Below are positions 1 to 64,000 of a DNA stretch of 64,000 nucleotides, one piece after another (positions within the stretch are counted from its first letter, which is position 1; each line of letters begins with the position of its first letter). The notes under the pieces were generated by a model. It was not told where the DNA came from. It did not search any database and saw nothing but the letters and a program-made list of their open reading frames with translations. The DNA is from Nitrospiraceae bacterium (GTDB taxonomy: Bacteria > Nitrospirota > Nitrospiria > Nitrospirales > Nitrospiraceae). Where the stretch lies: contig DASPUC010000026.1 in the NCBI GenBank assembly GCA_035623075.1, forward strand, positions 62,001 to 126,000, written 5' to 3'. A program made the translations under genes and the position numbers.

Positions 1-1
1 C

Positions 2-361
2 GACCGTCTGAAGTGTTGTGTTCGAGAAGTCGATACGGTCGCTCGGATGGGTGGAGACGAGTTTACGATTATCCTGGAGGGTGTCGCATCAGAGGAGAAT
101 ATTACGGTAGTGGCGAAACGGATCGTCGAAGCCATTGCGACCCTGTTCGAGATCAAGAACCGTCAGATCTCGATCGGGGTCAGCATCGGAATTACCGTTT
201 ATCCACATGATGACAAAGAAGTCGACGATTTGCTCAAACATGCGGATGACGCGATGTACCAAGCGAAACAACAGGGTGGAAGCGGATTCCGATTCTATGG
301 ATCCAACGATCAGCAGATGCCCGATCTTTTCTCCCAATTCAGCCAAACACCGAGGACGTAG
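2..361 (+). CDS. GGDEF-domain protein (diguanylate cyclase), C-terminal part
   Basis: The reading frame is open from the left edge of the window, so only the C-terminal part is seen. It carries the intact GGDEF signature at 50-64, followed by the usual pattern of this domain: an SIGIT-type strand, a YPHD turn, and the helix with the ADDAMYQAKQQG motif near the end. Intact GGDEF domains make cyclic di-GMP from two GTP, and the motif here looks catalytically competent. No inhibitory RxxD site is visible immediately before the motif. Sensor or membrane domains would lie upstream of the window, so the input signal is unknown. The protein ends about 30 residues after the domain in a short polar tail. 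Confidence 0.9.
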   Translation, partial: DRLKCCVREVDTVARMGGDEFTIILEGVASEENITVVAKRIVEAIATLFEIKNRQISIGVSIGITVYPHDDKEVDDLLKHADDAMYQAKQQGGSGFRFYGSNDQQMPDLFSQFSQTPRT

Positions 362-429
362 CACAACTATTCTCTCTGTTCCTCACACTCTTCTGCACCA
401 TTTTCCCCCATCTCTGCTCCTCGAGCTAA

Positions 430-1404
430 TTATCGGCCGATATCAGCCAGCGGCTTCTCCGTCACACAGACTCGCCCCAGAGGGTTCGGCATGAAAATGT
501 TCGACTGTTCCAAAGCTGCACCGTCGGGTGTCAGATGACAATCCGGCGTAAGGACGATTCCCCATTGATGGTTGTCAACACAGGTGTTATCTATCAGTAA
601 TGCTTCAGCATGGTGAAACAGCAACATCCCGCTGAGCATGTTCTCTCGGCACTGGTTCCGAACCAGCTCAGGGTAACTTCCTGGGTCCCGAACAGCGATA
701 CCGAAGTGGTGATTCCCAAAACACCGATTGTCCGCGAGCCTTGGCTGGGCCCCGGCAAACACAAAGACTCCTGACTCACGATTGTGGCACACCTCGTTAT
801 CGATGAACGCTGCGCGCGACTGTGGGCCATAAATCACAACGCCAGAGAGAATGCCGTCCGTGGCGCGACACTGCGTGACCGTACAAGAAGAATCCATAAG
901 GTTTATCGCAGAATTCTGATCGCTCCCAACGTAGCGAAAGGTAATTCCGCTGATCCGTCCACCGGGCACCTGTTGGAGATACAGCGGCCCGCCGCGACGT
1001 GAAAAAATCTGAACCTGATCTCGCCCCGCACCGACCAATAGGATCGGCCGACCAGAAATGAAAATCTTGTCCTCATAGATTCCCGGCTGAACAAAGACTT
1101 GGTCCGTCTCTCCTGCATCGTTCAACGCAGCGCTAGGCCGTGCATACGCGTTAACATCTTGGGCATCGACAATGAGGGTTTTACCGCCAAGTGGGTTTGG
1201 TGGCGGATCGAGCTTGGGTAGCGGTGTCTGCTCCACGACCATCGCCTCACTCTGCGTCTGGATCATTGGGTGTGAGGAGACAAGAAAGGACGCGGCATTA
1301 TTTCGGTCGCTCAAGACGAAGTCAAGATTGGAGGCTACGGATAGCCGGTGCCGTGTCAGCGGAACACCAATCCGGAATTTGTCAAGCAGGCGAAGAGTCC
1401 TCAT
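430..1404 (-). CDS. right-handed beta-helix repeat protein
   Basis: This 324-residue protein has the repeat pattern of parallel beta-helix proteins (NosD/pectate-lyase-like fold). After an N-terminal stretch of about 70 residues rich in polar residues and prolines, it shows a GxYxE-type opening strand and then successive turns of about 22 residues ending in motifs such as DNEVCHNRESGV, DNRCFGNHHFGI and DNTCVDNHQWGI. The regular Asn and Gly spacing is typical of the N-rich ladders in this fold. No catalytic residues of a specific lyase are evident, so the substrate is not assignable. The start is uncertain: an internal Met before IQTQSEAM would give a protein about 46 residues shorter. It is transcribed away from the TPR gene next to it, which lies on the other strand. 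Confidence 0.75.
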   Translation of the reverse strand: MRTLRLLDKFRIGVPLTRHRLSVASNLDFVLSDRNNAASFLVSSHPMIQTQSEAMVVEQTPLPKLDPPPNPLGGKTLIVDAQDVNAYARPSAALNDAGETDQVFVQPGIYEDKIFISGRPILLVGAGRDQVQIFSRRGGPLYLQQVPGGRISGITFRYVGSDQNSAINLMDSSCTVTQCRATDGILSGVVIYGPQSRAAFIDNEVCHNRESGVFVFAGAQPRLADNRCFGNHHFGIAVRDPGSYPELVRNQCRENMLSGMLLFHHAEALLIDNTCVDNHQWGIVLTPDCHLTPDGAALEQSNIFMPNPLGRVCVTEKPLADIGR

Positions 1405-1579
1405 CCGTACAAATCTGTCTCGTCAGCACGTGACCCTTGCCAAATCACCAACCAGACGTTCGCGTCAAAGCCTCTGGTTTTCCACCGATTTTCTCCGACT
1501 GGATTTCTTCCGTTGTGGCACGGTGATTGCGACACAGCGTGACGATACGACACAAAGTTCCCGCGTCATGGAGGGGATC

Positions 1580-2092
1580 ATGAGGAACAGGCTGAAACAC
1601 CTGATGTTCGTCACTGCTGCTGTCATTTTCTCGCTCGATCTCGCTGTCGCCGCATCACCTCAAATGCAGGACACTTCCAGACACCTGTATGACCGAGTCA
1701 TGGAGGAATTTAAACACAAGGATTATGAAGCGGCGCTCGCCGGCTTTCGATTTTTTCTCGAGCTTCACGGACAATCGTCGTTAGCCGCGAATGCGCAATA
1801 TTGGATTGGAGAGTGCCACTACCGATTGGGGCACTACAAAGAGGCGTTGAAGTCATTTTACGATGTCGTGTCCTACTATCCGCTTAGTCCGAAGTTGGCC
1901 GCCTCTTCACTCAAGATCGGCCAGACCTACACGAAGATGAAAGATCACGAGAAAGCCCGAATGATGTATGAGCGAGTGATCGACCAGTATCCCGATAGTT
2001 CGGAAGCTGAAATCGCCAGAAAAGCGCTGGAGGTGACGGCGATACGGAATGAGCCGACCACTTCGTCCACCGATGTGACTGAGGAGCGATAG
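1580..2092 (+). CDS. TPR protein of the YbgF/CpoB (Tol-Pal associated) type
   Basis: The 170-residue product starts with a signal peptide (RNRLKHLMFVTAAVIFSLDLAVA) and then carries tetratricopeptide repeats. The repeats contain the AQYWIGECHYRLGHYKEAL helix pair and a second one ending YERVIDQYPDSSEAEIARKAL, the pattern seen in the C-terminal domain of YbgF/CpoB, a periplasmic partner of the Tol-Pal envelope system. The chosen ATG at 1580 follows a GGAGGGG ribosome site closely. The frame is open far upstream, but without a start-codon context. It lacks the N-terminal trimerisation coiled coil of full CpoB, and no tol or pal genes are nearby, so it may be a stand-alone TPR protein. Confidence 0.75.
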   Translation: MRNRLKHLMFVTAAVIFSLDLAVAASPQMQDTSRHLYDRVMEEFKHKDYEAALAGFRFFLELHGQSSLAANAQYWIGECHYRLGHYKEALKSFYDVVSYYPLSPKLAASSLKIGQTYTKMKDHEKARMMYERVIDQYPDSSEAEIARKALEVTAIRNEPTTSSTDVTEER

Positions 2093-2112
2093 CGCTAACG
2101 ATGACGGATGAC

Positions 2113-2622
2113 CTATTCCGGGTCGACAAGACCAAGCAGCGCCATGAGCTGTGGAATCGTGTATGAGGTACGCAGAGGCAGAGTAGTGTACCGAATGCCA
2201 GCAGCCTCGACTACCGCCTTGATGACTTCCTGCCTCCTCCCCTGGCGAGCCTGAGACGCTTGATCATCTTCTAATTGAACCACCTGCTCGACTAGTCTTG
2301 AACCGGGATGGACCAGGACAAAATCCAGTCGTTTGAGCGCGATCTGCTGCAACACTTCCGATCGGACAGACCTTTCCGCATCCACACGAACAATGGACCA
2401 GAGCGGAACCTGCGTGAATACAAGGTACTGGTCTTGGACTGCCAGTCGCAGGAGGTTATAGAGGAACAGTTCCGTGTCCGTGAGCAACGCCTGCGGCTGG
2501 AGCGTCACATGGGGAGGCATTACACAGGTCCCAGTTTTGGTTTTGACGGAACGGGACGAGACAGCGAGCCACCAGATCAACAAGGCGACTCCGATTCCGA
2601 GACCGATGAGCCCCCAATCCAT
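2113..2622 (-). CDS. DUF2726-domain membrane-anchored protein
   Basis: The 169-residue protein begins with one hydrophobic helix (GLIGLGIGVALLIWWLAV), which probably anchors it in the membrane. It continues with a DUF2726-like domain: an LLTDTELFLYNLLRLAV opening, a QVPLWSIVRVD strand, a KRLDFVLVHPGSRLVEQVVQLEDD core and a VVEAAGI...IPQL end. This domain resembles nuclease-fold regions, but no activity is established for the family in this context. The ATG at 2622 was chosen because translation from it starts directly with the membrane helix. It lies 8 bases downstream of the anmK stop on the same strand, so the two are probably cotranscribed. Confidence 0.75.
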   Translation of the reverse strand: MDWGLIGLGIGVALLIWWLAVSSRSVKTKTGTCVMPPHVTLQPQALLTDTELFLYNLLRLAVQDQYLVFTQVPLWSIVRVDAERSVRSEVLQQIALKRLDFVLVHPGSRLVEQVVQLEDDQASQARQGRRQEVIKAVVEAAGIRYTTLPLRTSYTIPQLMALLGLVDPE

Positions 2623-2629
2623 TGCGCCC

Positions 2630-3808
2630 TTACTGGCTACGGAGCTGTTCACGCCACTGAGGATTACCGGGCACGATTGTTCCCAATAACACCGGATGCG
2701 AAGCACCAGTCACCGCGGGAATATTCCCCCACTGCCCGGTGGCGGTTTGATAGGCCAGAACAGCAAACGCGACCGCTTCAAATACCTTACTATCCCATCC
2801 AAGTACCTCAAAGGTCGTCACAGGGATCGGGTCAAAAACGGTGGCGAGATGAGCCATGATGGCTCTATTGCGGACGCCGCCTCCGCCCACCACGACTTCA
2901 TCAATTTTTCCATGAATCCATCGCCGAGCAGTTCCAACTGCTTTGGCTGTCCACATGCTGCAGGTAGCTAATAGATCCTCTACAGAAAGCCTCAGTTGTT
3001 GCTGTGTGGTAATCAGATCTTCGATCAAGTGTGGGCCGAATTCTTCACGGCCAGTCGATTTGGGCGGCCGCTTCGAGAGAAAGGGATGCGCCAGCAGTTT
3101 ACTCAGCAGCCGATCATTTACCCGTCCCTTCGACGCGAACTTGCCTTCACGATCCATTAAGAGACGTCCAGCAGTGAGTCTCAGGATCAGGCTATCGAGG
3201 ACCATGTTCGCCGGTCCCGTGTCAAACGCTTGGACGCTTTTCTGTTTCCCGCCCGGGGGTACGAAGGTGACGTTGCTGATCCCTCCCAAGTTGACGATCA
3301 ATCGGCCACGGAGAGGATGCTTGAGCAAGAGCGCGTGCGCCATCGGTGCGAGAGGCGCTCCTTGCCCGCCAGCAGCTATATCACGCGGACGAAAGTTTGC
3401 GATGGTCGTGATCCCGGTTCGTTCGGCAATGACTGCCGGCTCAGCGATTTGCAATGTCGACCGAACAGCGCCGACGCCGGGCGCGTGGATCCCTTGCGGA
3501 AGATGATGGACCGTTTGTCCGTGCGATCCGATGAGGGCCACGTCGGTGGGACGGAACCGCGCTCGGCGAATCACTCGTAGCGCCGCATTGGCAAACCATT
3601 CTCCAAGAAGCGCATTGAGATGACAAATCTCCATAACCGTGCCGGAAACCGAAGCAGTTAAAATCCGCTGCTGCAAGGATCGAGGATAGGGGAGGGTTTC
3701 TGCTGCAAGGGTGCGAGCCTTCAGCGAGCGGCCACGCCCGGTAATTTCTACAAGCGCTGCATCCACTCCATCGCCGGACGTGCCGGACATCAGCCCGACA
3801 ACTTTCAT
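2630..3808 (-). CDS. anmK: anhydro-N-acetylmuramic acid kinase
   Basis: AnmK phosphorylates and opens 1,6-anhydro-N-acetylmuramic acid to give MurNAc-6-phosphate in peptidoglycan recycling in the cytoplasm. The protein opens with the family signature GLMSGTSGDGVDAALVEI (residues 5-22). It contains GSHGQTVHH, the NLGGISNVTF and FDTGPANMVLDSL motifs and the GGGGVRN motif of the sugar-kinase/actin fold. Its length of 392 residues is close to the usual 370-390. It is divergent from the znu-type operon, with about 140 bases between the starts. No murein-recycling neighbours (murQ, nagZ, ampG) are visible, although peptidoglycan-modifying genes occur further along at 29-32 kb. Confidence 0.93.
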   Translation of the reverse strand: MKVVGLMSGTSGDGVDAALVEITGRGRSLKARTLAAETLPYPRSLQQRILTASVSGTVMEICHLNALLGEWFANAALRVIRRARFRPTDVALIGSHGQTVHHLPQGIHAPGVGAVRSTLQIAEPAVIAERTGITTIANFRPRDIAAGGQGAPLAPMAHALLLKHPLRGRLIVNLGGISNVTFVPPGGKQKSVQAFDTGPANMVLDSLILRLTAGRLLMDREGKFASKGRVNDRLLSKLLAHPFLSKRPPKSTGREEFGPHLIEDLITTQQQLRLSVEDLLATCSMWTAKAVGTARRWIHGKIDEVVVGGGGVRNRAIMAHLATVFDPIPVTTFEVLGWDSKVFEAVAFAVLAYQTATGQWGNIPAVTGASHPVLLGTIVPGNPQWREQLRSQ

Positions 3809-3950
3809 AGCTTTACCAGTCTCCTTTCGTTGCGTGGTGACCCACCGGAGTGGTTACGCTAATCGAAGCGTCGCAACCGGTCAAGCAGACAATGATTCAG
3901 CGACTGATAAAAGGAACACATCCGGCGTTCGTTGACAACCGTAGAGGCCG

Positions 3951-4898
3951 ATGTTACGGTCCTCGCCCATGCCACGCGCCTGGTTGCTTTGCTTGTTTTC
4001 CGTGCTATGTGTCGCAGCCTTTCCTTTTCCAACTCACCATATCGCAGCTGCCGCCAGCCAGTCGCCTCTTCAAGTGGTTACGACCATTCCTGTCTTAAAA
4101 GATCTCGTCGAGCAAGTCGGCGGGCCGTATGTTCGAGTCACCTCCTTACTCAGCGGGTATGAAAACGAACACACCTATGCCCCGAAGCCCAGCGATTTGG
4201 TGGCAGTCCGAAAGGCACGATTGTTGTTTGAAGTCGGCCTCGGGCTTGAGGTCTGGGTCTCGTCGCTCGTCAAGGCAGCCGGCAGTCCCTCGCTCCTCAT
4301 TATAACTACATCGAAAGGCATCGGGCTGGTCCGAGACCTGCCGGATCATGACGGCCCTACCTATGACAGCGGAGAGGGCGACCATGGAAATCCTCATATC
4401 TGGCTGGACCCGGAAAACGCCACCACCATGATGCGGCATATCGTGGAGGCGCTCATCAAGGCTGATCCCGCCCATACCGCGGAGTTCCGGAATAATCAAG
4501 CGGTGTATCTCCGGAAATTGGATCAACTCCGTACCGAGCTCAACGATCGACTTCGCCGCGTGACTGATCGTCGAATCATCGTTCATCATCCCGCATGGCC
4601 CTACTTTGCACGGCGATTTGGATTCCAGATCGTAGGAACGATTCAATCGCAACCAGCTAGCGAGCCGTCCGCTCTTCAACTGCAGAGCCTCATCACAACG
4701 ATCAAGAAAGATCGCGTCAAGGTCATCGTGTCGGAAATTCAGCTGAGCCAAAAGCTTCCCGATCTGCTAGCGAAGGAAACGGGGGCGCGCGTGGTGGTCC
4801 TCACAACACTTCCGGGCGGTCTGCCTCACACCGAGACCTACCTCGACATGCTCCGCTATAATGTGCTCCAATTAGCCAACGCGCTTGAGCCGGTGTAA
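3951..4898 (+). CDS. metal ABC transporter substrate-binding protein (ZnuA/TroA family)
   Basis: This exported protein of 315 residues has a signal peptide (PRAWLLCLFSVLCVAAFPF) and the cluster A-I metal-binding fold. Candidate metal ligands fit the family: His in ENEHTYAPKPSD, His in GNPHIWLDPENA, His in IVHHPAWPYFARRFG, and an acidic residue in the C-terminal domain (VIVSEIQLSQ). An acidic, His-poor loop (DHDGPTYDSGEGDHG) precedes the second ligand; it is shorter than the His-rich loop of classical ZnuA. Zn, Mn or Fe cannot be told apart from sequence. The ATG at 3951 has GAGG just upstream, and the inner Met at 3969 is an alternative. It leads an operon with the ATPase and the permease. 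Confidence 0.88.
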   Translation: MLRSSPMPRAWLLCLFSVLCVAAFPFPTHHIAAAASQSPLQVVTTIPVLKDLVEQVGGPYVRVTSLLSGYENEHTYAPKPSDLVAVRKARLLFEVGLGLEVWVSSLVKAAGSPSLLIITTSKGIGLVRDLPDHDGPTYDSGEGDHGNPHIWLDPENATTMMRHIVEALIKADPAHTAEFRNNQAVYLRKLDQLRTELNDRLRRVTDRRIIVHHPAWPYFARRFGFQIVGTIQSQPASEPSALQLQSLITTIKKDRVKVIVSEIQLSQKLPDLLAKETGARVVVLTTLPGGLPHTETYLDMLRYNVLQLANALEPV

Positions 4899-4947
4899 GA
4901 ACGTCTCTATGCCGGCATCTGCATCCAACTCGGCTAAGGAAAACCCT

Positions 4948-5751
4948 GTGCACATGACTGGCTCATCGAGACCCATCATCCGTTTTGACCACGCAACCTT
5001 TGGGTTCCCTGGAGTCATCGCGCTCAAGGAGATTTCGCTCGCCGTCAATGCCGGTGAGTTCATTGGAGTCATTGGTCCGAATGGCTCAGGAAAAACGACC
5101 CTGTGCAAGGCCGTTCTAGGATTGATGGCACCCCTGGAGGGCAGTCTGAAGATCTTCGATTGTTCCTGTGAGGAATTACGCTGCCACCATCGAGCCCAAA
5201 TAGGCTACTTGCCACAAAAGGGTGTCGTCGATCGCAACTTTCCTGTGACGGTCCTTGAAACCGTCATGATGGGCCGGTACGGAGCACTCGGGCTCTTCAA
5301 GAGGGCCTTGGCGAATGACCGGAAGATCGCTGTGGAGGCCCTCACGCACGTGGGGATGGAGGCATACCAAAGCACGGCGCTTGGTCACCTCTCGGGTGGC
5401 CAACAACAGCGAGTCTTTATCGCACGGGCGTTGGCTCAGCAACCACAAGTGCTCTTACTCGACGAGCCAACGACTGGGCTGGATATCACCACCCAGTATA
5501 ATGTCGTTGAGTTGATCCAACACCTCCATGAAGAGCTGGGCCTCACCGTCCTGCTGATTACCCACGACATCAATATGATTCGATCGCGCGTAGACCGTCT
5601 CGTGCTTCTCAAAACCCGCCTCCATGCAGCAGGCCCTCCCGAAGAAGTCCTCAAGCCCGAGATTCTTCGCCAGGTCTATGGTAAAGACCTGGTCATTACG
5701 GAGAAAGACCTCGTCATTGTCGAGGACTATCATCACCACCACCATCACTAA
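4948..5751 (+). CDS. metal ABC transporter ATP-binding protein with C-terminal His6 tail
   Basis: This is the ATPase of a zinc/manganese-type importer. It shows Walker A (GPNGSGKTT), a Q-loop (GYLPQKGVVD), the LSGGQQQR signature, Walker B (VLLLDEPT) and the H-loop (LLITHDINM). The start was placed at GTG 4948 because AAGGA lies 7 bases upstream; an ATG at 4909 would add 13 residues without a ribosome site. The last residues are VEDYHHHHHH: six histidine codons (cat cac cac cac cat cac) directly before the stop. Metal-importer ATPases can carry His-rich ends, and a role in metal sensing or buffering is an inference. It lies between the binding-protein and permease genes. Confidence 0.9.
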   Translation: MHMTGSSRPIIRFDHATFGFPGVIALKEISLAVNAGEFIGVIGPNGSGKTTLCKAVLGLMAPLEGSLKIFDCSCEELRCHHRAQIGYLPQKGVVDRNFPVTVLETVMMGRYGALGLFKRALANDRKIAVEALTHVGMEAYQSTALGHLSGGQQQRVFIARALAQQPQVLLLDEPTTGLDITTQYNVVELIQHLHEELGLTVLLITHDINMIRSRVDRLVLLKTRLHAAGPPEEVLKPEILRQVYGKDLVITEKDLVIVEDYHHHHHH

Positions 5752-5765
5752 TTGCTCGAACCGAG

Positions 5766-6590
5766 ATGCTTGACCTTTTGACCTACGACTTTATGCAACG
5801 GTCACTGCTCGCCGCGGCGATGGTGGGTGGGCTCTGCTCCGTCGTAGGGGTGTTCGTTATATTGCGCGGGTTAGCTTTTGTGGGCGCCGGAACATCGCAT
5901 GCAGCCTTCGCCGGCGTGGCCTTGGGATACTTGATAGGCTGGCCGCCGCTCCCACTGGCAATGGCCTTCGGTCTGGCCACGGTATGGACTACCGGCTGGC
6001 TGGAAGAAAAAGGCCGAATGAAGCTGGATGTGTCGATTGGGATTCTCTATACGACGACGATGGCTCTGGCAATCCTCTTTATCGGACTGATGAAGGCATA
6101 TAACGCAGAGGTGTACGGTTATTTGTTCGGGAGTGTGTTGTCTGTAACCAGCGAGGAATTACGCACGATCGCAGGACTCGGTATTCTTGTCACCGGCGCT
6201 GTCGTCATTTTCTCAAAAGAACTCTACTTTATCGCCTTCGATCAAGAAATGGCGGAGGCCTCCGGTGTGCCGGCTCGCCGGGTGTTTTTTTTGCTCTTAA
6301 CTCTCGTGGCTTTGACTGTGGTTCTCTCGCTCAAAACAGTTGGGGCCATTCTTGTTTTCGCGATGATTTTGATCCCCGCATCGACTGCGTATCAGCTCAC
6401 CCATAGCCTCTCGACGCTGACGTGGTATTCCGTGATCATCGGGGTGGGTTGTTCTGTCGGAGGAGTTGTGCTCTCATCGATCTGGGATATTCCGTCAGGC
6501 CCTGCCATCGTCCTGCTCGCAACGCTGCTGTTTTTTGTGGCCGTGCTGTGCTCTCCCAAAAGACAGCGCCATGCTTTGGCAAACAGTTGA
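5766..6590 (+). CDS. metal ABC transporter permease (ZnuB/MntB family)
   Basis: The 274-residue protein is very hydrophobic, with about seven to eight predicted transmembrane segments. It has the ABC-3 family hallmarks: an N-terminal helix with RGLAFVGAGTSHAAFAGVALGY and the central region DQEMAEASGVPARR that couples to the ATPase. It would form the membrane channel for the metal delivered by the upstream binding protein. It starts 14 bases after the ATPase stop codon and ends the operon. About 280 bases without a gene follow. The substrate metal is not distinguishable from the sequence. Confidence 0.9.
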   Translation: MLDLLTYDFMQRSLLAAAMVGGLCSVVGVFVILRGLAFVGAGTSHAAFAGVALGYLIGWPPLPLAMAFGLATVWTTGWLEEKGRMKLDVSIGILYTTTMALAILFIGLMKAYNAEVYGYLFGSVLSVTSEELRTIAGLGILVTGAVVIFSKELYFIAFDQEMAEASGVPARRVFFLLLTLVALTVVLSLKTVGAILVFAMILIPASTAYQLTHSLSTLTWYSVIIGVGCSVGGVVLSSIWDIPSGPAIVLLATLLFFVAVLCSPKRQRHALANS

Positions 6591-6873
6591 CCCGGTCAGT
6601 CTAATTACTATTGATTCGGCATCCAAAGTACATAAATTATTTCGTTGATTAAGGCTTCGCCGTAGGGTAGAGAATACGTTGGGTGTGTTATCCACGGAAC
6701 CCTTCGCCCGACCGAAGCCCGTGCACGGCGATGATTCGATTGCACGGTGACGACTCATTTGTGAGACTTCGCGGGCATCACCCAGGTCATGAGCTTGCCG
6801 TCTTCGCGGCGCTGAATTTGTGCTAGACCAAGCTAAGATTCATGATCGTGGTTCCCATCAGAGGAGGATGTAT

Positions 6874-7518
6874 ATGATCACCGCGCGGGGGGTATTCGCT
6901 AGTTTTTTCATGATCATCATGTTCGCTATGGTCAATCCGGTTGACCGTGCGAAGGCAGAAGAATGGAAATCTCAATCAGGCGGGACCGAAGCAGGTAAGG
7001 TCATGCTGGGCATGCGCGCAGGATTTGCCCCCGTCACTCAAACGACTTCAGATTCCTTAAATACCTCGACCGACGTCGGCTCTTTGGTTAACTTTCAAGC
7101 GATGTATAGCCTCAACCAATGGCTCCTCGTCGGCATGATGTTGGAGTGGGAACGGCACAGCATGTCGTCGGGTGGCACAGACATAGGTCATCAGGACACT
7201 GTGTCCGTGTTGCCGACGGTGGAGGTGCGTCCCATCCGGTATGGCCCTCTCACCCCATACGTCAATATGAGCTTCGGCGTGAACGTGAATAGTTTCGGTG
7301 AAAGCAGTTCGATTGCCGGAACCACAATTTCTCCAAGCAACACCTTCGCCTGGCGACTTGGCTGGGGGACGGACTATATGATCACTCAACAGTTCGCGCT
7401 CAATGCTGAAATGGCCTACAAACGAAACGACGGCCACGTGACCATCAACGGCGTCCAGAATAACGATTGGAACGCTTCGTCGTTCGGGTTCTTGTTTGGT
7501 GCAAAGATGTTCTTTTAA
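6874..7518 (+). CDS. outer-membrane beta-barrel protein (unknown role)
   Basis: The 214-residue product has a signal peptide (ARGVFASFFMIIMFAMVNPV, cleavage near AKAEE). Short amphipathic strands follow, and the last residue is aromatic (GFLFGAKMFF), the classic end of an outer-membrane barrel. Strands such as GKVMLGMRAGFAPVTQ, LTPYVNMSFGVNVNSF and AWRLGWGTDYMI alternate as in OmpW/OprF-like 8-stranded barrels. The ATG at 6874 is 6 bases behind GAGGAGG; an ATG at 6868 abuts the site and is less likely. A strong hairpin follows the stop, so this looks like a single-gene unit. No ligand can be proposed. Confidence 0.72.
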   Translation: MITARGVFASFFMIIMFAMVNPVDRAKAEEWKSQSGGTEAGKVMLGMRAGFAPVTQTTSDSLNTSTDVGSLVNFQAMYSLNQWLLVGMMLEWERHSMSSGGTDIGHQDTVSVLPTVEVRPIRYGPLTPYVNMSFGVNVNSFGESSSIAGTTISPSNTFAWRLGWGTDYMITQQFALNAEMAYKRNDGHVTINGVQNNDWNASSFGFLFGAKMFF

Positions 7519-7535
7519 TTTTGTTGATTCTGCTC

Positions 7536-7570
7536 GAGGCGGAATACCGGAATTTCCCGGATTCCGCCTT
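7536..7570 (+). terminator. hairpin terminator after the barrel gene
   Basis: An inverted repeat AGGCGGAAT...ATTCCGCCT with further CCGG pairing in the middle forms a long GC-rich stem with a short loop. It begins 18 bases after the stop of the outer-membrane protein gene. A T-rich stretch is weak (TTCTC), so the strength of termination is uncertain. Confidence 0.7.
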
Positions 7571-7651
7571 CTCAGACACGCCTGAGAGAACATCAGTCAT
7601 CTCCCGACAAAGCAATGACAGGTAGAGAATTGACAGAGCAGTGGCACGAAA

Positions 7652-8089
7652 TTAATCTGCGCGTGTGTGCTTGCTGCGGCTCCAGACCATGCCTGTCTGT
7701 TCCTTCGAGCTAAAGCCGAGTTTTTCGTAGAATCCCGGCATACGCGTGCAGAGCCAGAAAAGTTCGACCTTCTTCAAGCGGGGATGGTTGAGGATACGCT
7801 GGACAAGTTCTGTGCCGATACCCTGCCCCTGATAGGCTTTGTCGACCACGATGTCCCAGATCGATGCTCGATAAATATAGTCGGTGAGCACTCGACCGAA
7901 CCCGACCAGTCGGTCACCGTCCCACGCGCAGACGAACAGATCCGTGTTCGTCAACATCACTTTTGCATCGGCTTCCAGGCGCCCCTTGGCCCAGGGCGCC
8001 TGGTTGAAGAGGCGGATCAGCTTGGCGGGATCGAGTTCGCGTGGCTCAGAAAAAGTAACGGTCGACTTAGTCTTGAGGGTCGAGGGCAT
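7652..8089 (-). CDS. GNAT-family N-acetyltransferase
   Basis: This 145-residue protein has the GNAT acyl-CoA fold. The pyrophosphate-binding motif is DKAYQGQGIGTELVQRIL (the Q/R-x-x-G-x-G/A pattern), preceded by a VGFGRVLTD strand and followed by an LFWLCTRMPGFYEKLGF segment, where the tyrosine is the usual catalytic acid position. Such proteins transfer an acetyl group to a small amine or to a protein; the substrate cannot be read from the sequence. It lies alone on the minus strand between a terminator and a small zinc-ribbon gene on the other strand. Confidence 0.85.
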   Translation of the reverse strand: MPSTLKTKSTVTFSEPRELDPAKLIRLFNQAPWAKGRLEADAKVMLTNTDLFVCAWDGDRLVGFGRVLTDYIYRASIWDIVVDKAYQGQGIGTELVQRILNHPRLKKVELFWLCTRMPGFYEKLGFSSKEQTGMVWSRSKHTRAD

Positions 8090-8152
8090 TGTGTACTACA
8101 GTATCTCCCGTTATTTTTCTCAACCAAACGCGCACAGTGTAAGGAATTCACC

Positions 8153-8332
8153 ATGGTAACGCAAGTCCGTAGCTGCCCCAAGTGCTCCCAGTTAATGTGG
8201 TTGAAAGACGATCAGTATGAACGTCTCGATGAAGCCACGATTCGCGCGAGGTGCCCACATTGTGGTTCGACAGTCCGCTTCAAACTGGTTTCAGAAGGAG
8301 CGAACGCGGCGGGCCCGAAGATGGGTCACTGA
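8153..8332 (+). CDS. small two-CxxC zinc-ribbon protein
   Basis: This 59-residue protein contains CPKC and CPHC pairs about 25 residues apart, the layout of a zinc ribbon that probably binds one zinc ion. The ATG at 8153 is preceded by TAAGGA. The start overlaps no other gene, and the frame continues open upstream only as an artefact of the opposite acetyltransferase gene. Similar small zinc ribbons often act as adaptors or regulators, but nothing here specifies the partner. A repetitive palindromic element follows directly after the stop. Confidence 0.6.
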   Translation: MVTQVRSCPKCSQLMWLKDDQYERLDEATIRARCPHCGSTVRFKLVSEGANAAGPKMGH

Positions 8333-8338
8333 AATATA

Positions 8339-8425
8339 AGCTGTCAGCACTCAGCGATTAGCTCTCAGCGTTAAGATGCTTTCTTCGGTAACCTTTCGCC
8401 TGGGAAACTGACGGCTGATCGCTGA
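8339..8425. repeat. REP-like palindromic element
   Basis: The stretch contains repeated CAGC units (ctgtcagcactcagcgatt, then gctctcagc), and an inverted copy of the tcagcgat-agc arm at 8414-8425 (ctgatcgctga) pairs with 8351-8362. It sits between the stop codons of two convergent genes. The structure resembles short dispersed palindromes found many times in some genomes; only one copy is visible here. Confidence 0.5.
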
Positions 8426-8441
8426 AATCTTCCCCGCTCCA

Positions 8442-8864
8442 TCACAGCCCGCGCCCGGCACCATCGAGCTCTGGCTTATTGCCGGGCAATATTTTATTCA
8501 ACGCGGCCCGGTAGTCCAACAGACGTTTCTCGTCAAGCCGGCCCACTTCGATTTCGTTATCCTGCCGCATCCGTTCGAGATGATCGAGCACCGCCAAGAG
8601 CGGCTGAATGGAGCCGAGCAGTTTGCCTGCCTCGAACGCCTCAAGAGAGTCGACGAATAACTCGTTCAGACCCTTGTATGCAGTCCCTCCACTTTGGCTC
8701 CGAAAACGAGAGACGAGCCTCTCGTAATCATCCACCGCTTCCTCTTGTGGCTTGTACCCCGATGGAACAACCGACATGTGGACCACCGCTGGGAGCTTGA
8801 CTGCATAGGTCTTGAGTTGCGAAATGAGGCCACCGATCGTGTCTAAGACTACGCTTGTGTCCAT
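8442..8864 (-). CDS. hypothetical helical protein
   Basis: The 140-residue protein is not recognised. It is soluble and mostly helical, with a conserved-looking centre (DDYERLVSRFRSQSGGTAYKG) and an acidic/basic C-terminal helix (DNEIEVGRLDEKRLLDYRAALNKIL). It has no signal peptide, membrane segment or cysteine. It follows rluD on the same strand with about 40 bases between them, so the two may be cotranscribed. No function is proposed. Confidence 0.55.
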   Translation of the reverse strand: MDTSVVLDTIGGLISQLKTYAVKLPAVVHMSVVPSGYKPQEEAVDDYERLVSRFRSQSGGTAYKGLNELFVDSLEAFEAGKLLGSIQPLLAVLDHLERMRQDNEIEVGRLDEKRLLDYRAALNKILPGNKPELDGAGRGL

Positions 8865-8903
8865 AGCGCACCAATGACAACAGCGGTCGAGGAGCTGACT
8901 GTA

Positions 8904-9881
8904 TCAGGGCCCTGAGTGATTGATCAATTGGCGTTGATTCTTCGTGAAGAGTTGGAGCGTTTGTTGGACATGCGTCATGTCGGGCGGCGGAGGCATTGTG
9001 TACTCGCTGAACCCTCCGGTAACCGGATGGTGAAACCCCAGGGTCCGCGCATGCAACATGACTCGAGGAATCTCGATACCAGCGACGGAGGCCACCCTCT
9101 TCCCTCCATAGGTCTGATCACCCAGGATCGGGTGACCGAGTGAGTTGAGGTGCACACGGAGTTGGTGCGTTCGGCCGGTCTTCGGGTAAAGCAGCACATG
9201 AGCCGCCAGTTTCCCGAACCGTTGATCCACTTTGTACTCCGTGACGGACTCCTTTGGTCGCGTCGTTCTCGCCGAGAACTTCTTTCGTTCTTTCGTATCG
9301 CGCCCGATCGCGAGTTCAATCACACCGTGTCCCTTCTTCGGCACACCCCAGATCAAGGCTTCGTAAGTTCGTGTGATCGCATGGTGTTTAAACTGTGCTG
9401 CGAGGGCGCGATGGGCTTCGTCGGTTTTGGCGATCACCATTACACCAGACGTGTCTTTATCGAGCCGGTGCACTAACCCAGGTCGTTCCTTTCCGCCAAT
9501 CGACGACACGGTGCCACCCGATGTCTGAAAGTGATGCAAGAGGGCATTGACTAAGGTGCCTGACCAATGACCTGGGGCAGGGTGCACCACGAGATCCGCC
9601 GGCTTATTAAGGACCAGCAGAGCCTCATCCTCGTGGAGAATCTCGAGTGGGATTGATTCGCCCTTGAGTTCCAACGGTTCCGCCTTCGGAAGGTCGAAGG
9701 CAATTACGTCACCGGGCTTAATCTTCTGGCTGGGCTTCACAACGTGACCGTTGATCTTCACACGGCCCTGTTCGATCAGCCGCTGGACAGCCGATCGCGA
9801 GATTTTGGGTTCCCGATTGACGAGGAACACATCCAATCGCTTCGGCTGTTCACCGGCTGTGACGACGAATTCGGTGTGCAT
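8904..9881 (-). CDS. rluD: 23S rRNA pseudouridine synthase, RluA/RluD family
   Basis: The 325-residue enzyme has an N-terminal S4 RNA-binding domain (RLDVFLVNREPKISRSAVQRL through IKPGDVIAF). A RluA-type catalytic domain follows. The motif HRLDKDTSGVMVIAKT holds the catalytic aspartate that attacks the uridine ring, and GRTHQLRVHL is the second conserved RNA-contact motif. RluD converts uridines of helix 69 of 23S rRNA; other RluA paralogues modify other sites, so the exact target is inferred from the S4 domain and length. The ATG at 9881 is the first in frame. Confidence 0.88.
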   Translation of the reverse strand: MHTEFVVTAGEQPKRLDVFLVNREPKISRSAVQRLIEQGRVKINGHVVKPSQKIKPGDVIAFDLPKAEPLELKGESIPLEILHEDEALLVLNKPADLVVHPAPGHWSGTLVNALLHHFQTSGGTVSSIGGKERPGLVHRLDKDTSGVMVIAKTDEAHRALAAQFKHHAITRTYEALIWGVPKKGHGVIELAIGRDTKERKKFSARTTRPKESVTEYKVDQRFGKLAAHVLLYPKTGRTHQLRVHLNSLGHPILGDQTYGGKRVASVAGIEIPRVMLHARTLGFHHPVTGGFSEYTMPPPPDMTHVQQTLQLFTKNQRQLINHSGP

Positions 9882-10018
9882 GTTCCAGCAACGCTACTAA
9901 AGACGTTCGGTTGAATGCAATGGAAGATTAGTGACGACGGAGTTTGCCTCCTCTTATGAATCGGACTATCCTGGTGAGCGTGGAGGCTGGTCCGGAACGA
10001 ATCGAAGGAGGCAAAGGT

Positions 10019-10588
10019 ATGAGCTGGAGAATGGGCCTGTTTGTAGTAGTGCTGTTGTCTGGATCAGCCATCAGAGGGCATGCCGGGGATCTACCGGGCA
10101 TTCCCCCTGACACGGTCGCGGACTATATTCATGCGGTCATTGAAGCGGACCGTACCTTCTACACCATCCATGTGGTGGAACGGATGCAAAAGCAGGGTGG
10201 GGCAGTTGCGGCAGAGAATTGGCGCGCCGAGAAAAGGACTCTCCCTTTGCCCGCTCAGTTCCTCATGGAAGCCAGTGATCTAGCCACCAAGACCGGCACG
10301 AAAGTGCGTTACCGACTGATCAGCCTCTGGCCGATTAATCCGAACAATGCCCCGGACGAGGAGTCGGAAAAGAAAGGCTTGGAGGCTGTGCGGCAACGTC
10401 CTGAGGAATCAGCGACCGGGGTGGTCAAAGTCGACAATCAGCCTTACTTCCAAGCAATCTACGCTGATCGCGCTGTCACTCAAGCCTGCGTCTCCTGTCA
10501 CAATGCGCATCCCCATAGTCCAAAGAAAGATTTCAAGGTCAACGACGTCATGGGCGGGCTGGTGATCCAAATTCCATTGAGCAAGTAA
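10019..10588 (+). CDS. DUF3365-type periplasmic c-heme protein
   Basis: The 189-residue protein has a signal peptide (SWRMGLFVVVLLSGSAIRGHA) and a Tll0287/DUF3365-like domain. One c-type heme site, CVSCH, lies about 30 residues from the end and is followed by NAHPHSPKKDFKVNDVMGGLVIQIP, typical of this family. An LMEASDLA...RYRLISLWPINPNN stretch matches the PAS-like sensory fold in which this domain is often found. The start at 10019 is set by GGAGG 9 bases upstream. The protein is probably a periplasmic redox or ligand (NO/oxygen) sensor or an electron carrier; this is inference. No kinase partner is adjacent. Confidence 0.78.
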   Translation: MSWRMGLFVVVLLSGSAIRGHAGDLPGIPPDTVADYIHAVIEADRTFYTIHVVERMQKQGGAVAAENWRAEKRTLPLPAQFLMEASDLATKTGTKVRYRLISLWPINPNNAPDEESEKKGLEAVRQRPEESATGVVKVDNQPYFQAIYADRAVTQACVSCHNAHPHSPKKDFKVNDVMGGLVIQIPLSK

Positions 10589-10613
10589 GGCAGTTTTTAG
10601 GTCGTAACGACGT

Positions 10614-11684
10614 TCAACCTTTCGCTCTCGCAGCTATCACGGCCATCTGATTTTGGCGAGAGATGCGGGGTGTCGAATGACCCCCGTGAACCATGAACTG
10701 GTGATGCCGGTGAATCAACAGCGCGCGTTGCACTGCCTCCTCACTCTGGCTCTCCTCTCCGGCCATGCGATAGAGGGAGGCTATGACCGCCAGGGTCACG
10801 GCTTCACCAGCAGAGTCGTGCAGTGATTGATACAGCGTAAGCGCGCGTTTGGCAGACACTATCCCGTGCTCCGGCTGACCCATGGACTCATGCACGTAAG
10901 CCAGACGACGTTCGAGGTCAGCCTCCAGGCGCGTGTGGAGAGCCTTTTCGGCTAAAGGGAGGGCTTTCTGATAGTAGGTTCGCGCGGCTTCCGGCTGATC
11001 CAGTATCCACCGTGCGTCACCGAGCGCCAGTAGGGCCGCGAGGGTTCGTTCCTCGTCATGACGGCGTTGAGCATCCTCCAGAGCCTGCTGGAGAACCTTT
11101 TCTCCTTCATCGGCTCGACCGTCGCTGATGTGCAGGAGTCCCAGCTGTATCATTGCCTGACACGCTCCGCTAGGATTACGAGATTGGCCCGACCGCTGCA
11201 TGGCTCGCTCAAACAGGCGACCAGCTTCCTCACGATCTCCCAACCATGCGGAGACTCGGCCGAGGGCCAGCAGGGCGTCAGTATGGACCGGTTGGTTGGG
11301 GAACTTGGAGAAGAGCGATACAGCTTCCATGAGTCGAGCAGCCGCAGCTTCTCTACGACCTTGACGTTCAAGAATCAATCCTATTTTTGTCAGGGCGAGA
11401 GCCTCACCCCGACGCTGTTTGCTCGTACGAAAGAAGTCCAGCGCTTGCTCATAGTAGGTCAAAGCTTCAGGAAAATGGTTCTGCACATCGTGTATTTCGC
11501 CAATTCGAAGCAGCTCGTCACCATTTAATTGTCGAGCTGACGACACTGATTGAAGGAACCACAACTCCTCGAACGCCCACGCAGCGGTAACAGGGAAAAG
11601 AAGGAGAGCAAGGAGAAGTCCTAAGGCAACCATTGCGATACCTGCGGAGGGAAGCAACAGGGGATAAACGGATCCCAAGCCCAC
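10614..11684 (-). CDS. exported tetratricopeptide-repeat protein
   Basis: A strongly hydrophobic N-terminus (MVALGLLLALLLFPVTAAWA) acts as a signal peptide or anchor. It is followed by about seven TPR units, for example EALTYYEQALDFFRTSKQRRGEALALTKIG and EAARTYYQKALPLAEKAL. Helices of 34-residue period run to near the end; the last 40 residues are basic. Such proteins serve as scaffolds, and no binding partner is evident. The start is uncertain: GTG at 11684 gives an unusually long hydrophobic leader, and the ATG at 11633 gives a normal signal peptide. It converges with the heme-protein gene, 25 bases apart. Confidence 0.7.
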   Translation of the reverse strand: MGLGSVYPLLLPSAGIAMVALGLLLALLLFPVTAAWAFEELWFLQSVSSARQLNGDELLRIGEIHDVQNHFPEALTYYEQALDFFRTSKQRRGEALALTKIGLILERQGRREAAAARLMEAVSLFSKFPNQPVHTDALLALGRVSAWLGDREEAGRLFERAMQRSGQSRNPSGACQAMIQLGLLHISDGRADEGEKVLQQALEDAQRRHDEERTLAALLALGDARWILDQPEAARTYYQKALPLAEKALHTRLEADLERRLAYVHESMGQPEHGIVSAKRALTLYQSLHDSAGEAVTLAVIASLYRMAGEESQSEEAVQRALLIHRHHQFMVHGGHSTPRISRQNQMAVIAARAKG

Positions 11685-11790
11685 CTGTCATGGAAGAGAA
11701 TGCATTTTTGCGCGTACGAACTGGTTCTCAGGATGCACCAGCGCGGGGTTGGGGTCAAGCAGGATGCAGCGGAACAGAATACCTCTAATT

Positions 11791-12330
11791 CTATATCAGG
11801 GATCTGAACATGATGTGAGCGTCCTGGTACGTCGCATCGTTCTTGCGAACCGCTTCGGGAACCACCCCAAGGGCACGGAAGCCGAGCTTCTCCCACAGAT
11901 GCCGCGCCACCTGGTTTTCTGAAAAAACGAGATTGAAGAGCACACCCCGATAGCCAAGCTGTTTGGCATAGTCTAGCATCAGTGCGCCCAGCAACCAGCC
12001 TAACCCGCGATTCCGCCACTCTGGCGCCACAATGAACCCCGCATTTGCGACGTGTCTTCCTCGACCGAGCCAGTTGGGCTTGAGGTAGAATGCTCCGAGC
12101 AGTTCCGGCTCTCGTTTACGCGGTCTTTCATAGGCCACCACTGTGCTTTTTCCCTTCACCCAATAGTCTTCAAACTCGTCTTGGCTGAGTCGTCGATCGT
12201 GTGGATACGAGGTACCCTCCTCTACAATCCGATCATAGAGTTTGGCCAGCAACGGCAAGTCGGAGTTCCCCGCCAACACCAGCTCAATCGGCATCCCGTT
12301 CTTGAGCCTAGCTTCAACAGGGAACTGCAT
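11791..12330 (-). CDS. GNAT-family N-acetyltransferase
   Basis: The 179-residue protein shows the acetyl-CoA site APEWRNRGLGWLLGALMLDYAKQ (R-x-x-G-x-G) after strand 4 (GAFYLKPNW...ANAGFIV). A C-terminal NQVARHLWEKLGFRALGVVPEAV segment is typical of this fold. Similar proteins are often annotated as phosphinothricin-type acetyltransferases, but the true substrate is unknown. The ATG at 12330 is the only good start. It lies between atpC and the TPR gene, separated from atpC by 37 bases on the same strand, and so may be read from the atp operon. Confidence 0.82.
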   Translation of the reverse strand: MQFPVEARLKNGMPIELVLAGNSDLPLLAKLYDRIVEEGTSYPHDRRLSQDEFEDYWVKGKSTVVAYERPRKREPELLGAFYLKPNWLGRGRHVANAGFIVAPEWRNRGLGWLLGALMLDYAKQLGYRGVLFNLVFSENQVARHLWEKLGFRALGVVPEAVRKNDATYQDAHIMFRSLI

Positions 12331-12367
12331 GAATGGTCAGGGAACTTGTGTGGTTTGCTTCCAGTAG

Positions 12368-12790
12368 CTAGGCATGCCCGGCCTTGCTGGCGCGTTCGGC
12401 GATCCTTTTGCGAAGGCGGGCCTTTTCGAGGCTGATCTGAGCTTCCTTGAGATCGGACGGTAGGCCGCCCACTTTGAGGCGTTGCTCAGCCTCTGCCACT
12501 TTTTGTGCGGCACGCTCGACATCGATATCCTCAGCCTTCTCAGCGATCTCGGCTAGGATTGTCACCTTCTTCGGCGTGACTTCGGCAAATCCCCACAGGA
12601 CGGACATAAAGTTGGTCTGATCGCCAATTCGATAGCGTAACTCGCCGATTTTGAGCATGGAAAGAAAGTAGGTGTGACCTGGCAGGACGCCGAACTCGCC
12701 TTCCACACCAGGTGCAATGAGTTCATCCACCTGCTGACTCAGGAGAAGTTTTTCCGGCGTCACAACCTCTAACAGAATCTTCCCTGCCAT
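12368..12790 (-). CDS. atpC: F1 ATP synthase subunit epsilon
   Basis: The 140-residue protein has the epsilon beta-sandwich: LEVVTPEKLLLSQQVDELIAPGVEGEFGVLPGHTYFLSML. The strand motif GFAEVTPKKVTILAEIAEKAEDID comes next, and then the C-terminal helical pair (VAEAEQRLK...SLEKARLRKRIAERA). Epsilon is part of the central stalk and can inhibit ATP hydrolysis. It is the last gene of the atpHAGDC operon. About 180 bases separate it from atpD, a wider gap than usual; that gap includes repeated CGTGAAACG words. Confidence 0.93.
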   Translation of the reverse strand: MAGKILLEVVTPEKLLLSQQVDELIAPGVEGEFGVLPGHTYFLSMLKIGELRYRIGDQTNFMSVLWGFAEVTPKKVTILAEIAEKAEDIDVERAAQKVAEAEQRLKVGGLPSDLKEAQISLEKARLRKRIAERASKAGHA

Positions 12791-12968
12791 TCTTTCCTCG
12801 TGAAACGTCCCTCGTGAAACGCGAGCGTCTATTTTTTTCCCAAACTTCTTTTTCTTTCACCATCAAAAGGCGGGGGTGAGCGAGATGCTCTCAATTGCGC
12901 GCATCCACCGACCACAGTCTTATCGTGGGGGGTGCGCGAGCACGGAGGGCACTCGGTTATCCCGCCTT

Positions 12969-14510
<1,542 letters not shown>

Positions 14511-15383
14511 TCATTTCAATGCCTCGGCTCCACCTACGATATCCATGAGCTCTTTCGTGATCGCCGCTTGTCGTGTCTTATTGTAATAGAGGGTGACTCT
14601 CTTGATCAGCTCACCCGCGTTACGCGTCGCACCATCCATCGCAGCCATCCGCGCGGCTTGCTCTGCCGCGGACGATTCAAGGAGAATCCTGAATGTCTGC
14701 GCCTGCAAGTGCTTCATCAGCAAAGGGTCCAGCAGTTCCAGTTCATCAGGCTCGTAGAGGTAGCTGCCGCTTAACGCCTCACGGAGTTGCCCATCCTCCT
14801 CAAACGATTCGATAGGGAAGATCTGCTCGACGATGACCCGCTGTTGGAGCGCTGACTTGAATTCATTGTAGATGATGTGGGCTTCGTCAAACGCGCCCTT
14901 CGTATACGCCTCAGTGGCCCTCTCCGCGATCTCCATCCCGTGCTCGTAGGACAACCGGTCAAAGATGTCCACGTACGGCTCATGGGTTGTCCAGTGCCGG
15001 CGCTTGAAAAAGTCCCGTCCCTTGCGCCCCACGAGGCCGACTTCTACTTTCACGCCGCGAGCCTCACACTCGCGGATGAACTCCAACGCCTTGCGAACGA
15101 TATTCGCGTTGAATGCGCCGCATAACCCCCGGTCGCTTGTCACCACGACGACTCGTACCATCTTGATGGGACGTTTCTGTAACAGAGGGTGCAGGTCTCG
15201 ATTCACACGGCGACTGAGGTTGGCCACGACCTCGCGCATCTTTAACCCATAGGGACGAAAAGCCAGGATGCGGCTCTGCGCGCGCTTCAGCTTTGCAGAG
15301 GCCACCATCTTCATGGCCTTCGTAATCTTCTGCGTGTTCTTAACGCTGGCGATCTTCCGTCTTAGGCTTTGCAGGCTTGGCAT
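14511..15383 (-). CDS. atpG: F1 ATP synthase subunit gamma
   Basis: Gamma is the rotating shaft of F1. The 290-residue protein opens with LRRKIASVKNTQKITKAMKMVASAKLKRAQ, the conserved N-terminal helix. It contains VVVVTSDRGLCGAFNANIVRKAL, and it ends with the C-terminal helix MDGATRNAGELIKRVTLYYNKTRQAAITKEL. Length and motifs fit the family. It starts 60 bases after atpA and precedes atpD by about 93 bases. The C-terminal extension after the ITKEL motif (MDIVGGAEALK) is normal. Confidence 0.96.
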   Translation of the reverse strand: MPSLQSLRRKIASVKNTQKITKAMKMVASAKLKRAQSRILAFRPYGLKMREVVANLSRRVNRDLHPLLQKRPIKMVRVVVVTSDRGLCGAFNANIVRKALEFIRECEARGVKVEVGLVGRKGRDFFKRRHWTTHEPYVDIFDRLSYEHGMEIAERATEAYTKGAFDEAHIIYNEFKSALQQRVIVEQIFPIESFEEDGQLREALSGSYLYEPDELELLDPLLMKHLQAQTFRILLESSAAEQAARMAAMDGATRNAGELIKRVTLYYNKTRQAAITKELMDIVGGAEALK

Positions 15384-15442
15384 AGATTCGACTGTCTGTT
15401 CTCAGTTTTCCGCGATCAGCTTGCCACGAGCGAGCGCTACGG

Positions 15443-16960
15443 CTACTTCGCGCCGTACCCCATCTTTTGTTTGAAAGTCGTCAAGATTTCCTTCAATCTG
15501 CCGCTGACCTTGTCGTCGATCTTCGCGAGGCCGGTGATCTCTTTTTTCAGGTCAGGATGGTGCTGTTGTACATAGCGCAGGAAATCTCCCTCGAACTGCT
15601 GTACCTTGTCGACCTCGACATCATCGAGAAACCCATTGACGCCGGCATAGATCGAGAGCACCTGATCAGCGACGGGCATCGGCTTATACTGTCCTTGCTT
15701 GAGCAACTCGACCATGCGGACGCCCCGCGCGAGCTGCCTTTGCGTCGCCTTGTCGAGTTCGCTACCGAACTGCGCAAAGGCCGCCATCTCTCGATATTGC
15801 GCGAGATCGAGCCGGAGGGTCCCAGCGACCTGTTTCATGGTCTTGATCTGAGCTGACCCACCGACACGCGAAACGGACAGCCCGACATTGATCGCGGGAC
15901 GAATACCTGAATAGAACAGGTCGCTGCCCAAGTAGATTTGGCCGTCGGTGATGGAAATCACGTTAGTCGGAATGTAGGCCGACACGTCACCGGCTTGCGT
16001 CTCAATAATAGGTAGTGCCGTCAAGCTGCCTCCGCCGAGCTTGTCACTGAGCTTCGCGGCGCGTTCGAGCAGCCGCGAGTGCAGATAAAACACGTCGCCG
16101 GGAAAGGCTTCCCGGCCAGGAGGCCGACGAAGCAACAAGGACAGCTGCCGATAGGCCACAGCGTGTTTCGAGAGGTCATCGTACACGATCAACGCGTGCT
16201 TCCCGTTATCCCGGAAATATTCGCCGATCGCAGCGCCCGCGAAGGGTGCAAGGTACTGCATAGGTGCGGCATCGCTCGCTGTGGCCGAGACAACCAAGCT
16301 ATAGTCCATCGCGTGATGCTCTTCGAGGGTCTTCACCACACGGGCCACTGTGGAACGCTTCTGACCCACCGCGACATAGATACAGAAGACACCAAGACCC
16401 TTCTGATTGATGATCGTGTCGACGGCGATGGCAGTCTTGCCTGTCTGACGATCACCGATGATCAATTCGCGCTGGCCGCGACCGATGGGGATCATGCCAT
16501 CAATGGCCTTGATGCCAGTCTGTAAGGGCTCGCGCACGGACTGTCTGGTGATGACACCAGGCGCCACCACTTCGATGCGAGAACTGCGTTGGGCCTTGAT
16601 CGGACCCTTGCCGTCGATCGGCTGGCCAATGGCATTGACCACGCGACCGACGAGGGCTTCGCCCACTGGAACCTCCGCGATACGGCCGGTGCGTTTGACC
16701 GGATCGCCTTCTTTGATACCCACATCATCGCCCATCAAGACGGCACCGACGTTATCTTCTTCGAGATTCAGCGTGATGCCATAGAGCCCGCCAGGGAACT
16801 CGAGCATTTCGCCGGCCATGGCTCCGTCGAGACCATAGACTTTTGCGATGCCGTCCCCAACTTGGATGACTGAGCCAGTTTCCTTGACGTCGGTTTGCTT
16901 TTCGAAGCCTTTGATCTTTTCCTTGATGATCGCGCTGATTTCTTCTGCCTTAATCTGCAT
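15443..16960 (-). CDS. atpA: F1 ATP synthase subunit alpha
   Basis: Alpha is the non-catalytic nucleotide-binding partner of beta. The 505-residue protein has the N-terminal crown ([16 protein letters not shown]). The P-loop is [20 protein letters not shown], and it carries the [16 protein letters not shown] motif with the arginine finger in its S-R pair. The C-terminus is typical ([10 protein letters not shown]). Its start ATG at 16960 lies 2 bases from the atpH stop, so translation is coupled. Confidence 0.97.
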
Positions 16961-16962
16961 GG

Positions 16963-17502
16963 CTACTCCTTCGTCAAGAGACTCTGCATGGCTTGTAATC
17001 GTCCGCGAATGGTGCTGTCCACAACGGTGCTTCCAATACGGATTTGAAGCCCGGCGAGATGATGTTGGTCGGTTTGAAACGTGACATCAACTTCTCGCCG
17101 GAGCACCTCGCGCAGGCGAGTTCTGATTCGATCTTGTTCTGTTTTCGGTAAGACTGCAGCGGATGAGACTGTCACCGGCTGCGTGCCTTTGGCTTGGTCA
17201 ACGAGATTGGCAAAGGCATCTGCAATTTCAGGAAGGAAGGCGACGCGGTTATTTTTGACCAATTGTCCGAGAAACGCTTGGCCTACTGGAGGACATCCAA
17301 GGCGGGATCCAAGCGACGTGAGGACTGCGATTTTGTCCTCCACGCCGAACGCAGGCGAGGCTATGGCGTGGCGGAGAGAGGCCGAGGTCTTAAAGGCGTC
17401 AGCAAGCCCGTTCAATGCCGTACGGGTTGATGCGATGCTCGATTGGTCCAAGAGTTCGAAGAGGGCTTGTGCATAACGGCGCGCAACCGCTGTCTTAATC
17501 AC
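16963..17502 (-). CDS. atpH: F1 ATP synthase subunit delta
   Basis: Delta links F1 to the peripheral stalk. The 179-residue protein starts with [16 protein letters not shown], the family signature. It also has the [27 protein letters not shown] segment and the C-terminal [25 protein letters not shown], which matches the conserved G-G-x-x-x-x-x-x-D-x-S-(V/I)-R-x-x-L ending. It is the first gene of the operon. No atpF (subunit b) or other F0 gene precedes it, unlike in most operons. A promoter-like sequence lies about 75 bases upstream. Confidence 0.94.
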
Positions 17503-17574
17503 GTCCTGGTCCGTTTACTTCTGCTTTGGGCAAAAGAAAAACATTCGTGCGGTCGGCACGAAAATGGGCGCGCC

Positions 17575-17604
17575 AAAGTAGCATTGGTGAGTGGAAACTG
17601 TCAA
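17575..17604 (-). promoter_or_regulatory. sigma-70-like promoter candidate of the atp operon
   Basis: Read on the minus strand, TTGACA is followed by 18 bases and TACTTT with an extended-10 TG one base upstream. It lies about 75 bases before atpH. Between it and the gene is a 7-base-stem hairpin (ttcgtgc/gcacgaa, 17544-17562) in the presumed leader. The -35 is perfect and the -10 is weak. Confidence 0.5.
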
Positions 17605-17612
17605 TAAGTCAG

Positions 17613-17669
17613 CCAGGATGGAACGCGAATGCAGTGAACTAAACAGCTTTGCCTCGCATCCCATCCTGG
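17613..17669. other. inverted repeat between mnmA and atpH
   Basis: The 9-base arms ccaggatgg (17613-17621) and ccatcctgg (17661-17669) are perfectly complementary, and inner gcga/tcgc pairing strengthens the stem. There is no T-tract, so it is not a clear intrinsic terminator. It could separate mnmA transcription from atp transcription or act as a regulatory structure. Confidence 0.4.
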
Positions 17670-17686
17670 GGAGAAACTCTGCAAGA

Positions 17687-18769
17687 CTAGAAGGGTTGAA
17701 TGATGCCGCCACCGAGTACGTGATTGCCATCGTAGAAGACGGCGGATTGTCCGGGACTCAATGCTCGCTGGGGTTGATGAAATCGGATGCGCAGAGTCGT
17801 GCTGTTGACGGGCAAAAGGCTCGCCGAGGTTTCTGGCGTGGCATAGCGGACCTTCACCTGTACATCACAAGATTCTATAGTCAGGCTTGGATCAAACAGA
17901 TTCAACTCCGTCACATCGCAGGAATCACGCAGGAGACTTTCTTGCTTCCCGAGAACCACCGTATTGGTTTCGGATACCACTTTCTGAACATACAAGCGTT
18001 CTCCGACCGCAAGGCCCAGGCCACGACGCTGGCCCGGTGTGTAGAATGCAATGCCGTCGTGCTTCCCTAATTGATTTCCATCGGTATCGACGAAAAGTCC
18101 CGGCTTCCTCGCAGCGGGGGCTTCCTTTTCGATAAAGGTCCGGTAGTCGCCATGACTGACGAAGCAAATTTCTTGGCTTTCTTTGAGTTCATCAGCCGGT
18201 AAGTCCAGGGCTTCCGCTATCCGCCACACCTCTGACTTCTGCATCTCTCCGACGGGAAAGAGTAATCGCGGGAGCCACGCGGGACTCAGGCGGTAGAGAA
18301 AATAACTTTGATCCTTTATGGCGTCCGCAGCCTTTTGAATGACGCGACCACTGTTCCGAGTGGCCAGACGGACATAGTGGCCGGTCGCCACATAGTCGAT
18401 GTCTCGTTCTCGTGCGAGCTCAATCAGACTGCGAAGCTTGACACGCTCATTACAGCGAACGCAGGGATTCGGAGTGATCCCCTGTTGGTATCCGGTCAGA
18501 AAATCGTCGATCACGCCGAGGCGGAATGTTTGTCTTGTATCGATGACCTCGTAGGGGATCTGGAGTTTCTGCGCGACAAACTTTGCAATACCAATCTTGC
18601 AGCAACCCCGATCTTGCCACCGCTTAGAGGGGGCGACGCTTTCGTCCTCATGCTCCCATACTTGAAGAGTGACGCCGCGGACATCGTAGCCTTGGCGAAC
18701 GAGCAATGCCGCCGCAACAGAACTATCCACACCACCGCTCATGCCAAGTAATACAGTTGGGCGAGCCAT
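17687..18769 (-). CDS. mnmA: tRNA-specific 2-thiouridylase
   Basis: MnmA thiolates U34 of Lys, Glu and Gln tRNAs. The 360-residue protein has the PP-loop LLGMSGGVDSSVAAALL at the N-terminus. The catalytic cysteine pair is in NPCVRCNERVKL and SQEICFVSHGDY, and the tRNA-binding ATGHYVRL and KDQSYFLYRLS motifs are present. The C-terminal beta-barrel domain is there (VRYATPETSASLLPV...RALSPGQSAVFYDGNHVLGGG). Its presence beside mnmE and mnmG (about 4-7 kb away) groups three U34-modification genes on this strand. Confidence 0.96.
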   Translation of the reverse strand: MARPTVLLGMSGGVDSSVAAALLVRQGYDVRGVTLQVWEHEDESVAPSKRWQDRGCCKIGIAKFVAQKLQIPYEVIDTRQTFRLGVIDDFLTGYQQGITPNPCVRCNERVKLRSLIELARERDIDYVATGHYVRLATRNSGRVIQKAADAIKDQSYFLYRLSPAWLPRLLFPVGEMQKSEVWRIAEALDLPADELKESQEICFVSHGDYRTFIEKEAPAARKPGLFVDTDGNQLGKHDGIAFYTPGQRRGLGLAVGERLYVQKVVSETNTVVLGKQESLLRDSCDVTELNLFDPSLTIESCDVQVKVRYATPETSASLLPVNSTTLRIRFHQPQRALSPGQSAVFYDGNHVLGGGIIQPF

Positions 18770-18826
18770 AGGAGCGCTATTGTACCGGGGGGGAGGGAGG
18801 AAGGGCTAGAGGGCTGTATACGCTGG

Positions 18827-19252
18827 TTAGTGTGCTGCGATCGAGAGAGAGGACTGGCTCTCTGTGGGAGCAGGTAATTCATCATGCCAGTGATTTGCTC
18901 CCATGTCGCACATTCCGTGGAAATGCGACCCCTCCTCGATAGCAATCATGGGAGTGCGAATGTCTCCGACAAGGATACCGGGCTTGAGGATCTGAATTTT
19001 TTCGTTCGCCGTGATTGTCCCGTTGATTTTGCCACTATTCATCAAAACAGCTGCCGAGACGACTCCCTTGATAACGGCATGCTCGCCCACAATCAACGTA
19101 CCAGTAGTATGAATTTCCCCCTCGACTCGGCCATCTACGCGAACGGTTCCGTCGAAACTCACGACGCCTTTGAAATCGACGCCTCGCCCCAGCAGCGTGA
19201 AATTCTCGTTCGATTCATCGGCCTCTGGATTCCGTTCCTTCATTGCCCACAT
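18827..19252 (-). CDS. bactofilin
   Basis: This 141-residue protein has the bactofilin core, a right-handed beta-helix: LLGRGVDFKGVVSFDGTVRVDGRVEGEIHTTGTLIVGEHAVI, then MNSGKINGTITANEKIQI and GDIRTPMIAIEEGSHFHG. Bactofilins polymerise without nucleotide into filaments that scaffold cell-wall enzymes or par proteins. The N-terminal tail (MWAMKERNPEADESNE) is short and charged, and the C-terminal tail is His/Ser-rich. ATG 19252 is preceded by AGGAGGG. It follows the second bactofilin gene on the same strand. Confidence 0.93.
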   Translation of the reverse strand: MWAMKERNPEADESNENFTLLGRGVDFKGVVSFDGTVRVDGRVEGEIHTTGTLIVGEHAVIKGVVSAAVLMNSGKINGTITANEKIQILKPGILVGDIRTPMIAIEEGSHFHGMCDMGANHWHDELPAPTESQSSLSIAAH

Positions 19253-19343
19253 GGTGCCCTCCTGCTTCCGCCGATTGTCACCTGGACGTAAGGATCATGG
19301 CTGATGATACGTGAATCCACTTACGAAATATCATGCCTTCCAA

Positions 19344-19820
19344 TTAGCCGTTGACTCGTTTCACTCCGGTCGGCGTAATCATGCCAACTGTATGGAGCGA
19401 GGTTTGAGGAACCTGTTGGGCCATCTCCAAACTGCCGTTGAAGAGGACGCCATCCTCCATAGAGAGCAGCGGGGTCTTCACCGAACCGTTCACTACGGCC
19501 GGAGCGCGCAGTTTGACCTGTTCCTTGACGACGATATCTCCTGTGACTTTTCCTTTGCAGACAACCGTTCCTGCAGTGATCTTTGCCTGAAGGACGGCAT
19601 CCTCACCGATCAATAGAATTCCGTCCGTGTGGATTTCTCCATCAAGATATCCGTCAATTCGGACCGTCCCGCTATACGAAATGGTCCCTTTGAATTCAAC
19701 GCCCTTGCCGACGAAGGCACTGATATCTTGACCCCCTTGAGCCGGTTTCTCAGGCGTACCTTCGGCATTATCCTCTCCTTCGTTGACCTGGTCGGTCGGC
19801 TTCCTTTCCTGCCCCCACAT
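19344..19820 (-). CDS. bactofilin
   Basis: This second bactofilin of 158 residues shows the same helical core: FVGKGVEFKGTISYSGTVRIDGYLDGEIHTDGILLIGEDAVL, then VVCKGKVTGDIVVKEQVKL and GSVKTPLLSMEDGVLFNG. It differs from its neighbour in a longer acidic N-terminal tail (EGEDNAEGTPEKPAQGG) and a C-terminal tail without histidines. The paralogues probably co-polymerise or specialise; that is inference. It follows parB with about 170 bases between, in the same direction as the whole par block. Confidence 0.93.
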   Translation of the reverse strand: MWGQERKPTDQVNEGEDNAEGTPEKPAQGGQDISAFVGKGVEFKGTISYSGTVRIDGYLDGEIHTDGILLIGEDAVLQAKITAGTVVCKGKVTGDIVVKEQVKLRAPAVVNGSVKTPLLSMEDGVLFNGSLEMAQQVPQTSLHTVGMITPTGVKRVNG

Positions 19821-19987
19821 AATAAAAAACGCCTCCTACGAGTCTGCGATTCGGCTTCTTCGGAACCTCTTCCCTGGTGGAGTTTGAAGTTGGTTGGTGT
19901 AGGCAAACACCGTACTGGTCACTAGGGGCAAGCAACAAATATGCCTCTACGTGAAAGTACGATCAGCAGGTAAAGACGGTCTGTGGG

Positions 19988-20836
19988 TTAGCTGAGGAGT
20001 GCTTCGAGAATCCCATCCAATTCAGGAGGTGAAAAATAGTGGATGATCACTTTCCCTCCGCGGCGCCCACTGAGAACTGTGACTTTTGTTCCCAATCGTT
20101 TTCTCAGGCGTTCTTCAACGTCGGACCAGGGTGATCGACGTGATTCTGCCCTCATACGCTTTCTTCTAAGTGTTGAAGATTGTACGAGTTTTTCTGTCTC
20201 TCTCACAGAAAGACCTCTCGACACAACAAGCTGGGCGAACCTTACCTGTGAGTCCGGATCTGTGAGCCCTAGGATTACCTTTGCGTGGCCGGTGGACAGT
20301 TCGCCAGCTTCAATAAGGTGCTGGACATCAACAGGGAGATTGAGTAAGCGGACAGTATTCGCAATAGATGATCGCTCACACCCAACGCGCTGCGCAATAA
20401 TGTCCTGTGTGAGTCCAAATTCGTTCATCATGCGGTGATAAGCCTTCGCTGCGTCGATAGGGTTTAAATCTTGCCGCTGCAAATTTTCGATGAGTGCGAG
20501 CACGATCGATTCTTCATCGGTACAGTTTCTGATGATCGCCTGAATTGTGTCCATTCCAGCTTGTTTTGCTGCACGCCAACGTCGTTCACCAGAGATGAGT
20601 TCATACATCCCATCTCCCTTCCGTCGGACAAGAATCGGTTGTAGAAGACCGCTTTGCTTTAGCGACGCCGTGAGCTCTGCCAATTCTTGTGGAGAAAACG
20701 TCTGGCGAGGCTGATAGCGATTAGGAACGATGGCATCCGTTCGAAGATGCTGCACCTCCGGCAGTTCAGGCATAGGAGCAGGCTTCGATGTTGGGATTAG
20801 TGCATCGAGTCCTCTACCGAGCGCTTTTTTCTCCAT
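19988..20836 (-). CDS. parB: chromosome partitioning protein ParB
   Basis: This is the centromere-binding CTPase of the ParABS system. The 282-residue protein begins with [13 protein letters not shown], typical of chromosomal ParB. It has the ParB/Srx CTP-binding core ([31 protein letters not shown] and [15 protein letters not shown]) and then a helix-turn-helix segment ([26 protein letters not shown]) for parS. The C-terminal part is the dimerisation region. Its start overlaps the parA stop by 23 bases. Two parS sites lie within 1.5 kb upstream. Confidence 0.96.
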
Positions 20837-21590
20837 GGCTGATAAACTCCTTTGCTAGAGAGAGATAGGATTGAGATCCCGCTGATGCCATGTTGTACAG
20901 ATAAACCGGACGCCCGTAGCTCGGTGCTTCCGCCAGCGTTACATTGCGTGGGATCATGGTGTGGTAGACGCGGTCCCTAAAATATTCACGAACCTGCTCG
21001 GCCACCTGCCGCGCCAAGGTATTCCTCGCATCATACATTGTCAATACAATGCCTTCGACTTCGAGCCCTGGATTGAACGATTGACGAACGCGATCGATAC
21101 TTCCCATCAGTCGCCCTAATCCCTCCATCGCATAATATTCGCATTGAACAGGAATCAGAACCGACTGGGCCGCAACCAACGCGTTGAGGGTTAAAATTCC
21201 AAGCGCAGGGGGGCAATCAAGAAAGACGAAGTCGAACTGCTGTTCGACCTCCTTCAGGAAATGACGAAGAACCTTTTCTCGTTCTTCGACGTTGACCAGC
21301 TCAACTTCTGCACCGGCCAGGTCAGTGTTTGACGGCAACAAGGAAAGCCCTTGTACGGCCGTCGCTTGGACGGCATCGACAAATTTCACGTAATTTATAA
21401 GACAGTTGTAGACTGTTGTTTGTAAGGATCGCGGGTCAATGCCGAGACCGCTTGTAGCGTTCGCCTGCGGATCGATATCAACGAGCAGAACGCGCTTTCC
21501 TTGAAGAGCGATTCCAGCAGCCAGATTGACAGCCGTGGTCGTTTTTCCTACCCCACCTTTCTGATTAGCGATGGCAATAATCTTTGTCAT
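20814..21590 (-). CDS. parA: chromosome partitioning ATPase ParA (Soj)
   Basis: ParA is the ATPase that moves ParB-parS complexes. The protein from ATG 21590 is about 258 residues and opens with [22 protein letters not shown], the deviant Walker A motif. It has [13 protein letters not shown] (switch), [19 protein letters not shown] (Walker B) and the [16 protein letters not shown] motif. A longer frame to 21653 contains the parS site and is rejected as a start. The gene overlaps parB and follows rsmG closely. Confidence 0.96.
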
Positions 21591-21620
21591 ATCAGCAAGA
21601 AGAGTAGTTCCTGCTGCGGA

Positions 21621-21636
21621 TGTTCCACGTGGAACA
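21621..21636. promoter_or_regulatory. parS centromere site
   Basis: The sequence TGTTCCACGTGGAACA is a perfect 16-base palindrome and matches the conserved parS motif found near chromosome origins (a form common in proteobacteria). It lies between parA and rsmG, in the short intergenic gap. A second copy lies about 680 bases away. Confidence 0.93.
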
Positions 21637-21656
21637 TTTAGGAGCGTGCCCACTGA

Positions 21657-22319
21657 TCATGCAGGTCTTTTCGCCTCAATAATCGAGATAACTCGATGCC
21701 CATATTCATACGGAAGATCGAAGGATAGCTCCTTATAGAGAGCAAAATCGTTATGTATTTCGGCAGAATCGATCGACTCAGTTCGATACAAAATTACCTG
21801 CCCTCCTTTAGCAAGCAGCTCTGTCGTAAAAGACATAATTTCGTTGAGCTTAAGGGCTCTGACAACGAGAAAGTTTGCGAGTGTTTTATCTGGTGATTTC
21901 CCATATTCCTGAATGGTCCCATCAAATGTGGAGACATGTGCGAACTTAAGAAGGCCTATCACTGATTTCAAGAATGAAGATTTCTTGTGAACTGGTTCAA
22001 CCAGAACCAATTGGAGGTCCTCCCTTAGGATCTTGAGTGGAATCCCTGGAAACCCGGCCCCCGAACCTATATCGATCAAGATGCTTTTGAGCGGAAAATT
22101 GCAGATCTTCAACGCAGCCAGTGAGTCGAGAAAATGCTTGACGATGATGTCCTTTGGTGTGTCGATGCCGGTCAGGTTGATTTTTTTATTCCACCGTCTC
22201 AGCTCTGCAATGTATGTCATGAATTGATCGACATGAGTTGTCGTGAGCGATAAGCCAATCGATTCGGCCCCCGCCAACATAAACTTGCGAAGGTCTTGCT
22301 GATGTTCCACGTGGAACAA
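21657..22319 (-). CDS. rsmG: 16S rRNA (guanine-527-N7)-methyltransferase
   Basis: RsmG methylates G527 of 16S rRNA. The 220-residue protein contains ELRRWNKKINLTGI, KHFLDSLAAL, the SAM motif ILIDIGSGAGFPGIPLKIL and a C-terminal SIIEAKRPA end. The start is uncertain: TTG at 22319 makes the first codons read TTG TTC CAC GTG GAA CAT, which is the parS site, while ATG 22280 would drop the LRKF segment that aligns with family N-termini. TTG is therefore preferred. It lies between mnmG and parA, a common arrangement. Confidence 0.93.
   Translation of the reverse strand: MFHVEHQQDLRKFMLAGAESIGLSLTTTHVDQFMTYIAELRRWNKKINLTGIDTPKDIIVKHFLDSLAALKICNFPLKSILIDIGSGAGFPGIPLKILREDLQLVLVEPVHKKSSFLKSVIGLLKFAHVSTFDGTIQEYGKSPDKTLANFLVVRALKLNEIMSFTTELLAKGGQVILYRTESIDSAEIHNDFALYKELSFDLPYEYGHRVISIIEAKRPA
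22303..22318. promoter_or_regulatory. parS centromere site inside the rsmG start
   Basis: This is the same perfect 16-base palindrome TGTTCCACGTGGAACA as at 21621. It overlaps the first codons of rsmG (encoding FHVEH), so the centromere site is partly coding. Two sites about 680 bases apart give ParB a loading zone. Confidence 0.92.
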
Positions 22320-22379
22320 TTACGTGATTCAGCAGAACACGTCAAGGGCGAAGGAGTGCAGGGATGTACTCTGTGGCCT

Positions 22380-24281
22380 TCAGAAGGGTGGTGCAGGAGC
22401 GCTGAGATCTTTACGGGATGGCTCTCGATACCTGCTAAGCGCAACCAGGAGTAATGAAATCGCAGCTGGCGTGATTCCTGAGATTCGCGAAGCTTGCCCA
22501 ACAGACGCTGGACGGACCTTTTTCAACTTCTCTCGAACCTCCTGTGAGAAGCCTGGCACATGATCGTAGTCGAATGTTAAGGGAATCGCCTTGGTTTCCA
22601 ATTTTTTAAACCGTCCGATCTGTTGAAGCTGCCGCTTGATATAGCCGGAATACTTAATCTCTAATTCAATTTCTTCAATAATTTCAATGTCTTCAATTCT
22701 ATAAATCTCTAGTGCATCAAGAAGCCCTTCATATGTTGCACCTTGCCGTCGCAACAACTGAGCAATGCTATATGAACCCGAAATATCCTCGATATGTACT
22801 TCCGCGAGTCGCCCCCGAATCTCCCGATTAAGTTTTGGCCGCAGTTCTTCGAGGCGAGCCACTTCCTTTTCAATCGCATCCTGCTTACGCCTAAATTTTT
22901 CATAGACCATTTCTGGAATCAGCCCGAGCTGGCGTCCGGTCTCGGTCAGTCGCAAGTCGGCATTCCCATGACGCAGCAGTAATCGATATTCCGCGCGTGA
23001 GGTAAACATCCGATATGGTTCCCGAGCATCCTTCGTAATGAGATCGTCGATCAGGACTCCGATGTAAGCCTGTGACCGGTCCAGGATAAGCGGGGCCTGT
23101 CCGCGTAGCTTCAGAACTGCGTTGATCCCAGCCATGATTCCCTGCGCTGCCGCCTCTTCGTATCCCGACGTTCCATTGATTTGTCCGGCATGGTAAAGCC
23201 CCTCAAGCAATTTAGTTTCAAGCGTCGGGTGGAGTTGCCGCGGCGGAAAATAGTCATACTCGATCGCATAGCCAGGCTTGAGTATCTTCGCGTGCTCCAG
23301 TCCAGGAATCGTTCTTAGAATCGCGTCCTGGACATCGACCGGGAGACTGGTCGAGATCCCGTTTGGGTAAAATTCGTATGTGTCTAACCCTTCCGGTTCG
23401 AGAAAGATTTGGTGACGCTCTTTTGAGGCAAAGCGGACGACCTTATCCTCGATCGAAGGACAGTACCGTGGCCCGACCGAGTCGATGACGCCACTGTACA
23501 GCGGCGATCGATCAAGATTGTCTCGAATTACATCATGTGTCGCAGGATTCGTATGGGTGAGATGGCAGAGTCGTTGCTGATTGTGGATGCGTTTAGTTCG
23601 ATACGAAAACGGCGTAGGAGGATCATCCCCCGGTTGCGGCAGCATGACCGAGAAGTCAATCGTATCGCGATCTAGCCTGGGAGGTGTCCCGGTTTTTAAC
23701 CGACCAATCTCAAAGCCCAGACCGCGCATGCAATCGGACAGATGCTCGGCCGAGGCTTCGCCTGCGCGCCCGGCAGGGAAGTGGTTCAGCCCGATATGGA
23801 TAAGACCCTTAAGGAAAGTACCTGAAGTTAGAATCACCGCCTTTGCTTGAACCCGCACGCCTTCCCCTGTCACCACACCAATGACAGAACCGGACTGGTA
23901 CAACAATCGGTCCACTGTTCCCTGTCCAATCGTCAAGTGCGTCTGATTTCGCAATGTCTGTTGCATCGCCTGTCGATAGAGTTTCTTGTCACATTGGGTA
24001 CGAAGAGCCCGCACTGCCGGACCTTTGCTCGTGTTAATAAACCGAAATTGAATACCGGCCCGGTCAGTATTCCGCGCCATTTCCCCACCCAGTGCGTCGA
24101 TTTCTTTCACGAGGTGTCCTTTGGCAATACCTCCAATCGCGGGATTACACGACATTTGGGCGATTCGGTCTTCATCCATCGTAAGCAGCAAGGTGCATAC
24201 ACCCATCCGCGCGGCGGCCAGCGCCGCCTCGCACCCGGCATGCCCACCACCCACGACCACAACGTCAAACTGGCATTCCAT
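22380..24281 (-). CDS. mnmG: tRNA uridine-5-carboxymethylaminomethyl modification enzyme, FAD subunit
   Basis: MnmG works with MnmE to modify U34 of certain tRNAs. The 633-residue protein has the FAD-binding motif [20 protein letters not shown] and the [22 protein letters not shown] active region. The [20 protein letters not shown] motif and the C-terminal [19 protein letters not shown] segment are also present. The length is normal. It follows mnmE with a gap of 13 bases and precedes rsmG. Confidence 0.97.
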
Positions 24282-24294
24282 CTCTTTTCACTGG

Positions 24295-25713
24295 CTACTT
24301 TCCGATACAGAATTCCGCAAAAACTTTCTCGAGAATCTCGTCCGTCGTAATCGCGCCGGTAATTTCTCCCAGCGCGTCGGCAGCAACTCGTAAGTCCATG
24401 GCTACCAGTTCTCCGGCAAGTTGCATCCGCACAGACTCTGACGCATGAGTCAACGAATCCTGCGCACGTCGCAGTGCCGTCCGATGGCGTACATTCGTTA
24501 CGACGAGGGCCTCGTTCACTTCAAAACCCGGCGACACGAGTCGCCCTCTGATGGCGACTTTCAATTCCTCAAGACCAAGGCCAGTTTTGGCGGAAATCAC
24601 GATCCTCTCTGCGCCAGAAGGCAAATCAGAGCTTTCAACCGCCCGAGTGAGATCCCCCTTGTTGAAGACGATGAGGTAGGGTAAGCCCGCAACCGTCTTC
24701 AGGATCTGTCTATCCTCATCGGTTAGGCGAACGTGCCCATCGATGACGACTAACAGCAGATCCGCGTCGGCTTGGGCACTCTGGGTCCGTTTAATACCCT
24801 CTTGTTCAACGGGATCTGTCGCCTCTCGGATCCCGGCCGTATCGACAAAGCGCACGAGGATTCCGTTAAGATCGATGGACTCTTCAATCACATCGCGTGT
24901 AGTTCCTGGAATGGGAGTGACAATGGCCCGCTCCTGATTGAGAAGCCGGTTCATCAAACTTGATTTTCCGACATTCGGTCGGCCAACGATGACAACGCGA
25001 ACCCCCTCTCGGAGCATGCGACCGTCGCGTGCCGTCGCCTCCAGTTTCCCGATCACTGCGGCTGCCTTTTCGATCGCCTGTTCCAATTCTTCACGCTGAA
25101 CAAATGTAATATCCTCCTCGACAAAATCAATGCCAGCTTCCACATGGGCCAGCACCCTGAGGAGGACAGACCGCGCCACCTCAATTTTCTGCGCCAACTC
25201 ACCGCGCAAATGGCGCTGGGCCATCCGAAGTCCGATAACGGACTTCGCCCGAATCGTATCCAGGACCGCCTCAGCTTGTGAGAGATCCAGACGACCGTTG
25301 AGAAAGGCCCGCTTCGTAAACTCTCCCGGTGCCGCCATCCGGGCTCCTGCCAACACACAAGCCTCACAGAGTAGACCCAATACCACGGGGCCTCCGTGAG
25401 AATGGACCTCCACCACATCTTCCGCCGTGAATGAACCGGGGGCCTTCATATACACAATCATTGCTTCGTCGAAGGTGACCCCCTTTTGGGAAAGACCGTG
25501 GTCCTCGTTGGCACCCACTGTTGATGGCAGCACCAGATCTGCTAGGTAGAGCATGTGGCTTGAAACGTGGGCGAGTGATTGACCCGAGCGCAACCGGACT
25601 ACTCGACCAGCGATACTCAGTGCATCAGGACCGCTAAGGCGAACGATCCCGACCCCGCCTTCCCCGGAGGCTGTTGCGATCGCACAGATGGTATCGGCGA
25701 GATCTTCACGCAT
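24295..25713 (-). CDS. mnmE: tRNA modification GTPase MnmE
   Basis: The 472-residue protein has the N-terminal tetrahydrofolate-binding domain (ATASGEGGVGIVRLSGPDAL). An inserted G domain carries G1 (IVGRPNVGKSSLMNRLL), G3 (VDTAGIREATD) and G4 (FNKGDL), and the helical domain ends with FAEFCIGK, holding the conserved C-terminal cysteine. It partners with MnmG encoded next. The gene follows yidC with about 65 bases between. Confidence 0.97.
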   Translation of the reverse strand: MREDLADTICAIATASGEGGVGIVRLSGPDALSIAGRVVRLRSGQSLAHVSSHMLYLADLVLPSTVGANEDHGLSQKGVTFDEAMIVYMKAPGSFTAEDVVEVHSHGGPVVLGLLCEACVLAGARMAAPGEFTKRAFLNGRLDLSQAEAVLDTIRAKSVIGLRMAQRHLRGELAQKIEVARSVLLRVLAHVEAGIDFVEEDITFVQREELEQAIEKAAAVIGKLEATARDGRMLREGVRVVIVGRPNVGKSSLMNRLLNQERAIVTPIPGTTRDVIEESIDLNGILVRFVDTAGIREATDPVEQEGIKRTQSAQADADLLLVVIDGHVRLTDEDRQILKTVAGLPYLIVFNKGDLTRAVESSDLPSGAERIVISAKTGLGLEELKVAIRGRLVSPGFEVNEALVVTNVRHRTALRRAQDSLTHASESVRMQLAGELVAMDLRVAADALGEITGAITTDEILEKVFAEFCIGK

Positions 25714-25778
25714 GAGGGCTCATTGCAGCCCGAAAATCTGTCATCCCTGGGAATGCATTCTCTTGGAGTTATCTTTTC

Positions 25779-27473
25779 CTATACGCTCTGAGTTGGTCCC
25801 ATGGGAAGCAGCGGCCTATTCCTAAACATATATCGGTCTGTGACGACTTGCTGCAAGATCGTCAACACATTGTTGGTAAGCCAGTACAGCACGAGTCCGG
25901 CTGGAAAATTGATGAAGAGAAACGTCATGAAGACCGGAAGGATCAACATGATCTTCGCTTGTGCGGGATCCATCGTGGTGGGCGTAATCTTCTGCTGAAT
26001 AACCATGGTCGCCCCCATGATCAGCGGAAGCACGTAATAGGGATCTTGGATCGAAAGATCGGTGATCCAGAGCATGAACGGCGCCTGTCGCAAATCAATC
26101 GTCATGTAGAGGATATTAAAGAGAGCCACGAACACCGGCATCTGCAGCACCATCGGAAGGCAGCCACCGACGGGGTTCACCTTGTGGTCTCGATAGAGCT
26201 TGATCAGTTCCTTGTTCAGCCGATCGCGGTCATCCTTGAACTTCTCCTGCACCGCCAAGACTTTTGGCTGGATCACCTGCATCTGCTTCATTGACTTGTA
26301 GCTCTTATACTGCAACGGCACAAAGAACAGTTTCAGAGCCATCGTGAGAAGAATAATCGTAATCCCATAGTTGTGGGTGTACTCGTTAATGAATCGTAGA
26401 ACATAGAAGATCGGCTTCGCGACCGCTTTTACGACACTCCAGCTTCCAAATATAAACCACCCGAAATCGATGGTGTCTTCCAGTCCCACATTCAACGACC
26501 GTAGTGTGTCGTACTCTTTGGGTCCTGCATAGAGTTGCAGTGATACCGTGGCGCCACCCGATAGCGAAGCTGTTCGTATGCCAGCCGAGACAATCTTGTC
26601 ACCTTCTTTCTTAATCACCGCTGCTGTCGCTTGGCGGGGCATCAAAACGGAGAGAAAATATTTGTCTTGGAGCGCCACCCACTGGACAGTCCCTTTCCGT
26701 TCAAGTTCCGCCTCGGGAGTTTCCTTCTCAACCTTGCCGTCGACCATCGACGCTGATCCGATCAGACCGATGAGCCCGTCTCCCCATTCGACAACTCCGA
26801 AGTTTGTCCCCAAGCCCACATCAAACGGTTGAGTAACTCCGTCGAGTTTCACAGAAACATCGACGATATAGCTGTCATGGTGGAATGTCAGCTGCTTCTC
26901 AACGGAGAGCTGTTTGCTAGGATCCTGAAACCGGAGCGTCAGGTGTCCGACGGGATGAGAAGCATCGAGTGTGGTGAAATCTTGTTCAAGAGAATACAAC
27001 CCCTCTCGCATTGCCTTATCGAGGCCCACGTCCGCCACTGTGATCGACAAGGGCCCTCGGAACTTGCCTCCGGGATAGACCAACTGTACCGGCTTTGCTT
27101 CGGGGAGAGGGGTATGGTAGCGCTTCAACTCCCAGCTCTTCACGACTCCGCCACGATTGGTTAGCTCGGCCCGGAACAAATCGGTGTCAATCGTGACCGT
27201 GTTTTCACTGGTCGGGAGACCGACTTCCAAGAGACTCGACGAAGGCTTACCCTCGTCATGTTGGCGCGCAACTTCTGCGGTGCCTTCACTGGCTTCGCGT
27301 GCAGTCCCTCTGGTTTGAGTCCGCGGTTCTTCCGGGAGAGAAGCCGGCTTCTGCTCGGACGCATCTTGAGTTGGCGGGGGTTGGGGAAGCCAACCAAGTT
27401 CTTTCAGGATGTAATCGTACCCGAAGATGATGGCCAAGGAGATAATCAAGAAAATGATGACACGTTTTTCCAT
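25779..27473 (-). CDS. yidC: membrane protein insertase YidC
   Basis: The 564-residue insertase has an N-terminal anchor (RVIIFLIISLAIIFGYDYIL) and a Pro/Glu-rich linker. A large periplasmic beta domain follows, as in Gram-negative YidC. The C-terminal core of five membrane helices includes NYGITIILLTMALKLFFVPL and GGCLPMVLQMPVFVALFNIL. It inserts proteins, such as ATP synthase F0 subunits, into the inner membrane. The periplasmic domain supports a diderm organism. It follows yidD with a 36-base gap. Confidence 0.96.
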   Translation of the reverse strand: MEKRVIIFLIISLAIIFGYDYILKELGWLPQPPPTQDASEQKPASLPEEPRTQTRGTAREASEGTAEVARQHDEGKPSSSLLEVGLPTSENTVTIDTDLFRAELTNRGGVVKSWELKRYHTPLPEAKPVQLVYPGGKFRGPLSITVADVGLDKAMREGLYSLEQDFTTLDASHPVGHLTLRFQDPSKQLSVEKQLTFHHDSYIVDVSVKLDGVTQPFDVGLGTNFGVVEWGDGLIGLIGSASMVDGKVEKETPEAELERKGTVQWVALQDKYFLSVLMPRQATAAVIKKEGDKIVSAGIRTASLSGGATVSLQLYAGPKEYDTLRSLNVGLEDTIDFGWFIFGSWSVVKAVAKPIFYVLRFINEYTHNYGITIILLTMALKLFFVPLQYKSYKSMKQMQVIQPKVLAVQEKFKDDRDRLNKELIKLYRDHKVNPVGGCLPMVLQMPVFVALFNILYMTIDLRQAPFMLWITDLSIQDPYYVLPLIMGATMVIQQKITPTTMDPAQAKIMLILPVFMTFLFINFPAGLVLYWLTNNVLTILQQVVTDRYMFRNRPLLPMGPTQSV

Positions 27474-27509
27474 GTCGCGCCCCGCTCTAAACGAAAACTT
27501 CCGTCCTCT

Positions 27510-27719
27510 TCATCGAACTGGATCAGCCCCTCCGGGATGAAAGGGGTGACACTTGGCTAATCGACAGATCGCCAGACCAAATCCCTTCAGTACACCATAG
27601 CGGCTGATGGCGATTCCGGCGTATTCAGAGCAGGTTGGCTCAAAACGGCACGCAGGGCCGAGCAACGGAGAGATCCAATATCGGTAACAGACGAGCAATC
27701 GGACACAGAGGTGCCGCAC
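27510..27719 (-). CDS. yidD: membrane protein insertion efficiency factor YidD
   Basis: The short protein shows the YidD core: [27 protein letters not shown] and [14 protein letters not shown], with conserved cysteines and histidine. GTG 27719 (69 residues) was chosen because it lies just after the rnpA stop with GAGGA upstream; an ATG at 27758 gives 82 residues but overlaps rnpA by 38 bases. YidD helps YidC-dependent insertion, and the gene order rpmH-rnpA-yidD-yidC is the classical one. Confidence 0.9.
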
Positions 27720-27720
27720 T

Positions 27721-28083
27721 CTAGTCCTCTTCGGTTCGAAGGAGGTGGTGACGAGCAAAAGATGAGCGCCACGCCACTTTCAAGGTCGCAAACGGTTGAG
27801 TCAATGCATCACGCTTAGGGAAGACCAAGACCGCTGGTTCGGCCAGCAGGTCCACATGGATCTGCCTCACCAGTTCTCGAAAAATGCGTTTCGCACGATT
27901 TCTTCGAACCGCATTCCCAAACCTCCGGCCGACGATAATACCGACTTGCCCTCCGTCCACACCAGTCCGGTACACCAGTAGGTTGAACAATGCCGTCGAA
28001 ATCCGTCGGCCATGTTGTTTCACGAACTCGATGTCGCGGCTATTCCGCAAGAACAAGCCCTTGTCGCCCTTATACTCCGGCAT
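27721..28083 (-). CDS. rnpA: ribonuclease P protein component
   Basis: RnpA is the protein subunit of RNase P, which cleaves the 5' leader of tRNA precursors. The 120-residue basic protein has [20 protein letters not shown], containing the conserved RNR motif, followed by IFREL. The usual N-terminal [16 protein letters not shown] segment is present. It is read with rpmH upstream. A longer-than-usual gap of about 160 bases separates it from rpmH. Confidence 0.95.
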
Positions 28084-28244
28084 CGTTGGTGTCTTTACGA
28101 ACGACTCTCTCGCCAGGCCTCCCCCTCAAGGCCCATCCGAGGCCAACGACGACAACCTGGCCTCAACTGTATCTGTAAGAGACTTGCTGATGGGAGGAAG
28201 AAAACAGAGGCTGAGGGCCGTACTCGGAGCCTTCCAACACCGTA

Positions 28245-28382
28245 TTACACGGTCAGGCGCGCTCGTCCTTTGGCTCGGCGCCGAGCCAAAACCTTCCGGC
28301 CATTCTTGGTGCTCATGCGTTTGCGAAACCCGTGCTCGCGCTTTTTCTTTAGGTTTGAAGGCTGTTGAAACGTGAATGACAT
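28245..28382 (-). CDS. rpmH: 50S ribosomal protein L34
   Basis: This 45-residue protein, [18 protein letters not shown] followed by [18 protein letters not shown] and ending AKGRARLTV, is the typical very basic L34. The ATG at 28382 has AAGGAG upstream at good spacing. It is the first gene of the rpmH-rnpA-yidD-yidC operon and lies directly behind a consensus promoter. The only unusual point is that dnaA is not next to it. Confidence 0.96.
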
Positions 28383-28423
28383 GCAATAGCTCCTTGCGAC
28401 GAAATCCGATCCACGGTCGCGGT

Positions 28424-28452
28424 ATTATAGGGTTGGGGTCTCACTCTGTCAA
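28424..28452 (-). promoter_or_regulatory. consensus sigma-70 promoter of the rpmH operon
   Basis: On the minus strand TTGACA is followed by exactly 17 bases and TATAAT, a perfect match at both hexamers. The -10 lies about 42 bases upstream of the rpmH start. The strength fits a ribosomal protein operon. Confidence 0.88.
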
Positions 28453-28811
28453 ACTCGCGATTATGGTAAGACATCGAGTTCTCATAACAACAACAAGGAA
28501 CCGATCGTGGGGTTACTGCTCATCGGATCTAGTCCTTATAATCAATTCTCGTGAATTTTCCCATTATTTGAGGCGTTTCTGCGCGAAATCACGCTAGACT
28601 GCCACAGAATTTTGAGGAGTTCTGTATAAATAGATCCGCTAAATTGTTGTGAAAACATGAGTTTTTGATAAAATTTGTGCTGGTCACCCTGGCATTGAGT
28701 TTGCGATTGGCTAGTGGGTTTATCATTGGAATTCTGAGCGAAATCCAGACTGGACTGCAACAATAGTAACAAAAGCATGGCCACGCCAAACCTTTACTGG
28801 AGGAGGATGAC
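28453..28811. other. AT-rich intergenic region between divergent operons
   Basis: The stretch separates the rpmH operon from the lipoprotein/L,D-transpeptidase cluster. The part 28540-28700 is clearly AT-rich. I found no perfect DnaA box (TTATCCACA or its complement), no repeats and no convincing open frame. In many bacteria oriC or dnaA sits next to rpmH, so it is a candidate origin region only by position. GGAGGAGG near 28799 is the ribosome site of the next gene. Confidence 0.4.
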
Positions 28812-29429
28812 ATGACGGAAAAACGACTGAACTTCGCGCTCATTGCCCTCGCCCTCGTCCTTGTGACTGGGTGCGCGAAACCACCCACAGAGCAAATCGA
28901 GGCAGCGGAAAAGGCCGTAGCAGAGGCTCAACAAAGCGGCGCTGCCACCTATGTGGCAGAGGAATACACAAAGCTCGAAGGTGCCTTGTCCGCTCTTAAG
29001 AAGGAAGTGGCCGACCAAGATACAAAGTTTGCGTTGCTGCGGGACTACGGAAAGGCCGAACAACTGGCCATTGCAGCGAAGACGGATGCGGAGCGAGTCA
29101 AGGGAGAAGCGGAAAAGAAGAGAGAAGAAGCAAAGACTGCCGCGTTACAAGCCCAGCAAGCCGCTCAAGAATCAGTCAGGGTCACGCTCGACCTCGTGGC
29201 GAAAGCCCCCGCTGGCAAAGACCGGGCGGCATTGGAGGCAATCAAGGCTGACGCCGACGCGCTGAAAGCTTCCTTGAACCAAGTCCAAATAGCGATCGAC
29301 AAAGCCGACTATCAAGCGGCTCAGAAACAGGCGGAAGCGATTCGCGAGAAAAGTGCTGCGGTCTCTCATGAAATCGAAACCGCGTTGGCCAAAATCGGCA
29401 AGGGGAAAGCACCGGCGAAAAAGAAATAA
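28812..29429 (+). CDS. helical lipoprotein (DUF4398-like)
   Basis: The 205-residue protein has a lipoprotein signal (NFALIALALVLVTGCAKPP; the lipobox VTGC places the lipidated cysteine at about residue 21). An almost entirely helical Ala/Lys/Glu-rich body follows: AAEKAVAEAQQSG, then YVAEEYTKLEGALSALKKEV and a long coiled coil (GEAEKKREEAKTAALQAQQAAQ). The pattern matches DUF4398, seen near cell-envelope enzymes. It precedes two L,D-transpeptidases in the same direction. A tether or scaffold role is inference. Confidence 0.75.
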   Translation: MTEKRLNFALIALALVLVTGCAKPPTEQIEAAEKAVAEAQQSGAATYVAEEYTKLEGALSALKKEVADQDTKFALLRDYGKAEQLAIAAKTDAERVKGEAEKKREEAKTAALQAQQAAQESVRVTLDLVAKAPAGKDRAALEAIKADADALKASLNQVQIAIDKADYQAAQKQAEAIREKSAAVSHEIETALAKIGKGKAPAKKK

Positions 29430-29441
29430 GCCAGGCAGCTT

Positions 29442-30587
29442 ATGACGAAGCATCAACGACTCATGTATTCGTTCGCATCCGGATGTGTGTTCCTCGTCTT
29501 GGTGGTAATCTTGACCGCCTGTACGGAGGCCGTGCCACAAGATGTGGTCGAAGCGATTGAATCAATTGATCGAAACCTCATGGACCTGCGGGCCGCGGAA
29601 CTGGCACCCGATGACTATAGCCGATTTGCCCATCAATGGATAGCCCTCAAGGCTCGTGTTGAAGCCGAAGAAGACCTCATCCACTGGCCATGGGAACCCA
29701 ATGAACTCGATCTGGCCCTTCGAAAGCTCTACGAAGAAGGCATCCAGACAGTCGCACGGGTCGCAGATCAACGCAAGGTGCTCCGAGAGACAGCTGAACA
29801 CAAGCTTACCGCTGTCGAGAATCGTTTCCAGGTTCTAACCGACCAGGTGGGAGCAATCGATAGCCGACTTGTCCTCGGTCAACAGTTGATCGAAACCGAC
29901 CTCCTCGTTAAGCAGGCACGAGCATTTTTTGAAGATGGAAAATTCGAGCGATCAATCGAGGCATCTGACAAGGCTGGACAGATGCTCACCTCCCAGGCCA
30001 CCGTGTTGAGCAACGAGTTAGGGCGGTACGCCGATCACGGCCGGATTGGCCGATGGCAACGGATGGCGAAGGATACGATTGCATGGTCACAACGCCACCA
30101 CACGAGTGCGATCATCGTGAGCAAGGCCGACCGTGTGCTGACCCTCTACAAGAACGGCCAGAAGGTGCTATCATACCCGGTGCGACTTGGGTTCAATGGA
30201 ATCCGCGAGAAACGATACCAGGGAGACGGCGCTACGCCGGAAGGACGTTATCACATCACGGGTAAGCGCGGGCAGGGGCAAACTCAGTTTTATCGGGCCT
30301 TGCTGCTCGATTACCCGAATGAGGAAGATCGCCGCCGGTTTCACTCGGCACGGAAGACCGGACTGATTCCAGCATCAAAAGGAATCGGTGGACAGATCGA
30401 GATCCATGGAGTCGAGAACGAGCTGATGGCGCAAACGTTGGGCTGCGTGATGCTCGAAAACGCCCAGATGGTCTATCTGTACGACCGAGTCGAGAAGGGA
30501 ACTCCCGTGACCATCGTTGGAGCCCTCCACGAGCACAATTCTGTTGCCGAAGCGCTCGCCAATCTTGGACAGCGGAACACTATCTGA
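29442..30587 (+). CDS. L,D-transpeptidase with N-terminal helical domain, lipoprotein
   Basis: The 381-residue protein begins with a lipoprotein signal (FLVLVVILTACTEAV). A helical N-terminal half includes LAPDDYSRFAHQWIALKARVEAEE, similar in pattern to the lipoprotein encoded before it. The C-terminal YkuD domain has SAIIVSKADRVLTLYKNGQKVLSYPVRLG, the HG of IEIHGVEN and a TLGCVMLEN segment that holds the likely catalytic cysteine in place of the more common SHGC motif. Such enzymes cross-link peptidoglycan (3-3) or attach proteins to it. It ends 10 bases before the next L,D-transpeptidase. Confidence 0.85.
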   Translation: MTKHQRLMYSFASGCVFLVLVVILTACTEAVPQDVVEAIESIDRNLMDLRAAELAPDDYSRFAHQWIALKARVEAEEDLIHWPWEPNELDLALRKLYEEGIQTVARVADQRKVLRETAEHKLTAVENRFQVLTDQVGAIDSRLVLGQQLIETDLLVKQARAFFEDGKFERSIEASDKAGQMLTSQATVLSNELGRYADHGRIGRWQRMAKDTIAWSQRHHTSAIIVSKADRVLTLYKNGQKVLSYPVRLGFNGIREKRYQGDGATPEGRYHITGKRGQGQTQFYRALLLDYPNEEDRRRFHSARKTGLIPASKGIGGQIEIHGVENELMAQTLGCVMLENAQMVYLYDRVEKGTPVTIVGALHEHNSVAEALANLGQRNTI

Positions 30588-30596
30588 GCAAGCCAT

Positions 30597-31235
30597 ATGA
30601 TGAAACAGGTGATACAGACTCTGTACCCCGGATTGATCAGCCTGGTGCTTCTTCTCACCTTGGCCCCAAGCAGCGGACTCTCGTCGCCAGATGCCTCGGC
30701 TGCTCCCCCCAAACCAACTGATCCAGCTACCTTACGGCAACTCCAAGGCCGTTACTATTCGCTCAGTAGACAGCTCGCTCAATTGATGCCGGGTCAACCC
30801 TATATCCTGGTCGATACTGCGCGTAACCACTTGTACATCCGACACCGTGACCGTGTCATGCTCGACGCGCTAGCCTCGACCGGGAGTGGCACCATTTTGG
30901 ATAAGCCTGGCGAGGCCCAGAGCCAATGGGTCTTTGACACACCGCGAGGCGAGTTTTTCGTCCAATCGAAACTCACGAATCCCGTGTGGGTGAAACCTGA
31001 CTGGGCCTTCATTGAAGAAGGTCTCGCCGTCCCCAAGAACCAAGCGGAACGGATGGAGCCAGGCGTCCTCGGAGAGTATGCGCTCGGATTTGGCAAGGGC
31101 TATTTCATCCATGGCACGCTTTACACTAGACTACTCGGGAAAAATGTGACCCACGGGTGCATTCGACTCAACGACGAGGATCTCAAGAGTGTCTATCGGC
31201 TTGCAAAGGTCGGTACGCCGATCATGATTTTCTAA
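30597..31235 (+). CDS. L,D-transpeptidase (YkuD family)
   Basis: The 212-residue protein has a signal peptide (LYPGLISLVLLLTLAPSSG). The YkuD fold follows: QPYILVDTARNHLYIRHRDRVML, then FFVQSKLTNPVWVKPDWAFIEEG, and the catalytic motif YFIHGTLYTRLLGKNVTHGCIRLNDED with the catalytic Cys in HGCIRL. It is a classical periplasmic L,D-transpeptidase that acts on peptidoglycan tetrapeptides. ATG 30597 or 30600 both fit. It is the middle of three related genes. Confidence 0.93.
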   Translation: MMKQVIQTLYPGLISLVLLLTLAPSSGLSSPDASAAPPKPTDPATLRQLQGRYYSLSRQLAQLMPGQPYILVDTARNHLYIRHRDRVMLDALASTGSGTILDKPGEAQSQWVFDTPRGEFFVQSKLTNPVWVKPDWAFIEEGLAVPKNQAERMEPGVLGEYALGFGKGYFIHGTLYTRLLGKNVTHGCIRLNDEDLKSVYRLAKVGTPIMIF

Positions 31236-31260
31236 CCAGCTGCGGCCCAACGCAGCCTCC

Positions 31261-31899
31261 ATGACGTTCATCCCCTCTCTCTTTTCTCTCATTCTGACTT
31301 TGATTCCGATGACATCGACTGTTGACCCTTCATCGCGACCGTTTGTGGATGTCACCGACGCGGCGGCACTCCAAGAAGCCACACGGGTTCTTGCCGAAGA
31401 AGTGAAGGTAGCTGCTCGGCCTCAGACCTACGTGCTCATCGATCTCCCTGCAAATACTATCTTGCTCAAAGGCCGCGGCATAGAACTCCACCGGATTCCG
31501 ATCAAGCACTGGAGCACTTCGGATCAGCATGAACTCATCATGACCTTTCGATTAAAGGAACGTCCTCTTGTCACCCGTCGGAAGATCGACCCTTCAATCA
31601 GTCCCGAACAGGAACCGATCTCCTTGGCTGACATGCCAACGGCCTATTCTCTGCAATTTACTCCGGCATTGACGATTACACTCGATTCCTATGGGCAAGC
31701 GAGTCTTTGGGGAATGGCAGCGCACTTCGTGAGGCAATGGTGGAGACTGGTCATCAAATGGTGGCGTGCGATCTGGACTGAAGCTAATTCCGCTGTCGCA
31801 CCCGAGCTTGACCTCACCGTGAGCGTCGATGATGCACAATCATTGGCCTGGATGCTAACCGATGGCATGCCGGTGCTCATTCGCCGACCCATCCACTAG
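31261..31899 (+). CDS. L,D-transpeptidase-like protein without catalytic Cys
   Basis: The 212-residue protein follows the enzyme encoded just upstream and resembles it in outline: an N-terminal hydrophobic leader, then YVLIDLPANTILLKGRGIELHRIPI as in the opening strands of the YkuD fold, and a C-terminal LTVSVDDAQSLAWMLTDGMPVLIRR that matches the enzyme's CIRLNDEDLKSVYRLAKVGTPIMIF segment. The HGC motif is replaced by L-T, so the catalytic cysteine is missing. It also has Trp-rich AHFVRQWWRLVIKWWRAIW. It is probably a non-catalytic partner or a degenerate paralogue. Confidence 0.7.
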   Translation: MTFIPSLFSLILTLIPMTSTVDPSSRPFVDVTDAAALQEATRVLAEEVKVAARPQTYVLIDLPANTILLKGRGIELHRIPIKHWSTSDQHELIMTFRLKERPLVTRRKIDPSISPEQEPISLADMPTAYSLQFTPALTITLDSYGQASLWGMAAHFVRQWWRLVIKWWRAIWTEANSAVAPELDLTVSVDDAQSLAWMLTDGMPVLIRRPIH

Positions 31900-32376
31900 G
31901 TTCTTGAAGCCATTCGCGTTTACACGATAGAAACTTACCGTGCGTTCGACTCCACGATTAAAACCTCCTCGTACGGACATGTCGCTGCTCATTTCGGTCA
32001 TATCCCGAGTTGCTGAACTTCGATACCTGAATAAAGGACCTCAGGGCCGCACCTCATTCTCGTCTTCCTTGGTCGAAACATTTTTCGATCGTGATCAGCT
32101 CGCCACCTGCACGCCTTCGATTATGGCGATCCCACGAAACCTCCCGCTGATCCCTGGGTGTGATTGAGGGGGCGACTGTGGTAGTGTTTCTGATCGCTGG
32201 ATCGAATAAAGCCGAAAGGTGAAGACAGTTCTTGAAGCCGGTATGGACTCCGGTCGTATACTGCTGAGCTCTCTCATGACAAAGACAGCGGAATGCCTCT
32301 TGTGACCAGTAAATTACCCCGCAGCGGGGATCTCACGATTGAGTCAGCATAGATTGCGCTCTGCGAGGAAGAAGAG
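31900..32376. other. intergenic region without supported genes
   Basis: The stretch runs from the envelope cluster to glk. The 75-codon frame at 31940-32167 has no ribosome site or recognisable sequence, and I do not count it as a gene. There is a short inverted pair (ccccgc/gcgggg near 32318) but no promoter with both hexamers. The GGAAGAAGAG just before 32377 is the ribosome site of glk. Confidence 0.4.
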
Positions 32377-33441
32377 ATGATCCTGGCCGGAGACATCGGT
32401 GGCACCAAAACTCACCTCGCACTGTATGAATGGTCGACGGAACGGGTCGAGCCGGTGCGATTGGAGACATTCCACAGCGCCGATTACGCCTCATTGGAAG
32501 AGATGCTGGCGGAATTCCTGGTCCCACCAAAACCTTCGACATCTGTCGACGAACTCGGGCAAGCCAAAGTCGAGCCCGAAGAACCTCCTTCACCGCCCAA
32601 GCCGGACGAACGGATGACGATCAAAAGTGCCTGTTTCGGTGTGGCCGGGCCTGTGATTGAGAACAAGAGCCATACGACGAATCTACCCTGGTTCGTCGAC
32701 GGCACCTCGCTGGCAAAGCGATTCGATATTCCACACGTTCGCCTACTCAACGACCTCGAGGCGATGGCCAACGGGATTCTGCTCCTCCGTCCCGATGAAC
32801 TGTTCACGTTGAATGCCGGTACGCCACTATCCCAGAAACAGGCGATCGCGCTCATCGCTGCGGGAACCGGGTTGGGAGAATGTATTCTTTATTGGGACGG
32901 GACAAAGTATCGGCCCATGCCTTCTGAGGGAGGCCACGCAGATTTCGCACCCAACAGTGACATCGAGATTGAATTGTTACGGCATGTTCGCACACAGTAC
33001 CTGCATGTCAGCTATGAGCGAGTATTGTCTGGCCCTGGTCTCCACACCATCTACGAATATCTCCGCGATACAAAGAAAAATGAACCGACATGGCTGGCGG
33101 AGAAGATCAAGACCGGTGATCCATCGGCGGAAATCGCGGAGGCCGGCCTGAAAGGCCAGGCTGAGATCGCCAAACAAACACTCGATCTCTTCGCCTCGAT
33201 CTATGGGGCTGAAGCAGGGAATCTGACTCTCAAAGCGATGGCGATCAACGGCATCTATCTTGGAGGGGGGATAGCCCCTAAACTCCTTCCCAAATTGAAG
33301 GACGGAACCTTCATGAAAGCGTTCACGAACAAAGGGCGATACAAGCGCCAGATGAGCAGTATCCCCGTTTACGTCGTCATGAATCAGCGGACGGGTCTCA
33401 TCGGTGCTGCATCCATTGCCGCAGAGTTGGCCCAGGCATGA
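32377..33441 (+). CDS. glk: glucokinase
   Basis: This 354-residue ROK/Glk-type kinase has MILAGDIGGTKTHLALYEW as the phosphate-binding site. It also has SACFGVAGPV, the LLNDLEAMANGI motif and the EGGHADFAPNSDIEIELL signature with the catalytic aspartate region, plus the C-terminal NGIYLGGGIAPK. It phosphorylates glucose with ATP. Between residues 50 and 85 there is a Pro/Glu-rich insertion (PPKPSTSVDELGQAKVEPEE...PKPDER) not present in typical Glk. The stop overlaps the rpiA start by ATGA. Confidence 0.92.
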   Translation: MILAGDIGGTKTHLALYEWSTERVEPVRLETFHSADYASLEEMLAEFLVPPKPSTSVDELGQAKVEPEEPPSPPKPDERMTIKSACFGVAGPVIENKSHTTNLPWFVDGTSLAKRFDIPHVRLLNDLEAMANGILLLRPDELFTLNAGTPLSQKQAIALIAAGTGLGECILYWDGTKYRPMPSEGGHADFAPNSDIEIELLRHVRTQYLHVSYERVLSGPGLHTIYEYLRDTKKNEPTWLAEKIKTGDPSAEIAEAGLKGQAEIAKQTLDLFASIYGAEAGNLTLKAMAINGIYLGGGIAPKLLPKLKDGTFMKAFTNKGRYKRQMSSIPVYVVMNQRTGLIGAASIAAELAQA

Positions 33442-34136
33442 CCATCATTGATTCCGATTCATTGAAACGCATGGCGGCGCTTAAGGCCGTCGACTACGTC
33501 AAGGACGGCATGGTCGTCGGACTCGGGACCGGTTCAACCGCCAGGCACATGGTGGTAGCACTGGGAGAGAAGGTACGAGCCGGGATGAAACTACGCGGTG
33601 TCCCGACCTCCCACGAGACAGCGGAATTGGCCATGAAGTGTGGAATTCCGCTTATCGACACCGAAAACACCTGGACGACCGATGTGGCGATCGACGGGGC
33701 TGACCAAGTGGACCCACACTTCAACCTGATCAAAGGGGGCGGAGGCGCTTTGCTCAAAGAAAAAATCGTTGCGGCATCCGCCAGGCAATTTATCGTGTTG
33801 GTGGACCATACCAAACGGGTGCCAGTGCTCGGTCACTCGTTTCCCCTTCCGGTCGAGGTGATTCCCTTTGGCTGGGGAAACACGGCTCGTGCCATCGAAA
33901 CCCTCACGAAGAGTCACGTGGTACTGCGACAACGGAACGGCGCTCCGTACGAGACAGAAGCAGGACATTTCATCGTAGATGTGCACCTCGCACGGATCGA
34001 CAACCCGCGCGAGCTCGAAATTCACCTCAATGAGATTCCCGGCGTTGTTGAAACGGGACTGTTTGTTGGTCGGACCGATTTATTGATCGTCGGCACACCG
34101 CAGGGAGTCGAGACGCACCGAGCCGTGAGGACATGA
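33438..34136 (+). CDS. rpiA: ribose-5-phosphate isomerase A
   Basis: RpiA interconverts ribose 5-phosphate and ribulose 5-phosphate. The 232-residue protein has KDGMVVGLGTGSTARHMV and DVAIDGADQVDPHFNLIKGGGGALLKEK (the acidic and lysine active residues). The VLVDHTKRVPVLG and FPLPVEVIPFGWGNTAR segments follow. The start overlaps the glk stop by 4 bases and its own stop overlaps the next gene by 4 bases. Confidence 0.96.
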   Translation: MTIIDSDSLKRMAALKAVDYVKDGMVVGLGTGSTARHMVVALGEKVRAGMKLRGVPTSHETAELAMKCGIPLIDTENTWTTDVAIDGADQVDPHFNLIKGGGGALLKEKIVAASARQFIVLVDHTKRVPVLGHSFPLPVEVIPFGWGNTARAIETLTKSHVVLRQRNGAPYETEAGHFIVDVHLARIDNPRELEIHLNEIPGVVETGLFVGRTDLLIVGTPQGVETHRAVRT

Positions 34137-36898
34137 GTGAGCCCATCAGCAGACGAGACTCGCTTCGATCCATCGTGCGGCGTGCACGGTCTCTGCTGGC
34201 GATTCCTGCATTGAATGCCTTTGGCCTTGTTCTTCCCTCATCACCAACCACGCTCATCACCGAACGACCGAAAGGTGAAGATATGAAGCATGTTTCTCCA
34301 TCGCAGGCTGTCGATCCATATCGGCTTCCTCGGCACGTCGTGCCAACCCGGTACGACCTTCAACTTGAGCCGAATTTCAAGACGGCAACGTTCTTCGGAG
34401 AAGAAACGGTCACGGTGACGATCACGCAGCCAACCGCTGAGATTCTGCTCAATGCCGCCGAACTTACCATCCGAGCTGCTTCGCTTCGGGCAACGGATGG
34501 AACCAGTTACACCGCCACGACGATCGAACTCGACGATACGTTACAACGCTGCAGGCTTGCCTTCGCGACCTCTCTTACGCCGGGGACGTGGACCCTTCGA
34601 CTGACTTTCGCCGGCGTCTTGAACGATAAACTCCGGGGATTCTACCGGAGCACGTATAGGGACCGGACGGGCACGACCCATTCGATCGCGGCCACGCAAT
34701 TTGAAGCCACCGACGCGCGCCGCGCCTTTCCCTGCTGGGATGAACCGGATTTTAAGGCTGTGTTTGCCGCTACCTTAATCGTTGATCCATCGCTCACCGC
34801 GGTCTCCAATACTCCGATTACCTCCGCGAGCGTCGAGAACGGGAAGAAGATTGTCCGATTCTCAGACACGATCAGAATGTCCACCTACCTTGTGGCCTTC
34901 ATCGTTGGAACCCTCGAATCGACCGATCCAACGATGGTTGGTCAGACTCCGATCCGCCTTTGGGCGATCCCAGGGAAAACCCACCTCGCACACTTCGGAC
35001 AGGACATTGCGGCAGCTTCGCTCTCATTCTTCGAACGGTACTATGACATTCCATATCCTGGCCGCAAACTCGACCTTCTCGCCATTCCGGATTTCGCGTC
35101 GGGCGCGATGGAGAATCTTGGGGCGATCACGTTTCGAGAGACGGCGCTCCTTGTAGATCAACGCGCTGCCACCCATGCAGAGCTGGAGCGGGTCGCCGAC
35201 GTTGTCGCCCATGAGAACGCCCATATGTGGTTCGGCGACCTCGTGACCATGTCCTGGTGGAACGGATTGTGGCTCAATGAAGCCTTTGCCACCTTCATGG
35301 AAATGTTGGCGGTCGACGCCTGGAAACCGGAATGGAAACGCTGGGAGTCGTTCAGCATGTCACGTGCCGCAGCCTTCTCGGTCGACGGGCTTCAGAACAC
35401 GAGACCGATTGAATATCCGGTTCGCGCTCCGAAAGACGCGGAGGCGATGTTCGATGTGTTGACGTATGAAAAGGGGGCTTCGGTGTTGCGAATGCTGGAG
35501 CAGCACATCGGCCCAACGGTGTTCCGGAACGGAGTGCGTGATTACTTGCGAACGCACGCCTACGGCAACGCCGATACGAAAGACCTCTGGATCTCACTGG
35601 GCCAAGTGGCGAAACAACCGGTGCCGGAATTAATGGAGGGATGGATTTTCCAGCCCGGTTTTCCACTTGTCACCGCCAGCGTCAATCAGTCGTCTGAGCT
35701 GGTTTTGACCCAACAACGTTTCAATTACCTCGATGATGGGCAGTCACAACACGCGCGAGGACAGCGGTGGCATATTCCGGTTCAAATGCGAGTCGTCATT
35801 GGAGACAAACCCACCACCTCACGCCTGCTCTTGGAAGAGACAGAAGCACGATTCCCCGTGCCGAGCGAGTTCGATTCTCTGTTCCTCAACGAGGGTGGAC
35901 ATGGGTTCTACCGAGTCCGTTACGCGCCCGATCTCTTGGCTCGCCTCTTGAAAACCGGGCTCGACAAACTGGCTGCTGTGGAACGGTTTGCGCTGATCAA
36001 CGATGCATGGGCCATTACCATCGCCGGACTCATGCCGATCACCGAGTATCTCGACCTCGCGGCGCAGTTCGCGACCGACCGCGACAAGAACGTGTGGGCC
36101 CTCATGTTAAACTCCTTCGCATTTTTGAACCGTCTCATCGATTCGGACGTACGGCCGGCGTTGGAATCCCTGGTACGGCAACGAGTGAGCCCCGCCGTTA
36201 TGGACATCGGCTGGACGCCGAAACGAGGAGAATCCGAACTCACTGGACAACTACGAAGCGAATTGATCACGGCGCTCGGGAAACTCGGAAACGATCCGCT
36301 GACCCAGCAGCGCGCGGCAGAACTCTATGCTGCGTTCAAAACAAACCCGGCGGCGATCCACCCTGATCTGGTCCCCGCCGTCGTGTCGACTCTGGCATTT
36401 ACGGGTGACCAAGCCCGTTACGAGGAATTTACTGAACGGTTCCGTACTGCCTCGACCCCGCAAGAAGAGCGCCGCTACCTGTTTTCGCTGGCAGAGTTCC
36501 GACACAAGCCGTTGTTGGAGCAGACGCTGGCGCGCACGCTGAACGGGGAAACTCGAACTCAGGATGCTCCGTTCCTGATCAGCGCCGTCATGGGCAACGT
36601 CCACGGACGCGAGCTGGCATGGGCCTTCGTCAAAAACAATTGGGATCAGATGGATCGGCTCTTTCCGAAACAAGGCCTGCGTCGCATGTGCGGCGGCATC
36701 GCTGCATTGACAACACCGGAACTTGAACGAGATGTCCATGCGTTCTTCACGTCCCGCAAGATCGATCTGGGCGGAAAAACGCTGGACCAGTACCTGGAAC
36801 AGTTAAGGATCGCGGTGAACATGCAGGAGCGAGATAGAAAGCAGCTGTATGACTATCTGCTCGCATTCGCCGATCGGGCAGCAGGAGCACGATTGTGA
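34133..36898 (+). CDS. M1-family aminopeptidase (PepN-like)
   Basis: The 921-residue zinc aminopeptidase has the GAMENLGAITFRE exopeptidase motif and the zinc site HENAH with the third ligand in WLNEAFA. The first domain is a beta-sandwich (YDLQLEPNFKTATFFGEETVTV), and the long C-terminal helical domain completes the M1 layout. Two starts are possible. ATG 34133 overlaps rpiA and adds about 50 residues with RRDSLRSIVRRARSLLAI, a weak export-like leader. ATG 34283 has AAGGTGAAG upstream. Both fit the family. Confidence 0.93.
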   Translation: MSEPISRRDSLRSIVRRARSLLAIPALNAFGLVLPSSPTTLITERPKGEDMKHVSPSQAVDPYRLPRHVVPTRYDLQLEPNFKTATFFGEETVTVTITQPTAEILLNAAELTIRAASLRATDGTSYTATTIELDDTLQRCRLAFATSLTPGTWTLRLTFAGVLNDKLRGFYRSTYRDRTGTTHSIAATQFEATDARRAFPCWDEPDFKAVFAATLIVDPSLTAVSNTPITSASVENGKKIVRFSDTIRMSTYLVAFIVGTLESTDPTMVGQTPIRLWAIPGKTHLAHFGQDIAAASLSFFERYYDIPYPGRKLDLLAIPDFASGAMENLGAITFRETALLVDQRAATHAELERVADVVAHENAHMWFGDLVTMSWWNGLWLNEAFATFMEMLAVDAWKPEWKRWESFSMSRAAAFSVDGLQNTRPIEYPVRAPKDAEAMFDVLTYEKGASVLRMLEQHIGPTVFRNGVRDYLRTHAYGNADTKDLWISLGQVAKQPVPELMEGWIFQPGFPLVTASVNQSSELVLTQQRFNYLDDGQSQHARGQRWHIPVQMRVVIGDKPTTSRLLLEETEARFPVPSEFDSLFLNEGGHGFYRVRYAPDLLARLLKTGLDKLAAVERFALINDAWAITIAGLMPITEYLDLAAQFATDRDKNVWALMLNSFAFLNRLIDSDVRPALESLVRQRVSPAVMDIGWTPKRGESELTGQLRSELITALGKLGNDPLTQQRAAELYAAFKTNPAAIHPDLVPAVVSTLAFTGDQARYEEFTERFRTASTPQEERRYLFSLAEFRHKPLLEQTLARTLNGETRTQDAPFLISAVMGNVHGRELAWAFVKNNWDQMDRLFPKQGLRRMCGGIAALTTPELERDVHAFFTSRKIDLGGKTLDQYLEQLRIAVNMQERDRKQLYDYLLAFADRAAGARL

Positions 36899-37155
36899 CC
36901 AATCAGATTGAGTTTTTGAGATACCCTGGCCGCGATATAACTAGTTTCGGGAAGGACGCCAAGGGGAAATCTATCTCATGACGATAAAAGGAAACATCTT
37001 TCACGTCGTCCCTTACTGACCCGTCAGACCTCTCCTGCGCAAATCCCATCAAATGGCACGACAGAATTGAATGAAGCTTGTAAGAAGCCGCATTGCCTCT
37101 GCTATCTTCAGCTCTTATATTTTACATCCTTCAGCCATTCCTAGGATCGACGTTT

Positions 37156-38373
37156 ATGTGGTGCTACCGTCGCTCCAGAATCACCACACTTCTTGGTCAG
37201 CTGCTGGTTGTATTTGCTATCCCACTCACTGGATGCGGTGGTGGAAGCAACTCAGATAACGGCACCACACAGGGCGGGGGGCCGCCACCGTCGGTCAGCC
37301 TTAAACTGCAAACCGTTCGGACAGGATTCTCGGCTCTCACCTTCTTGACCGCACCACCGAATGACAACGCACGCCTCTTCGTGGTCGAGCAAGCAGGGCG
37401 GATTCAGATTCTCGATCGGATGACCGGAACTCCCAATCCAACCCCGTTCATCGATTTCACTTTAATGGCCCCCTCGCCAATCTCCAGCGGGGGTGAACGA
37501 GGCCTGTTAGGATTGGCCTTTGATCCCAGCTACAACGCAAACAAGCAGTTCTACGTCTTCTACACCGACCAGTCCGGCAATCCGACTGTCGCTCGGTACA
37601 TGCGAAACGCTCTGAATCCTGATCTGGCCGATCAGTCGACCGGTGTGGTGATCGTGTCCGTCTCCCATCCTATTAATACGAGCAACCACAACGGCGGGAT
37701 GCTTGCGTTTGGACCGGATGGTTGTCTATATGCCTCAGTCGGCGATGGTGGCACTGGGGGCGCGCCGGCCCAGATTACCGGCTCGTTGCTCGGGAAGATC
37801 CTGCGGTTGAACCCCAATGCCCCTAGACCGCCAGCAGCCTGTACGAACTCTGGGCCGAACCCCTTTGGAAACGAAGTCTGGAGCTATGGACTTCGAAATC
37901 TCTTTCGATTTTCGTTCGATCGTGGAACGAAGAATCTTTTTATCGCAGACGTGGGAGAAAGCACAGAAGAGGAAATCGATATTGCGACCGGGCTTCTGGC
38001 TGGAGCAGGAGTGAATTATGGATGGAACATTATGGAGGGATTTCTGTGCTTTCCGAGCCTTTCACCCTGCCCACCACCAGCTGGTCTAACGTTACCAGTA
38101 CTTGAGTATGATCACAGTCAAGGCTGCGCCATTATAGGCGGTTACGTATATCGAGGATCGGTTATTCCCGCGCTCCCGGGAACCTATTTCTACGGTGACC
38201 TCTGTTCCGGGTTTGTCCGAAGCTTTCGTTTCGTCGGTGGACAGGTTACTGAACAAAATGAGTGGCCGCTTCTTGCTCCCGGCGGCAGCATTACGAGCTT
38301 CGGCGAGGATGCTCAGGGGGAACTTTACATCCTGACGTCGCAAGGAAGCTTGTTTCGGATAGTCCCCAACTGA
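37156..38373 (+). CDS. PQQ-type sugar dehydrogenase-like lipoprotein (GSDH family)
   Basis: The 405-residue protein has a lipoprotein signal (LLGQLLVVFAIPLTGCGGG, lipobox LTGC). It then forms a six-bladed beta-propeller of the glucose/sorbosone dehydrogenase type: ARLFVVEQAGRIQILDR, RGLLGLAFDPSYNANKQFYVFYTD, MLAFGPDGCLYASVGDGG and the VWSYGLRNLFRFSFDR motif of PQQ-binding members. Whether PQQ is bound cannot be verified. ATG 37156 starts the lipoprotein signal; a longer frame to 37093 is possible. It stands alone downstream of the aminopeptidase. Confidence 0.82.
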   Translation: MWCYRRSRITTLLGQLLVVFAIPLTGCGGGSNSDNGTTQGGGPPPSVSLKLQTVRTGFSALTFLTAPPNDNARLFVVEQAGRIQILDRMTGTPNPTPFIDFTLMAPSPISSGGERGLLGLAFDPSYNANKQFYVFYTDQSGNPTVARYMRNALNPDLADQSTGVVIVSVSHPINTSNHNGGMLAFGPDGCLYASVGDGGTGGAPAQITGSLLGKILRLNPNAPRPPAACTNSGPNPFGNEVWSYGLRNLFRFSFDRGTKNLFIADVGESTEEEIDIATGLLAGAGVNYGWNIMEGFLCFPSLSPCPPPAGLTLPVLEYDHSQGCAIIGGYVYRGSVIPALPGTYFYGDLCSGFVRSFRFVGGQVTEQNEWPLLAPGGSITSFGEDAQGELYILTSQGSLFRIVPN

Positions 38374-38465
38374 TCATCGAGCGATTGGTTGCCGTAGCAC
38401 AGAAGCTCTCGAATGGACAGCAGGGGAAGCGCTCGCGAGATGGTTGAGAAAACCCGCTAAAACTC

Positions 38466-41132
38466 CTATTCGTGTCTCAGCACCGCCAGAGGACGTTGGC
38501 CCAACAAACGGTAGGTGCTAAGAAACCCAACGGCCAAGGTCAAGAGGACAGTTAAGCTGATATCAATTAGCAGAACGCTCGGCTGGAGGCTCCATGCGAG
38601 TTCGAAGAAATAGGTCAGCACCGCCCACGTCAGCAGACTCCCGAGCAAGATACCGATGAGACCAGCAACTCCTCCCAACAGCGCATATTCCGCGGCGAAG
38701 GACCGTGCAACGAGACCGCGCGTTGCGCCCAATGCCTTTAGGATCACCGATTCATACAGGCGCCGGTAGCGTGTCGCAGCGAGAGCTGCCGCCATGACCA
38801 ATCCACCGGCCAATACACAAAACGATGCGACGGCGCGAATCGCCAACGAGAGCCGATCAAGGACGCGGGCAAAGTTTTGGAGGACATCGCCGACATGAAT
38901 GGCACTGACGTTCGGAAACGATGCCACGACCGCCTGTTGAATCGGCACTTCTTCCTCGGACGGCACGCGCAGCGTTGCCACATAGGTGACCGGAGCGCCA
39001 TCGAGCGATCCCGGTGAGAGAATCATGTAGAAATTGGTCGAGAAGTTTCCCCATTCAACCTTCCGAATACTCCGCACCTCTGCCGAGACGATAGCGCCCT
39101 GAATGTCGAGGTCGACCGTGGAACCGACATCCAAGCCCAGATGTTTCGCCGCTTCTTCTTCGACTGACAGCTGCGGTTTTGCAAAGGCCTCTCCCTGCTT
39201 CCACCATTCGCCTTTCACAATTGTGTTGTCCTTCGGAACCTGATCTAGAAAGGTCAGGACGTATTCGCGCGCGGCGTACCAGTTCTTTCGTTGCTCTTGC
39301 TTGTCAGTCTCCTTCTTCTCTTCCTGTTCACTCTCTGAGTCTATTTTTATTGTTTCCCCGTTGATCGCGTGGAGTCGAGACCGAACCAACGGTGTGAGGT
39401 CTGGCTTCCTCCCGGGAAGCTGCTGGTGGACGATCTGCACGAACCTATCCGCCTGATCAGGCTGGATGTCGATGAAAAAGAACGTGGGTGCATCACTCGG
39501 TCGACTGTCGCCGACCTGCTGAAGCAGCGCATGTTCCACGAGCGACACAGTTGCGATTGCCATCACTCCGATTCCGATCGCCACCATGATTCCGACGGCC
39601 TGGCCACCTGGTCGAGCAACATTGCTGAGTGCCTGCCGAAGGCTCAACGACTTCGGTATGGGCAGCAGCCGAAGTCCGAACACCAGGAGTTTGGCCGACA
39701 GAGCGAGAAATACAACGGCCAAGATGAGCGCACCGACAAACAGGAGGCCAATACGCCATGATTCTGCCTGCCAGACCGAGAGACCTACTAATCCCACGAC
39801 GAAACCACACGCCGTAAAAAGTTTCAGCCGATCGCACAATCCCCATCGCGCCTGCCACTGGCGTGGTGTCGTGAGATCATCAACTTGCATCGGCTCGACA
39901 TCACGTCGAAGAATTGCAGCAGGCTTCATGTTTCTGATCGTCAGCAAAGGCCACAGCGCAAAGAGCAACGTCGACAAGAGTCCCAGTGCCACTCCCTTCA
40001 CCACAGGCCATAGGGAAGACACCGACAGCTCCGGCGAGAATCCCAATTGGTCCAGGAGATCGGAGGCGAACAGGTTCGTCACGAGTGTGGGAAGGCCGCG
40101 TTGCAGACCGATCCCAATCGCGGCACCGGCAAGGCTGCCGACCAGGCCAAGCCACATCGCTTGCAGCGCATAGGCTTTGATCACCGTTGCGGAATCCGCC
40201 CCTGCCGTCTTGAGGATAGCGATCGTCTGCAGTTTCTCCCGCAGAAACGCATGAATAGACGTCGCGACGCCTAGCCCTCCGATAAACAACGCTGTCAGGC
40301 CGATCAATCCGAGATACCGTGTGAGCTGTTGGAGATACTGCTTGAGCTGAGGTTGGGCGTCCTGATAGCCAGACACGCGTACAGAATCCGTGGCCAATCG
40401 ACCCCGTAGTTCAGGTATAAGCGAACTCGTCGAGAGATTCGCAGGAAGTGTGAGGAGGTACCGCTCACGAACCCGACTGCCGGGCTTGATCAGCTCAGCG
40501 GCACTCAAGCCATCCCGCGAGATCAGCACGCGCGGCCCTAGGCTGAAAGCGTTGGCCATCCGATCCGGCTCAGTTCGAACGATACCTGTGATCACGAACA
40601 GAGCTTGCCCAATTTTGAGACGTTCGCCGACAGAGAGACCCATGCGAATGAGCAAGGATTTCTGTACCACCGCTCCGAAACAGGGAGTCCCCCCGCATCG
40701 GCGGATGTCGGGATGTAGCAATGTATCGAGGGATTCAGTTGGTTCAAGCCGTATCGTTCCATACAAGGGATAGGCCTGTTCCACTGCCTTTAATTCAGCA
40801 ATCTGTGTCGCTGACACACCTGATCCACCCTGATCTACCCGCGCGGCCATCGCGATGAGTTCGCTCACGTGAGTAGTCGTGATGCCCCGTGTCGTGAGAG
40901 AGGTCAACACGTCCTGCCCTTTTGCCGAAAGCGGATGAGATAGACGCATTTCCAAATCACCGCCGAGTAGTCCGCGCGCTTCACGCATCACGGCTCGCTC
41001 CACATTGGCAGCGAATAGTGACACGGCTACCAATGTGCCGACACCAACGGCGATGCAGACGAAAAAATACAGAAAATGTTGCCAGCCCCCCCTGGTTTCT
41101 CGCCACGCCATGGCGAACAGAAACTTATTCAC
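38466..41132 (-). CDS. ybbP: ABC transporter permease of the YbbP/FtsX type
   Basis: The 888-residue membrane protein has two FtsX domains with ten or so predicted helices. The opening is MAWRETRGGWQHFLYFFVCIAVGVGTLVAVSLF, and further helices include LGLIGLTALFIGGLGVATSIHAFLREKLQTIAILK and LAGGLVMAAALAATRYRRLYESVILKALGAT. It is the COG3127 group. Its start overlaps the ATPase stop by ATGA. In E. coli ybbA-ybbP lies divergent from tesA, and the same order is seen here. Its exact role is not established; an envelope lipid or lipoprotein function is suspected. Confidence 0.88.
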   Translation of the reverse strand: MNKFLFAMAWRETRGGWQHFLYFFVCIAVGVGTLVAVSLFAANVERAVMREARGLLGGDLEMRLSHPLSAKGQDVLTSLTTRGITTTHVSELIAMAARVDQGGSGVSATQIAELKAVEQAYPLYGTIRLEPTESLDTLLHPDIRRCGGTPCFGAVVQKSLLIRMGLSVGERLKIGQALFVITGIVRTEPDRMANAFSLGPRVLISRDGLSAAELIKPGSRVRERYLLTLPANLSTSSLIPELRGRLATDSVRVSGYQDAQPQLKQYLQQLTRYLGLIGLTALFIGGLGVATSIHAFLREKLQTIAILKTAGADSATVIKAYALQAMWLGLVGSLAGAAIGIGLQRGLPTLVTNLFASDLLDQLGFSPELSVSSLWPVVKGVALGLLSTLLFALWPLLTIRNMKPAAILRRDVEPMQVDDLTTPRQWQARWGLCDRLKLFTACGFVVGLVGLSVWQAESWRIGLLFVGALILAVVFLALSAKLLVFGLRLLPIPKSLSLRQALSNVARPGGQAVGIMVAIGIGVMAIATVSLVEHALLQQVGDSRPSDAPTFFFIDIQPDQADRFVQIVHQQLPGRKPDLTPLVRSRLHAINGETIKIDSESEQEEKKETDKQEQRKNWYAAREYVLTFLDQVPKDNTIVKGEWWKQGEAFAKPQLSVEEEAAKHLGLDVGSTVDLDIQGAIVSAEVRSIRKVEWGNFSTNFYMILSPGSLDGAPVTYVATLRVPSEEEVPIQQAVVASFPNVSAIHVGDVLQNFARVLDRLSLAIRAVASFCVLAGGLVMAAALAATRYRRLYESVILKALGATRGLVARSFAAEYALLGGVAGLIGILLGSLLTWAVLTYFFELAWSLQPSVLLIDISLTVLLTLAVGFLSTYRLLGQRPLAVLRHE

Positions 41133-41833
41133 GAGGGGGACTCTCCCGAGGAAACCGTCTCGTCGGTTTCCTCGTCGGATTCGATGCGGCCATCCCGCAA
41201 CGTGATCACGCGCTGCATGAGCGAGGCAACATCTCGCTCGTGCGTAACCAACACCAGCGTTGTGCCGTAGTCACGATGGAGGTCGAGTAAGAGCCCGATG
41301 ATGTGTCGACCAGTACCCGAATCAAGATTGCCGGTCGGTTCATCGGCCAGCAGGATTGGAGGTCGACAGGCGAACGCTCTGGCCACCGCGACCCGCTGTT
41401 GCTCACCTCCGGACAATTGCACCGGATAATGGTGAAGACGGTCCTGCAAGCCAACTGCGTCCAGGAGATCGCTAGCGCGCCTCTTCACTGAAGAAACTCC
41501 GGTCAACTCAAGTGGGACCATGACATTTTCGAGCGCGGTTAAGGTTGGGATGAGGTGGAACGATTGAAAGATATACCCAATCATTTTTCGTCGGTACCGC
41601 GCGAGCGCACTCTCCGACAAAGTGGTGATATCCACTCCGTCGAGCACGACGGAGCCAGAGGTCGGACGGTCTAATCCAGCCATCAGACCCAAAAGAGTCG
41701 ACTTTCCGCTGCCGGACGGCCCCACGATCGCGACCATTTGTTTCGATGGAATAACGAGGTCGATCTGATCAAGAATCGTGACCGCCCGTCCACCGGCGGC
41801 CAACCGCATCGACAACCCCTTTAAGACGATCAT
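41129..41833 (-). CDS. ybbA: ABC transporter ATP-binding protein of the YbbA/LolD type
   Basis: The 234-residue ATPase has Walker A (GPSGSGKSTLLGLMAGL), a Q-loop (IGYIFQSFHLIPTLTALENV), the signature QLSGGEQQRVAVARA, Walker B (ILLADEPTGNLD) and the H-loop VTHERD. It belongs to the LolD/MacB-like group that acts without substrate-binding protein. It starts 56 bases from the divergent tesA-like gene and overlaps ybbP. It would energise the YbbP permease. Confidence 0.9.
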   Translation of the reverse strand: MIVLKGLSMRLAAGGRAVTILDQIDLVIPSKQMVAIVGPSGSGKSTLLGLMAGLDRPTSGSVVLDGVDITTLSESALARYRRKMIGYIFQSFHLIPTLTALENVMVPLELTGVSSVKRRASDLLDAVGLQDRLHHYPVQLSGGEQQRVAVARAFACRPPILLADEPTGNLDSGTGRHIIGLLLDLHRDYGTTLVLVTHERDVASLMQRVITLRDGRIESDEETDETVSSGESPS

Positions 41834-41888
41834 GGCAAGAATTCCTCACGATACTCGAGCGAACCCGACCGTATTATACTGTACTCCT

Positions 41889-42593
41889 ATGCCAGACCCC
41901 GCACCTTTGCGCAGGTTCTTAGTCAGCCTGACAGGACTGTGGTCTTTGCTGGTGATACTCGCCCCAATACCCACGGTCTCGTTACCGCCGCCTTCGCATG
42001 CCTCAACGACGTCCTCGACCAACGGTGTGACGTCATCCGTCGAGCAGCCGCGAATCGTCGCGTTTGGTGACAGCCTGACGGCCGGCCTGGGAGTCGGACC
42101 TGCGGAATCTTACCCCGCGCAGCTGCAACGACGACTTGATGAGTTGGGCTATCACTATCGCGTGGTCAACGCGGGAGTCAGTGGAGAAACCACGGCGGGA
42201 GGAGCCCGGCGTGTGGCCTGGGTGCTCAAGAGCCGGCCCGTCATCGTCATCCTGGAACTTGGAGCCAATGACGGGTTACGCGGACTCAACCCCGAGCAAA
42301 CGCAGGCGAACCTGGAACACATCATTCAGCAGCTCCAGGAGGCCAAGGTCACGGTCGTGTTGGCCGGCATGAAGCTACCGCCTAACTACGGTGCCGAGTA
42401 CACCAGAGCCTTTGAATCGATCTATCCTACTTTGGCTCGACGGTATCATCTCGAACTGATTCCGTTTTTCCTCGACGGAGTAGCCGGATCGATCAAACTG
42501 AATCAAGCCGATGGAATACACCCTACCGCGGAAGGCTATCGCATTATTGTTGGGAAGATCCTGGAAACGGTACAACCCCTGCTGAAGCAGTGA
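41889..42593 (+). CDS. tesA: SGNH-hydrolase / arylesterase (TesA-like)
   Basis: The 234-residue exported hydrolase has a hydrophobic leader (RFLVSLTGLWSLLVILAPI). The SGNH blocks follow: IVAFGDSLTAGLGVGPAESYPAQL (the catalytic Ser in GDSL), GVSGETTAGG, LELGANDGLRGL and DGIHPTAEGYRII (the catalytic Asp/His). It resembles TesA (thioesterase I/lysophospholipase L1). It is divergent from ybbA-ybbP. ATG 41889 was chosen because earlier starts run through the promoter of ybbA. Confidence 0.88.
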   Translation: MPDPAPLRRFLVSLTGLWSLLVILAPIPTVSLPPPSHASTTSSTNGVTSSVEQPRIVAFGDSLTAGLGVGPAESYPAQLQRRLDELGYHYRVVNAGVSGETTAGGARRVAWVLKSRPVIVILELGANDGLRGLNPEQTQANLEHIIQQLQEAKVTVVLAGMKLPPNYGAEYTRAFESIYPTLARRYHLELIPFFLDGVAGSIKLNQADGIHPTAEGYRIIVGKILETVQPLLKQ

Positions 42594-42631
42594 AGGAGGT
42601 CCGCCGCGATGATGGGGACCGTGAAAAACAC

Positions 42632-42672
42632 GGACACCAGGCCTTCTAAGAGGATCAAGGGGCCTGGTGTCC
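42632..42672. terminator. bidirectional hairpin terminator between tesA and a small ORF
   Basis: The arms GGACACCAGGCC (42632-42643) and GGCCTGGTGTCC (42661-42672) are perfectly complementary over 12 bases, with a 17-base loop. It lies between two convergent genes and can work for both. The T-run is weak. Confidence 0.75.
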
Positions 42673-42692
42673 GCTACTCTCGGAAAGAGCGG

Positions 42693-42884
42693 TTAGCTCT
42701 TTTTCAAAAACGTGTCGTAGACACCGTAGGCGAGAATGACTCCGATCAGCGTGTAATACATATAGCTAATTCCGGAATAATCCGGCCCACCTTCGCCTTT
42801 CGGTTCGTTGGCCAGTGCCAGGGAGACGCCGACCAGTAGCACAGAGCCCGCGAGCGTACCAAATCGTGCAACCATCTTTCTCAT
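42693..42884 (-). CDS. small exported single-TM protein
   Basis: This 63-residue protein has a signal-like N-terminus (RFGTLAGSVLLVGVSLALA), a short polar Gly-rich segment (NEPKGEGGPDYSG) and one hydrophobic helix (YYTLIGVILAYGVYDTFL) with a basic end (KKS). ATG 42884 has GAGGAGG at optimal spacing. It is not recognised; the shape resembles small subunits or assembly peptides of respiratory complexes, but no homology is claimed. It is bounded by the hairpin on one side. Confidence 0.6.
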   Translation of the reverse strand: MRKMVARFGTLAGSVLLVGVSLALANEPKGEGGPDYSGISYMYYTLIGVILAYGVYDTFLKKS

Positions 42885-42999
42885 ACCTATCCTCCTCGAA
42901 TCGGATAACATAAAAGTGGGCGGCATTGTACTGAAGTTGGCTTTCGAGACGCAAGAGGGTTTGAATGCAAACGGACCGATGGTAGCTGTAAGGGATGCG

Positions 43000-43896
43000 T
43001 TATTGAGAGGGGCCGGACTTTGTGAGGGTCCTCAGGGCCGTGGCCACTTCTCTGAACGATGCGGCGAGTTTCTCGAGCTGAGTCCCTTTTGAGAGCATGT
43101 CTCCTGCAATCGACTTGAGCTGGTTGTCATACCCACCGACTTCGGTCGCAAGATCCGCGACTCTTGCCAATGTGCTCTTATAGGTTGCAAGTTCCTGCAT
43201 GGCCTCTTGGTGGGCGACCTGAGCCGTCTTGACCTCTGCCATGGATGCCTGAAGTTGGTGGGTCAGCCGTCCGACATAGGCTTCCCGGTCTCGGATGTCG
43301 GACTCCAAACTCAACTGAATTTCCTCTCCTTCCCGGCGACGTTCGTCAAGATTTCTGATGGCATGCGCCCAGGCAGCCACCTCGCCGCTCAGTTTGGAGG
43401 AATCGGGCAAGGGTTGACCTCGTTCCACGGCTTTCATGGCTGGTTGCAACCATTCGATGAAGGCCATCACCTCACTCAGTTTCAGATCGCCCATGGCAGA
43501 ACCCCCTGCGGCCACGGATCCGTTCCCGTTCGGCGGGCTTGCTGCAGGCTGTACGGTGGGAGCTGTCCTTGCTTTCCGACTGGTGCGTGGCTGAGCCCAT
43601 CGATGGTATTCCAGCAACACCGCGATGCAATGGCGGCACATGGGTTCTTCCGGCAACGCGCAACTGCATTTCGACACCAGGTGCCCATCCTTCAGCCGGA
43701 TCGTTTGTTCGTACAATCCCGAGCTGCCGATTACTGCCGAGGAGATCTGTGATTCATCCGCTTCAACGATGCGGACTCGATTTTCCGTGACGTATTGGTT
43801 CCCGATTTGGAAAGCACCCCGATCCACAACTGACTGAATCATAGGGGGGTCGAGGAGGCTGAGTCGCTCCGCTGAGCAGGGAATCTTGTTTCGCAT
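43000..43896 (-). CDS. SWIM zinc-finger protein with coiled coil
   Basis: The 298-residue protein has an N-terminal SWIM-type zinc finger: KCSCALPEEPMCRHCIAVLLEYHRWAQ (the C-x-C-xn-C-x-H pattern is present as CSC...CRHC). A Pro/Ala-rich linker follows (KARTAPTVQPAASPPNGNG). A long coiled coil ends the protein (LEKLAASFREVATALRTL and DERRREGEEIQLSLESDIRDREAYVG). SWIM proteins bind DNA or protein partners; no SNF2 helicase partner is near. The function is open. Confidence 0.75.
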   Translation of the reverse strand: MRNKIPCSAERLSLLDPPMIQSVVDRGAFQIGNQYVTENRVRIVEADESQISSAVIGSSGLYEQTIRLKDGHLVSKCSCALPEEPMCRHCIAVLLEYHRWAQPRTSRKARTAPTVQPAASPPNGNGSVAAGGSAMGDLKLSEVMAFIEWLQPAMKAVERGQPLPDSSKLSGEVAAWAHAIRNLDERRREGEEIQLSLESDIRDREAYVGRLTHQLQASMAEVKTAQVAHQEAMQELATYKSTLARVADLATEVGGYDNQLKSIAGDMLSKGTQLEKLAASFREVATALRTLTKSGPSQ

Positions 43897-44096
43897 CCGT
43901 TACAGTCCCACGTTTGAAAGGACCCGTATGATGTTCCGGGGTAGTCTGGAACGGACTGACCCAACTGTCAAGCGTTCGCCCGGTTCTGGCAGGTGCAGAC
44001 CTGCTGATCGAAGGACGGTCTAATGGCTAAGGCCTAGATGGGCGGAACCATGGAAGCGTTTCATATTGAAGACGTCGTAAATCGGCGCCTTTGCTC

Positions 44097-44336
44097 CTAA
44101 ATTCTCAGGTGGGTGCCATCACAAAACGGTGGCTTCTTTGTATGCTTACAGCCGCAGAACGCCACCCGTTTCTTTTCGTCAAAGGTGACCTCGATCGGAG
44201 CGAAATCCGTTCCCGTATGGGATCCGTCACAGAAGGGTTGTGTTTTAGATCGGCCGCAACGACACCAATAGATCGTCCCAGGTCCAACCTCCAACACATA
44301 GGGATTGCCTTGCGCAATGATGAGCTGATCAGCCAT
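44097..44336 (-). CDS. CDGSH-type iron-sulfur protein
   Basis: The 79-residue protein contains two CDGSH-like motifs: CRCGRSKTQPFCDGSHTG and CGCKHTKKPPFCDGTH. Each has the C-x-C-xn-C-x3-H set that binds a 2Fe-2S cluster with one histidine ligand. The N-terminal strand YVLEVGPGTIYWC is typical. These proteins transfer electrons or clusters; the bacterial role is uncertain. It ends about 50 bases before the ChaN-like gene start. Confidence 0.9.
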   Translation of the reverse strand: MADQLIIAQGNPYVLEVGPGTIYWCRCGRSKTQPFCDGSHTGTDFAPIEVTFDEKKRVAFCGCKHTKKPPFCDGTHLRI

Positions 44337-44382
44337 GTTGTCCCCTCGTTGTTTCTTACACCAGTTGCCTGAGTAACAGAAC

Positions 44383-45396
44383 CTATCGACAGCGGCGTGG
44401 CGGCCCTTGAACTCCGATAGGTGTCAGCCAGATATAATCTGCAATTTTGTCCCGAATCACTTCCTCCAACTCCGAGACCCGGTTTCTCTCAAAGGACATC
44501 ATATAAATACTCAGCTGGCGGACAGGCCAACCAGCTCTACGGGTCACTCGATTCGGCACCGGAAGCTGGTATTGAATGTGACCCCCGCCTGTGTAGCTCA
44601 CTACTGGGCCCGCCAAAGGATCCTGAGCAGAGCGAATGGTTGCTAGCCGTTCCACTATCGTCTTAGCCATGCCTTCATCACGCACCATCGAGGCCTCATA
44701 CATCGACTGATAGAGGCTCTCCCCTCCCCCATGACATTGTTGGAGTTGCGTGATTATCCGCTCGCGATACAACGGCTCATCGACAATCGTTTCATCCTGC
44801 ATCCCCCATTGGGCCATCTCAGGATCGGACCTCGCCGCCACGAGTCCTTTCTTCATGACCATTTTCACTAAACCTTTTGGAGGATTCAGCGCCACAAGCG
44901 AGAGCTGCCGATCCTTCGCAAGCTGAACCAGGGGCTCGTAGTCTTCGAATGGCCCTCCCCAATTCTGGAGCCAGTGACTTTGTTCGATGAATACAGATCG
45001 GTCGCGTTCCTGCCCTGAGGTATACCGATCGAGAGCCGGTTGACCATCCCAGCCGAACATTTCCATGGCCAGGCCCGGCTTCCGTCCCCGCTCAATGAGC
45101 CCCCTCATAACTTGGAGAGCTGCCTCGATGTGGTACCGGTTGTGGTGCTCTTCCCCCAGATAAACGACATCTTGCAGAGCCAACTCCCTCATCACATCAT
45201 CCATTCGAATCACCTGGCCACTGACAGCGTTGATGACCTGCCATTCATGGAATCGCTCTCGGTTTTGGACGAATTGAGAAGACGCCGGTTCGCCGGCGGT
45301 GCAAGCCGCGATGCTCATGAGAGCCACCCCCAGCAGGACAGAACTTCTGTGAAGCCGATCGAAGAGACGACGTCCTTCAGATTGACCCTGAGCCAT
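44383..45396 (-). CDS. ChaN/DUF399-family lipoprotein
   Basis: The 337-residue protein has a lipoprotein signal (SSVLLGVALMSIAACTAG). The ChaN-type domain shows QDVVYLGEEHHNRYHIEAALQVMRGL, GLAMEMFGWDGQPALDRY and GGGHIQYQLPVPNRV, the family's conserved regions. ChaN proteins bind heme in some bacteria and are linked to iron uptake; no heme-ligand test is possible here. The ATG at 45396 is preceded by a long leader; an inner start is possible. Confidence 0.82.
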   Translation of the reverse strand: MAQGQSEGRRLFDRLHRSSVLLGVALMSIAACTAGEPASSQFVQNRERFHEWQVINAVSGQVIRMDDVMRELALQDVVYLGEEHHNRYHIEAALQVMRGLIERGRKPGLAMEMFGWDGQPALDRYTSGQERDRSVFIEQSHWLQNWGGPFEDYEPLVQLAKDRQLSLVALNPPKGLVKMVMKKGLVAARSDPEMAQWGMQDETIVDEPLYRERIITQLQQCHGGGESLYQSMYEASMVRDEGMAKTIVERLATIRSAQDPLAGPVVSYTGGGHIQYQLPVPNRVTRRAGWPVRQLSIYMMSFERNRVSELEEVIRDKIADYIWLTPIGVQGPPRRCR

Positions 45397-45531
45397 AGGC
45401 CTTACCTAACACAGCTCCCTGGGACCGGCAAGCAGACAACCTTGACGCTCTGAGAGCAGCCCGTTATGCTACCTCGCTCTGCCGATCACCAGCAGGAAGT
45501 GTTGTGCAGCTCTCGTCCATTTTACGGTGGC

Positions 45532-46851
45532 ATGACCTCGCACGCCCAAGTCCTGGCAGATTTTCGATCGCAAATCACCAGGCTCCTGCAAGAGCGAGAC
45601 GCCCAATGGCAAGCGTCGCGCCGCCTCGTCGGTGTCGATCGTCTCGGCGCCACCCTGAAACGGCTGCTCGAAGAGGCACGCCGCGTCGAGATTCCAATTC
45701 CCGTCCGCGACGCCATTGAAGTCGCGCTCAAGCAGGGTGAGGCAGCTACGCTCCAAGAGTTGATCGGGCCTCGACTCAAGGAACTAACGGGACTCCCCCC
45801 GACCAAGGCCGTTCGCGCACTCTGCGTCTGGTTTGACCTGGTCGAAAGTCCGACATCGCAATGGCCTCTGCCGCTGTTGTCACATGAAACGGTCTCGACG
45901 TTCATCCAACAGCATGACAATCCCTTTGATTTATTGCTCAAGGCAGATATGGCCTCGCTGTTGGACATCGGAGCGGGAGACCTTTTCTTTGCCAGTGAAC
46001 TCGCCGATCAGTACATGCCGCGCTTTCAGCAACAAGGCCGCCAGTTGACGCTCCATTGTCTCGATCGACTTCTTCCTGATTCGAAACTCGGCGGACCTTT
46101 GCATCCCGGACGCCAGCGACTGGATGCGCTTCGGACAAAACCAGGCCTCTCGTTTCAATTCTTTCGTGACCAAGACATGTTTGCTTCAGAAGAACTGATA
46201 CGTGCGGGACGGATGGCGCCACGCTATACCATCGTCACCTGTTGGGCACCAGCCACTCCCACGTTTGCCTATGAACCCACGAGACTGTCTGTCGATGTGA
46301 TTACGGGCGAGCTCCGTCGCACAAAAGGCTCGTTCCGTCAAACGCGCTTCGAAGGCGAAACAGCCCTTGAAGTTCAACACGGCGACCGAGCTCTGTTGTT
46401 TCCACCATGGAAGTTTGAGATCAGGGGCCCGCTCGCATTGCTGGATCTTATGTCCCGCCTGGGCGTACTGTGTATTCTAGGAGCCGTTGACAACCAAGTG
46501 TTTTGGGAACTCCTCGCTCAGCTCCTCGAGGATGAACGGTATCGACCGCACGATCTTCCATTCACCGTGCAGACGATTCCAAATGTGTTCGGTGAGGCCT
46601 TCAATCGACTGGGAAGCCTCGAAGTCGGCGACACACTGAATCTGACTGATGTGGGACCAATCCGAGCACAATTGCCACGTGTGTTGCCGATTCGATCGGG
46701 AGCGATGGGGCCCTACTGCTTTTCCTCAATCCAGATTCGTCGGGGAGCGGTTTTCCCCAATGTTCCAGCCAGTAGTACAGCTCGACGATTCCGCGATATG
46801 GTGGAGGAAACCACTCCGTGGTTCCTTTGCCTCGTGCCGGAACGTCCGTGA
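45532..46851 (+). CDS. unrecognised protein with methyltransferase-like motif
   Basis: The 439-residue protein is not recognised. The first third is helical and charged (RSQITRLLQERDAQWQASRRLVGVDRLGATLKRLLEEARRVEIP). The middle has SLLDIGAGDLFFASELADQYMPRF, which resembles motif I of SAM-dependent methyltransferases (D-x-G-x-G), and LTLHCLDRLLPDSKL as the next acidic strand. The C-terminal part is mixed. The start is uncertain: an upstream ATG at 45466 adds 22 residues. It stands between the ChaN-like gene and the MoxR operon. Confidence 0.65.
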   Translation: MTSHAQVLADFRSQITRLLQERDAQWQASRRLVGVDRLGATLKRLLEEARRVEIPIPVRDAIEVALKQGEAATLQELIGPRLKELTGLPPTKAVRALCVWFDLVESPTSQWPLPLLSHETVSTFIQQHDNPFDLLLKADMASLLDIGAGDLFFASELADQYMPRFQQQGRQLTLHCLDRLLPDSKLGGPLHPGRQRLDALRTKPGLSFQFFRDQDMFASEELIRAGRMAPRYTIVTCWAPATPTFAYEPTRLSVDVITGELRRTKGSFRQTRFEGETALEVQHGDRALLFPPWKFEIRGPLALLDLMSRLGVLCILGAVDNQVFWELLAQLLEDERYRPHDLPFTVQTIPNVFGEAFNRLGSLEVGDTLNLTDVGPIRAQLPRVLPIRSGAMGPYCFSSIQIRRGAVFPNVPASSTARRFRDMVEETTPWFLCLVPERP

Positions 46852-47014
46852 GGCGGAATAACCCCGCGCTTTCATTCGACAGCACCGCAACCAATCCGAA
46901 CACCGATAACGACAGAAAACCGCTGAAAAATTGACCGTCTATCGACCCTTTGTTAGACTTCGACAGTGTCCATCCACACATCATTTCTAAACCACCCCAA
47001 CCCCTAAACTCACC

Positions 47015-47956
47015 ATGACATCGGGGCATAGGATCCGAGCCATCCAGGATAATATCGCGTGCGTCATCAAGGGAAAACCGCACGTCATTGAAATGGCGGT
47101 AGTCTGCCTTCTGGCGCGAGGTCATCTGCTCCTGGAGGATGTTCCCGGCGTCGGCAAGACCACGCTCGCACACAGTCTGGCCCGTTCACTCGACTGCTCC
47201 TTCAAACGCATTCAGTTCACCAGCGACCTCCTGCCGTCGGATATCGTAGGTGTATCGATCTTCAATCGGCAAAAACAGGGGTTCGAATTCATGCCTGGCC
47301 CCATCTTCGCAAATGTCGTCTTGGCGGATGAGATCAATCGAACGACGCCGAAGACGCAGAGCAGCCTCTTAGAGGCGATGAGTGAAGCGCAAATTTCCGT
47401 CGACAACCAGACCTATCCCTTGCGCCAACCGTTCATGGTCATCGCGACACAAAACCCGGCTGAATTCCATGGAACGTTTCCCTTACCGGAATCTCAACTC
47501 GATCGATTCCTGATGCGTCTGCGTATCGGCTACCCCGCGGCAGAAGAGGAACGCAAGGTGCTCGACCGTCCCCATTCGCTCCACCCGGCGGAACATTTAC
47601 AGCCTGTGGCGGCAGTTTCAGATGTCCTCGAACTTCAGGCGCGCGTCGAACAAGTTCACATCGAAGAGAGCCTGATGGACTACCTACTTGCCATTGTGCA
47701 CGCCACCCGTCAGAGTGAATTCCTCGCATTGGGTGTCAGCACAAGAGGCGCGGTAGCGCTCAGCACGAGCGCCAAAGCCTTAGCACTCGTTCGTGGCCGA
47801 GACTATTGTCTCCCAGAGGACATGAAAGAGTTGGCCCCCGCTGTTCTCTCCCATCGCATCATGGTGAATCGAACCCACAGCATGCGGGCGCAGAATTTTG
47901 AACAGGCTGAACAGATCGTGTCGGATATCGTGGACACGGTTCCCGTTCCCGTATAA
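47015..47956 (+). CDS. MoxR-family AAA ATPase
   Basis: The 313-residue ATPase has Walker A (DVPGVGKTTLAHSLARSL), Walker B (VVLADEINRTTPKTQSSLLEAM), sensor 1 (MVIATQNPAEFHGTFPLPESQLDRFLMRL) and a C-terminal lid with SVSTRGAVAL-like LGVSTRGAVALSTSAKAL. MoxR proteins act as chaperones for assembly of metal enzymes or cell-wall complexes, and they typically precede DUF58 genes as here. Its stop is 31 bases from the DUF58 start. Confidence 0.93.
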   Translation: MTSGHRIRAIQDNIACVIKGKPHVIEMAVVCLLARGHLLLEDVPGVGKTTLAHSLARSLDCSFKRIQFTSDLLPSDIVGVSIFNRQKQGFEFMPGPIFANVVLADEINRTTPKTQSSLLEAMSEAQISVDNQTYPLRQPFMVIATQNPAEFHGTFPLPESQLDRFLMRLRIGYPAAEEERKVLDRPHSLHPAEHLQPVAAVSDVLELQARVEQVHIEESLMDYLLAIVHATRQSEFLALGVSTRGAVALSTSAKALALVRGRDYCLPEDMKELAPAVLSHRIMVNRTHSMRAQNFEQAEQIVSDIVDTVPVPV

Positions 47957-47986
47957 ACACCACGAATCCTGAATGGAACACCCACC

Positions 47987-49114
47987 ATGAAGATATTGGT
48001 GGACCACTTAGCCTCGTTCCTTCGCTGGCTCCTGAACCGGCTGTCTGTTCGTCGCTCGATTCGCCTTACATCAGAAGGGACTCGCTTCCTCCTCTTCACC
48101 CTTGGAATCGGGATTGCCGCCATCAATACCGGCAATAATCTCTTCTACTTGCTGCTGGCGATGATGTTGAGCCTCATCGTGATTTCTGGGCTCCTGTCCG
48201 AATACAGTCTTCGACGCCTGGAGTTTCGTCGACATTTTCCCGATCTGATCACTGCCCAAGACCCGACGACGGTTACTCTCTCGGTGACCAATCGCAATGG
48301 TCACATTCCCAGTTTTTCTCTCCATCTGCTTGATATTGTCGACGGCATTGATATCGATCGCGGCATGTGGATTCGTCACCTCCCTGCTCGGCAAGCAGTC
48401 CTGCTCTCATATTCGCTCGTGGCTGCCAAACGAGGCTGGCTCAAGCTCGACGGCCTTCGAGTTCAGACCTTGTTTCCGTTCGGTCTCTTTCTCAAGCGGG
48501 CGCTGTTTCGTATGCCGTCGCAGCTTCTCGTCGGGCCTCAGATCAAACCGATGGCTGTCCGATTCGTGGACGAACTGGTTTCGCAAGGCCAGGGACACTC
48601 GTTCCCGCGGCACGGCCATGGAACGGAACTTCATAACCTTCGTCTCTACCAGCCAGGGGATGACTCCCGGACCATTCATTGGATGTCCACAGCCCGCACT
48701 TCTCAGCTGATCGTCCGTGAGACCGAAACCGATGACCAGCGGCGCCTCACAGTTGCATTATCGACCACGGCGCCTCGCCAGAATGACGCGTTGTTTGAAC
48801 GAGCCGTCATCTTGGTCGCATCACTTCTATGGGAACTGTCTCAACGATCGTACTTCGTTCGACTGGTGGTCGGGACAGCGGACTCCGGCTTTGGAGCAGG
48901 CACTGCGCACTTCGGAACGATCCTGCGTTTGCTGGCTTTATGTCAACGCCGGAACCCGAATGACAAGGAGACACCGTGTTATTGTCATGACGGCCAAGAC
49001 GGGTATCTACTGGCTGTCATCCCGTGGTCCGACCCCACAGCATCTGCGGCATGGGCAGACGCAGATCGACTGCTCGATGAAACGCAGCTAGAAGAGCTCA
49101 CCCATGGCCATTGA
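47987..49114 (+). CDS. DUF58 (VWA-like) membrane protein
   Basis: The 375-residue protein has two membrane helices near the N-terminus (FLLFTLGIGIAAINTG and LLLAMMLSLIVISGLL). A DUF58 domain follows with the conserved LYQPGDDSRTIHWMSTARTSQLIVRETETD motif; the PGD...R.IHW..TAR pattern is diagnostic. Such proteins work with MoxR and the transglutaminase below. Its stop overlaps the next start by 11 bases. Confidence 0.9.
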   Translation: MKILVDHLASFLRWLLNRLSVRRSIRLTSEGTRFLLFTLGIGIAAINTGNNLFYLLLAMMLSLIVISGLLSEYSLRRLEFRRHFPDLITAQDPTTVTLSVTNRNGHIPSFSLHLLDIVDGIDIDRGMWIRHLPARQAVLLSYSLVAAKRGWLKLDGLRVQTLFPFGLFLKRALFRMPSQLLVGPQIKPMAVRFVDELVSQGQGHSFPRHGHGTELHNLRLYQPGDDSRTIHWMSTARTSQLIVRETETDDQRRLTVALSTTAPRQNDALFERAVILVASLLWELSQRSYFVRLVVGTADSGFGAGTAHFGTILRLLALCQRRNPNDKETPCYCHDGQDGYLLAVIPWSDPTASAAWADADRLLDETQLEELTHGH

Positions 49115-51272
49115 CCAAACCTTCCGATTCAGCTCCCTGCTGCTGGCTGCCTCGGCCTTTACTGGTCTGGTATTGGCGCACGCGGTCCCGCTGTGGCTAG
49201 CCGTCCTGACAGGCATCATCTTGAGCCTCACGCTGCTGCAGACTGCGGGCGTGATGGCACATCGAATCATAGCGGCAGGGACTATGGTGCGATCGGTGAT
49301 CTGGAATCTCGTTCTAATCGCGGCGTTCATCGGTTTTATCCTGGACCTCTTCCTCATCTCGCGGGAACTCCTCCCGGCCGGCATCCACTTTCTGGTGATT
49401 CTCCTCACCATCAAGCTGGCCTCACTCCGCGAGCGGCGCGACTTTCGTCATCTGTATGCCATCAGTCTGATGGCCATTTTAGCTTCCGCCGCCTTGACGA
49501 CCGATGTCTGGTACGTCCCGATCTTTCTGCTCTATCTCCTGGCCGCCGTCTGGACGCTCTTGCTCCACCACCTCACCGATAATGCTCGTCAGGCTGATAC
49601 ATCTAGGAGCGCTGTCGCTCTCAGCCATCGAATAACCAGCAGATTTTTCTGGCTCACAAATGGTATTGCCCTGACCACGTTCGGTATGACGCTCCTCATC
49701 TTCTTTATCATGCCCCGCGTCGGCACGGGATGGGTGCAAAAATCCCAGAACGCAGGGCTTCGCGCGACAGGATTCTCTGATCGAGTCGATTTGGGCACGA
49801 TCGGCTCGATCAAGCAAGATCCGAGCATCGTGATGCGTGTGGAGCTGCCGGATCAGGCGACGGATCGACACGAAGCTCTCTACCTCCGGGGCACTGCGTA
49901 CAATTATTATGACGGCCGCGCATGGAACTCGAATCCCGTGTATCGCCGTTCGCTGGCTATGTCGACGGAAGGGACATTTGTCGTCCGGTCAGGAGGGATC
50001 CGGTCATATGGGCATTCGTCACTACCATTGCGACAGGACATTCTCCTGGAAGCGCTCGACACCTCCGTCTTGTTTGCCGCACCAATTGCCGAGTCAATTA
50101 GTGGAGAATTTCCTGCTGTTCAAGCCGATACCATGGGCGGACTTCACTTGCCGTTTCCATCGACGTCACGCATCCGATATTCCGTCACCTCGCAACCGCG
50201 TCAGATGACGCCGGATGAACAATCGGCTCCTGTGCTGGATTATCCGGAAGCCATTCGCCGCCACTATCTTCAAGTGCCAAAGATTTCAGACCAGGTGGGC
50301 GAATTAGCGCAAGACATTGTGCGCAAAGCCACAGGCCCGTACGAAAAGGCGCTCGCAATTCAGGAACATCTTACCCAAAACTATCGATACAGTCTGGACG
50401 TCGAGACGTCCACCATCGAACATCCCGTCGAGGATTTCCTCTTCGTCCGAAAAACTGGATATTGTGAGCACTATGCGACTGCCATGGTGATCCTCCTCAG
50501 ATCCGTAGGCATCCCGGCGCGATTGGTAACGGGATTTCTCGCAACGGAATGGAACGAGTACGGTGGATACTACACGGTCCGTCAACAAGATGCTCATGCC
50601 TGGGTGGAAGTGTTTTTTCCTCGTTCAGGCTGGATTACCATGGATCCCACGCCAACGGTTGGCACCTCTATGGCCGGATCTCGGGGAGAGATTCTGCGAA
50701 GGCTGGGCGAGTCGTTTCGATTGTACTGGGATCGACTATTCGTTCGGTACAGCGCGGCAGATCAACTGACGTTGGTCTATGGAATCCGACAAAGCAGCGA
50801 TATCCTTCGCGATCACATCAGCACCATGTTCTCCAGCTTCTTGTCCCCTTTGACTCATCTAGTTGCTACACTTACACCCAACGCGCGAGCGTCTCAGCAA
50901 GGGGCCTTATGGTTCTTAGGCGGCTCAGCTCTTTTTGGTCTTGTAGTCCTCGCAACATTGATCTGGAGGAAAACGCAGTGGAAAGCAGCCGCTCAGAACG
51001 GCGGTGCGCGTCATCACCGAGCCATCGTGGGGCTGTATGTCCAAATGAGAAGAGTTGCAGAACGAGAGGGCATCACACGATCCGTTTCCACCACTCCGAA
51101 AGAGTTTGTGCAGCAGGTTCATCATCGGTGTGTTACTGCAGGACCGTCGGCGGCGGGATTCATTGAACTGTATTGCCGTGTGCGGTTCGGCCGTCATTTG
51201 CTCACGCAACAAGAATTCGCACAAGCGACAGAATACGCTAATTCTTTCCGTCGGATTCTACGAACGAGTTAA
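49104..51272 (+). CDS. tgpA: TgpA-like membrane transglutaminase (DUF3488 + transglutaminase)
   Basis: The 722-residue protein has an N-terminal set of about six hydrophobic helices (DUF3488). The transglutaminase core includes FVRKTGYCEHYATAMVILLRSVGIPARLVTGF, with the catalytic Cys at about residue 454, and QDAHAWVEVFFPRSGWITMDPTP, with His and Asp. A last hydrophobic helix and a DUF4129-like tail follow. It completes the MoxR-DUF58-transglutaminase operon, a common envelope cluster. The actual substrate is unknown. Confidence 0.92.
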   Translation: MAIDQTFRFSSLLLAASAFTGLVLAHAVPLWLAVLTGIILSLTLLQTAGVMAHRIIAAGTMVRSVIWNLVLIAAFIGFILDLFLISRELLPAGIHFLVILLTIKLASLRERRDFRHLYAISLMAILASAALTTDVWYVPIFLLYLLAAVWTLLLHHLTDNARQADTSRSAVALSHRITSRFFWLTNGIALTTFGMTLLIFFIMPRVGTGWVQKSQNAGLRATGFSDRVDLGTIGSIKQDPSIVMRVELPDQATDRHEALYLRGTAYNYYDGRAWNSNPVYRRSLAMSTEGTFVVRSGGIRSYGHSSLPLRQDILLEALDTSVLFAAPIAESISGEFPAVQADTMGGLHLPFPSTSRIRYSVTSQPRQMTPDEQSAPVLDYPEAIRRHYLQVPKISDQVGELAQDIVRKATGPYEKALAIQEHLTQNYRYSLDVETSTIEHPVEDFLFVRKTGYCEHYATAMVILLRSVGIPARLVTGFLATEWNEYGGYYTVRQQDAHAWVEVFFPRSGWITMDPTPTVGTSMAGSRGEILRRLGESFRLYWDRLFVRYSAADQLTLVYGIRQSSDILRDHISTMFSSFLSPLTHLVATLTPNARASQQGALWFLGGSALFGLVVLATLIWRKTQWKAAAQNGGARHHRAIVGLYVQMRRVAEREGITRSVSTTPKEFVQQVHHRCVTAGPSAAGFIELYCRVRFGRHLLTQQEFAQATEYANSFRRILRTS

Positions 51273-51464
51273 CGATCTCTTTCCAGCTCTGCCCCACCGC
51301 GTGTTCCCTTCGCGCACTGCACCAGCTCGACCCAACGGGAGAAAATTCGTTTCCTCTTACCACCTCGGTTCCTGATTTCCATCGGTTATTCGAGGCTTAA
51401 GGAACACGAAACTCTCGCCGTTGGTCAGAATTACAGCAACAGGGGTTAGGAAGGTGACATGGGC

Positions 51465-51539
51465 TGGAGCGGGAAACGGGATTTGAACCCGCGACCCTCG
51501 CCTTGGCAAGGCGATGCTCTACCACTGAGCTATTCCCGC
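51465..51539 (-). tRNA. tRNA-Gly (anticodon GCC)
   Basis: Read on the minus strand, the sequence begins GCGGGAATAGCTCAGTGGTA and has a T-arm GGGTTCAAATCCC. The anticodon loop is CTTGCCAAG, anticodon GCC. The acceptor stem GCGGGAA/TTCCCGC pairs over 7 bases, the discriminator is T, and CCA is encoded at 51465-51467. It lies alone between the transglutaminase gene and nxrA. Confidence 0.97.
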
Positions 51540-51564
51540 TCACATTTTTACGGAGAGGGACGGG

Positions 51565-51593
51565 ATTCTACTGAGCAAGGGAGGGGCTGTCAA
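51565..51593 (-). promoter_or_regulatory. sigma-70 promoter of tRNA-Gly
   Basis: On the minus strand TTGACA and TAGAAT are separated by exactly 17 bases. The -10 ends about 25 bases before the mature tRNA 5' end. One mismatch in -10; spacing and position are ideal. Confidence 0.8.
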
Positions 51594-52074
51594 GCAAGCC
51601 AACGAGACTGAATTTTTCGCTATTTTTCAGCGTTACAGATTGCCCACATGCTACGAAATAGTAACGCGACGATACTTTTCGTATGTATATGAAATTAAAA
51701 GTATTATTGAGAAGCGCACGTCATTCCAGCATATCCGCGATACACCAACTACTCACAGCACTGCTCAGATCACATCTCAACGGAAGCAAGGATTTAAGAA
51801 CAATTGACATTGATATCAACTGCTTACGATTATAATCCCATCCCCGATCTAGAGGACCTTTATGGTTCGATTATTGCGAAAGTATGCAGCCCATGATGTC
51901 CAGAAACAACAACTGTAGTGGCTGTGAAATCTTTGCTTAGTCGACGTCAGTCAGGCCTCATGCGGTTGACGCCTGGACAGCTTTTCAACGAAGGGAGGTG
52001 GTCAGGGTTTTTGTTGTGTCTCCGTGAAGAAGAGGTGGGCTGACTGAAGCCCTCAACATTAGGAGGTGTCACTC
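51594..52074 (+). promoter_or_regulatory. upstream region and leader of nxrAB
   Basis: This gene-free stretch holds the control region of nxrAB. It includes AT-rich DNA (51640-51720) and TTGACA at 51804 with TATAAT at 51831. Their spacing of 21 bases is too long, but TTGATA at 51810 is 15 bases from TATAAT, and GATTAT is 18 bases from TTGACA. A perfect 10-base palindrome TTGATATCAA lies at 51810-51819. From TATAAT to the nxrA start is a leader of about 240 bases. AGGAGG at 52061-52066 is the ribosome site. Confidence 0.5.
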
Positions 52075-55000
52075 ATGTTTTTATCACGTCGGCAGTTTTT
52101 GAAGGCGACAGCGGGGACGGTGGCGGTGGCGGCCTTAGCCGATAAGGCGCTCGCGTTGACCGCGCTGCAGCCGGTGATCGAGGTCGGGAACCCCTTGGGG
52201 GACTACCCCGATCGGTCGTGGGAGCGCGTCTACCATGACCAGTATCGGTACGATTCGTCGTTTACGTGGTGTTGTTCGCCCAACGACACGCACGGGTGCC
52301 GCGTCCGGGCCTTTGTCCGGAACGGCGTCGTGATGCGGGTGGAGCAGAACTATGACCACCAGACCTATGAAGACCTCTACGGCAACCGCGGGACCTTTGC
52401 CCATAACCCGCGCATGTGCCTGAAGGGGTTCACCTTCCATCGGCGGGTGTACGGCCCGTATCGGTTGAAGGGGCCGTTGATGCGTAAGGGCTGGAAGGAG
52501 TGGATGGATGCGGGGGCGCCGGAGCTCACGCCGGATGTGAAGCGGAAGTACAAGTTTGACAGCCGCTTCCTGGACGACATGGTCCGCGCGTCCTGGGACA
52601 CGGCCTTCACCTATGTGGCCAAAGGGTGCATTACCATCGCCACGCGCTACAGCGGCGAGGCGGGTGCCCGACGGCTCCGGGAGCAGGGCTATGCGCCGGA
52701 AATGATCGAGATGATGAAGGGCGCGGGGGTCCGCTGCTTCAAGCATCGCGCCGGCATGCCGGTCCTCGGCATCATCGGCAAGATGATGAACACGCGGTTC
52801 AATGGTGGCGTGCTGCCGCTGCTGGACTCGTGGATTCGAAAGGTCGATGCGGACAAGGCCCAGGGTGGGAAATACTATTCCAACTATACCTGGCACGGGG
52901 ACCAGGACCCGTCACACCCCTGGTGGAACGGGACACAGAATTGCGACGTCGATCTTTCCGACATGCGCTTCTCCAAGCTGAACACCAGCTGGGGGAAGAA
53001 CTTCGTCGAGAACAAGATGCCGGAAGCGCACTGGAAGCTCGAGTCCATCGAGCGCGGCGCCCGCATCGTCGTGATCACGCCGGAATATAACCCGACCGCC
53101 TACCGCGCCGACTACTGGATTCCAGTACGGCCGGAGACGGACGCGGCGAACTTCCTCGGCGTCTGCAAGATCATGATCGACGAGAATATGCAGGATATCG
53201 ATTACATCAAGGGGTACACGGACATGCCGCTGCTAGTCCGGACGGATACCCTCCAGTATCTGGATCCCCGGGATGTGATCGCCGACTACAAGTTCCCGGA
53301 CTTCTCGAAGACCTACTCAGGGCGGGTGCAGTCGCTGAAGCCGGAGCAGATCGAGCGGCTCGGCGGGATGATGGTCTGGGACCTGAACAAGAAACAGGCC
53401 GTCCCGCTCCATCGTGAGCAGGTGGGCTGGCACTTCCAGAATAGCGGAATTGATCCGGGCCTCACGGGCACCTACCGCGTTAAGTTGCTGAATGGACGCG
53501 AAGTGGACGTGATGTCGATCTATCAGATGTACTTGGTACATCTCCAGGATTACGACCTGGACACCGTCATCCAGATCTCCCGGTCTCCGAAAGATCTGGT
53601 GGTTCGGTATGCCCGTGACTCCGGGACGATCAAGCCGGCGGCCATGCACAATGGCGAAGGCGTCTGTCACTATTTCCACATGACGGAAATGGGACGCGCC
53701 GCGGCCTTGATCTCGACCCTCACCGGCAACATCGGAAAGTTTGGGACGGGTTGCCATACCTGGTCGGGCAACTACAAGGCGGGCATCTGGAATGCCACGC
53801 CCTGGTCCGGTGCCGGGTTGGCCGTGCACACGGGGGAGGATCCCTTCAACCAGACCCTCGATCCGAATGCGCATGGCAAGGAGATCAAGACCAAGAGCTA
53901 CTACTACGGCGAGGAAGTGGGCTACTGGAACCATGGGGACACGGCCCTCATCGTCAACACGCCGAAGTACGGCCGCAAAGTATTCACGGGCAAGACCCAC
54001 ATGCCGAGCCCGAGCAAGGTCCGGTGGGTCACCAACGTGAACATTCTGAACAACTCCAAGCACCACTACGACATGGTGAAGAACGTCGATCCGAACATCG
54101 AGATGATCGTCACGCAAGACATCGAGATGACCTCGGACGTGAACCATGCGGACGTGGCGTTTGCGTGCAACAGCTGGATGGAATTCACCTATCCGGAAAT
54201 GACGGGCACGGTGTCCAATCCGTGGATTCAGATCTGGAAGGGCGGGATTCGGCCGTTGTACGACACACGGAACGATGCCGATACCTTTGCCGGCGTCGCG
54301 GTCAAGCTCACGGAGATGACCGGCGATGTTCGGATCCGGCAGGTGTTCCACTTCGTGTACATGAACCGGGTGGATGTGTACGTCCAGCGCGCGCTCGATG
54401 CCAGCGCCACGTGCTACGGCTACAGTGCCGACGTGATGCTGAAGTCGGAGAAGGGCTGGATGTGCATGGGTCGCACCTATCCGCGACATCCGCTCTGGGA
54501 AGAGACGAACGAGAGCAAGCCGCAATGGACCCGGTGCGGACGCATCGAAACCTATCGCGTCGAGCCGGAAGCCATCGAGTACGGCGAAAACTTTGTCGTC
54601 CATCGGGAAGGCCCGGAGTGTACGCCCTACCTCCCGAACGCCATCATGTCGACGAACCCCTTCGTGCGACCGGATGACTACGGGATTCCGATCACGGCCC
54701 AGCACCACGACGACAAGCATGTCCGGAACATCAAGCTGCCATGGGCAGACATCAAGCGGAATGCGAATCCGTTGTGGGAGAAGGGGTACCAGTTCTACTG
54801 CGTCACCCCGAAGACCCGGCACCGGGTGCACAGCCAGTGGTCGGTGAACGACTGGGTGCAGATCTACGAGTCGAACTTCGGCGATCCGTACCGCATGGAC
54901 AAACGGACGCCGGGCGTCGGCGAGCACCAGTTGCACATCAACCCCCAGGCGGCGAAAGACCGCGGGATCAACGACGGCGACTATTGTTATGTGGACGGCA

Positions 55001-55512
55001 ACCCGGTGGACCGGCCGTACCGCGGCTGGAAACCCTCGGACCCGTTCTACAAGGTGTCGCGCCTGATGATCCGTTGTAAGTACAACCCGGCCTATCCGTA
55101 CCACGTGACGATGGCGAAACATGCCCCGTACGTGTCGACGGCGAAGTCGGTGAAAGGCCACGAGACCAGGCCGGATGGCCGGGCGATCGCGGTCGATACG
55201 GGCTATCAATCGAACTTCCGGTATGGGGCGCAGCAGTCCTTTACGCGGAGCTGGTTGATGCCGATGCACCAGACCGACTCGCTCCCGGGCAAACACGCGA
55301 TTGCCTGGAAGTTCAAGTGGGGTTATGCCATCGATCACCATGCGGTCAATACGACCCCGAAGGAATGCTTGATCCGCATCAGCAAGGCGGAAGACGGCGG
55401 CATCGGGGCGCGGGGGCCGTGGGAACCGGTCCGGACCGGCTTCACCCCCGGGCAGGAGAACGAGTTCATGATCAAGTGGCTCAAAGGCGAACACATCAAG
55501 ATCAAGGTGTAA
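52075..55512 (+). CDS. nxrA: nitrite oxidoreductase alpha subunit
   Basis: NxrA is the catalytic subunit that oxidises nitrite to nitrate. The 1145-residue protein starts with a twin-arginine signal (SRRQFLKATAGTVAVAAL), implying periplasmic location, as described for Nitrospira. Cys66, Cys67, Cys75 and Cys115 fall in the N-terminal iron-sulfur region (WCCSPNDTHGC ... RMCLKG). A bis-MGD molybdopterin fold of the type II DMSO-reductase group follows; Asp296 in DLSDMRFSKLNTSWG is a candidate Mo ligand by position (inference). ATG 52075 follows AGGAGG; an in-frame GTG at 52066 overlaps that site and is rejected. Third codon positions are strongly G/C. nxrB follows after 87 bases. Confidence 0.95.
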   Translation: MFLSRRQFLKATAGTVAVAALADKALALTALQPVIEVGNPLGDYPDRSWERVYHDQYRYDSSFTWCCSPNDTHGCRVRAFVRNGVVMRVEQNYDHQTYEDLYGNRGTFAHNPRMCLKGFTFHRRVYGPYRLKGPLMRKGWKEWMDAGAPELTPDVKRKYKFDSRFLDDMVRASWDTAFTYVAKGCITIATRYSGEAGARRLREQGYAPEMIEMMKGAGVRCFKHRAGMPVLGIIGKMMNTRFNGGVLPLLDSWIRKVDADKAQGGKYYSNYTWHGDQDPSHPWWNGTQNCDVDLSDMRFSKLNTSWGKNFVENKMPEAHWKLESIERGARIVVITPEYNPTAYRADYWIPVRPETDAANFLGVCKIMIDENMQDIDYIKGYTDMPLLVRTDTLQYLDPRDVIADYKFPDFSKTYSGRVQSLKPEQIERLGGMMVWDLNKKQAVPLHREQVGWHFQNSGIDPGLTGTYRVKLLNGREVDVMSIYQMYLVHLQDYDLDTVIQISRSPKDLVVRYARDSGTIKPAAMHNGEGVCHYFHMTEMGRAAALISTLTGNIGKFGTGCHTWSGNYKAGIWNATPWSGAGLAVHTGEDPFNQTLDPNAHGKEIKTKSYYYGEEVGYWNHGDTALIVNTPKYGRKVFTGKTHMPSPSKVRWVTNVNILNNSKHHYDMVKNVDPNIEMIVTQDIEMTSDVNHADVAFACNSWMEFTYPEMTGTVSNPWIQIWKGGIRPLYDTRNDADTFAGVAVKLTEMTGDVRIRQVFHFVYMNRVDVYVQRALDASATCYGYSADVMLKSEKGWMCMGRTYPRHPLWEETNESKPQWTRCGRIETYRVEPEAIEYGENFVVHREGPECTPYLPNAIMSTNPFVRPDDYGIPITAQHHDDKHVRNIKLPWADIKRNANPLWEKGYQFYCVTPKTRHRVHSQWSVNDWVQIYESNFGDPYRMDKRTPGVGEHQLHINPQAAKDRGINDGDYCYVDGNPVDRPYRGWKPSDPFYKVSRLMIRCKYNPAYPYHVTMAKHAPYVSTAKSVKGHETRPDGRAIAVDTGYQSNFRYGAQQSFTRSWLMPMHQTDSLPGKHAIAWKFKWGYAIDHHAVNTTPKECLIRISKAEDGGIGARGPWEPVRTGFTPGQENEFMIKWLKGEHIKIKV

Positions 55513-55599
55513 GGCCACACGTCATGCAGTTTGACCGAGATGTGCCAACTAATGAGAAGACCCATCACCATCTGATCGTGACCAGAAGGAGGAGACACA

Positions 55600-56889
55600 A
55601 TGCCAGAAGTCTATAACTGGCAACTGGGACGGAAGATGCTGTATCCGTATGAGGAGCGGCATCCGAAGTGGCAGTTTGCCTTTGTGTTCAACATCAATCG
55701 GTGTTTGGCCTGTCAGACCTGTTCGATGGCGGACAAGTCGACCTGGCTGTTTTCGAAGGGCCAGGAATACATGTGGTGGAACAACGTGGAGACCAAGCCC
55801 TACGGGGGGTATCCGCAGTTCTACGACGTGAAGATCACCCAGCTCATCGAGCAGGTGAACCCGGGGGGCCAGGTGTGGAATGTGCGGGTGGGCCGCAAGC
55901 ACCATGCGCCCTATGGGGTGTTCGAGGGGATGACCATCTTCGACGCGGGGGCCAAGATCGGCCAGGCGGCGATCGGTTACATCCCGACGGACCAGGAATG
56001 GCGGTTCGTCAATATCTATGAAGACACGGCGACCTCGATGCGGGCCCTCGTCGAAGGGATCGACAAGTCGGGCTTCAGCAAAGACGAGCCGTGGCGGCTC
56101 TCCGGCAGCAGTCTGCCGGAGCATGAGACGTTCTTCTTCTACCTCCAGCGGATCTGCAACCACTGCACGTACCCGGGCTGCCTGGCCGCCTGCCCCCGCA
56201 AGGCGATCTATAAGCGGCCGGAGGACGGCATCGTGTTGATCGACCAGAACCGCTGCCGGGGGTACAAGAAGTGCGTGGAACAGTGCCCCTTCAAGAAGCC
56301 GATGTACCGGGGCACGACGCGTGTGAGCGAGAAGTGCATCGCGTGCTATCCGCGCATTGAAGGCAAGGACCCCCTGACGGGGGGCGAGCCGATGGAAACG
56401 CGCTGTATGGCGGCCTGCGTGGGCAAGATCCGCATGCAGAGCCTGGTGCGCATCGGCGAGGATGGGTTGTGGGCCGAAGATCGGTGGCATCCCCTGTACT
56501 ACGCGATTCGCGTGGAGCAGGTGGCGCTCCCGCTGTATCCGCAGTGGGGCACCGAGCCCAACGGCTATTACATTCCGCCCCGGCACAGCCCGCGCGGCTA
56601 TGCCCGGCAGATGTTTGGCCCCGGGGTCGATAGTGCCATCGAGAAGTATCTCGTGCCCAGCCGGGAACTGTTGGCGGTGCTGCAGCTCTGGCGCGCCAGC
56701 CAGCAGATCATCTTCCGGTACGACGTCATTCCGGGCCCGAAGGTGTTTGAGACCCAGATTCACGGCAAGCGCTTCGAGATGTACAACGACACCGTGCTGG
56801 GCTTCAACAAGTCGGGCAAGGAAGTGGCCCGCATCCAGGTCGAAGAGCCGATCTATGTGCGGCCGGCCGAGCGCGTCAACTGGCTGTAA
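55600..56889 (+). CDS. nxrB: nitrite oxidoreductase beta subunit
   Basis: NxrB carries iron-sulfur clusters that pass electrons from NxrA to the membrane or cytochrome partner. The 429-residue protein has no signal peptide and may be co-exported with NxrA. Cysteine groups are C35/38/41 (CLACQTC), C186/189/194/198 (CNHCTYPGCLAACP), C219/225/229 (CRGYKKCVEQC), C246/249 (CIAC) and C269/273 (RCMAACVGK), the four-cluster set of this family. AGGAGG lies ahead of ATG 55600. Nucleotide bias matches nxrA. It is followed by a hairpin terminator; no gamma subunit (nxrC) is next to it. Confidence 0.96.
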   Translation: MPEVYNWQLGRKMLYPYEERHPKWQFAFVFNINRCLACQTCSMADKSTWLFSKGQEYMWWNNVETKPYGGYPQFYDVKITQLIEQVNPGGQVWNVRVGRKHHAPYGVFEGMTIFDAGAKIGQAAIGYIPTDQEWRFVNIYEDTATSMRALVEGIDKSGFSKDEPWRLSGSSLPEHETFFFYLQRICNHCTYPGCLAACPRKAIYKRPEDGIVLIDQNRCRGYKKCVEQCPFKKPMYRGTTRVSEKCIACYPRIEGKDPLTGGEPMETRCMAACVGKIRMQSLVRIGEDGLWAEDRWHPLYYAIRVEQVALPLYPQWGTEPNGYYIPPRHSPRGYARQMFGPGVDSAIEKYLVPSRELLAVLQLWRASQQIIFRYDVIPGPKVFETQIHGKRFEMYNDTVLGFNKSGKEVARIQVEEPIYVRPAERVNWL

Positions 56890-56909
56890 CAGTTAGCTAG
56901 TTGTTGCTT

Positions 56910-56953
56910 CACAGAGGGGCAGGGTTCCGCAAGGGGCCCTGCCCCTTCTGTGT
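56910..56953 (+). terminator. strong hairpin terminator after nxrB
   Basis: The arms CACAGAGGGGCAGGG and CCCTGCCCCTTCTGTG form a 14-15 base stem with a single bulge and a loop of about 13 bases, starting 21 bases after the nxrB stop. The T-run is short, so part of its role may be transcript stability. Confidence 0.85.
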
Positions 56954-57200
56954 AGAGGGGCGGTCACAGGACCCTCGGGGGCGGCTCCGCCTGCCTCCAC
57001 ACGAAGACGGCACACAGACCGAGCGCAGCGGGGGTTGTTCTATGGCGAGCACGCTCGGTGTGGCTCCGCTTTTTCTGCTTTCTTCCAGTCTTTTGGCTCA
57101 GCCTTTACTGCTCCCTTTGCACACTTGACGAGCCTTAGGGGGTCCAGTACAGTGGCCGCAGAAGCTATTCATCAATCACGAGCCGTGGGGACTCCTCAGC

Positions 57201-57530
57201 GTGACCTCCCGTCAGCAGCCGTCGCTTCCATTTGCAGCACAAGCCATTCCTTTCGACGAATTCCTTGCTTCAGGTAAACTGCCGGACGGCTATCTCACAA
57301 GTGAATACGTCGCGCAGCAATTCGTAGAGCGTCTTGTTCATTACATTCTCAGCGTTCCATCAGGAAGTTATACGATGGCTCAGCTGAGTCATCTTTTGGA
57401 ACAGCTCGATCCCCGGGCGCAGGTGTTTTTTTTCAAACGTCTCAAGGAAACCAGTCCGGATAGCCTGAAGGACTTTGCCCCGCTGTATTATGGCTTTATG
57501 AACGAATTTCACTCCCTTCTCTTCACATAA
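57201..57530 (+). CDS. hypothetical protein downstream of nxrB
   Basis: The 109-residue product from GTG 57201 is not recognised. It is helical with a charged centre (YVAQQFVERLVHYILSVPSG) and ends in aromatic-rich DFAPLYYGFMNEFHSLLFT. It has no signal peptide. About 310 bases with the terminator separate it from nxrB, so it is probably not part of the nxr transcript. A short GC-rich region with many CTCCGC words precedes it. It is a soluble small protein with open function. Confidence 0.5.
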   Translation: MTSRQQPSLPFAAQAIPFDEFLASGKLPDGYLTSEYVAQQFVERLVHYILSVPSGSYTMAQLSHLLEQLDPRAQVFFFKRLKETSPDSLKDFAPLYYGFMNEFHSLLFT

Positions 57531-57546
57531 CCCTAGAAAATTTTCC

Positions 57547-57574
57547 TTGTTGGGCGAGCATTCTCATGTATAAT
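57547..57574 (+). promoter_or_regulatory. sigma-70-like promoter candidate
   Basis: TTGTTG is followed by 16 bases and a perfect TATAAT. The -10 ends about 32 bases before ATG 57606, so it would drive the next gene independently of nxrAB. Confidence 0.55.
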
Positions 57575-57605
57575 TAGGTGATTGATCACCTTGCAAAGGA
57601 GTGTC

Positions 57606-57977
57606 ATGAATCCAACTTTACAGCGAGCCGTGACTAGCTTTTACAACCTCGTGTATGAAGCGCAGACATTTGCCACGACGATGGCCCGGATCGATACCGC
57701 GGAGCAGGAACACTATGCGGGTCGGATCGAGGGATTGAATTGGGTACTCGACCGCTGCCAGGAACTCGAAGACATGGATGCGAACTTGACACCATCCTCT
57801 CTTCAACGGGTTCTCACGGAAGTGAAGTCTGATCTGGATCACGAATTATCGGTCCAGCGGCGTGAGAAGGGCCGGCGGGCAGACGGTCGAGAGGAAGCGC
57901 TGAATTTTGTCGCTGATTACCTCTCCAGCCTGATCACCGCGACCGAAATAGAATCAGCCAAAACTCCTGCAATATAA
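57606..57977 (+). CDS. hypothetical helical protein
   Basis: The 123-residue protein starts at ATG 57606, with AAGGAG at optimal distance. It is fully helical and charged: VTSFYNLVYEAQTFATTMARIDTAEQEHYAGRIEGLNWVLDR, then a basic centre (RREKGRRADGREEAL) and a C-terminal AEI-like helix. There is no signal, cysteine or known motif. Its own promoter candidate lies upstream. It is not recognised. Confidence 0.65.
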   Translation: MNPTLQRAVTSFYNLVYEAQTFATTMARIDTAEQEHYAGRIEGLNWVLDRCQELEDMDANLTPSSLQRVLTEVKSDLDHELSVQRREKGRRADGREEALNFVADYLSSLITATEIESAKTPAI

Positions 57978-58043
57978 CTTCAACCCTCTTCTTCCAGTCC
58001 TAGCCTAGGTCCGTGCTGAGCGTTGCGGCTCGTGGCCGGTCGA

Positions 58044-58277
58044 ATGATGATACGCGAGTGGATCATATTCGCCCTCTGCCTCGGAGTTGGAGGCCATATT
58101 GCGCTGGGTGTCATTCTCCATGCTCCAGGGTATTGGCCGTGGAGCACAGCCGGATTCTACGGTCTCTTGAGTGGGCTCGGCTTATATGGTCTTGTACAGG
58201 CTGGGCGTGCAATCTGGAAAGCTCTCAAACCAAGTCCCAAGGACATCACCAAGAACGATCCAGGCACGTCCTGGTGA
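58044..58277 (+). CDS. small membrane protein with two TM helices
   Basis: About 77 residues from ATG 58044. Two hydrophobic segments (WIIFALCLGVGGHIALGVIL and TAGFYGLLSGLGLYGLVQAG) are joined by a Trp/Pro-containing turn (HAPGYWPW), with a basic end (KALKPSPKDITKND). Alternative starts at 58023 (TTG) and 58047 exist, and there is no strong ribosome site. Function unknown. Confidence 0.5.
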   Translation: MMIREWIIFALCLGVGGHIALGVILHAPGYWPWSTAGFYGLLSGLGLYGLVQAGRAIWKALKPSPKDITKNDPGTSW

Positions 58278-58345
58278 CCAAGCCAGGTGAGCGGGCTCTC
58301 TATCAACCATTGACCACTTAAATGGTATCTTCGTAGAATTCGGTC

Positions 58346-58636
58346 ATGCCTGAAATTCCTCGTAGACCCGGAAAGCCAACATGGCCTCCCAGCCAGCCTT
58401 CTCATCCTCGAGCAGCCAACTCACGCAGCGCACACGGCGAGGCTGAACAGTTTCGGTCTCTCAACGCCTCGTTGCTCTATTGCCCTCACTGCCGTATTGC
58501 GACGCCAACCCGAGAGCGACTCCTCCTCGTGTTGCCGACCGGAAACCTCTATGAATATCTGTGCCAAAACTGCGGATCGTCGACTGGGTCAAAAACGGAT
58601 GAGGAACAGGGGGGCAGTCCGGTGCTTCGACCCTAG
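58346..58636 (+). CDS. zinc-ribbon protein with basic Pro-rich N-terminus
   Basis: The 96-residue protein has a Pro/Arg-rich N-terminal region (PEIPRRPGKPTWPPSQPSHP) followed by CPHC and CQNC pairs about 25 residues apart, a zinc ribbon (YCPHCRIATPTRERLLLVLP and EYLCQNCGSSTGSK). The pattern CPHC...CQNC is seen in short conserved proteins of several phyla. It overlaps the inverted repeat after the stop. Function unassigned. Confidence 0.65.
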   Translation: MPEIPRRPGKPTWPPSQPSHPRAANSRSAHGEAEQFRSLNASLLYCPHCRIATPTRERLLLVLPTGNLYEYLCQNCGSSTGSKTDEEQGGSPVLRP

Positions 58637-58669
58637 CCGGCAATGATCCATCGTGCGACACCGGCTAGG
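58632..58669. terminator. inverted repeat between convergent genes
   Basis: The arms CCTAGCCGG (58632-58640) and CCGGCTAGG (58661-58669) are perfectly complementary over 9 bases with a 20-base loop. It overlaps the stop of the zinc-ribbon gene and may terminate transcription; there is no U-tract. Confidence 0.5.
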
Positions 58670-58774
58670 TCGCCTGCTCGATCGGAACGCAACAATTGAT
58701 TCAGCCCTGCACGTTGAAGAGCCACCGAGTATCGAGCGGTTCTGTGAAGGACTCACGGAGGGACAGCGGACACG

Positions 58775-59071
58775 TTACTGCGACAGGACCTGATCAAGAG
58801 GGATACCCTCTTCAATGAGCATGACCGGAATGTCTTCGCGGATCGGGTAGAGGATCCTCCGGTCGGCTCGGATCAAACCGCCATCGAGGGATTCGGTAAC
58901 CGGCTTCTGAGCCTTATTCTTTAACCTGCCCTGCTTGACTGCCTCGTTCAGCTTTCCAATGAGAGTCTCTTCAGCAAGCTGAACGGTTTGCTTGGTTTCC
59001 GGACAACAAAGAATCGCGAGGAGATCCTTGTCGAGATTGACAGTTCGACTGGATCCGCTGTTATCCGGCAT
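58775..59071 (-). CDS. Trm112-family protein
   Basis: The 98-residue protein has a Trm112-like layout: LDKDLLAILCCPETKQTVQLAEE with the first Cys pair, and GGLIRADRRILYPIREDIPVMLIEEGIPL, the family's C-terminal motif. Trm112 proteins serve as partners of methyltransferases, and bacterial versions are small. ATG 59071 follows AGGAG. The second Cys pair is absent, so the zinc site may be incomplete. Confidence 0.8.
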   Translation of the reverse strand: MPDNSGSSRTVNLDKDLLAILCCPETKQTVQLAEETLIGKLNEAVKQGRLKNKAQKPVTESLDGGLIRADRRILYPIREDIPVMLIEEGIPLDQVLSQ

Positions 59072-59237
59072 GGAACACGCTCCTGAGGAAATCCTGCTGA
59101 TCCGCGCTCCATGCTTAGAATAGACTAGGGGTACTCGCAAGATCAAGCGGACGCCTCTTCATCACACTCCATTTCTCTGTTCGATTTCTGCTACACTAAG
59201 CTCCCTTAAGCAAAGGTCTGGCGGACGGATTCAGGCT

Positions 59238-59855
59238 ATGGCAAAAACCCTGTGGCGCTCCTTCTTCGGCGGGCTGCTATTACTGGTCCCTGCCGGGGCC
59301 ACATTTTTGATCCTCTCCACGCTATTTCAGACTCTCGACCAACTCCTCATCGACGTGAGCGGTTCAAACACTCCCCTCAATGTTCCAGGCATGGGATTTT
59401 TGGTCCTTGTCCTCCTGGTATTGTTCACAGGCATCATCGCCACGCACGTAGTTGGACGACAGATCATCACACAAACAGAGCGACGGATCGAAAAAATTCC
59501 GCTCGTACGTAGTATCTACGTGACGATCAAGGGTATGACTGACCTCTTTAATTTTCGTTCGCGCTTTGGCCGCAGCACAGTCGTAGCGTTTCCCTTTCCC
59601 CGGGATGGTGTCTGGGCCTTGGGATTCGTGATGGGGACCGCTCCAAGCACCCTGCAGATCGTGCCGACGACGAATCTCCTGATGGTGTTTGTGCCCACAG
59701 CCATCCATCCCTTTACTGGCTATTTGGCCTTCGTCCCACAAGAGCAGCTCAGGCCGATCGGTTTGCCACCAGAAGAAGCCATGAAGATGGAATTTTCTGC
59801 TGGGCTCTATAAGCCACAGCATGGGTGGCTCAGGTCTCCAGAAACCCCTCCGTAG
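59238..59855 (+). CDS. DUF502-family membrane protein
   Basis: The 205-residue protein has two long N-terminal hydrophobic helices (GGLLLLVPAGATFLILSTLF and MGFLVLVLLVLFTGIIATHVV). A soluble part follows with the conserved IPLVRSIYVTIKGMTDLF and GVWALGFVMGTAPS of DUF502, and ends in LAFVPQEQLRPIGLPPEEAMKMEFSAGL. Function is not established; the family is widespread and membrane-bound. It is followed closely by an acetyltransferase gene. Confidence 0.9.
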   Translation: MAKTLWRSFFGGLLLLVPAGATFLILSTLFQTLDQLLIDVSGSNTPLNVPGMGFLVLVLLVLFTGIIATHVVGRQIITQTERRIEKIPLVRSIYVTIKGMTDLFNFRSRFGRSTVVAFPFPRDGVWALGFVMGTAPSTLQIVPTTNLLMVFVPTAIHPFTGYLAFVPQEQLRPIGLPPEEAMKMEFSAGLYKPQHGWLRSPETPP

Positions 59856-59860
59856 ACACC

Positions 59861-60370
59861 ATGTCCCTGCTTGAAGACCTGACCGTCAGACTAGCACGCC
59901 CGGATGACGTACCAACGATTGTAGCGTTCAGTACGGCGATGGCATTGGAAACTGAAGGCCGCCATCTCGATAGGGTGAGATTGCGGGAAGGGACGATCGC
60001 TATCCTCGAATCGCCCGCACATGGCCGCTTCATGGTCGCTGAGGTGACGCACCGTGGTCAAGTCCAACTTGCCGGGCAATTGATGATCACGTATGAGTGG
60101 AGCGACTGGCGCAATGCAGCTTTTTGGTGGATTCAAAGCGTCTACGTCGATCCGAAGTGGCGCCGCCGAGGTATATTCACGCGAATGCACCAGACCGTGA
60201 TGCAAGAAGCCAGAGCGCGAGTCGATGTCTGCGGCGTGAGACTCTACGTCGACAAAGACAATCCCATCGCTCACGCCACCTATGAGCGACTCGGGCTCAT
60301 CCGGTCGGCCTATCAGATCTACGAATCCGATTTTGTCCTTCCTCCTAAACCATCAAAGGAGCGCCGATGA
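59861..60370 (+). CDS. GNAT-family N-acetyltransferase
   Basis: The 169-residue protein has the GNAT fold: VRLARPDDVPTIVAFSTAMALETEG, FWWIQSVYVDPKWRRRGIFTRM with the RRRG acetyl-CoA motif, and LYVDKDNPIAHATYERLGL. ATG 59861 fits the start; an upstream Met overlaps the previous gene. The acceptor substrate is unknown. The stop overlaps the BamE-like gene by ATGA, so the genes are cotranscribed. Confidence 0.87.
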   Translation: MSLLEDLTVRLARPDDVPTIVAFSTAMALETEGRHLDRVRLREGTIAILESPAHGRFMVAEVTHRGQVQLAGQLMITYEWSDWRNAAFWWIQSVYVDPKWRRRGIFTRMHQTVMQEARARVDVCGVRLYVDKDNPIAHATYERLGLIRSAYQIYESDFVLPPKPSKERR

Positions 60371-60783
60371 ACCCGACCTTTCATAAAAACGGTGGGAGTT
60401 CTTACGTGAAACACTCAGTATTCGCCATGACGACGTGGGTTGTCTTTATGTTTGTGCTGGAAAGCGGATGTGCATTCGTCCGCGGCAATTATGGCGAAGA
60501 TTTGAACCAGGGGGATATATCAACGATCAAAAAAGGTGTGAGCACCAGGGCCGAGGTCGCAGCCATACTGGGTGCTCCTGATCGAATTGTCGAAGCCAAC
60601 GGCCGCGACATCTTTCACTATTATCACTACGATGTGAAATCAGGATATGTCATTATCTTCTCGCGGACTAACATCAAGAGCGATGATATCTTCGTCATTT
60701 TCAATAGCGCCGGCGTCGTAGAGGACGTCGTGGCGGGAAAGAAAAAACCTCCTCTTGAGTTCCAATTCTGGCCTTTCGACTAA
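60367..60783 (+). CDS. BamE/SmpA-like lipoprotein
   Basis: The 138-residue protein has a lipoprotein leader (VVFMFVLESGCAFVRG; lipobox ESGC). The short BamE-like domain follows: DISTIKKGVSTRAEVAAILGAPDRI, then a beta part HYYHYDVKSGYVIIFSR and DDIFVIFNSAGVVEDVVAG. BamE is part of the outer-membrane assembly machinery, but the similarity is in fold pattern, so a bona fide role is not proven. It ends with WPFD, as does the next gene's product. Confidence 0.75.
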   Translation: MNPTFHKNGGSSYVKHSVFAMTTWVVFMFVLESGCAFVRGNYGEDLNQGDISTIKKGVSTRAEVAAILGAPDRIVEANGRDIFHYYHYDVKSGYVIIFSRTNIKSDDIFVIFNSAGVVEDVVAGKKKPPLEFQFWPFD

Positions 60784-60807
60784 CCACCTCATCTTGCCAA
60801 CGGTCTA

Positions 60808-61248
60808 ATGATACGAAGGACGCAGACTTGTTTCTGGATCATTGCCTGGCTGTTCATGCTTTCCGGATGTCTGCGAGGTCCGGTGGCATGGCAGCGAGTC
60901 ACGCTCAACCAGCCCCTTTCCGAGGAGGATGTGAGTTTTGTGGTGAACGGGAAAACGAGTCTGTCGGAGGTCGTCGAACAACTGGGTGCACCCAATCAGA
61001 TGCTCTCATCCAACGGTGGGGTTGTGGCCCGGTATCAATTTACCGACGGGAAATACTTCCGAGTCGATTTCGGATGGGGGCTTCGCTTCCTCTCCCCGTT
61101 TTATTCGCCGGACCTCGTTCTTGGGGGAGGAGGGTCGGGCGCCGATCTGTTCCAGATTACCTACAACGACCATTGGATCGTTCAGGACCATGGCTTTGCG
61201 TTTCATTCACAGTTGTCTGAGTTCCGGCTCTGGCCGTTTCAGGACTAA
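60808..61248 (+). CDS. BamE/SmpA-like lipoprotein, paralogue
   Basis: The 146-residue protein is a paralogue of the preceding one: lipoprotein leader (WIIAWLFMLSGCLRGPV), DVSFVVNGKTSLSEVVEQLGAPNQML, and an end in EFRLWPFQD as against FQFWPFD. It has an insertion with a Gly-rich loop (PDLVLGGGGSGADLF). The order lipoprotein-lipoprotein is probably a tandem duplication. It is separated from its neighbour by 24 bases. Confidence 0.75.
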   Translation: MIRRTQTCFWIIAWLFMLSGCLRGPVAWQRVTLNQPLSEEDVSFVVNGKTSLSEVVEQLGAPNQMLSSNGGVVARYQFTDGKYFRVDFGWGLRFLSPFYSPDLVLGGGGSGADLFQITYNDHWIVQDHGFAFHSQLSEFRLWPFQD

Positions 61249-61320
61249 GCCTTGGCTCGGGACGCCGACTGCTTATAGTGAGAATTGCCGGTTGCTCTGC
61301 GTCCGTTTATAATCCTGCGC

Positions 61321-62178
61321 ATGATGCGACCTCCTCCCGACGACACTTCCTTTGAAGATTCCCTGACGCGATCTCCTTCCTACATTCCTGCCGACCACGA
61401 CACCGAATTTCTCCAACAGGACGAACTCCGTTCAGTTCGTCTTGGTTTGGAATTTCTCAAACCAGACTTGATCCAACGCAGAGAGGGCATTCGATCGACG
61501 GTCGTCGTGTTTGGAAGCTCGAGAATGACCGAACCAGTTAAGGCTCGACAGGCTTTGATCGAAGCTGAAGCAGAACTGTCGAAGCATCCCGGCGATCCAG
61601 CACACCGTCGAGCCGTCGCGGTGGCAACCCGGCGCGTCGCCCTCTCCCGGTATTACGACGAGGCACGTGAGTTTGGCCGACTGGTGTCGAGCACTTGCCA
61701 AGTCGATGGCCGCTGCGACTTTGTCGTCGTAACGGGCGGCGGTCCTGGAATTATGGAAGCGGCGAATCGCGGCGCGGCCGACGCGGGGGCGAAGTCCATC
61801 GGCCTGAACATCACCCTGCCGCACGAGCAACAGCCGAACCCTTACATCACACCGGAGCTATGTTTTCAATTTCGCTACTTCGCGATCAGGAAGATGCATT
61901 TCCTGCTTCGAGCCAAAGCCCTTGTTGCGTTCCCGGGCGGATTCGGCACCTTCGATGAACTCTTCGATGCTCTGACACTCCTTCAAACCGGGAAGGTGAC
62001 CGGCGTGAGCGTGGTCCTCGTCGGTCGGGATTTCTGGGAGCGGCTTATCAATTGGCCAATGCTGGTCGAGGACGGCCTGATTAGTCCAGAAGATCTCAAT
62101 CTTTTCCACTATGCAGAAACCGCCGCGGAAACGTGGCAAATCATCGCCGCTCATAATAACGTGACGCCAATAGGATGA
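61321..62178 (+). CDS. LOG-family Rossmann-fold protein (TIGR00730-like)
   Basis: The 285-residue protein has the lysine-decarboxylase-like fold: VVVFGSSRMTEPVKARQAL and FVVVTGGGPGIMEAANRGAADAG, and the PGGFGTFDELFDALTLLQTGKV signature with PGGxGTxxE. LOG proteins release cytokinin bases or act on nucleotide monophosphates. It has a longer N-terminal part than the core family. ATG 61321 is taken; an earlier ATG at 61285 is possible. The stop overlaps the next gene. Confidence 0.9.
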   Translation: MMRPPPDDTSFEDSLTRSPSYIPADHDTEFLQQDELRSVRLGLEFLKPDLIQRREGIRSTVVVFGSSRMTEPVKARQALIEAEAELSKHPGDPAHRRAVAVATRRVALSRYYDEAREFGRLVSSTCQVDGRCDFVVVTGGGPGIMEAANRGAADAGAKSIGLNITLPHEQQPNPYITPELCFQFRYFAIRKMHFLLRAKALVAFPGGFGTFDELFDALTLLQTGKVTGVSVVLVGRDFWERLINWPMLVEDGLISPEDLNLFHYAETAAETWQIIAAHNNVTPIG

Positions 62179-63572
62179 ACCTCTCATTTCACGGCGCTGC
62201 GCGGTCGGTCACGGGGAGCCGCCATCTTGTCGCAATCCCAGGTTGCAACGTGCTGATGGACTGCGGGATGTTTCAAGGGCGCCGCCAAGAAGCAGAGCGC
62301 CAGAATCGTCGCCTTGGTTTCGATCCCAAATCCATTGGAGCCGTGCTGTTGTCTCATGCCCATATCGACCATTCCGGCGCTCTGCCGATCTTGGCCAAAT
62401 ATGGGTTCTCTGGTAAGGTCCATATGACCCCTGCTACCGGCGATCTCACCACCGTCATGCTGGAAGATTCAGCTCACATTCAGGAGCATGATTGTGCCTA
62501 TGTAAACAAGCAGGAACGCCGACGAGGCAGACAGTGCATTCAACCGTTCTACGACAAGGACGATGTGCGCAAGATCGTGCGACAGTTCCGCGGCGCTCGC
62601 TATGGTGATACGGTCAAGATCGCTCCGCGCATTACGGCCTCCTTTCACGATGCCGGCCATATTCTGGGCTCGGCCGCGGTGCGGCTCAAATATTCGCATC
62701 GCGGGAACACGACAACGATCCTGTTCACCGGTGACCTGGGCCGCAAGTCGATGCCGATCTTGCGCGATCCGGCACCGCCTCCTGCTTGCGATATTCTGAT
62801 TATTGAATCGACCTATGGAGACCGATTGCATGAAGAGAGCCGCGAGGACATGATGGCAAAGGCGGAGGAGATCGTCACCTACATCAAAAAAACAGGCGGG
62901 AAGATCATTGTGCCGGCCTTTGCCGTCGGGCGGACCCAGGAAGTGGTCATGCGGATCAAAGATTTGGTTTCTGAAAGACGGATCGATCCGTTACCGATCT
63001 ACATCGATTCGCCGTTAGCTTCGAAAGCCACCGAGATCTTCCGCCGGCACCCTGAGTGTTACGACGAGGAAACGACAAAGACCTTTTCTGCAGACGATGA
63101 TCCTTTTGCTGCACGGTACATCCACTATATCTCCTCCATCGACGACAGCAAACGCCTGAACACCGCAAAAGGCCCCTGTGTAATTATTGCTGCCTCGGGG
63201 ATGTGCGAAGGCGGCCGCGTTCTCCACCACCTCAAACATGCGATACAAGACGAAGTCAATGTCATCGCGATCGTCGGCTTTCAAGCCGAACACACACTTG
63301 GTCGCCGATTAGTTGAAGGATGGGACGTCGTCCCGATTTTCGGGGTGCCGACACCACGGCGCGCAAGGGTGGTACGCTTTAACGGCTTTTCTGCTCACGC
63401 GGATCGGAATGAACTGTTGGACTATGTCCGATCGGTGATTCCATCTCCCGACAAAGTGTTTGTCGTCCACGGTGAAGAGAAACAGGCTCTGTCCCTAGCA
63501 GCCGCGCTCCAGAGTGAATATGCCGGCATGGACGTTGTGGTCCCGCAACAAGATTCTATCCATGAACTGTAA
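62175..63572 (+). CDS. beta-CASP metallo-beta-lactamase RNase-like protein
   Basis: The 465-residue protein has the MBL metal motif LLSHAHIDHSGALPIL (His61 onward), the upstream LMDCGMFQG, and further metal residues in FHDAGHILGSAAV and LFTGDLG. The beta-CASP part follows, with IIVPAFAVGRTQEVVMRI, the SPLASKATEIF region and the C-terminal FSAHADRNELLDYV. It fits the CPSF/RNA-processing exonuclease type. It may degrade or process RNA; the substrate is not known. Confidence 0.92.
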   Translation: MNLSFHGAARSVTGSRHLVAIPGCNVLMDCGMFQGRRQEAERQNRRLGFDPKSIGAVLLSHAHIDHSGALPILAKYGFSGKVHMTPATGDLTTVMLEDSAHIQEHDCAYVNKQERRRGRQCIQPFYDKDDVRKIVRQFRGARYGDTVKIAPRITASFHDAGHILGSAAVRLKYSHRGNTTTILFTGDLGRKSMPILRDPAPPPACDILIIESTYGDRLHEESREDMMAKAEEIVTYIKKTGGKIIVPAFAVGRTQEVVMRIKDLVSERRIDPLPIYIDSPLASKATEIFRRHPECYDEETTKTFSADDDPFAARYIHYISSIDDSKRLNTAKGPCVIIAASGMCEGGRVLHHLKHAIQDEVNVIAIVGFQAEHTLGRRLVEGWDVVPIFGVPTPRRARVVRFNGFSAHADRNELLDYVRSVIPSPDKVFVVHGEEKQALSLAAALQSEYAGMDVVVPQQDSIHEL

Positions 63573-64000
63573 TGATTTCATAAGACGGTCGCCGTGCCCT
63601 CGCAACTGGGAGCTTGTCCTCCTGGCAACCCTCTGTGCCGGTTGCGCTGCGACGGCGAGAGCGGAAGTCGCATCCGAAGCCGCCTCAGAGCAACGCGTGC
63701 ACGCCCGTGACCTTGGTCTCATTGTGGGCCAGTATCAGCCTGGTCCGTTCAATGCTATTACCGACGTCGCCGGCGTGAAGGTCGGCCATACAACGCTGAT
63801 CAAAGGAGATGGGCCGCTTAAGCCCGGTGATGGTCCCGTTCGAACCGGTGTGACGGTCATCATTCCTCGCGACGACGTCTGGCATAAGAAAGTGCCGGCG
63901 GGGTCGTTTGTCTTGAACGGGACCGGGGAGATGACTGGTCTCTCATGGGTGACCGAATCCGGGTTTCTCGAATACCCCGTGGCGTTGACCAACACCTTGA
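63562..64000 (+). CDS. P1-family peptidase (DmpA-like), N-terminal part
   Basis: The gene starts at ATG 63562, overlapping the end of the preceding gene by 11 bases, and runs off the right edge. The visible 146 residues have a signal peptide (LVLLATLCAGCAATARA; possibly a lipoprotein, with Cys in CAGC). They continue with RARDLG-like HARDLGLIVGQYQPGPFNAITDVAGVKVGHTTL, the opening of the DmpA/L-aminopeptidase fold, and GTGEMTGLSWVTESGFLEYPV. The catalytic serine lies further on and is not in the window. Confidence 0.88.
   Translation, partial: MNCNDFIRRSPCPRNWELVLLATLCAGCAATARAEVASEAASEQRVHARDLGLIVGQYQPGPFNAITDVAGVKVGHTTLIKGDGPLKPGDGPVRTGVTVIIPRDDVWHKKVPAGSFVLNGTGEMTGLSWVTESGFLEYPVALTNTL

Follow-up and report, generated by a model that had tools for sequence, protein, structure and literature searches.

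L,D-transpeptidases are important in beta-lactam tolerance. Members of the YkuD family (PF03734), among them Bacillus subtilis YkuD (1Y7M), LdtMt1 and LdtMt2, and the LdtE-type enzymes of Escherichia coli, share a beta-sandwich domain with catalytic His, Cys and Arg residues. One described system in which such enzymes stand beside a lipoprotein is that of Braun's lipoprotein (Lpp) with LdtA-C. The DpaA/LdtF/YafK amidase releases Braun's lipoprotein (PMC8263019, PMC10653827). Most DpaA-like proteins carry Ala or Asn rather than Arg two residues after the catalytic Cys, and some of the bacteria that have them possess no Lpp (PMC8263019). A separate but potentially relevant precedent comes from the degenerate LytM proteins EnvC, NlpD, ActS and DipM, which are catalytically dead and are kept as regulators of cell-wall enzymes (PMC8360153, PMC10268282, PMC10336132).

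Here we describe a gene at 31261-31899 (+) of the window, a 64,000-nucleotide stretch of a Nitrospiraceae contig, which we refer to as ORF and which lies directly behind a typical YkuD-family L,D-transpeptidase gene, LDT2. We put at about one half the probability that ORF encodes a secreted, non-catalytic protein of the YkuD fold that arose as an ancient duplicate of LDT2 and has been kept as its partner. The predicted protein has the beta-sandwich, the opening strands and the C-terminal helix-strand of the active enzymes. Unlike them, it lacks the catalytic His, Cys and Arg, matches no Pfam family, and bears a long amphipathic helix between the equivalents of the His- and Cys-bearing strands. 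It is covered by no curated Pfam or NCBIfam model, and a search of the open-access literature brought up no paper dealing with an L,D-transpeptidase paralogue that has lost catalysis, or with the gene cassette that contains ORF. We regard it as a pseudoenzyme branch of the YkuD fold.

A four-gene cassette

ORF is the last of four genes on the same strand, starting 25 bases past the end of LDT2 and followed by a gap of about 480 bases before the next gene (32377), which we take to encode a glucokinase-like protein. On its other side the cassette divergently adjoins a cluster at 25779-28083 (-) that by eye resembles yidC-yidD-rnpA, a neighborhood that is frequent close to replication origins. 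The first gene, LIP (28812-29429, +), encodes an Ala- and Lys-rich, low-Pro, coiled-coil-like lipoprotein with a lipobox (VTGC) and a basic tail ending KAPAKKK (29406-29426), and is a candidate for a tethered substrate. LDT1 (29442-30587, +) follows, with its own lipobox (LTAC), an N-terminal half resembling LIP and a DpaA-like YkuD domain. LDT2 (30597-31235, +) is a canonical L,D-transpeptidase with the motif FIHGT...THGCIRL (THGCIRL at 31149-31169), and its (S/T/A)HGC[IV]R signature is intact in all 184 loci.

The first-pass annotation had read this row as two active enzymes followed by one inactive relative. LDT2 fits that description, but LDT1 is DpaA-like and lacks the Arg typical of transpeptidases. 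Its motif, TLGCVML (30435-30455), retains the active-site Cys with no Arg two residues after it; among the loci whose motifs were listed, the residue after TxGC[IV] varies between M, A, S, G and Q, most commonly Met or Ala, and is never R. The best match of LDT1 in the PDB is DpaA itself (8IKR), a weak one (E 2e-4) with the L,D-carboxypeptidase Csd6 close behind, and the NCBIfam profile LdtF_DpaA_YafK gives 32 bits, short of its cut-off of 365. LDT1 is therefore probably DpaA-like and an amidase-type enzyme, to judge from the missing Arg and these matches. It differs from DpaA in its lipobox and LIP-like domain, and DpaA keeps the Cys that ORF has lost. The row thus probably combines a transpeptidase with an amidase-type enzyme and a pseudoenzyme, and the LIP gene belongs to the same set.

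LIP, which has no Pfam family, recalls Lpp in several respects, being lipobox-bearing, Ala-rich, usually ended by Lys or Arg, and encoded beside an L,D-transpeptidase; it is about three times longer than Lpp and has no family match. A lipobox-like motif is present in 113 of 122 LIP sequences, and the last residue is K in 76 and R in 27 of them (K/R in 103 of 122), in proteins whose body contains 12% K and 1.5% R (about 14% K+R). In one family (f3), all 11 of the LIP sequences counted end in A, V or S rather than K or R, so attachment through a C-terminal Lys cannot be universal. LIP may be an analogue of Lpp in phyla that lack Lpp.

Cassette loci were gathered from contigs with LDT2 as the query. 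The full four-gene set, always arranged in this way, was recovered from 119 loci; about 14 of these are duplicates (the same contig fetched twice). Wherever ORF and LDT2 are both present, ORF lies directly behind LDT2 (160 of 160 loci, with no other order), and the same holds for 20 of 20 weaker, diverged Acidobacteriota matches that were read. Carriers, classified by record title, are found in Nitrospirota, in Aminicenantes and other Acidobacteriota, in Nitrospinota, and in Deltaproteobacteria-type lineages (Syntrophales, Desulfobacterales, Geobacteraceae and Desulfuromonadales). In sampled genomes, ORF was present in 105 of 396 from the window's phylum, 27 of 199 Acidobacteriota, and 5 of 198 and 4 of 77 from two further phyla.

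Loss of catalytic residues under purifying selection

The bounds of ORF are exact, with an ATG start, a TAG stop and 212 codons. The 212-residue product begins with an apparent signal peptide and is predicted to be secreted; an N-terminal helix (residues 34-51; 31360-31413, +), which also precedes the YkuD domain of LDT2, leads into the degenerate beta-sandwich. A D-M-P motif (residues 124-126; 31630-31638, +) is near-invariant within the family, and E47, Y57, G73, D124, M125, P126 and W197 are together the invariant or near-invariant positions across phyla.

Where the active enzymes carry their catalytic residues, ORF has none. The FIHG-equivalent strand (residues 136-141; 31666-31683, +) lacks a conserved His, and the replacement of HGCIRL by an L-T-V-S-V stretch, reported on first inspection, is borne out: the strand ELDLTVSV (residues 182-189; 31804-31827, +) stands in place of (S/T)HGCIRL, with LDLTVSV corresponding to the HGCIRL strand of LDT2 and no H/C motif anywhere in the protein. 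Among 161 distinct family members, none has [S/T]HGC[IV]R with its catalytic His and Cys, none has a Cys at residues 183-191 (two have one at 182), and none of the old His strands holds a conserved His. The absence of the Cys had been proposed together with the caveat that an intact Cys in close relatives would suggest a sequence error; no relative, close or distant, has one.

Pairwise comparison of eight close pairs gives dN/dS values of 0.08-0.30 for ORF, usually above those of LDT2 in the same pairs, and ORF thus evolves faster while still being constrained. That ORF is a decaying pseudogene or the product of a sequencing error would be suggested by the missing motif alone, but this reading is refuted, and we give it practically no weight, because 161 distinct relatives from several phyla have neither the catalytic Cys nor the catalytic His, and dN/dS stays at 0.08-0.30. 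ORF is neither a pseudogene nor a sequencing error. The loss of catalytic residues in its lineage is ancient, not recent, and ORF is probably a dead duplicate that has long been kept rather than a broken copy.

Relationship to the YkuD fold

Conventional searches do not place ORF in the YkuD family. BLASTP of ORF against LDT2 is not significant (E 0.11), Pfam returns no family for the window protein and leaves PF03734 unmatched there and in 33 diverse members, NCBIfam profiles give no YkuD match for the same 33, and a PDB profile search with the family profile finds no sequence match. A match to the exosortase-H-associated protein NF041730 (NCBIfam E 0.0034, below its cut-off) appeared in 1 of 33 members and was set aside as chance. 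Since BLASTP and Pfam give nothing significant, the assignment to YkuD rests on family profiles and the predicted fold.

The likeness to the upstream enzyme in the opening strands and the last 25 residues, on which the first-pass annotation had based the relationship, is real for the pair of ORF and LDT2, both in the opening strands (QTYVLIDLPANTILLKGRG / QPYILVDTARNHLYIRHRD) and over about 25 C-terminal residues. Alignment of the two family profiles over their full length with hhalign gives a probability of 93.8, an E value of 1.7e-7 and a score of 53.6, whereas none of ten column shuffles scores above 30.7 and a reversed profile reaches 11.4; against LDT1 and LIP the ORF profile scores 16.9 and 18.8. 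The probability is 85% after removal of the signal peptides and 56% for the core domain by itself, where the score of 31.7 stands against at most 19.7 in 40 shuffles. The full-length match is collinear and includes the N-terminal helix.

An AlphaFold2 model built from an alignment of 56 relatives (pLDDT 82.8, pTM 0.74) is YkuD-like, not the unrelated fold that would have spoken against the paralogue claim, and with the profiles it upholds that claim. All six Foldseek matches at E<=0.001 are L,D-transpeptidases. Their TM-scores are low, at about 0.3, with an rmsd mostly of 8-14 A over Foldseek's own alignment, and the domain must therefore be heavily remodelled. Among the 50 VIA matches listed for the same model, nearly all are YkuD-type enzymes, with Z 6.8-9.0 and alignments mostly of 92-112 residues at an rmsd of about 3-4 A. 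These results support a degenerate YkuD fold with beta-sandwich topology, as predicted by the model.

The model also shows the Trp-rich basic segment noticed in the first reading to be a predicted amphipathic helix (residues 149-172; 31705-31776, +) lying between the strands that bear His and Cys in active enzymes. Its 24 residues include six Trp, with a net charge of +4 and a hydrophobic moment of 0.62. Amphipathicity is a trait of the family, whose median lies at the 94th percentile of shuffled sequences, and the helix has a mean net charge of +2.5 and 19% aromatic residues across members. Given this amphipathic character and charge, membrane contact by the modelled helix is possible.

LDT2 as the candidate partner

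Within the window's family, 53 of 88 genomes carry both ORF and LDT2 and the other 35 carry neither, so that the one gene is never found without the other (Fisher p about 2e-25, a value that ignores shared ancestry). Of the genomes in this family, 25 have LDT1 but neither of those two genes; they take in one entire genus (g18), where LIP is missing as well, and in two of the 25 the LDT1 gene carries internal stop codons. Loci that hold LIP and LDT1 without LDT2 (L236-L241) are likewise without ORF; two of them belong to genomes (G073 and G078; L240 and L241) that retain LDT1 and all or part of LIP but have neither LDT2 nor ORF, in a genus that also contains carriers of the full set. Two Acidobacteriota loci (L223:2992-4873, -; also L218) have a LIP-LDT2-ORF arrangement without LDT1. 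Family f3 has a two-gene variant with neither LDT1 nor ORF (L224-L227 and L228-L231), in which LIP stands beside an LDT2-like paralogue whose motif, in the copies read (L224-L226), is THGCIQ rather than THGCIR. Because ORF co-occurs with LDT2 while LDT1 and LIP both occur without ORF, the genomic evidence favors canonical LDT2 as the gene whose product ORF partners.

Natural fusions of LDT2 and ORF were looked for in the cassette loci and none was found. The two were also co-folded as one chain, for which 24 in-frame loci were translated past the LDT2 stop codon; the confidence was no more than moderate (pLDDT 72, pTM 0.66, without PAE or an unrelated-pair control). ORF has lost its catalytic residues under purifying selection and is strictly linked in the genome to an active relative, two of the features, beside physical binding, that would be expected of a regulatory pseudoenzyme. 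The suggestion that it might be a pseudoenzyme partner or regulator agrees with the invariant gene order and with the strict co-occurrence with LDT2, from which the partner role itself is inferred.

Proposed function and alternative explanations

We propose that, once exported, the ORF protein would dock onto LDT2, either free or with its substrate, and would switch or position the enzyme; its Trp-rich helix would then be turned towards a membrane, towards the partner or towards the face that once held the active site. By analogy with the degenerate LytM activators, we favor activation of LDT2. Those proteins would be analogues in the way they work, each being a dead relative that has been kept; they have another fold and mainly regulate other enzyme families, whereas ORF resembles its presumed partner. 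LDT2 in turn would use the basic C-terminal tail of LIP to link that lipoprotein to peptidoglycan, a bond that LDT1, with its LIP-like domain, would undo. On a broader and more tentative reading of the gene content, the four genes could form a self-contained, reversible outer-membrane-peptidoglycan tether replacing Braun's lipoprotein in several phyla, with ORF as a dedicated regulatory subunit of LDT2.

Several other explanations fit part of these data. ORF might instead be an envelope adaptor that does not act on LDT2; it would bind peptidoglycan, LIP or a membrane by way of its Trp-rich helix and so serve to recruit or scaffold the products of the three other genes. The amphipathic and basic character of the helix, in the window protein and across the family, is in keeping with such a role, as is the presence of LIP in the cassette at nearly all loci; yet the helix may merely pack on its own domain, and it is to LDT2 that co-occurrence links ORF, with LIP and LDT1 each found without it, which leaves the adaptor somewhat doubtful. 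A different objection would be that ORF is an unrelated beta-sandwich that only resembles YkuD and lies beside LDT2 for other reasons. The silence of Pfam, NCBIfam, PDB profiles and BLASTP would be expected in that case, but a controlled, full-length, collinear profile match that takes in the N-terminal helix would not, nor would structural matches almost exclusively to YkuD enzymes, and we consider it improbable.

That ORF is an active enzyme, using another nucleophile or another chemistry on the YkuD scaffold, seems very improbable. The seven invariant or near-invariant positions show that something specific is conserved across phyla, but these residues look structural or interface-like and include no Ser, and the old active-site strands hold no conserved Cys or His. 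A non-catalytic partner or regulator of LDT2 is the reading that we prefer.

A dedicated pseudoenzyme partner, if confirmed, would be a new mode of control for L,D-transpeptidases. The cassette makes testable both how the outer membrane is fastened to the cell wall in phyla without Lpp and what the DpaA-like enzymes act on there. If the tether reading is true, it would be a first case of an L,D-transpeptidase with a dead enzyme as its partner, and it would offer a candidate substrate for the DpaA-like enzymes of Lpp-less bacteria.

Atypical loci

Three further loci depart from the usual arrangement. In one genome (G195, L108), ORF lacks its upstream partners and the upstream DNA abruptly stops matching the sister genome at base 4743, a break that could stem from binning or assembly. 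In another locus (L120:3996-5267, -), which was left out, the N-terminal half of ORF continues in frame into a downstream frame that by eye resembles methylenetetrahydrofolate reductase, and the joined frame looks like a deletion fusion or an assembly fault. Finally, genome G069 (L035:4986-5989, -) keeps ORF beside a truncated LDT2 of which only the C-terminal part remains, with no LDT1 or LIP nearby, and represents a cassette in decay.
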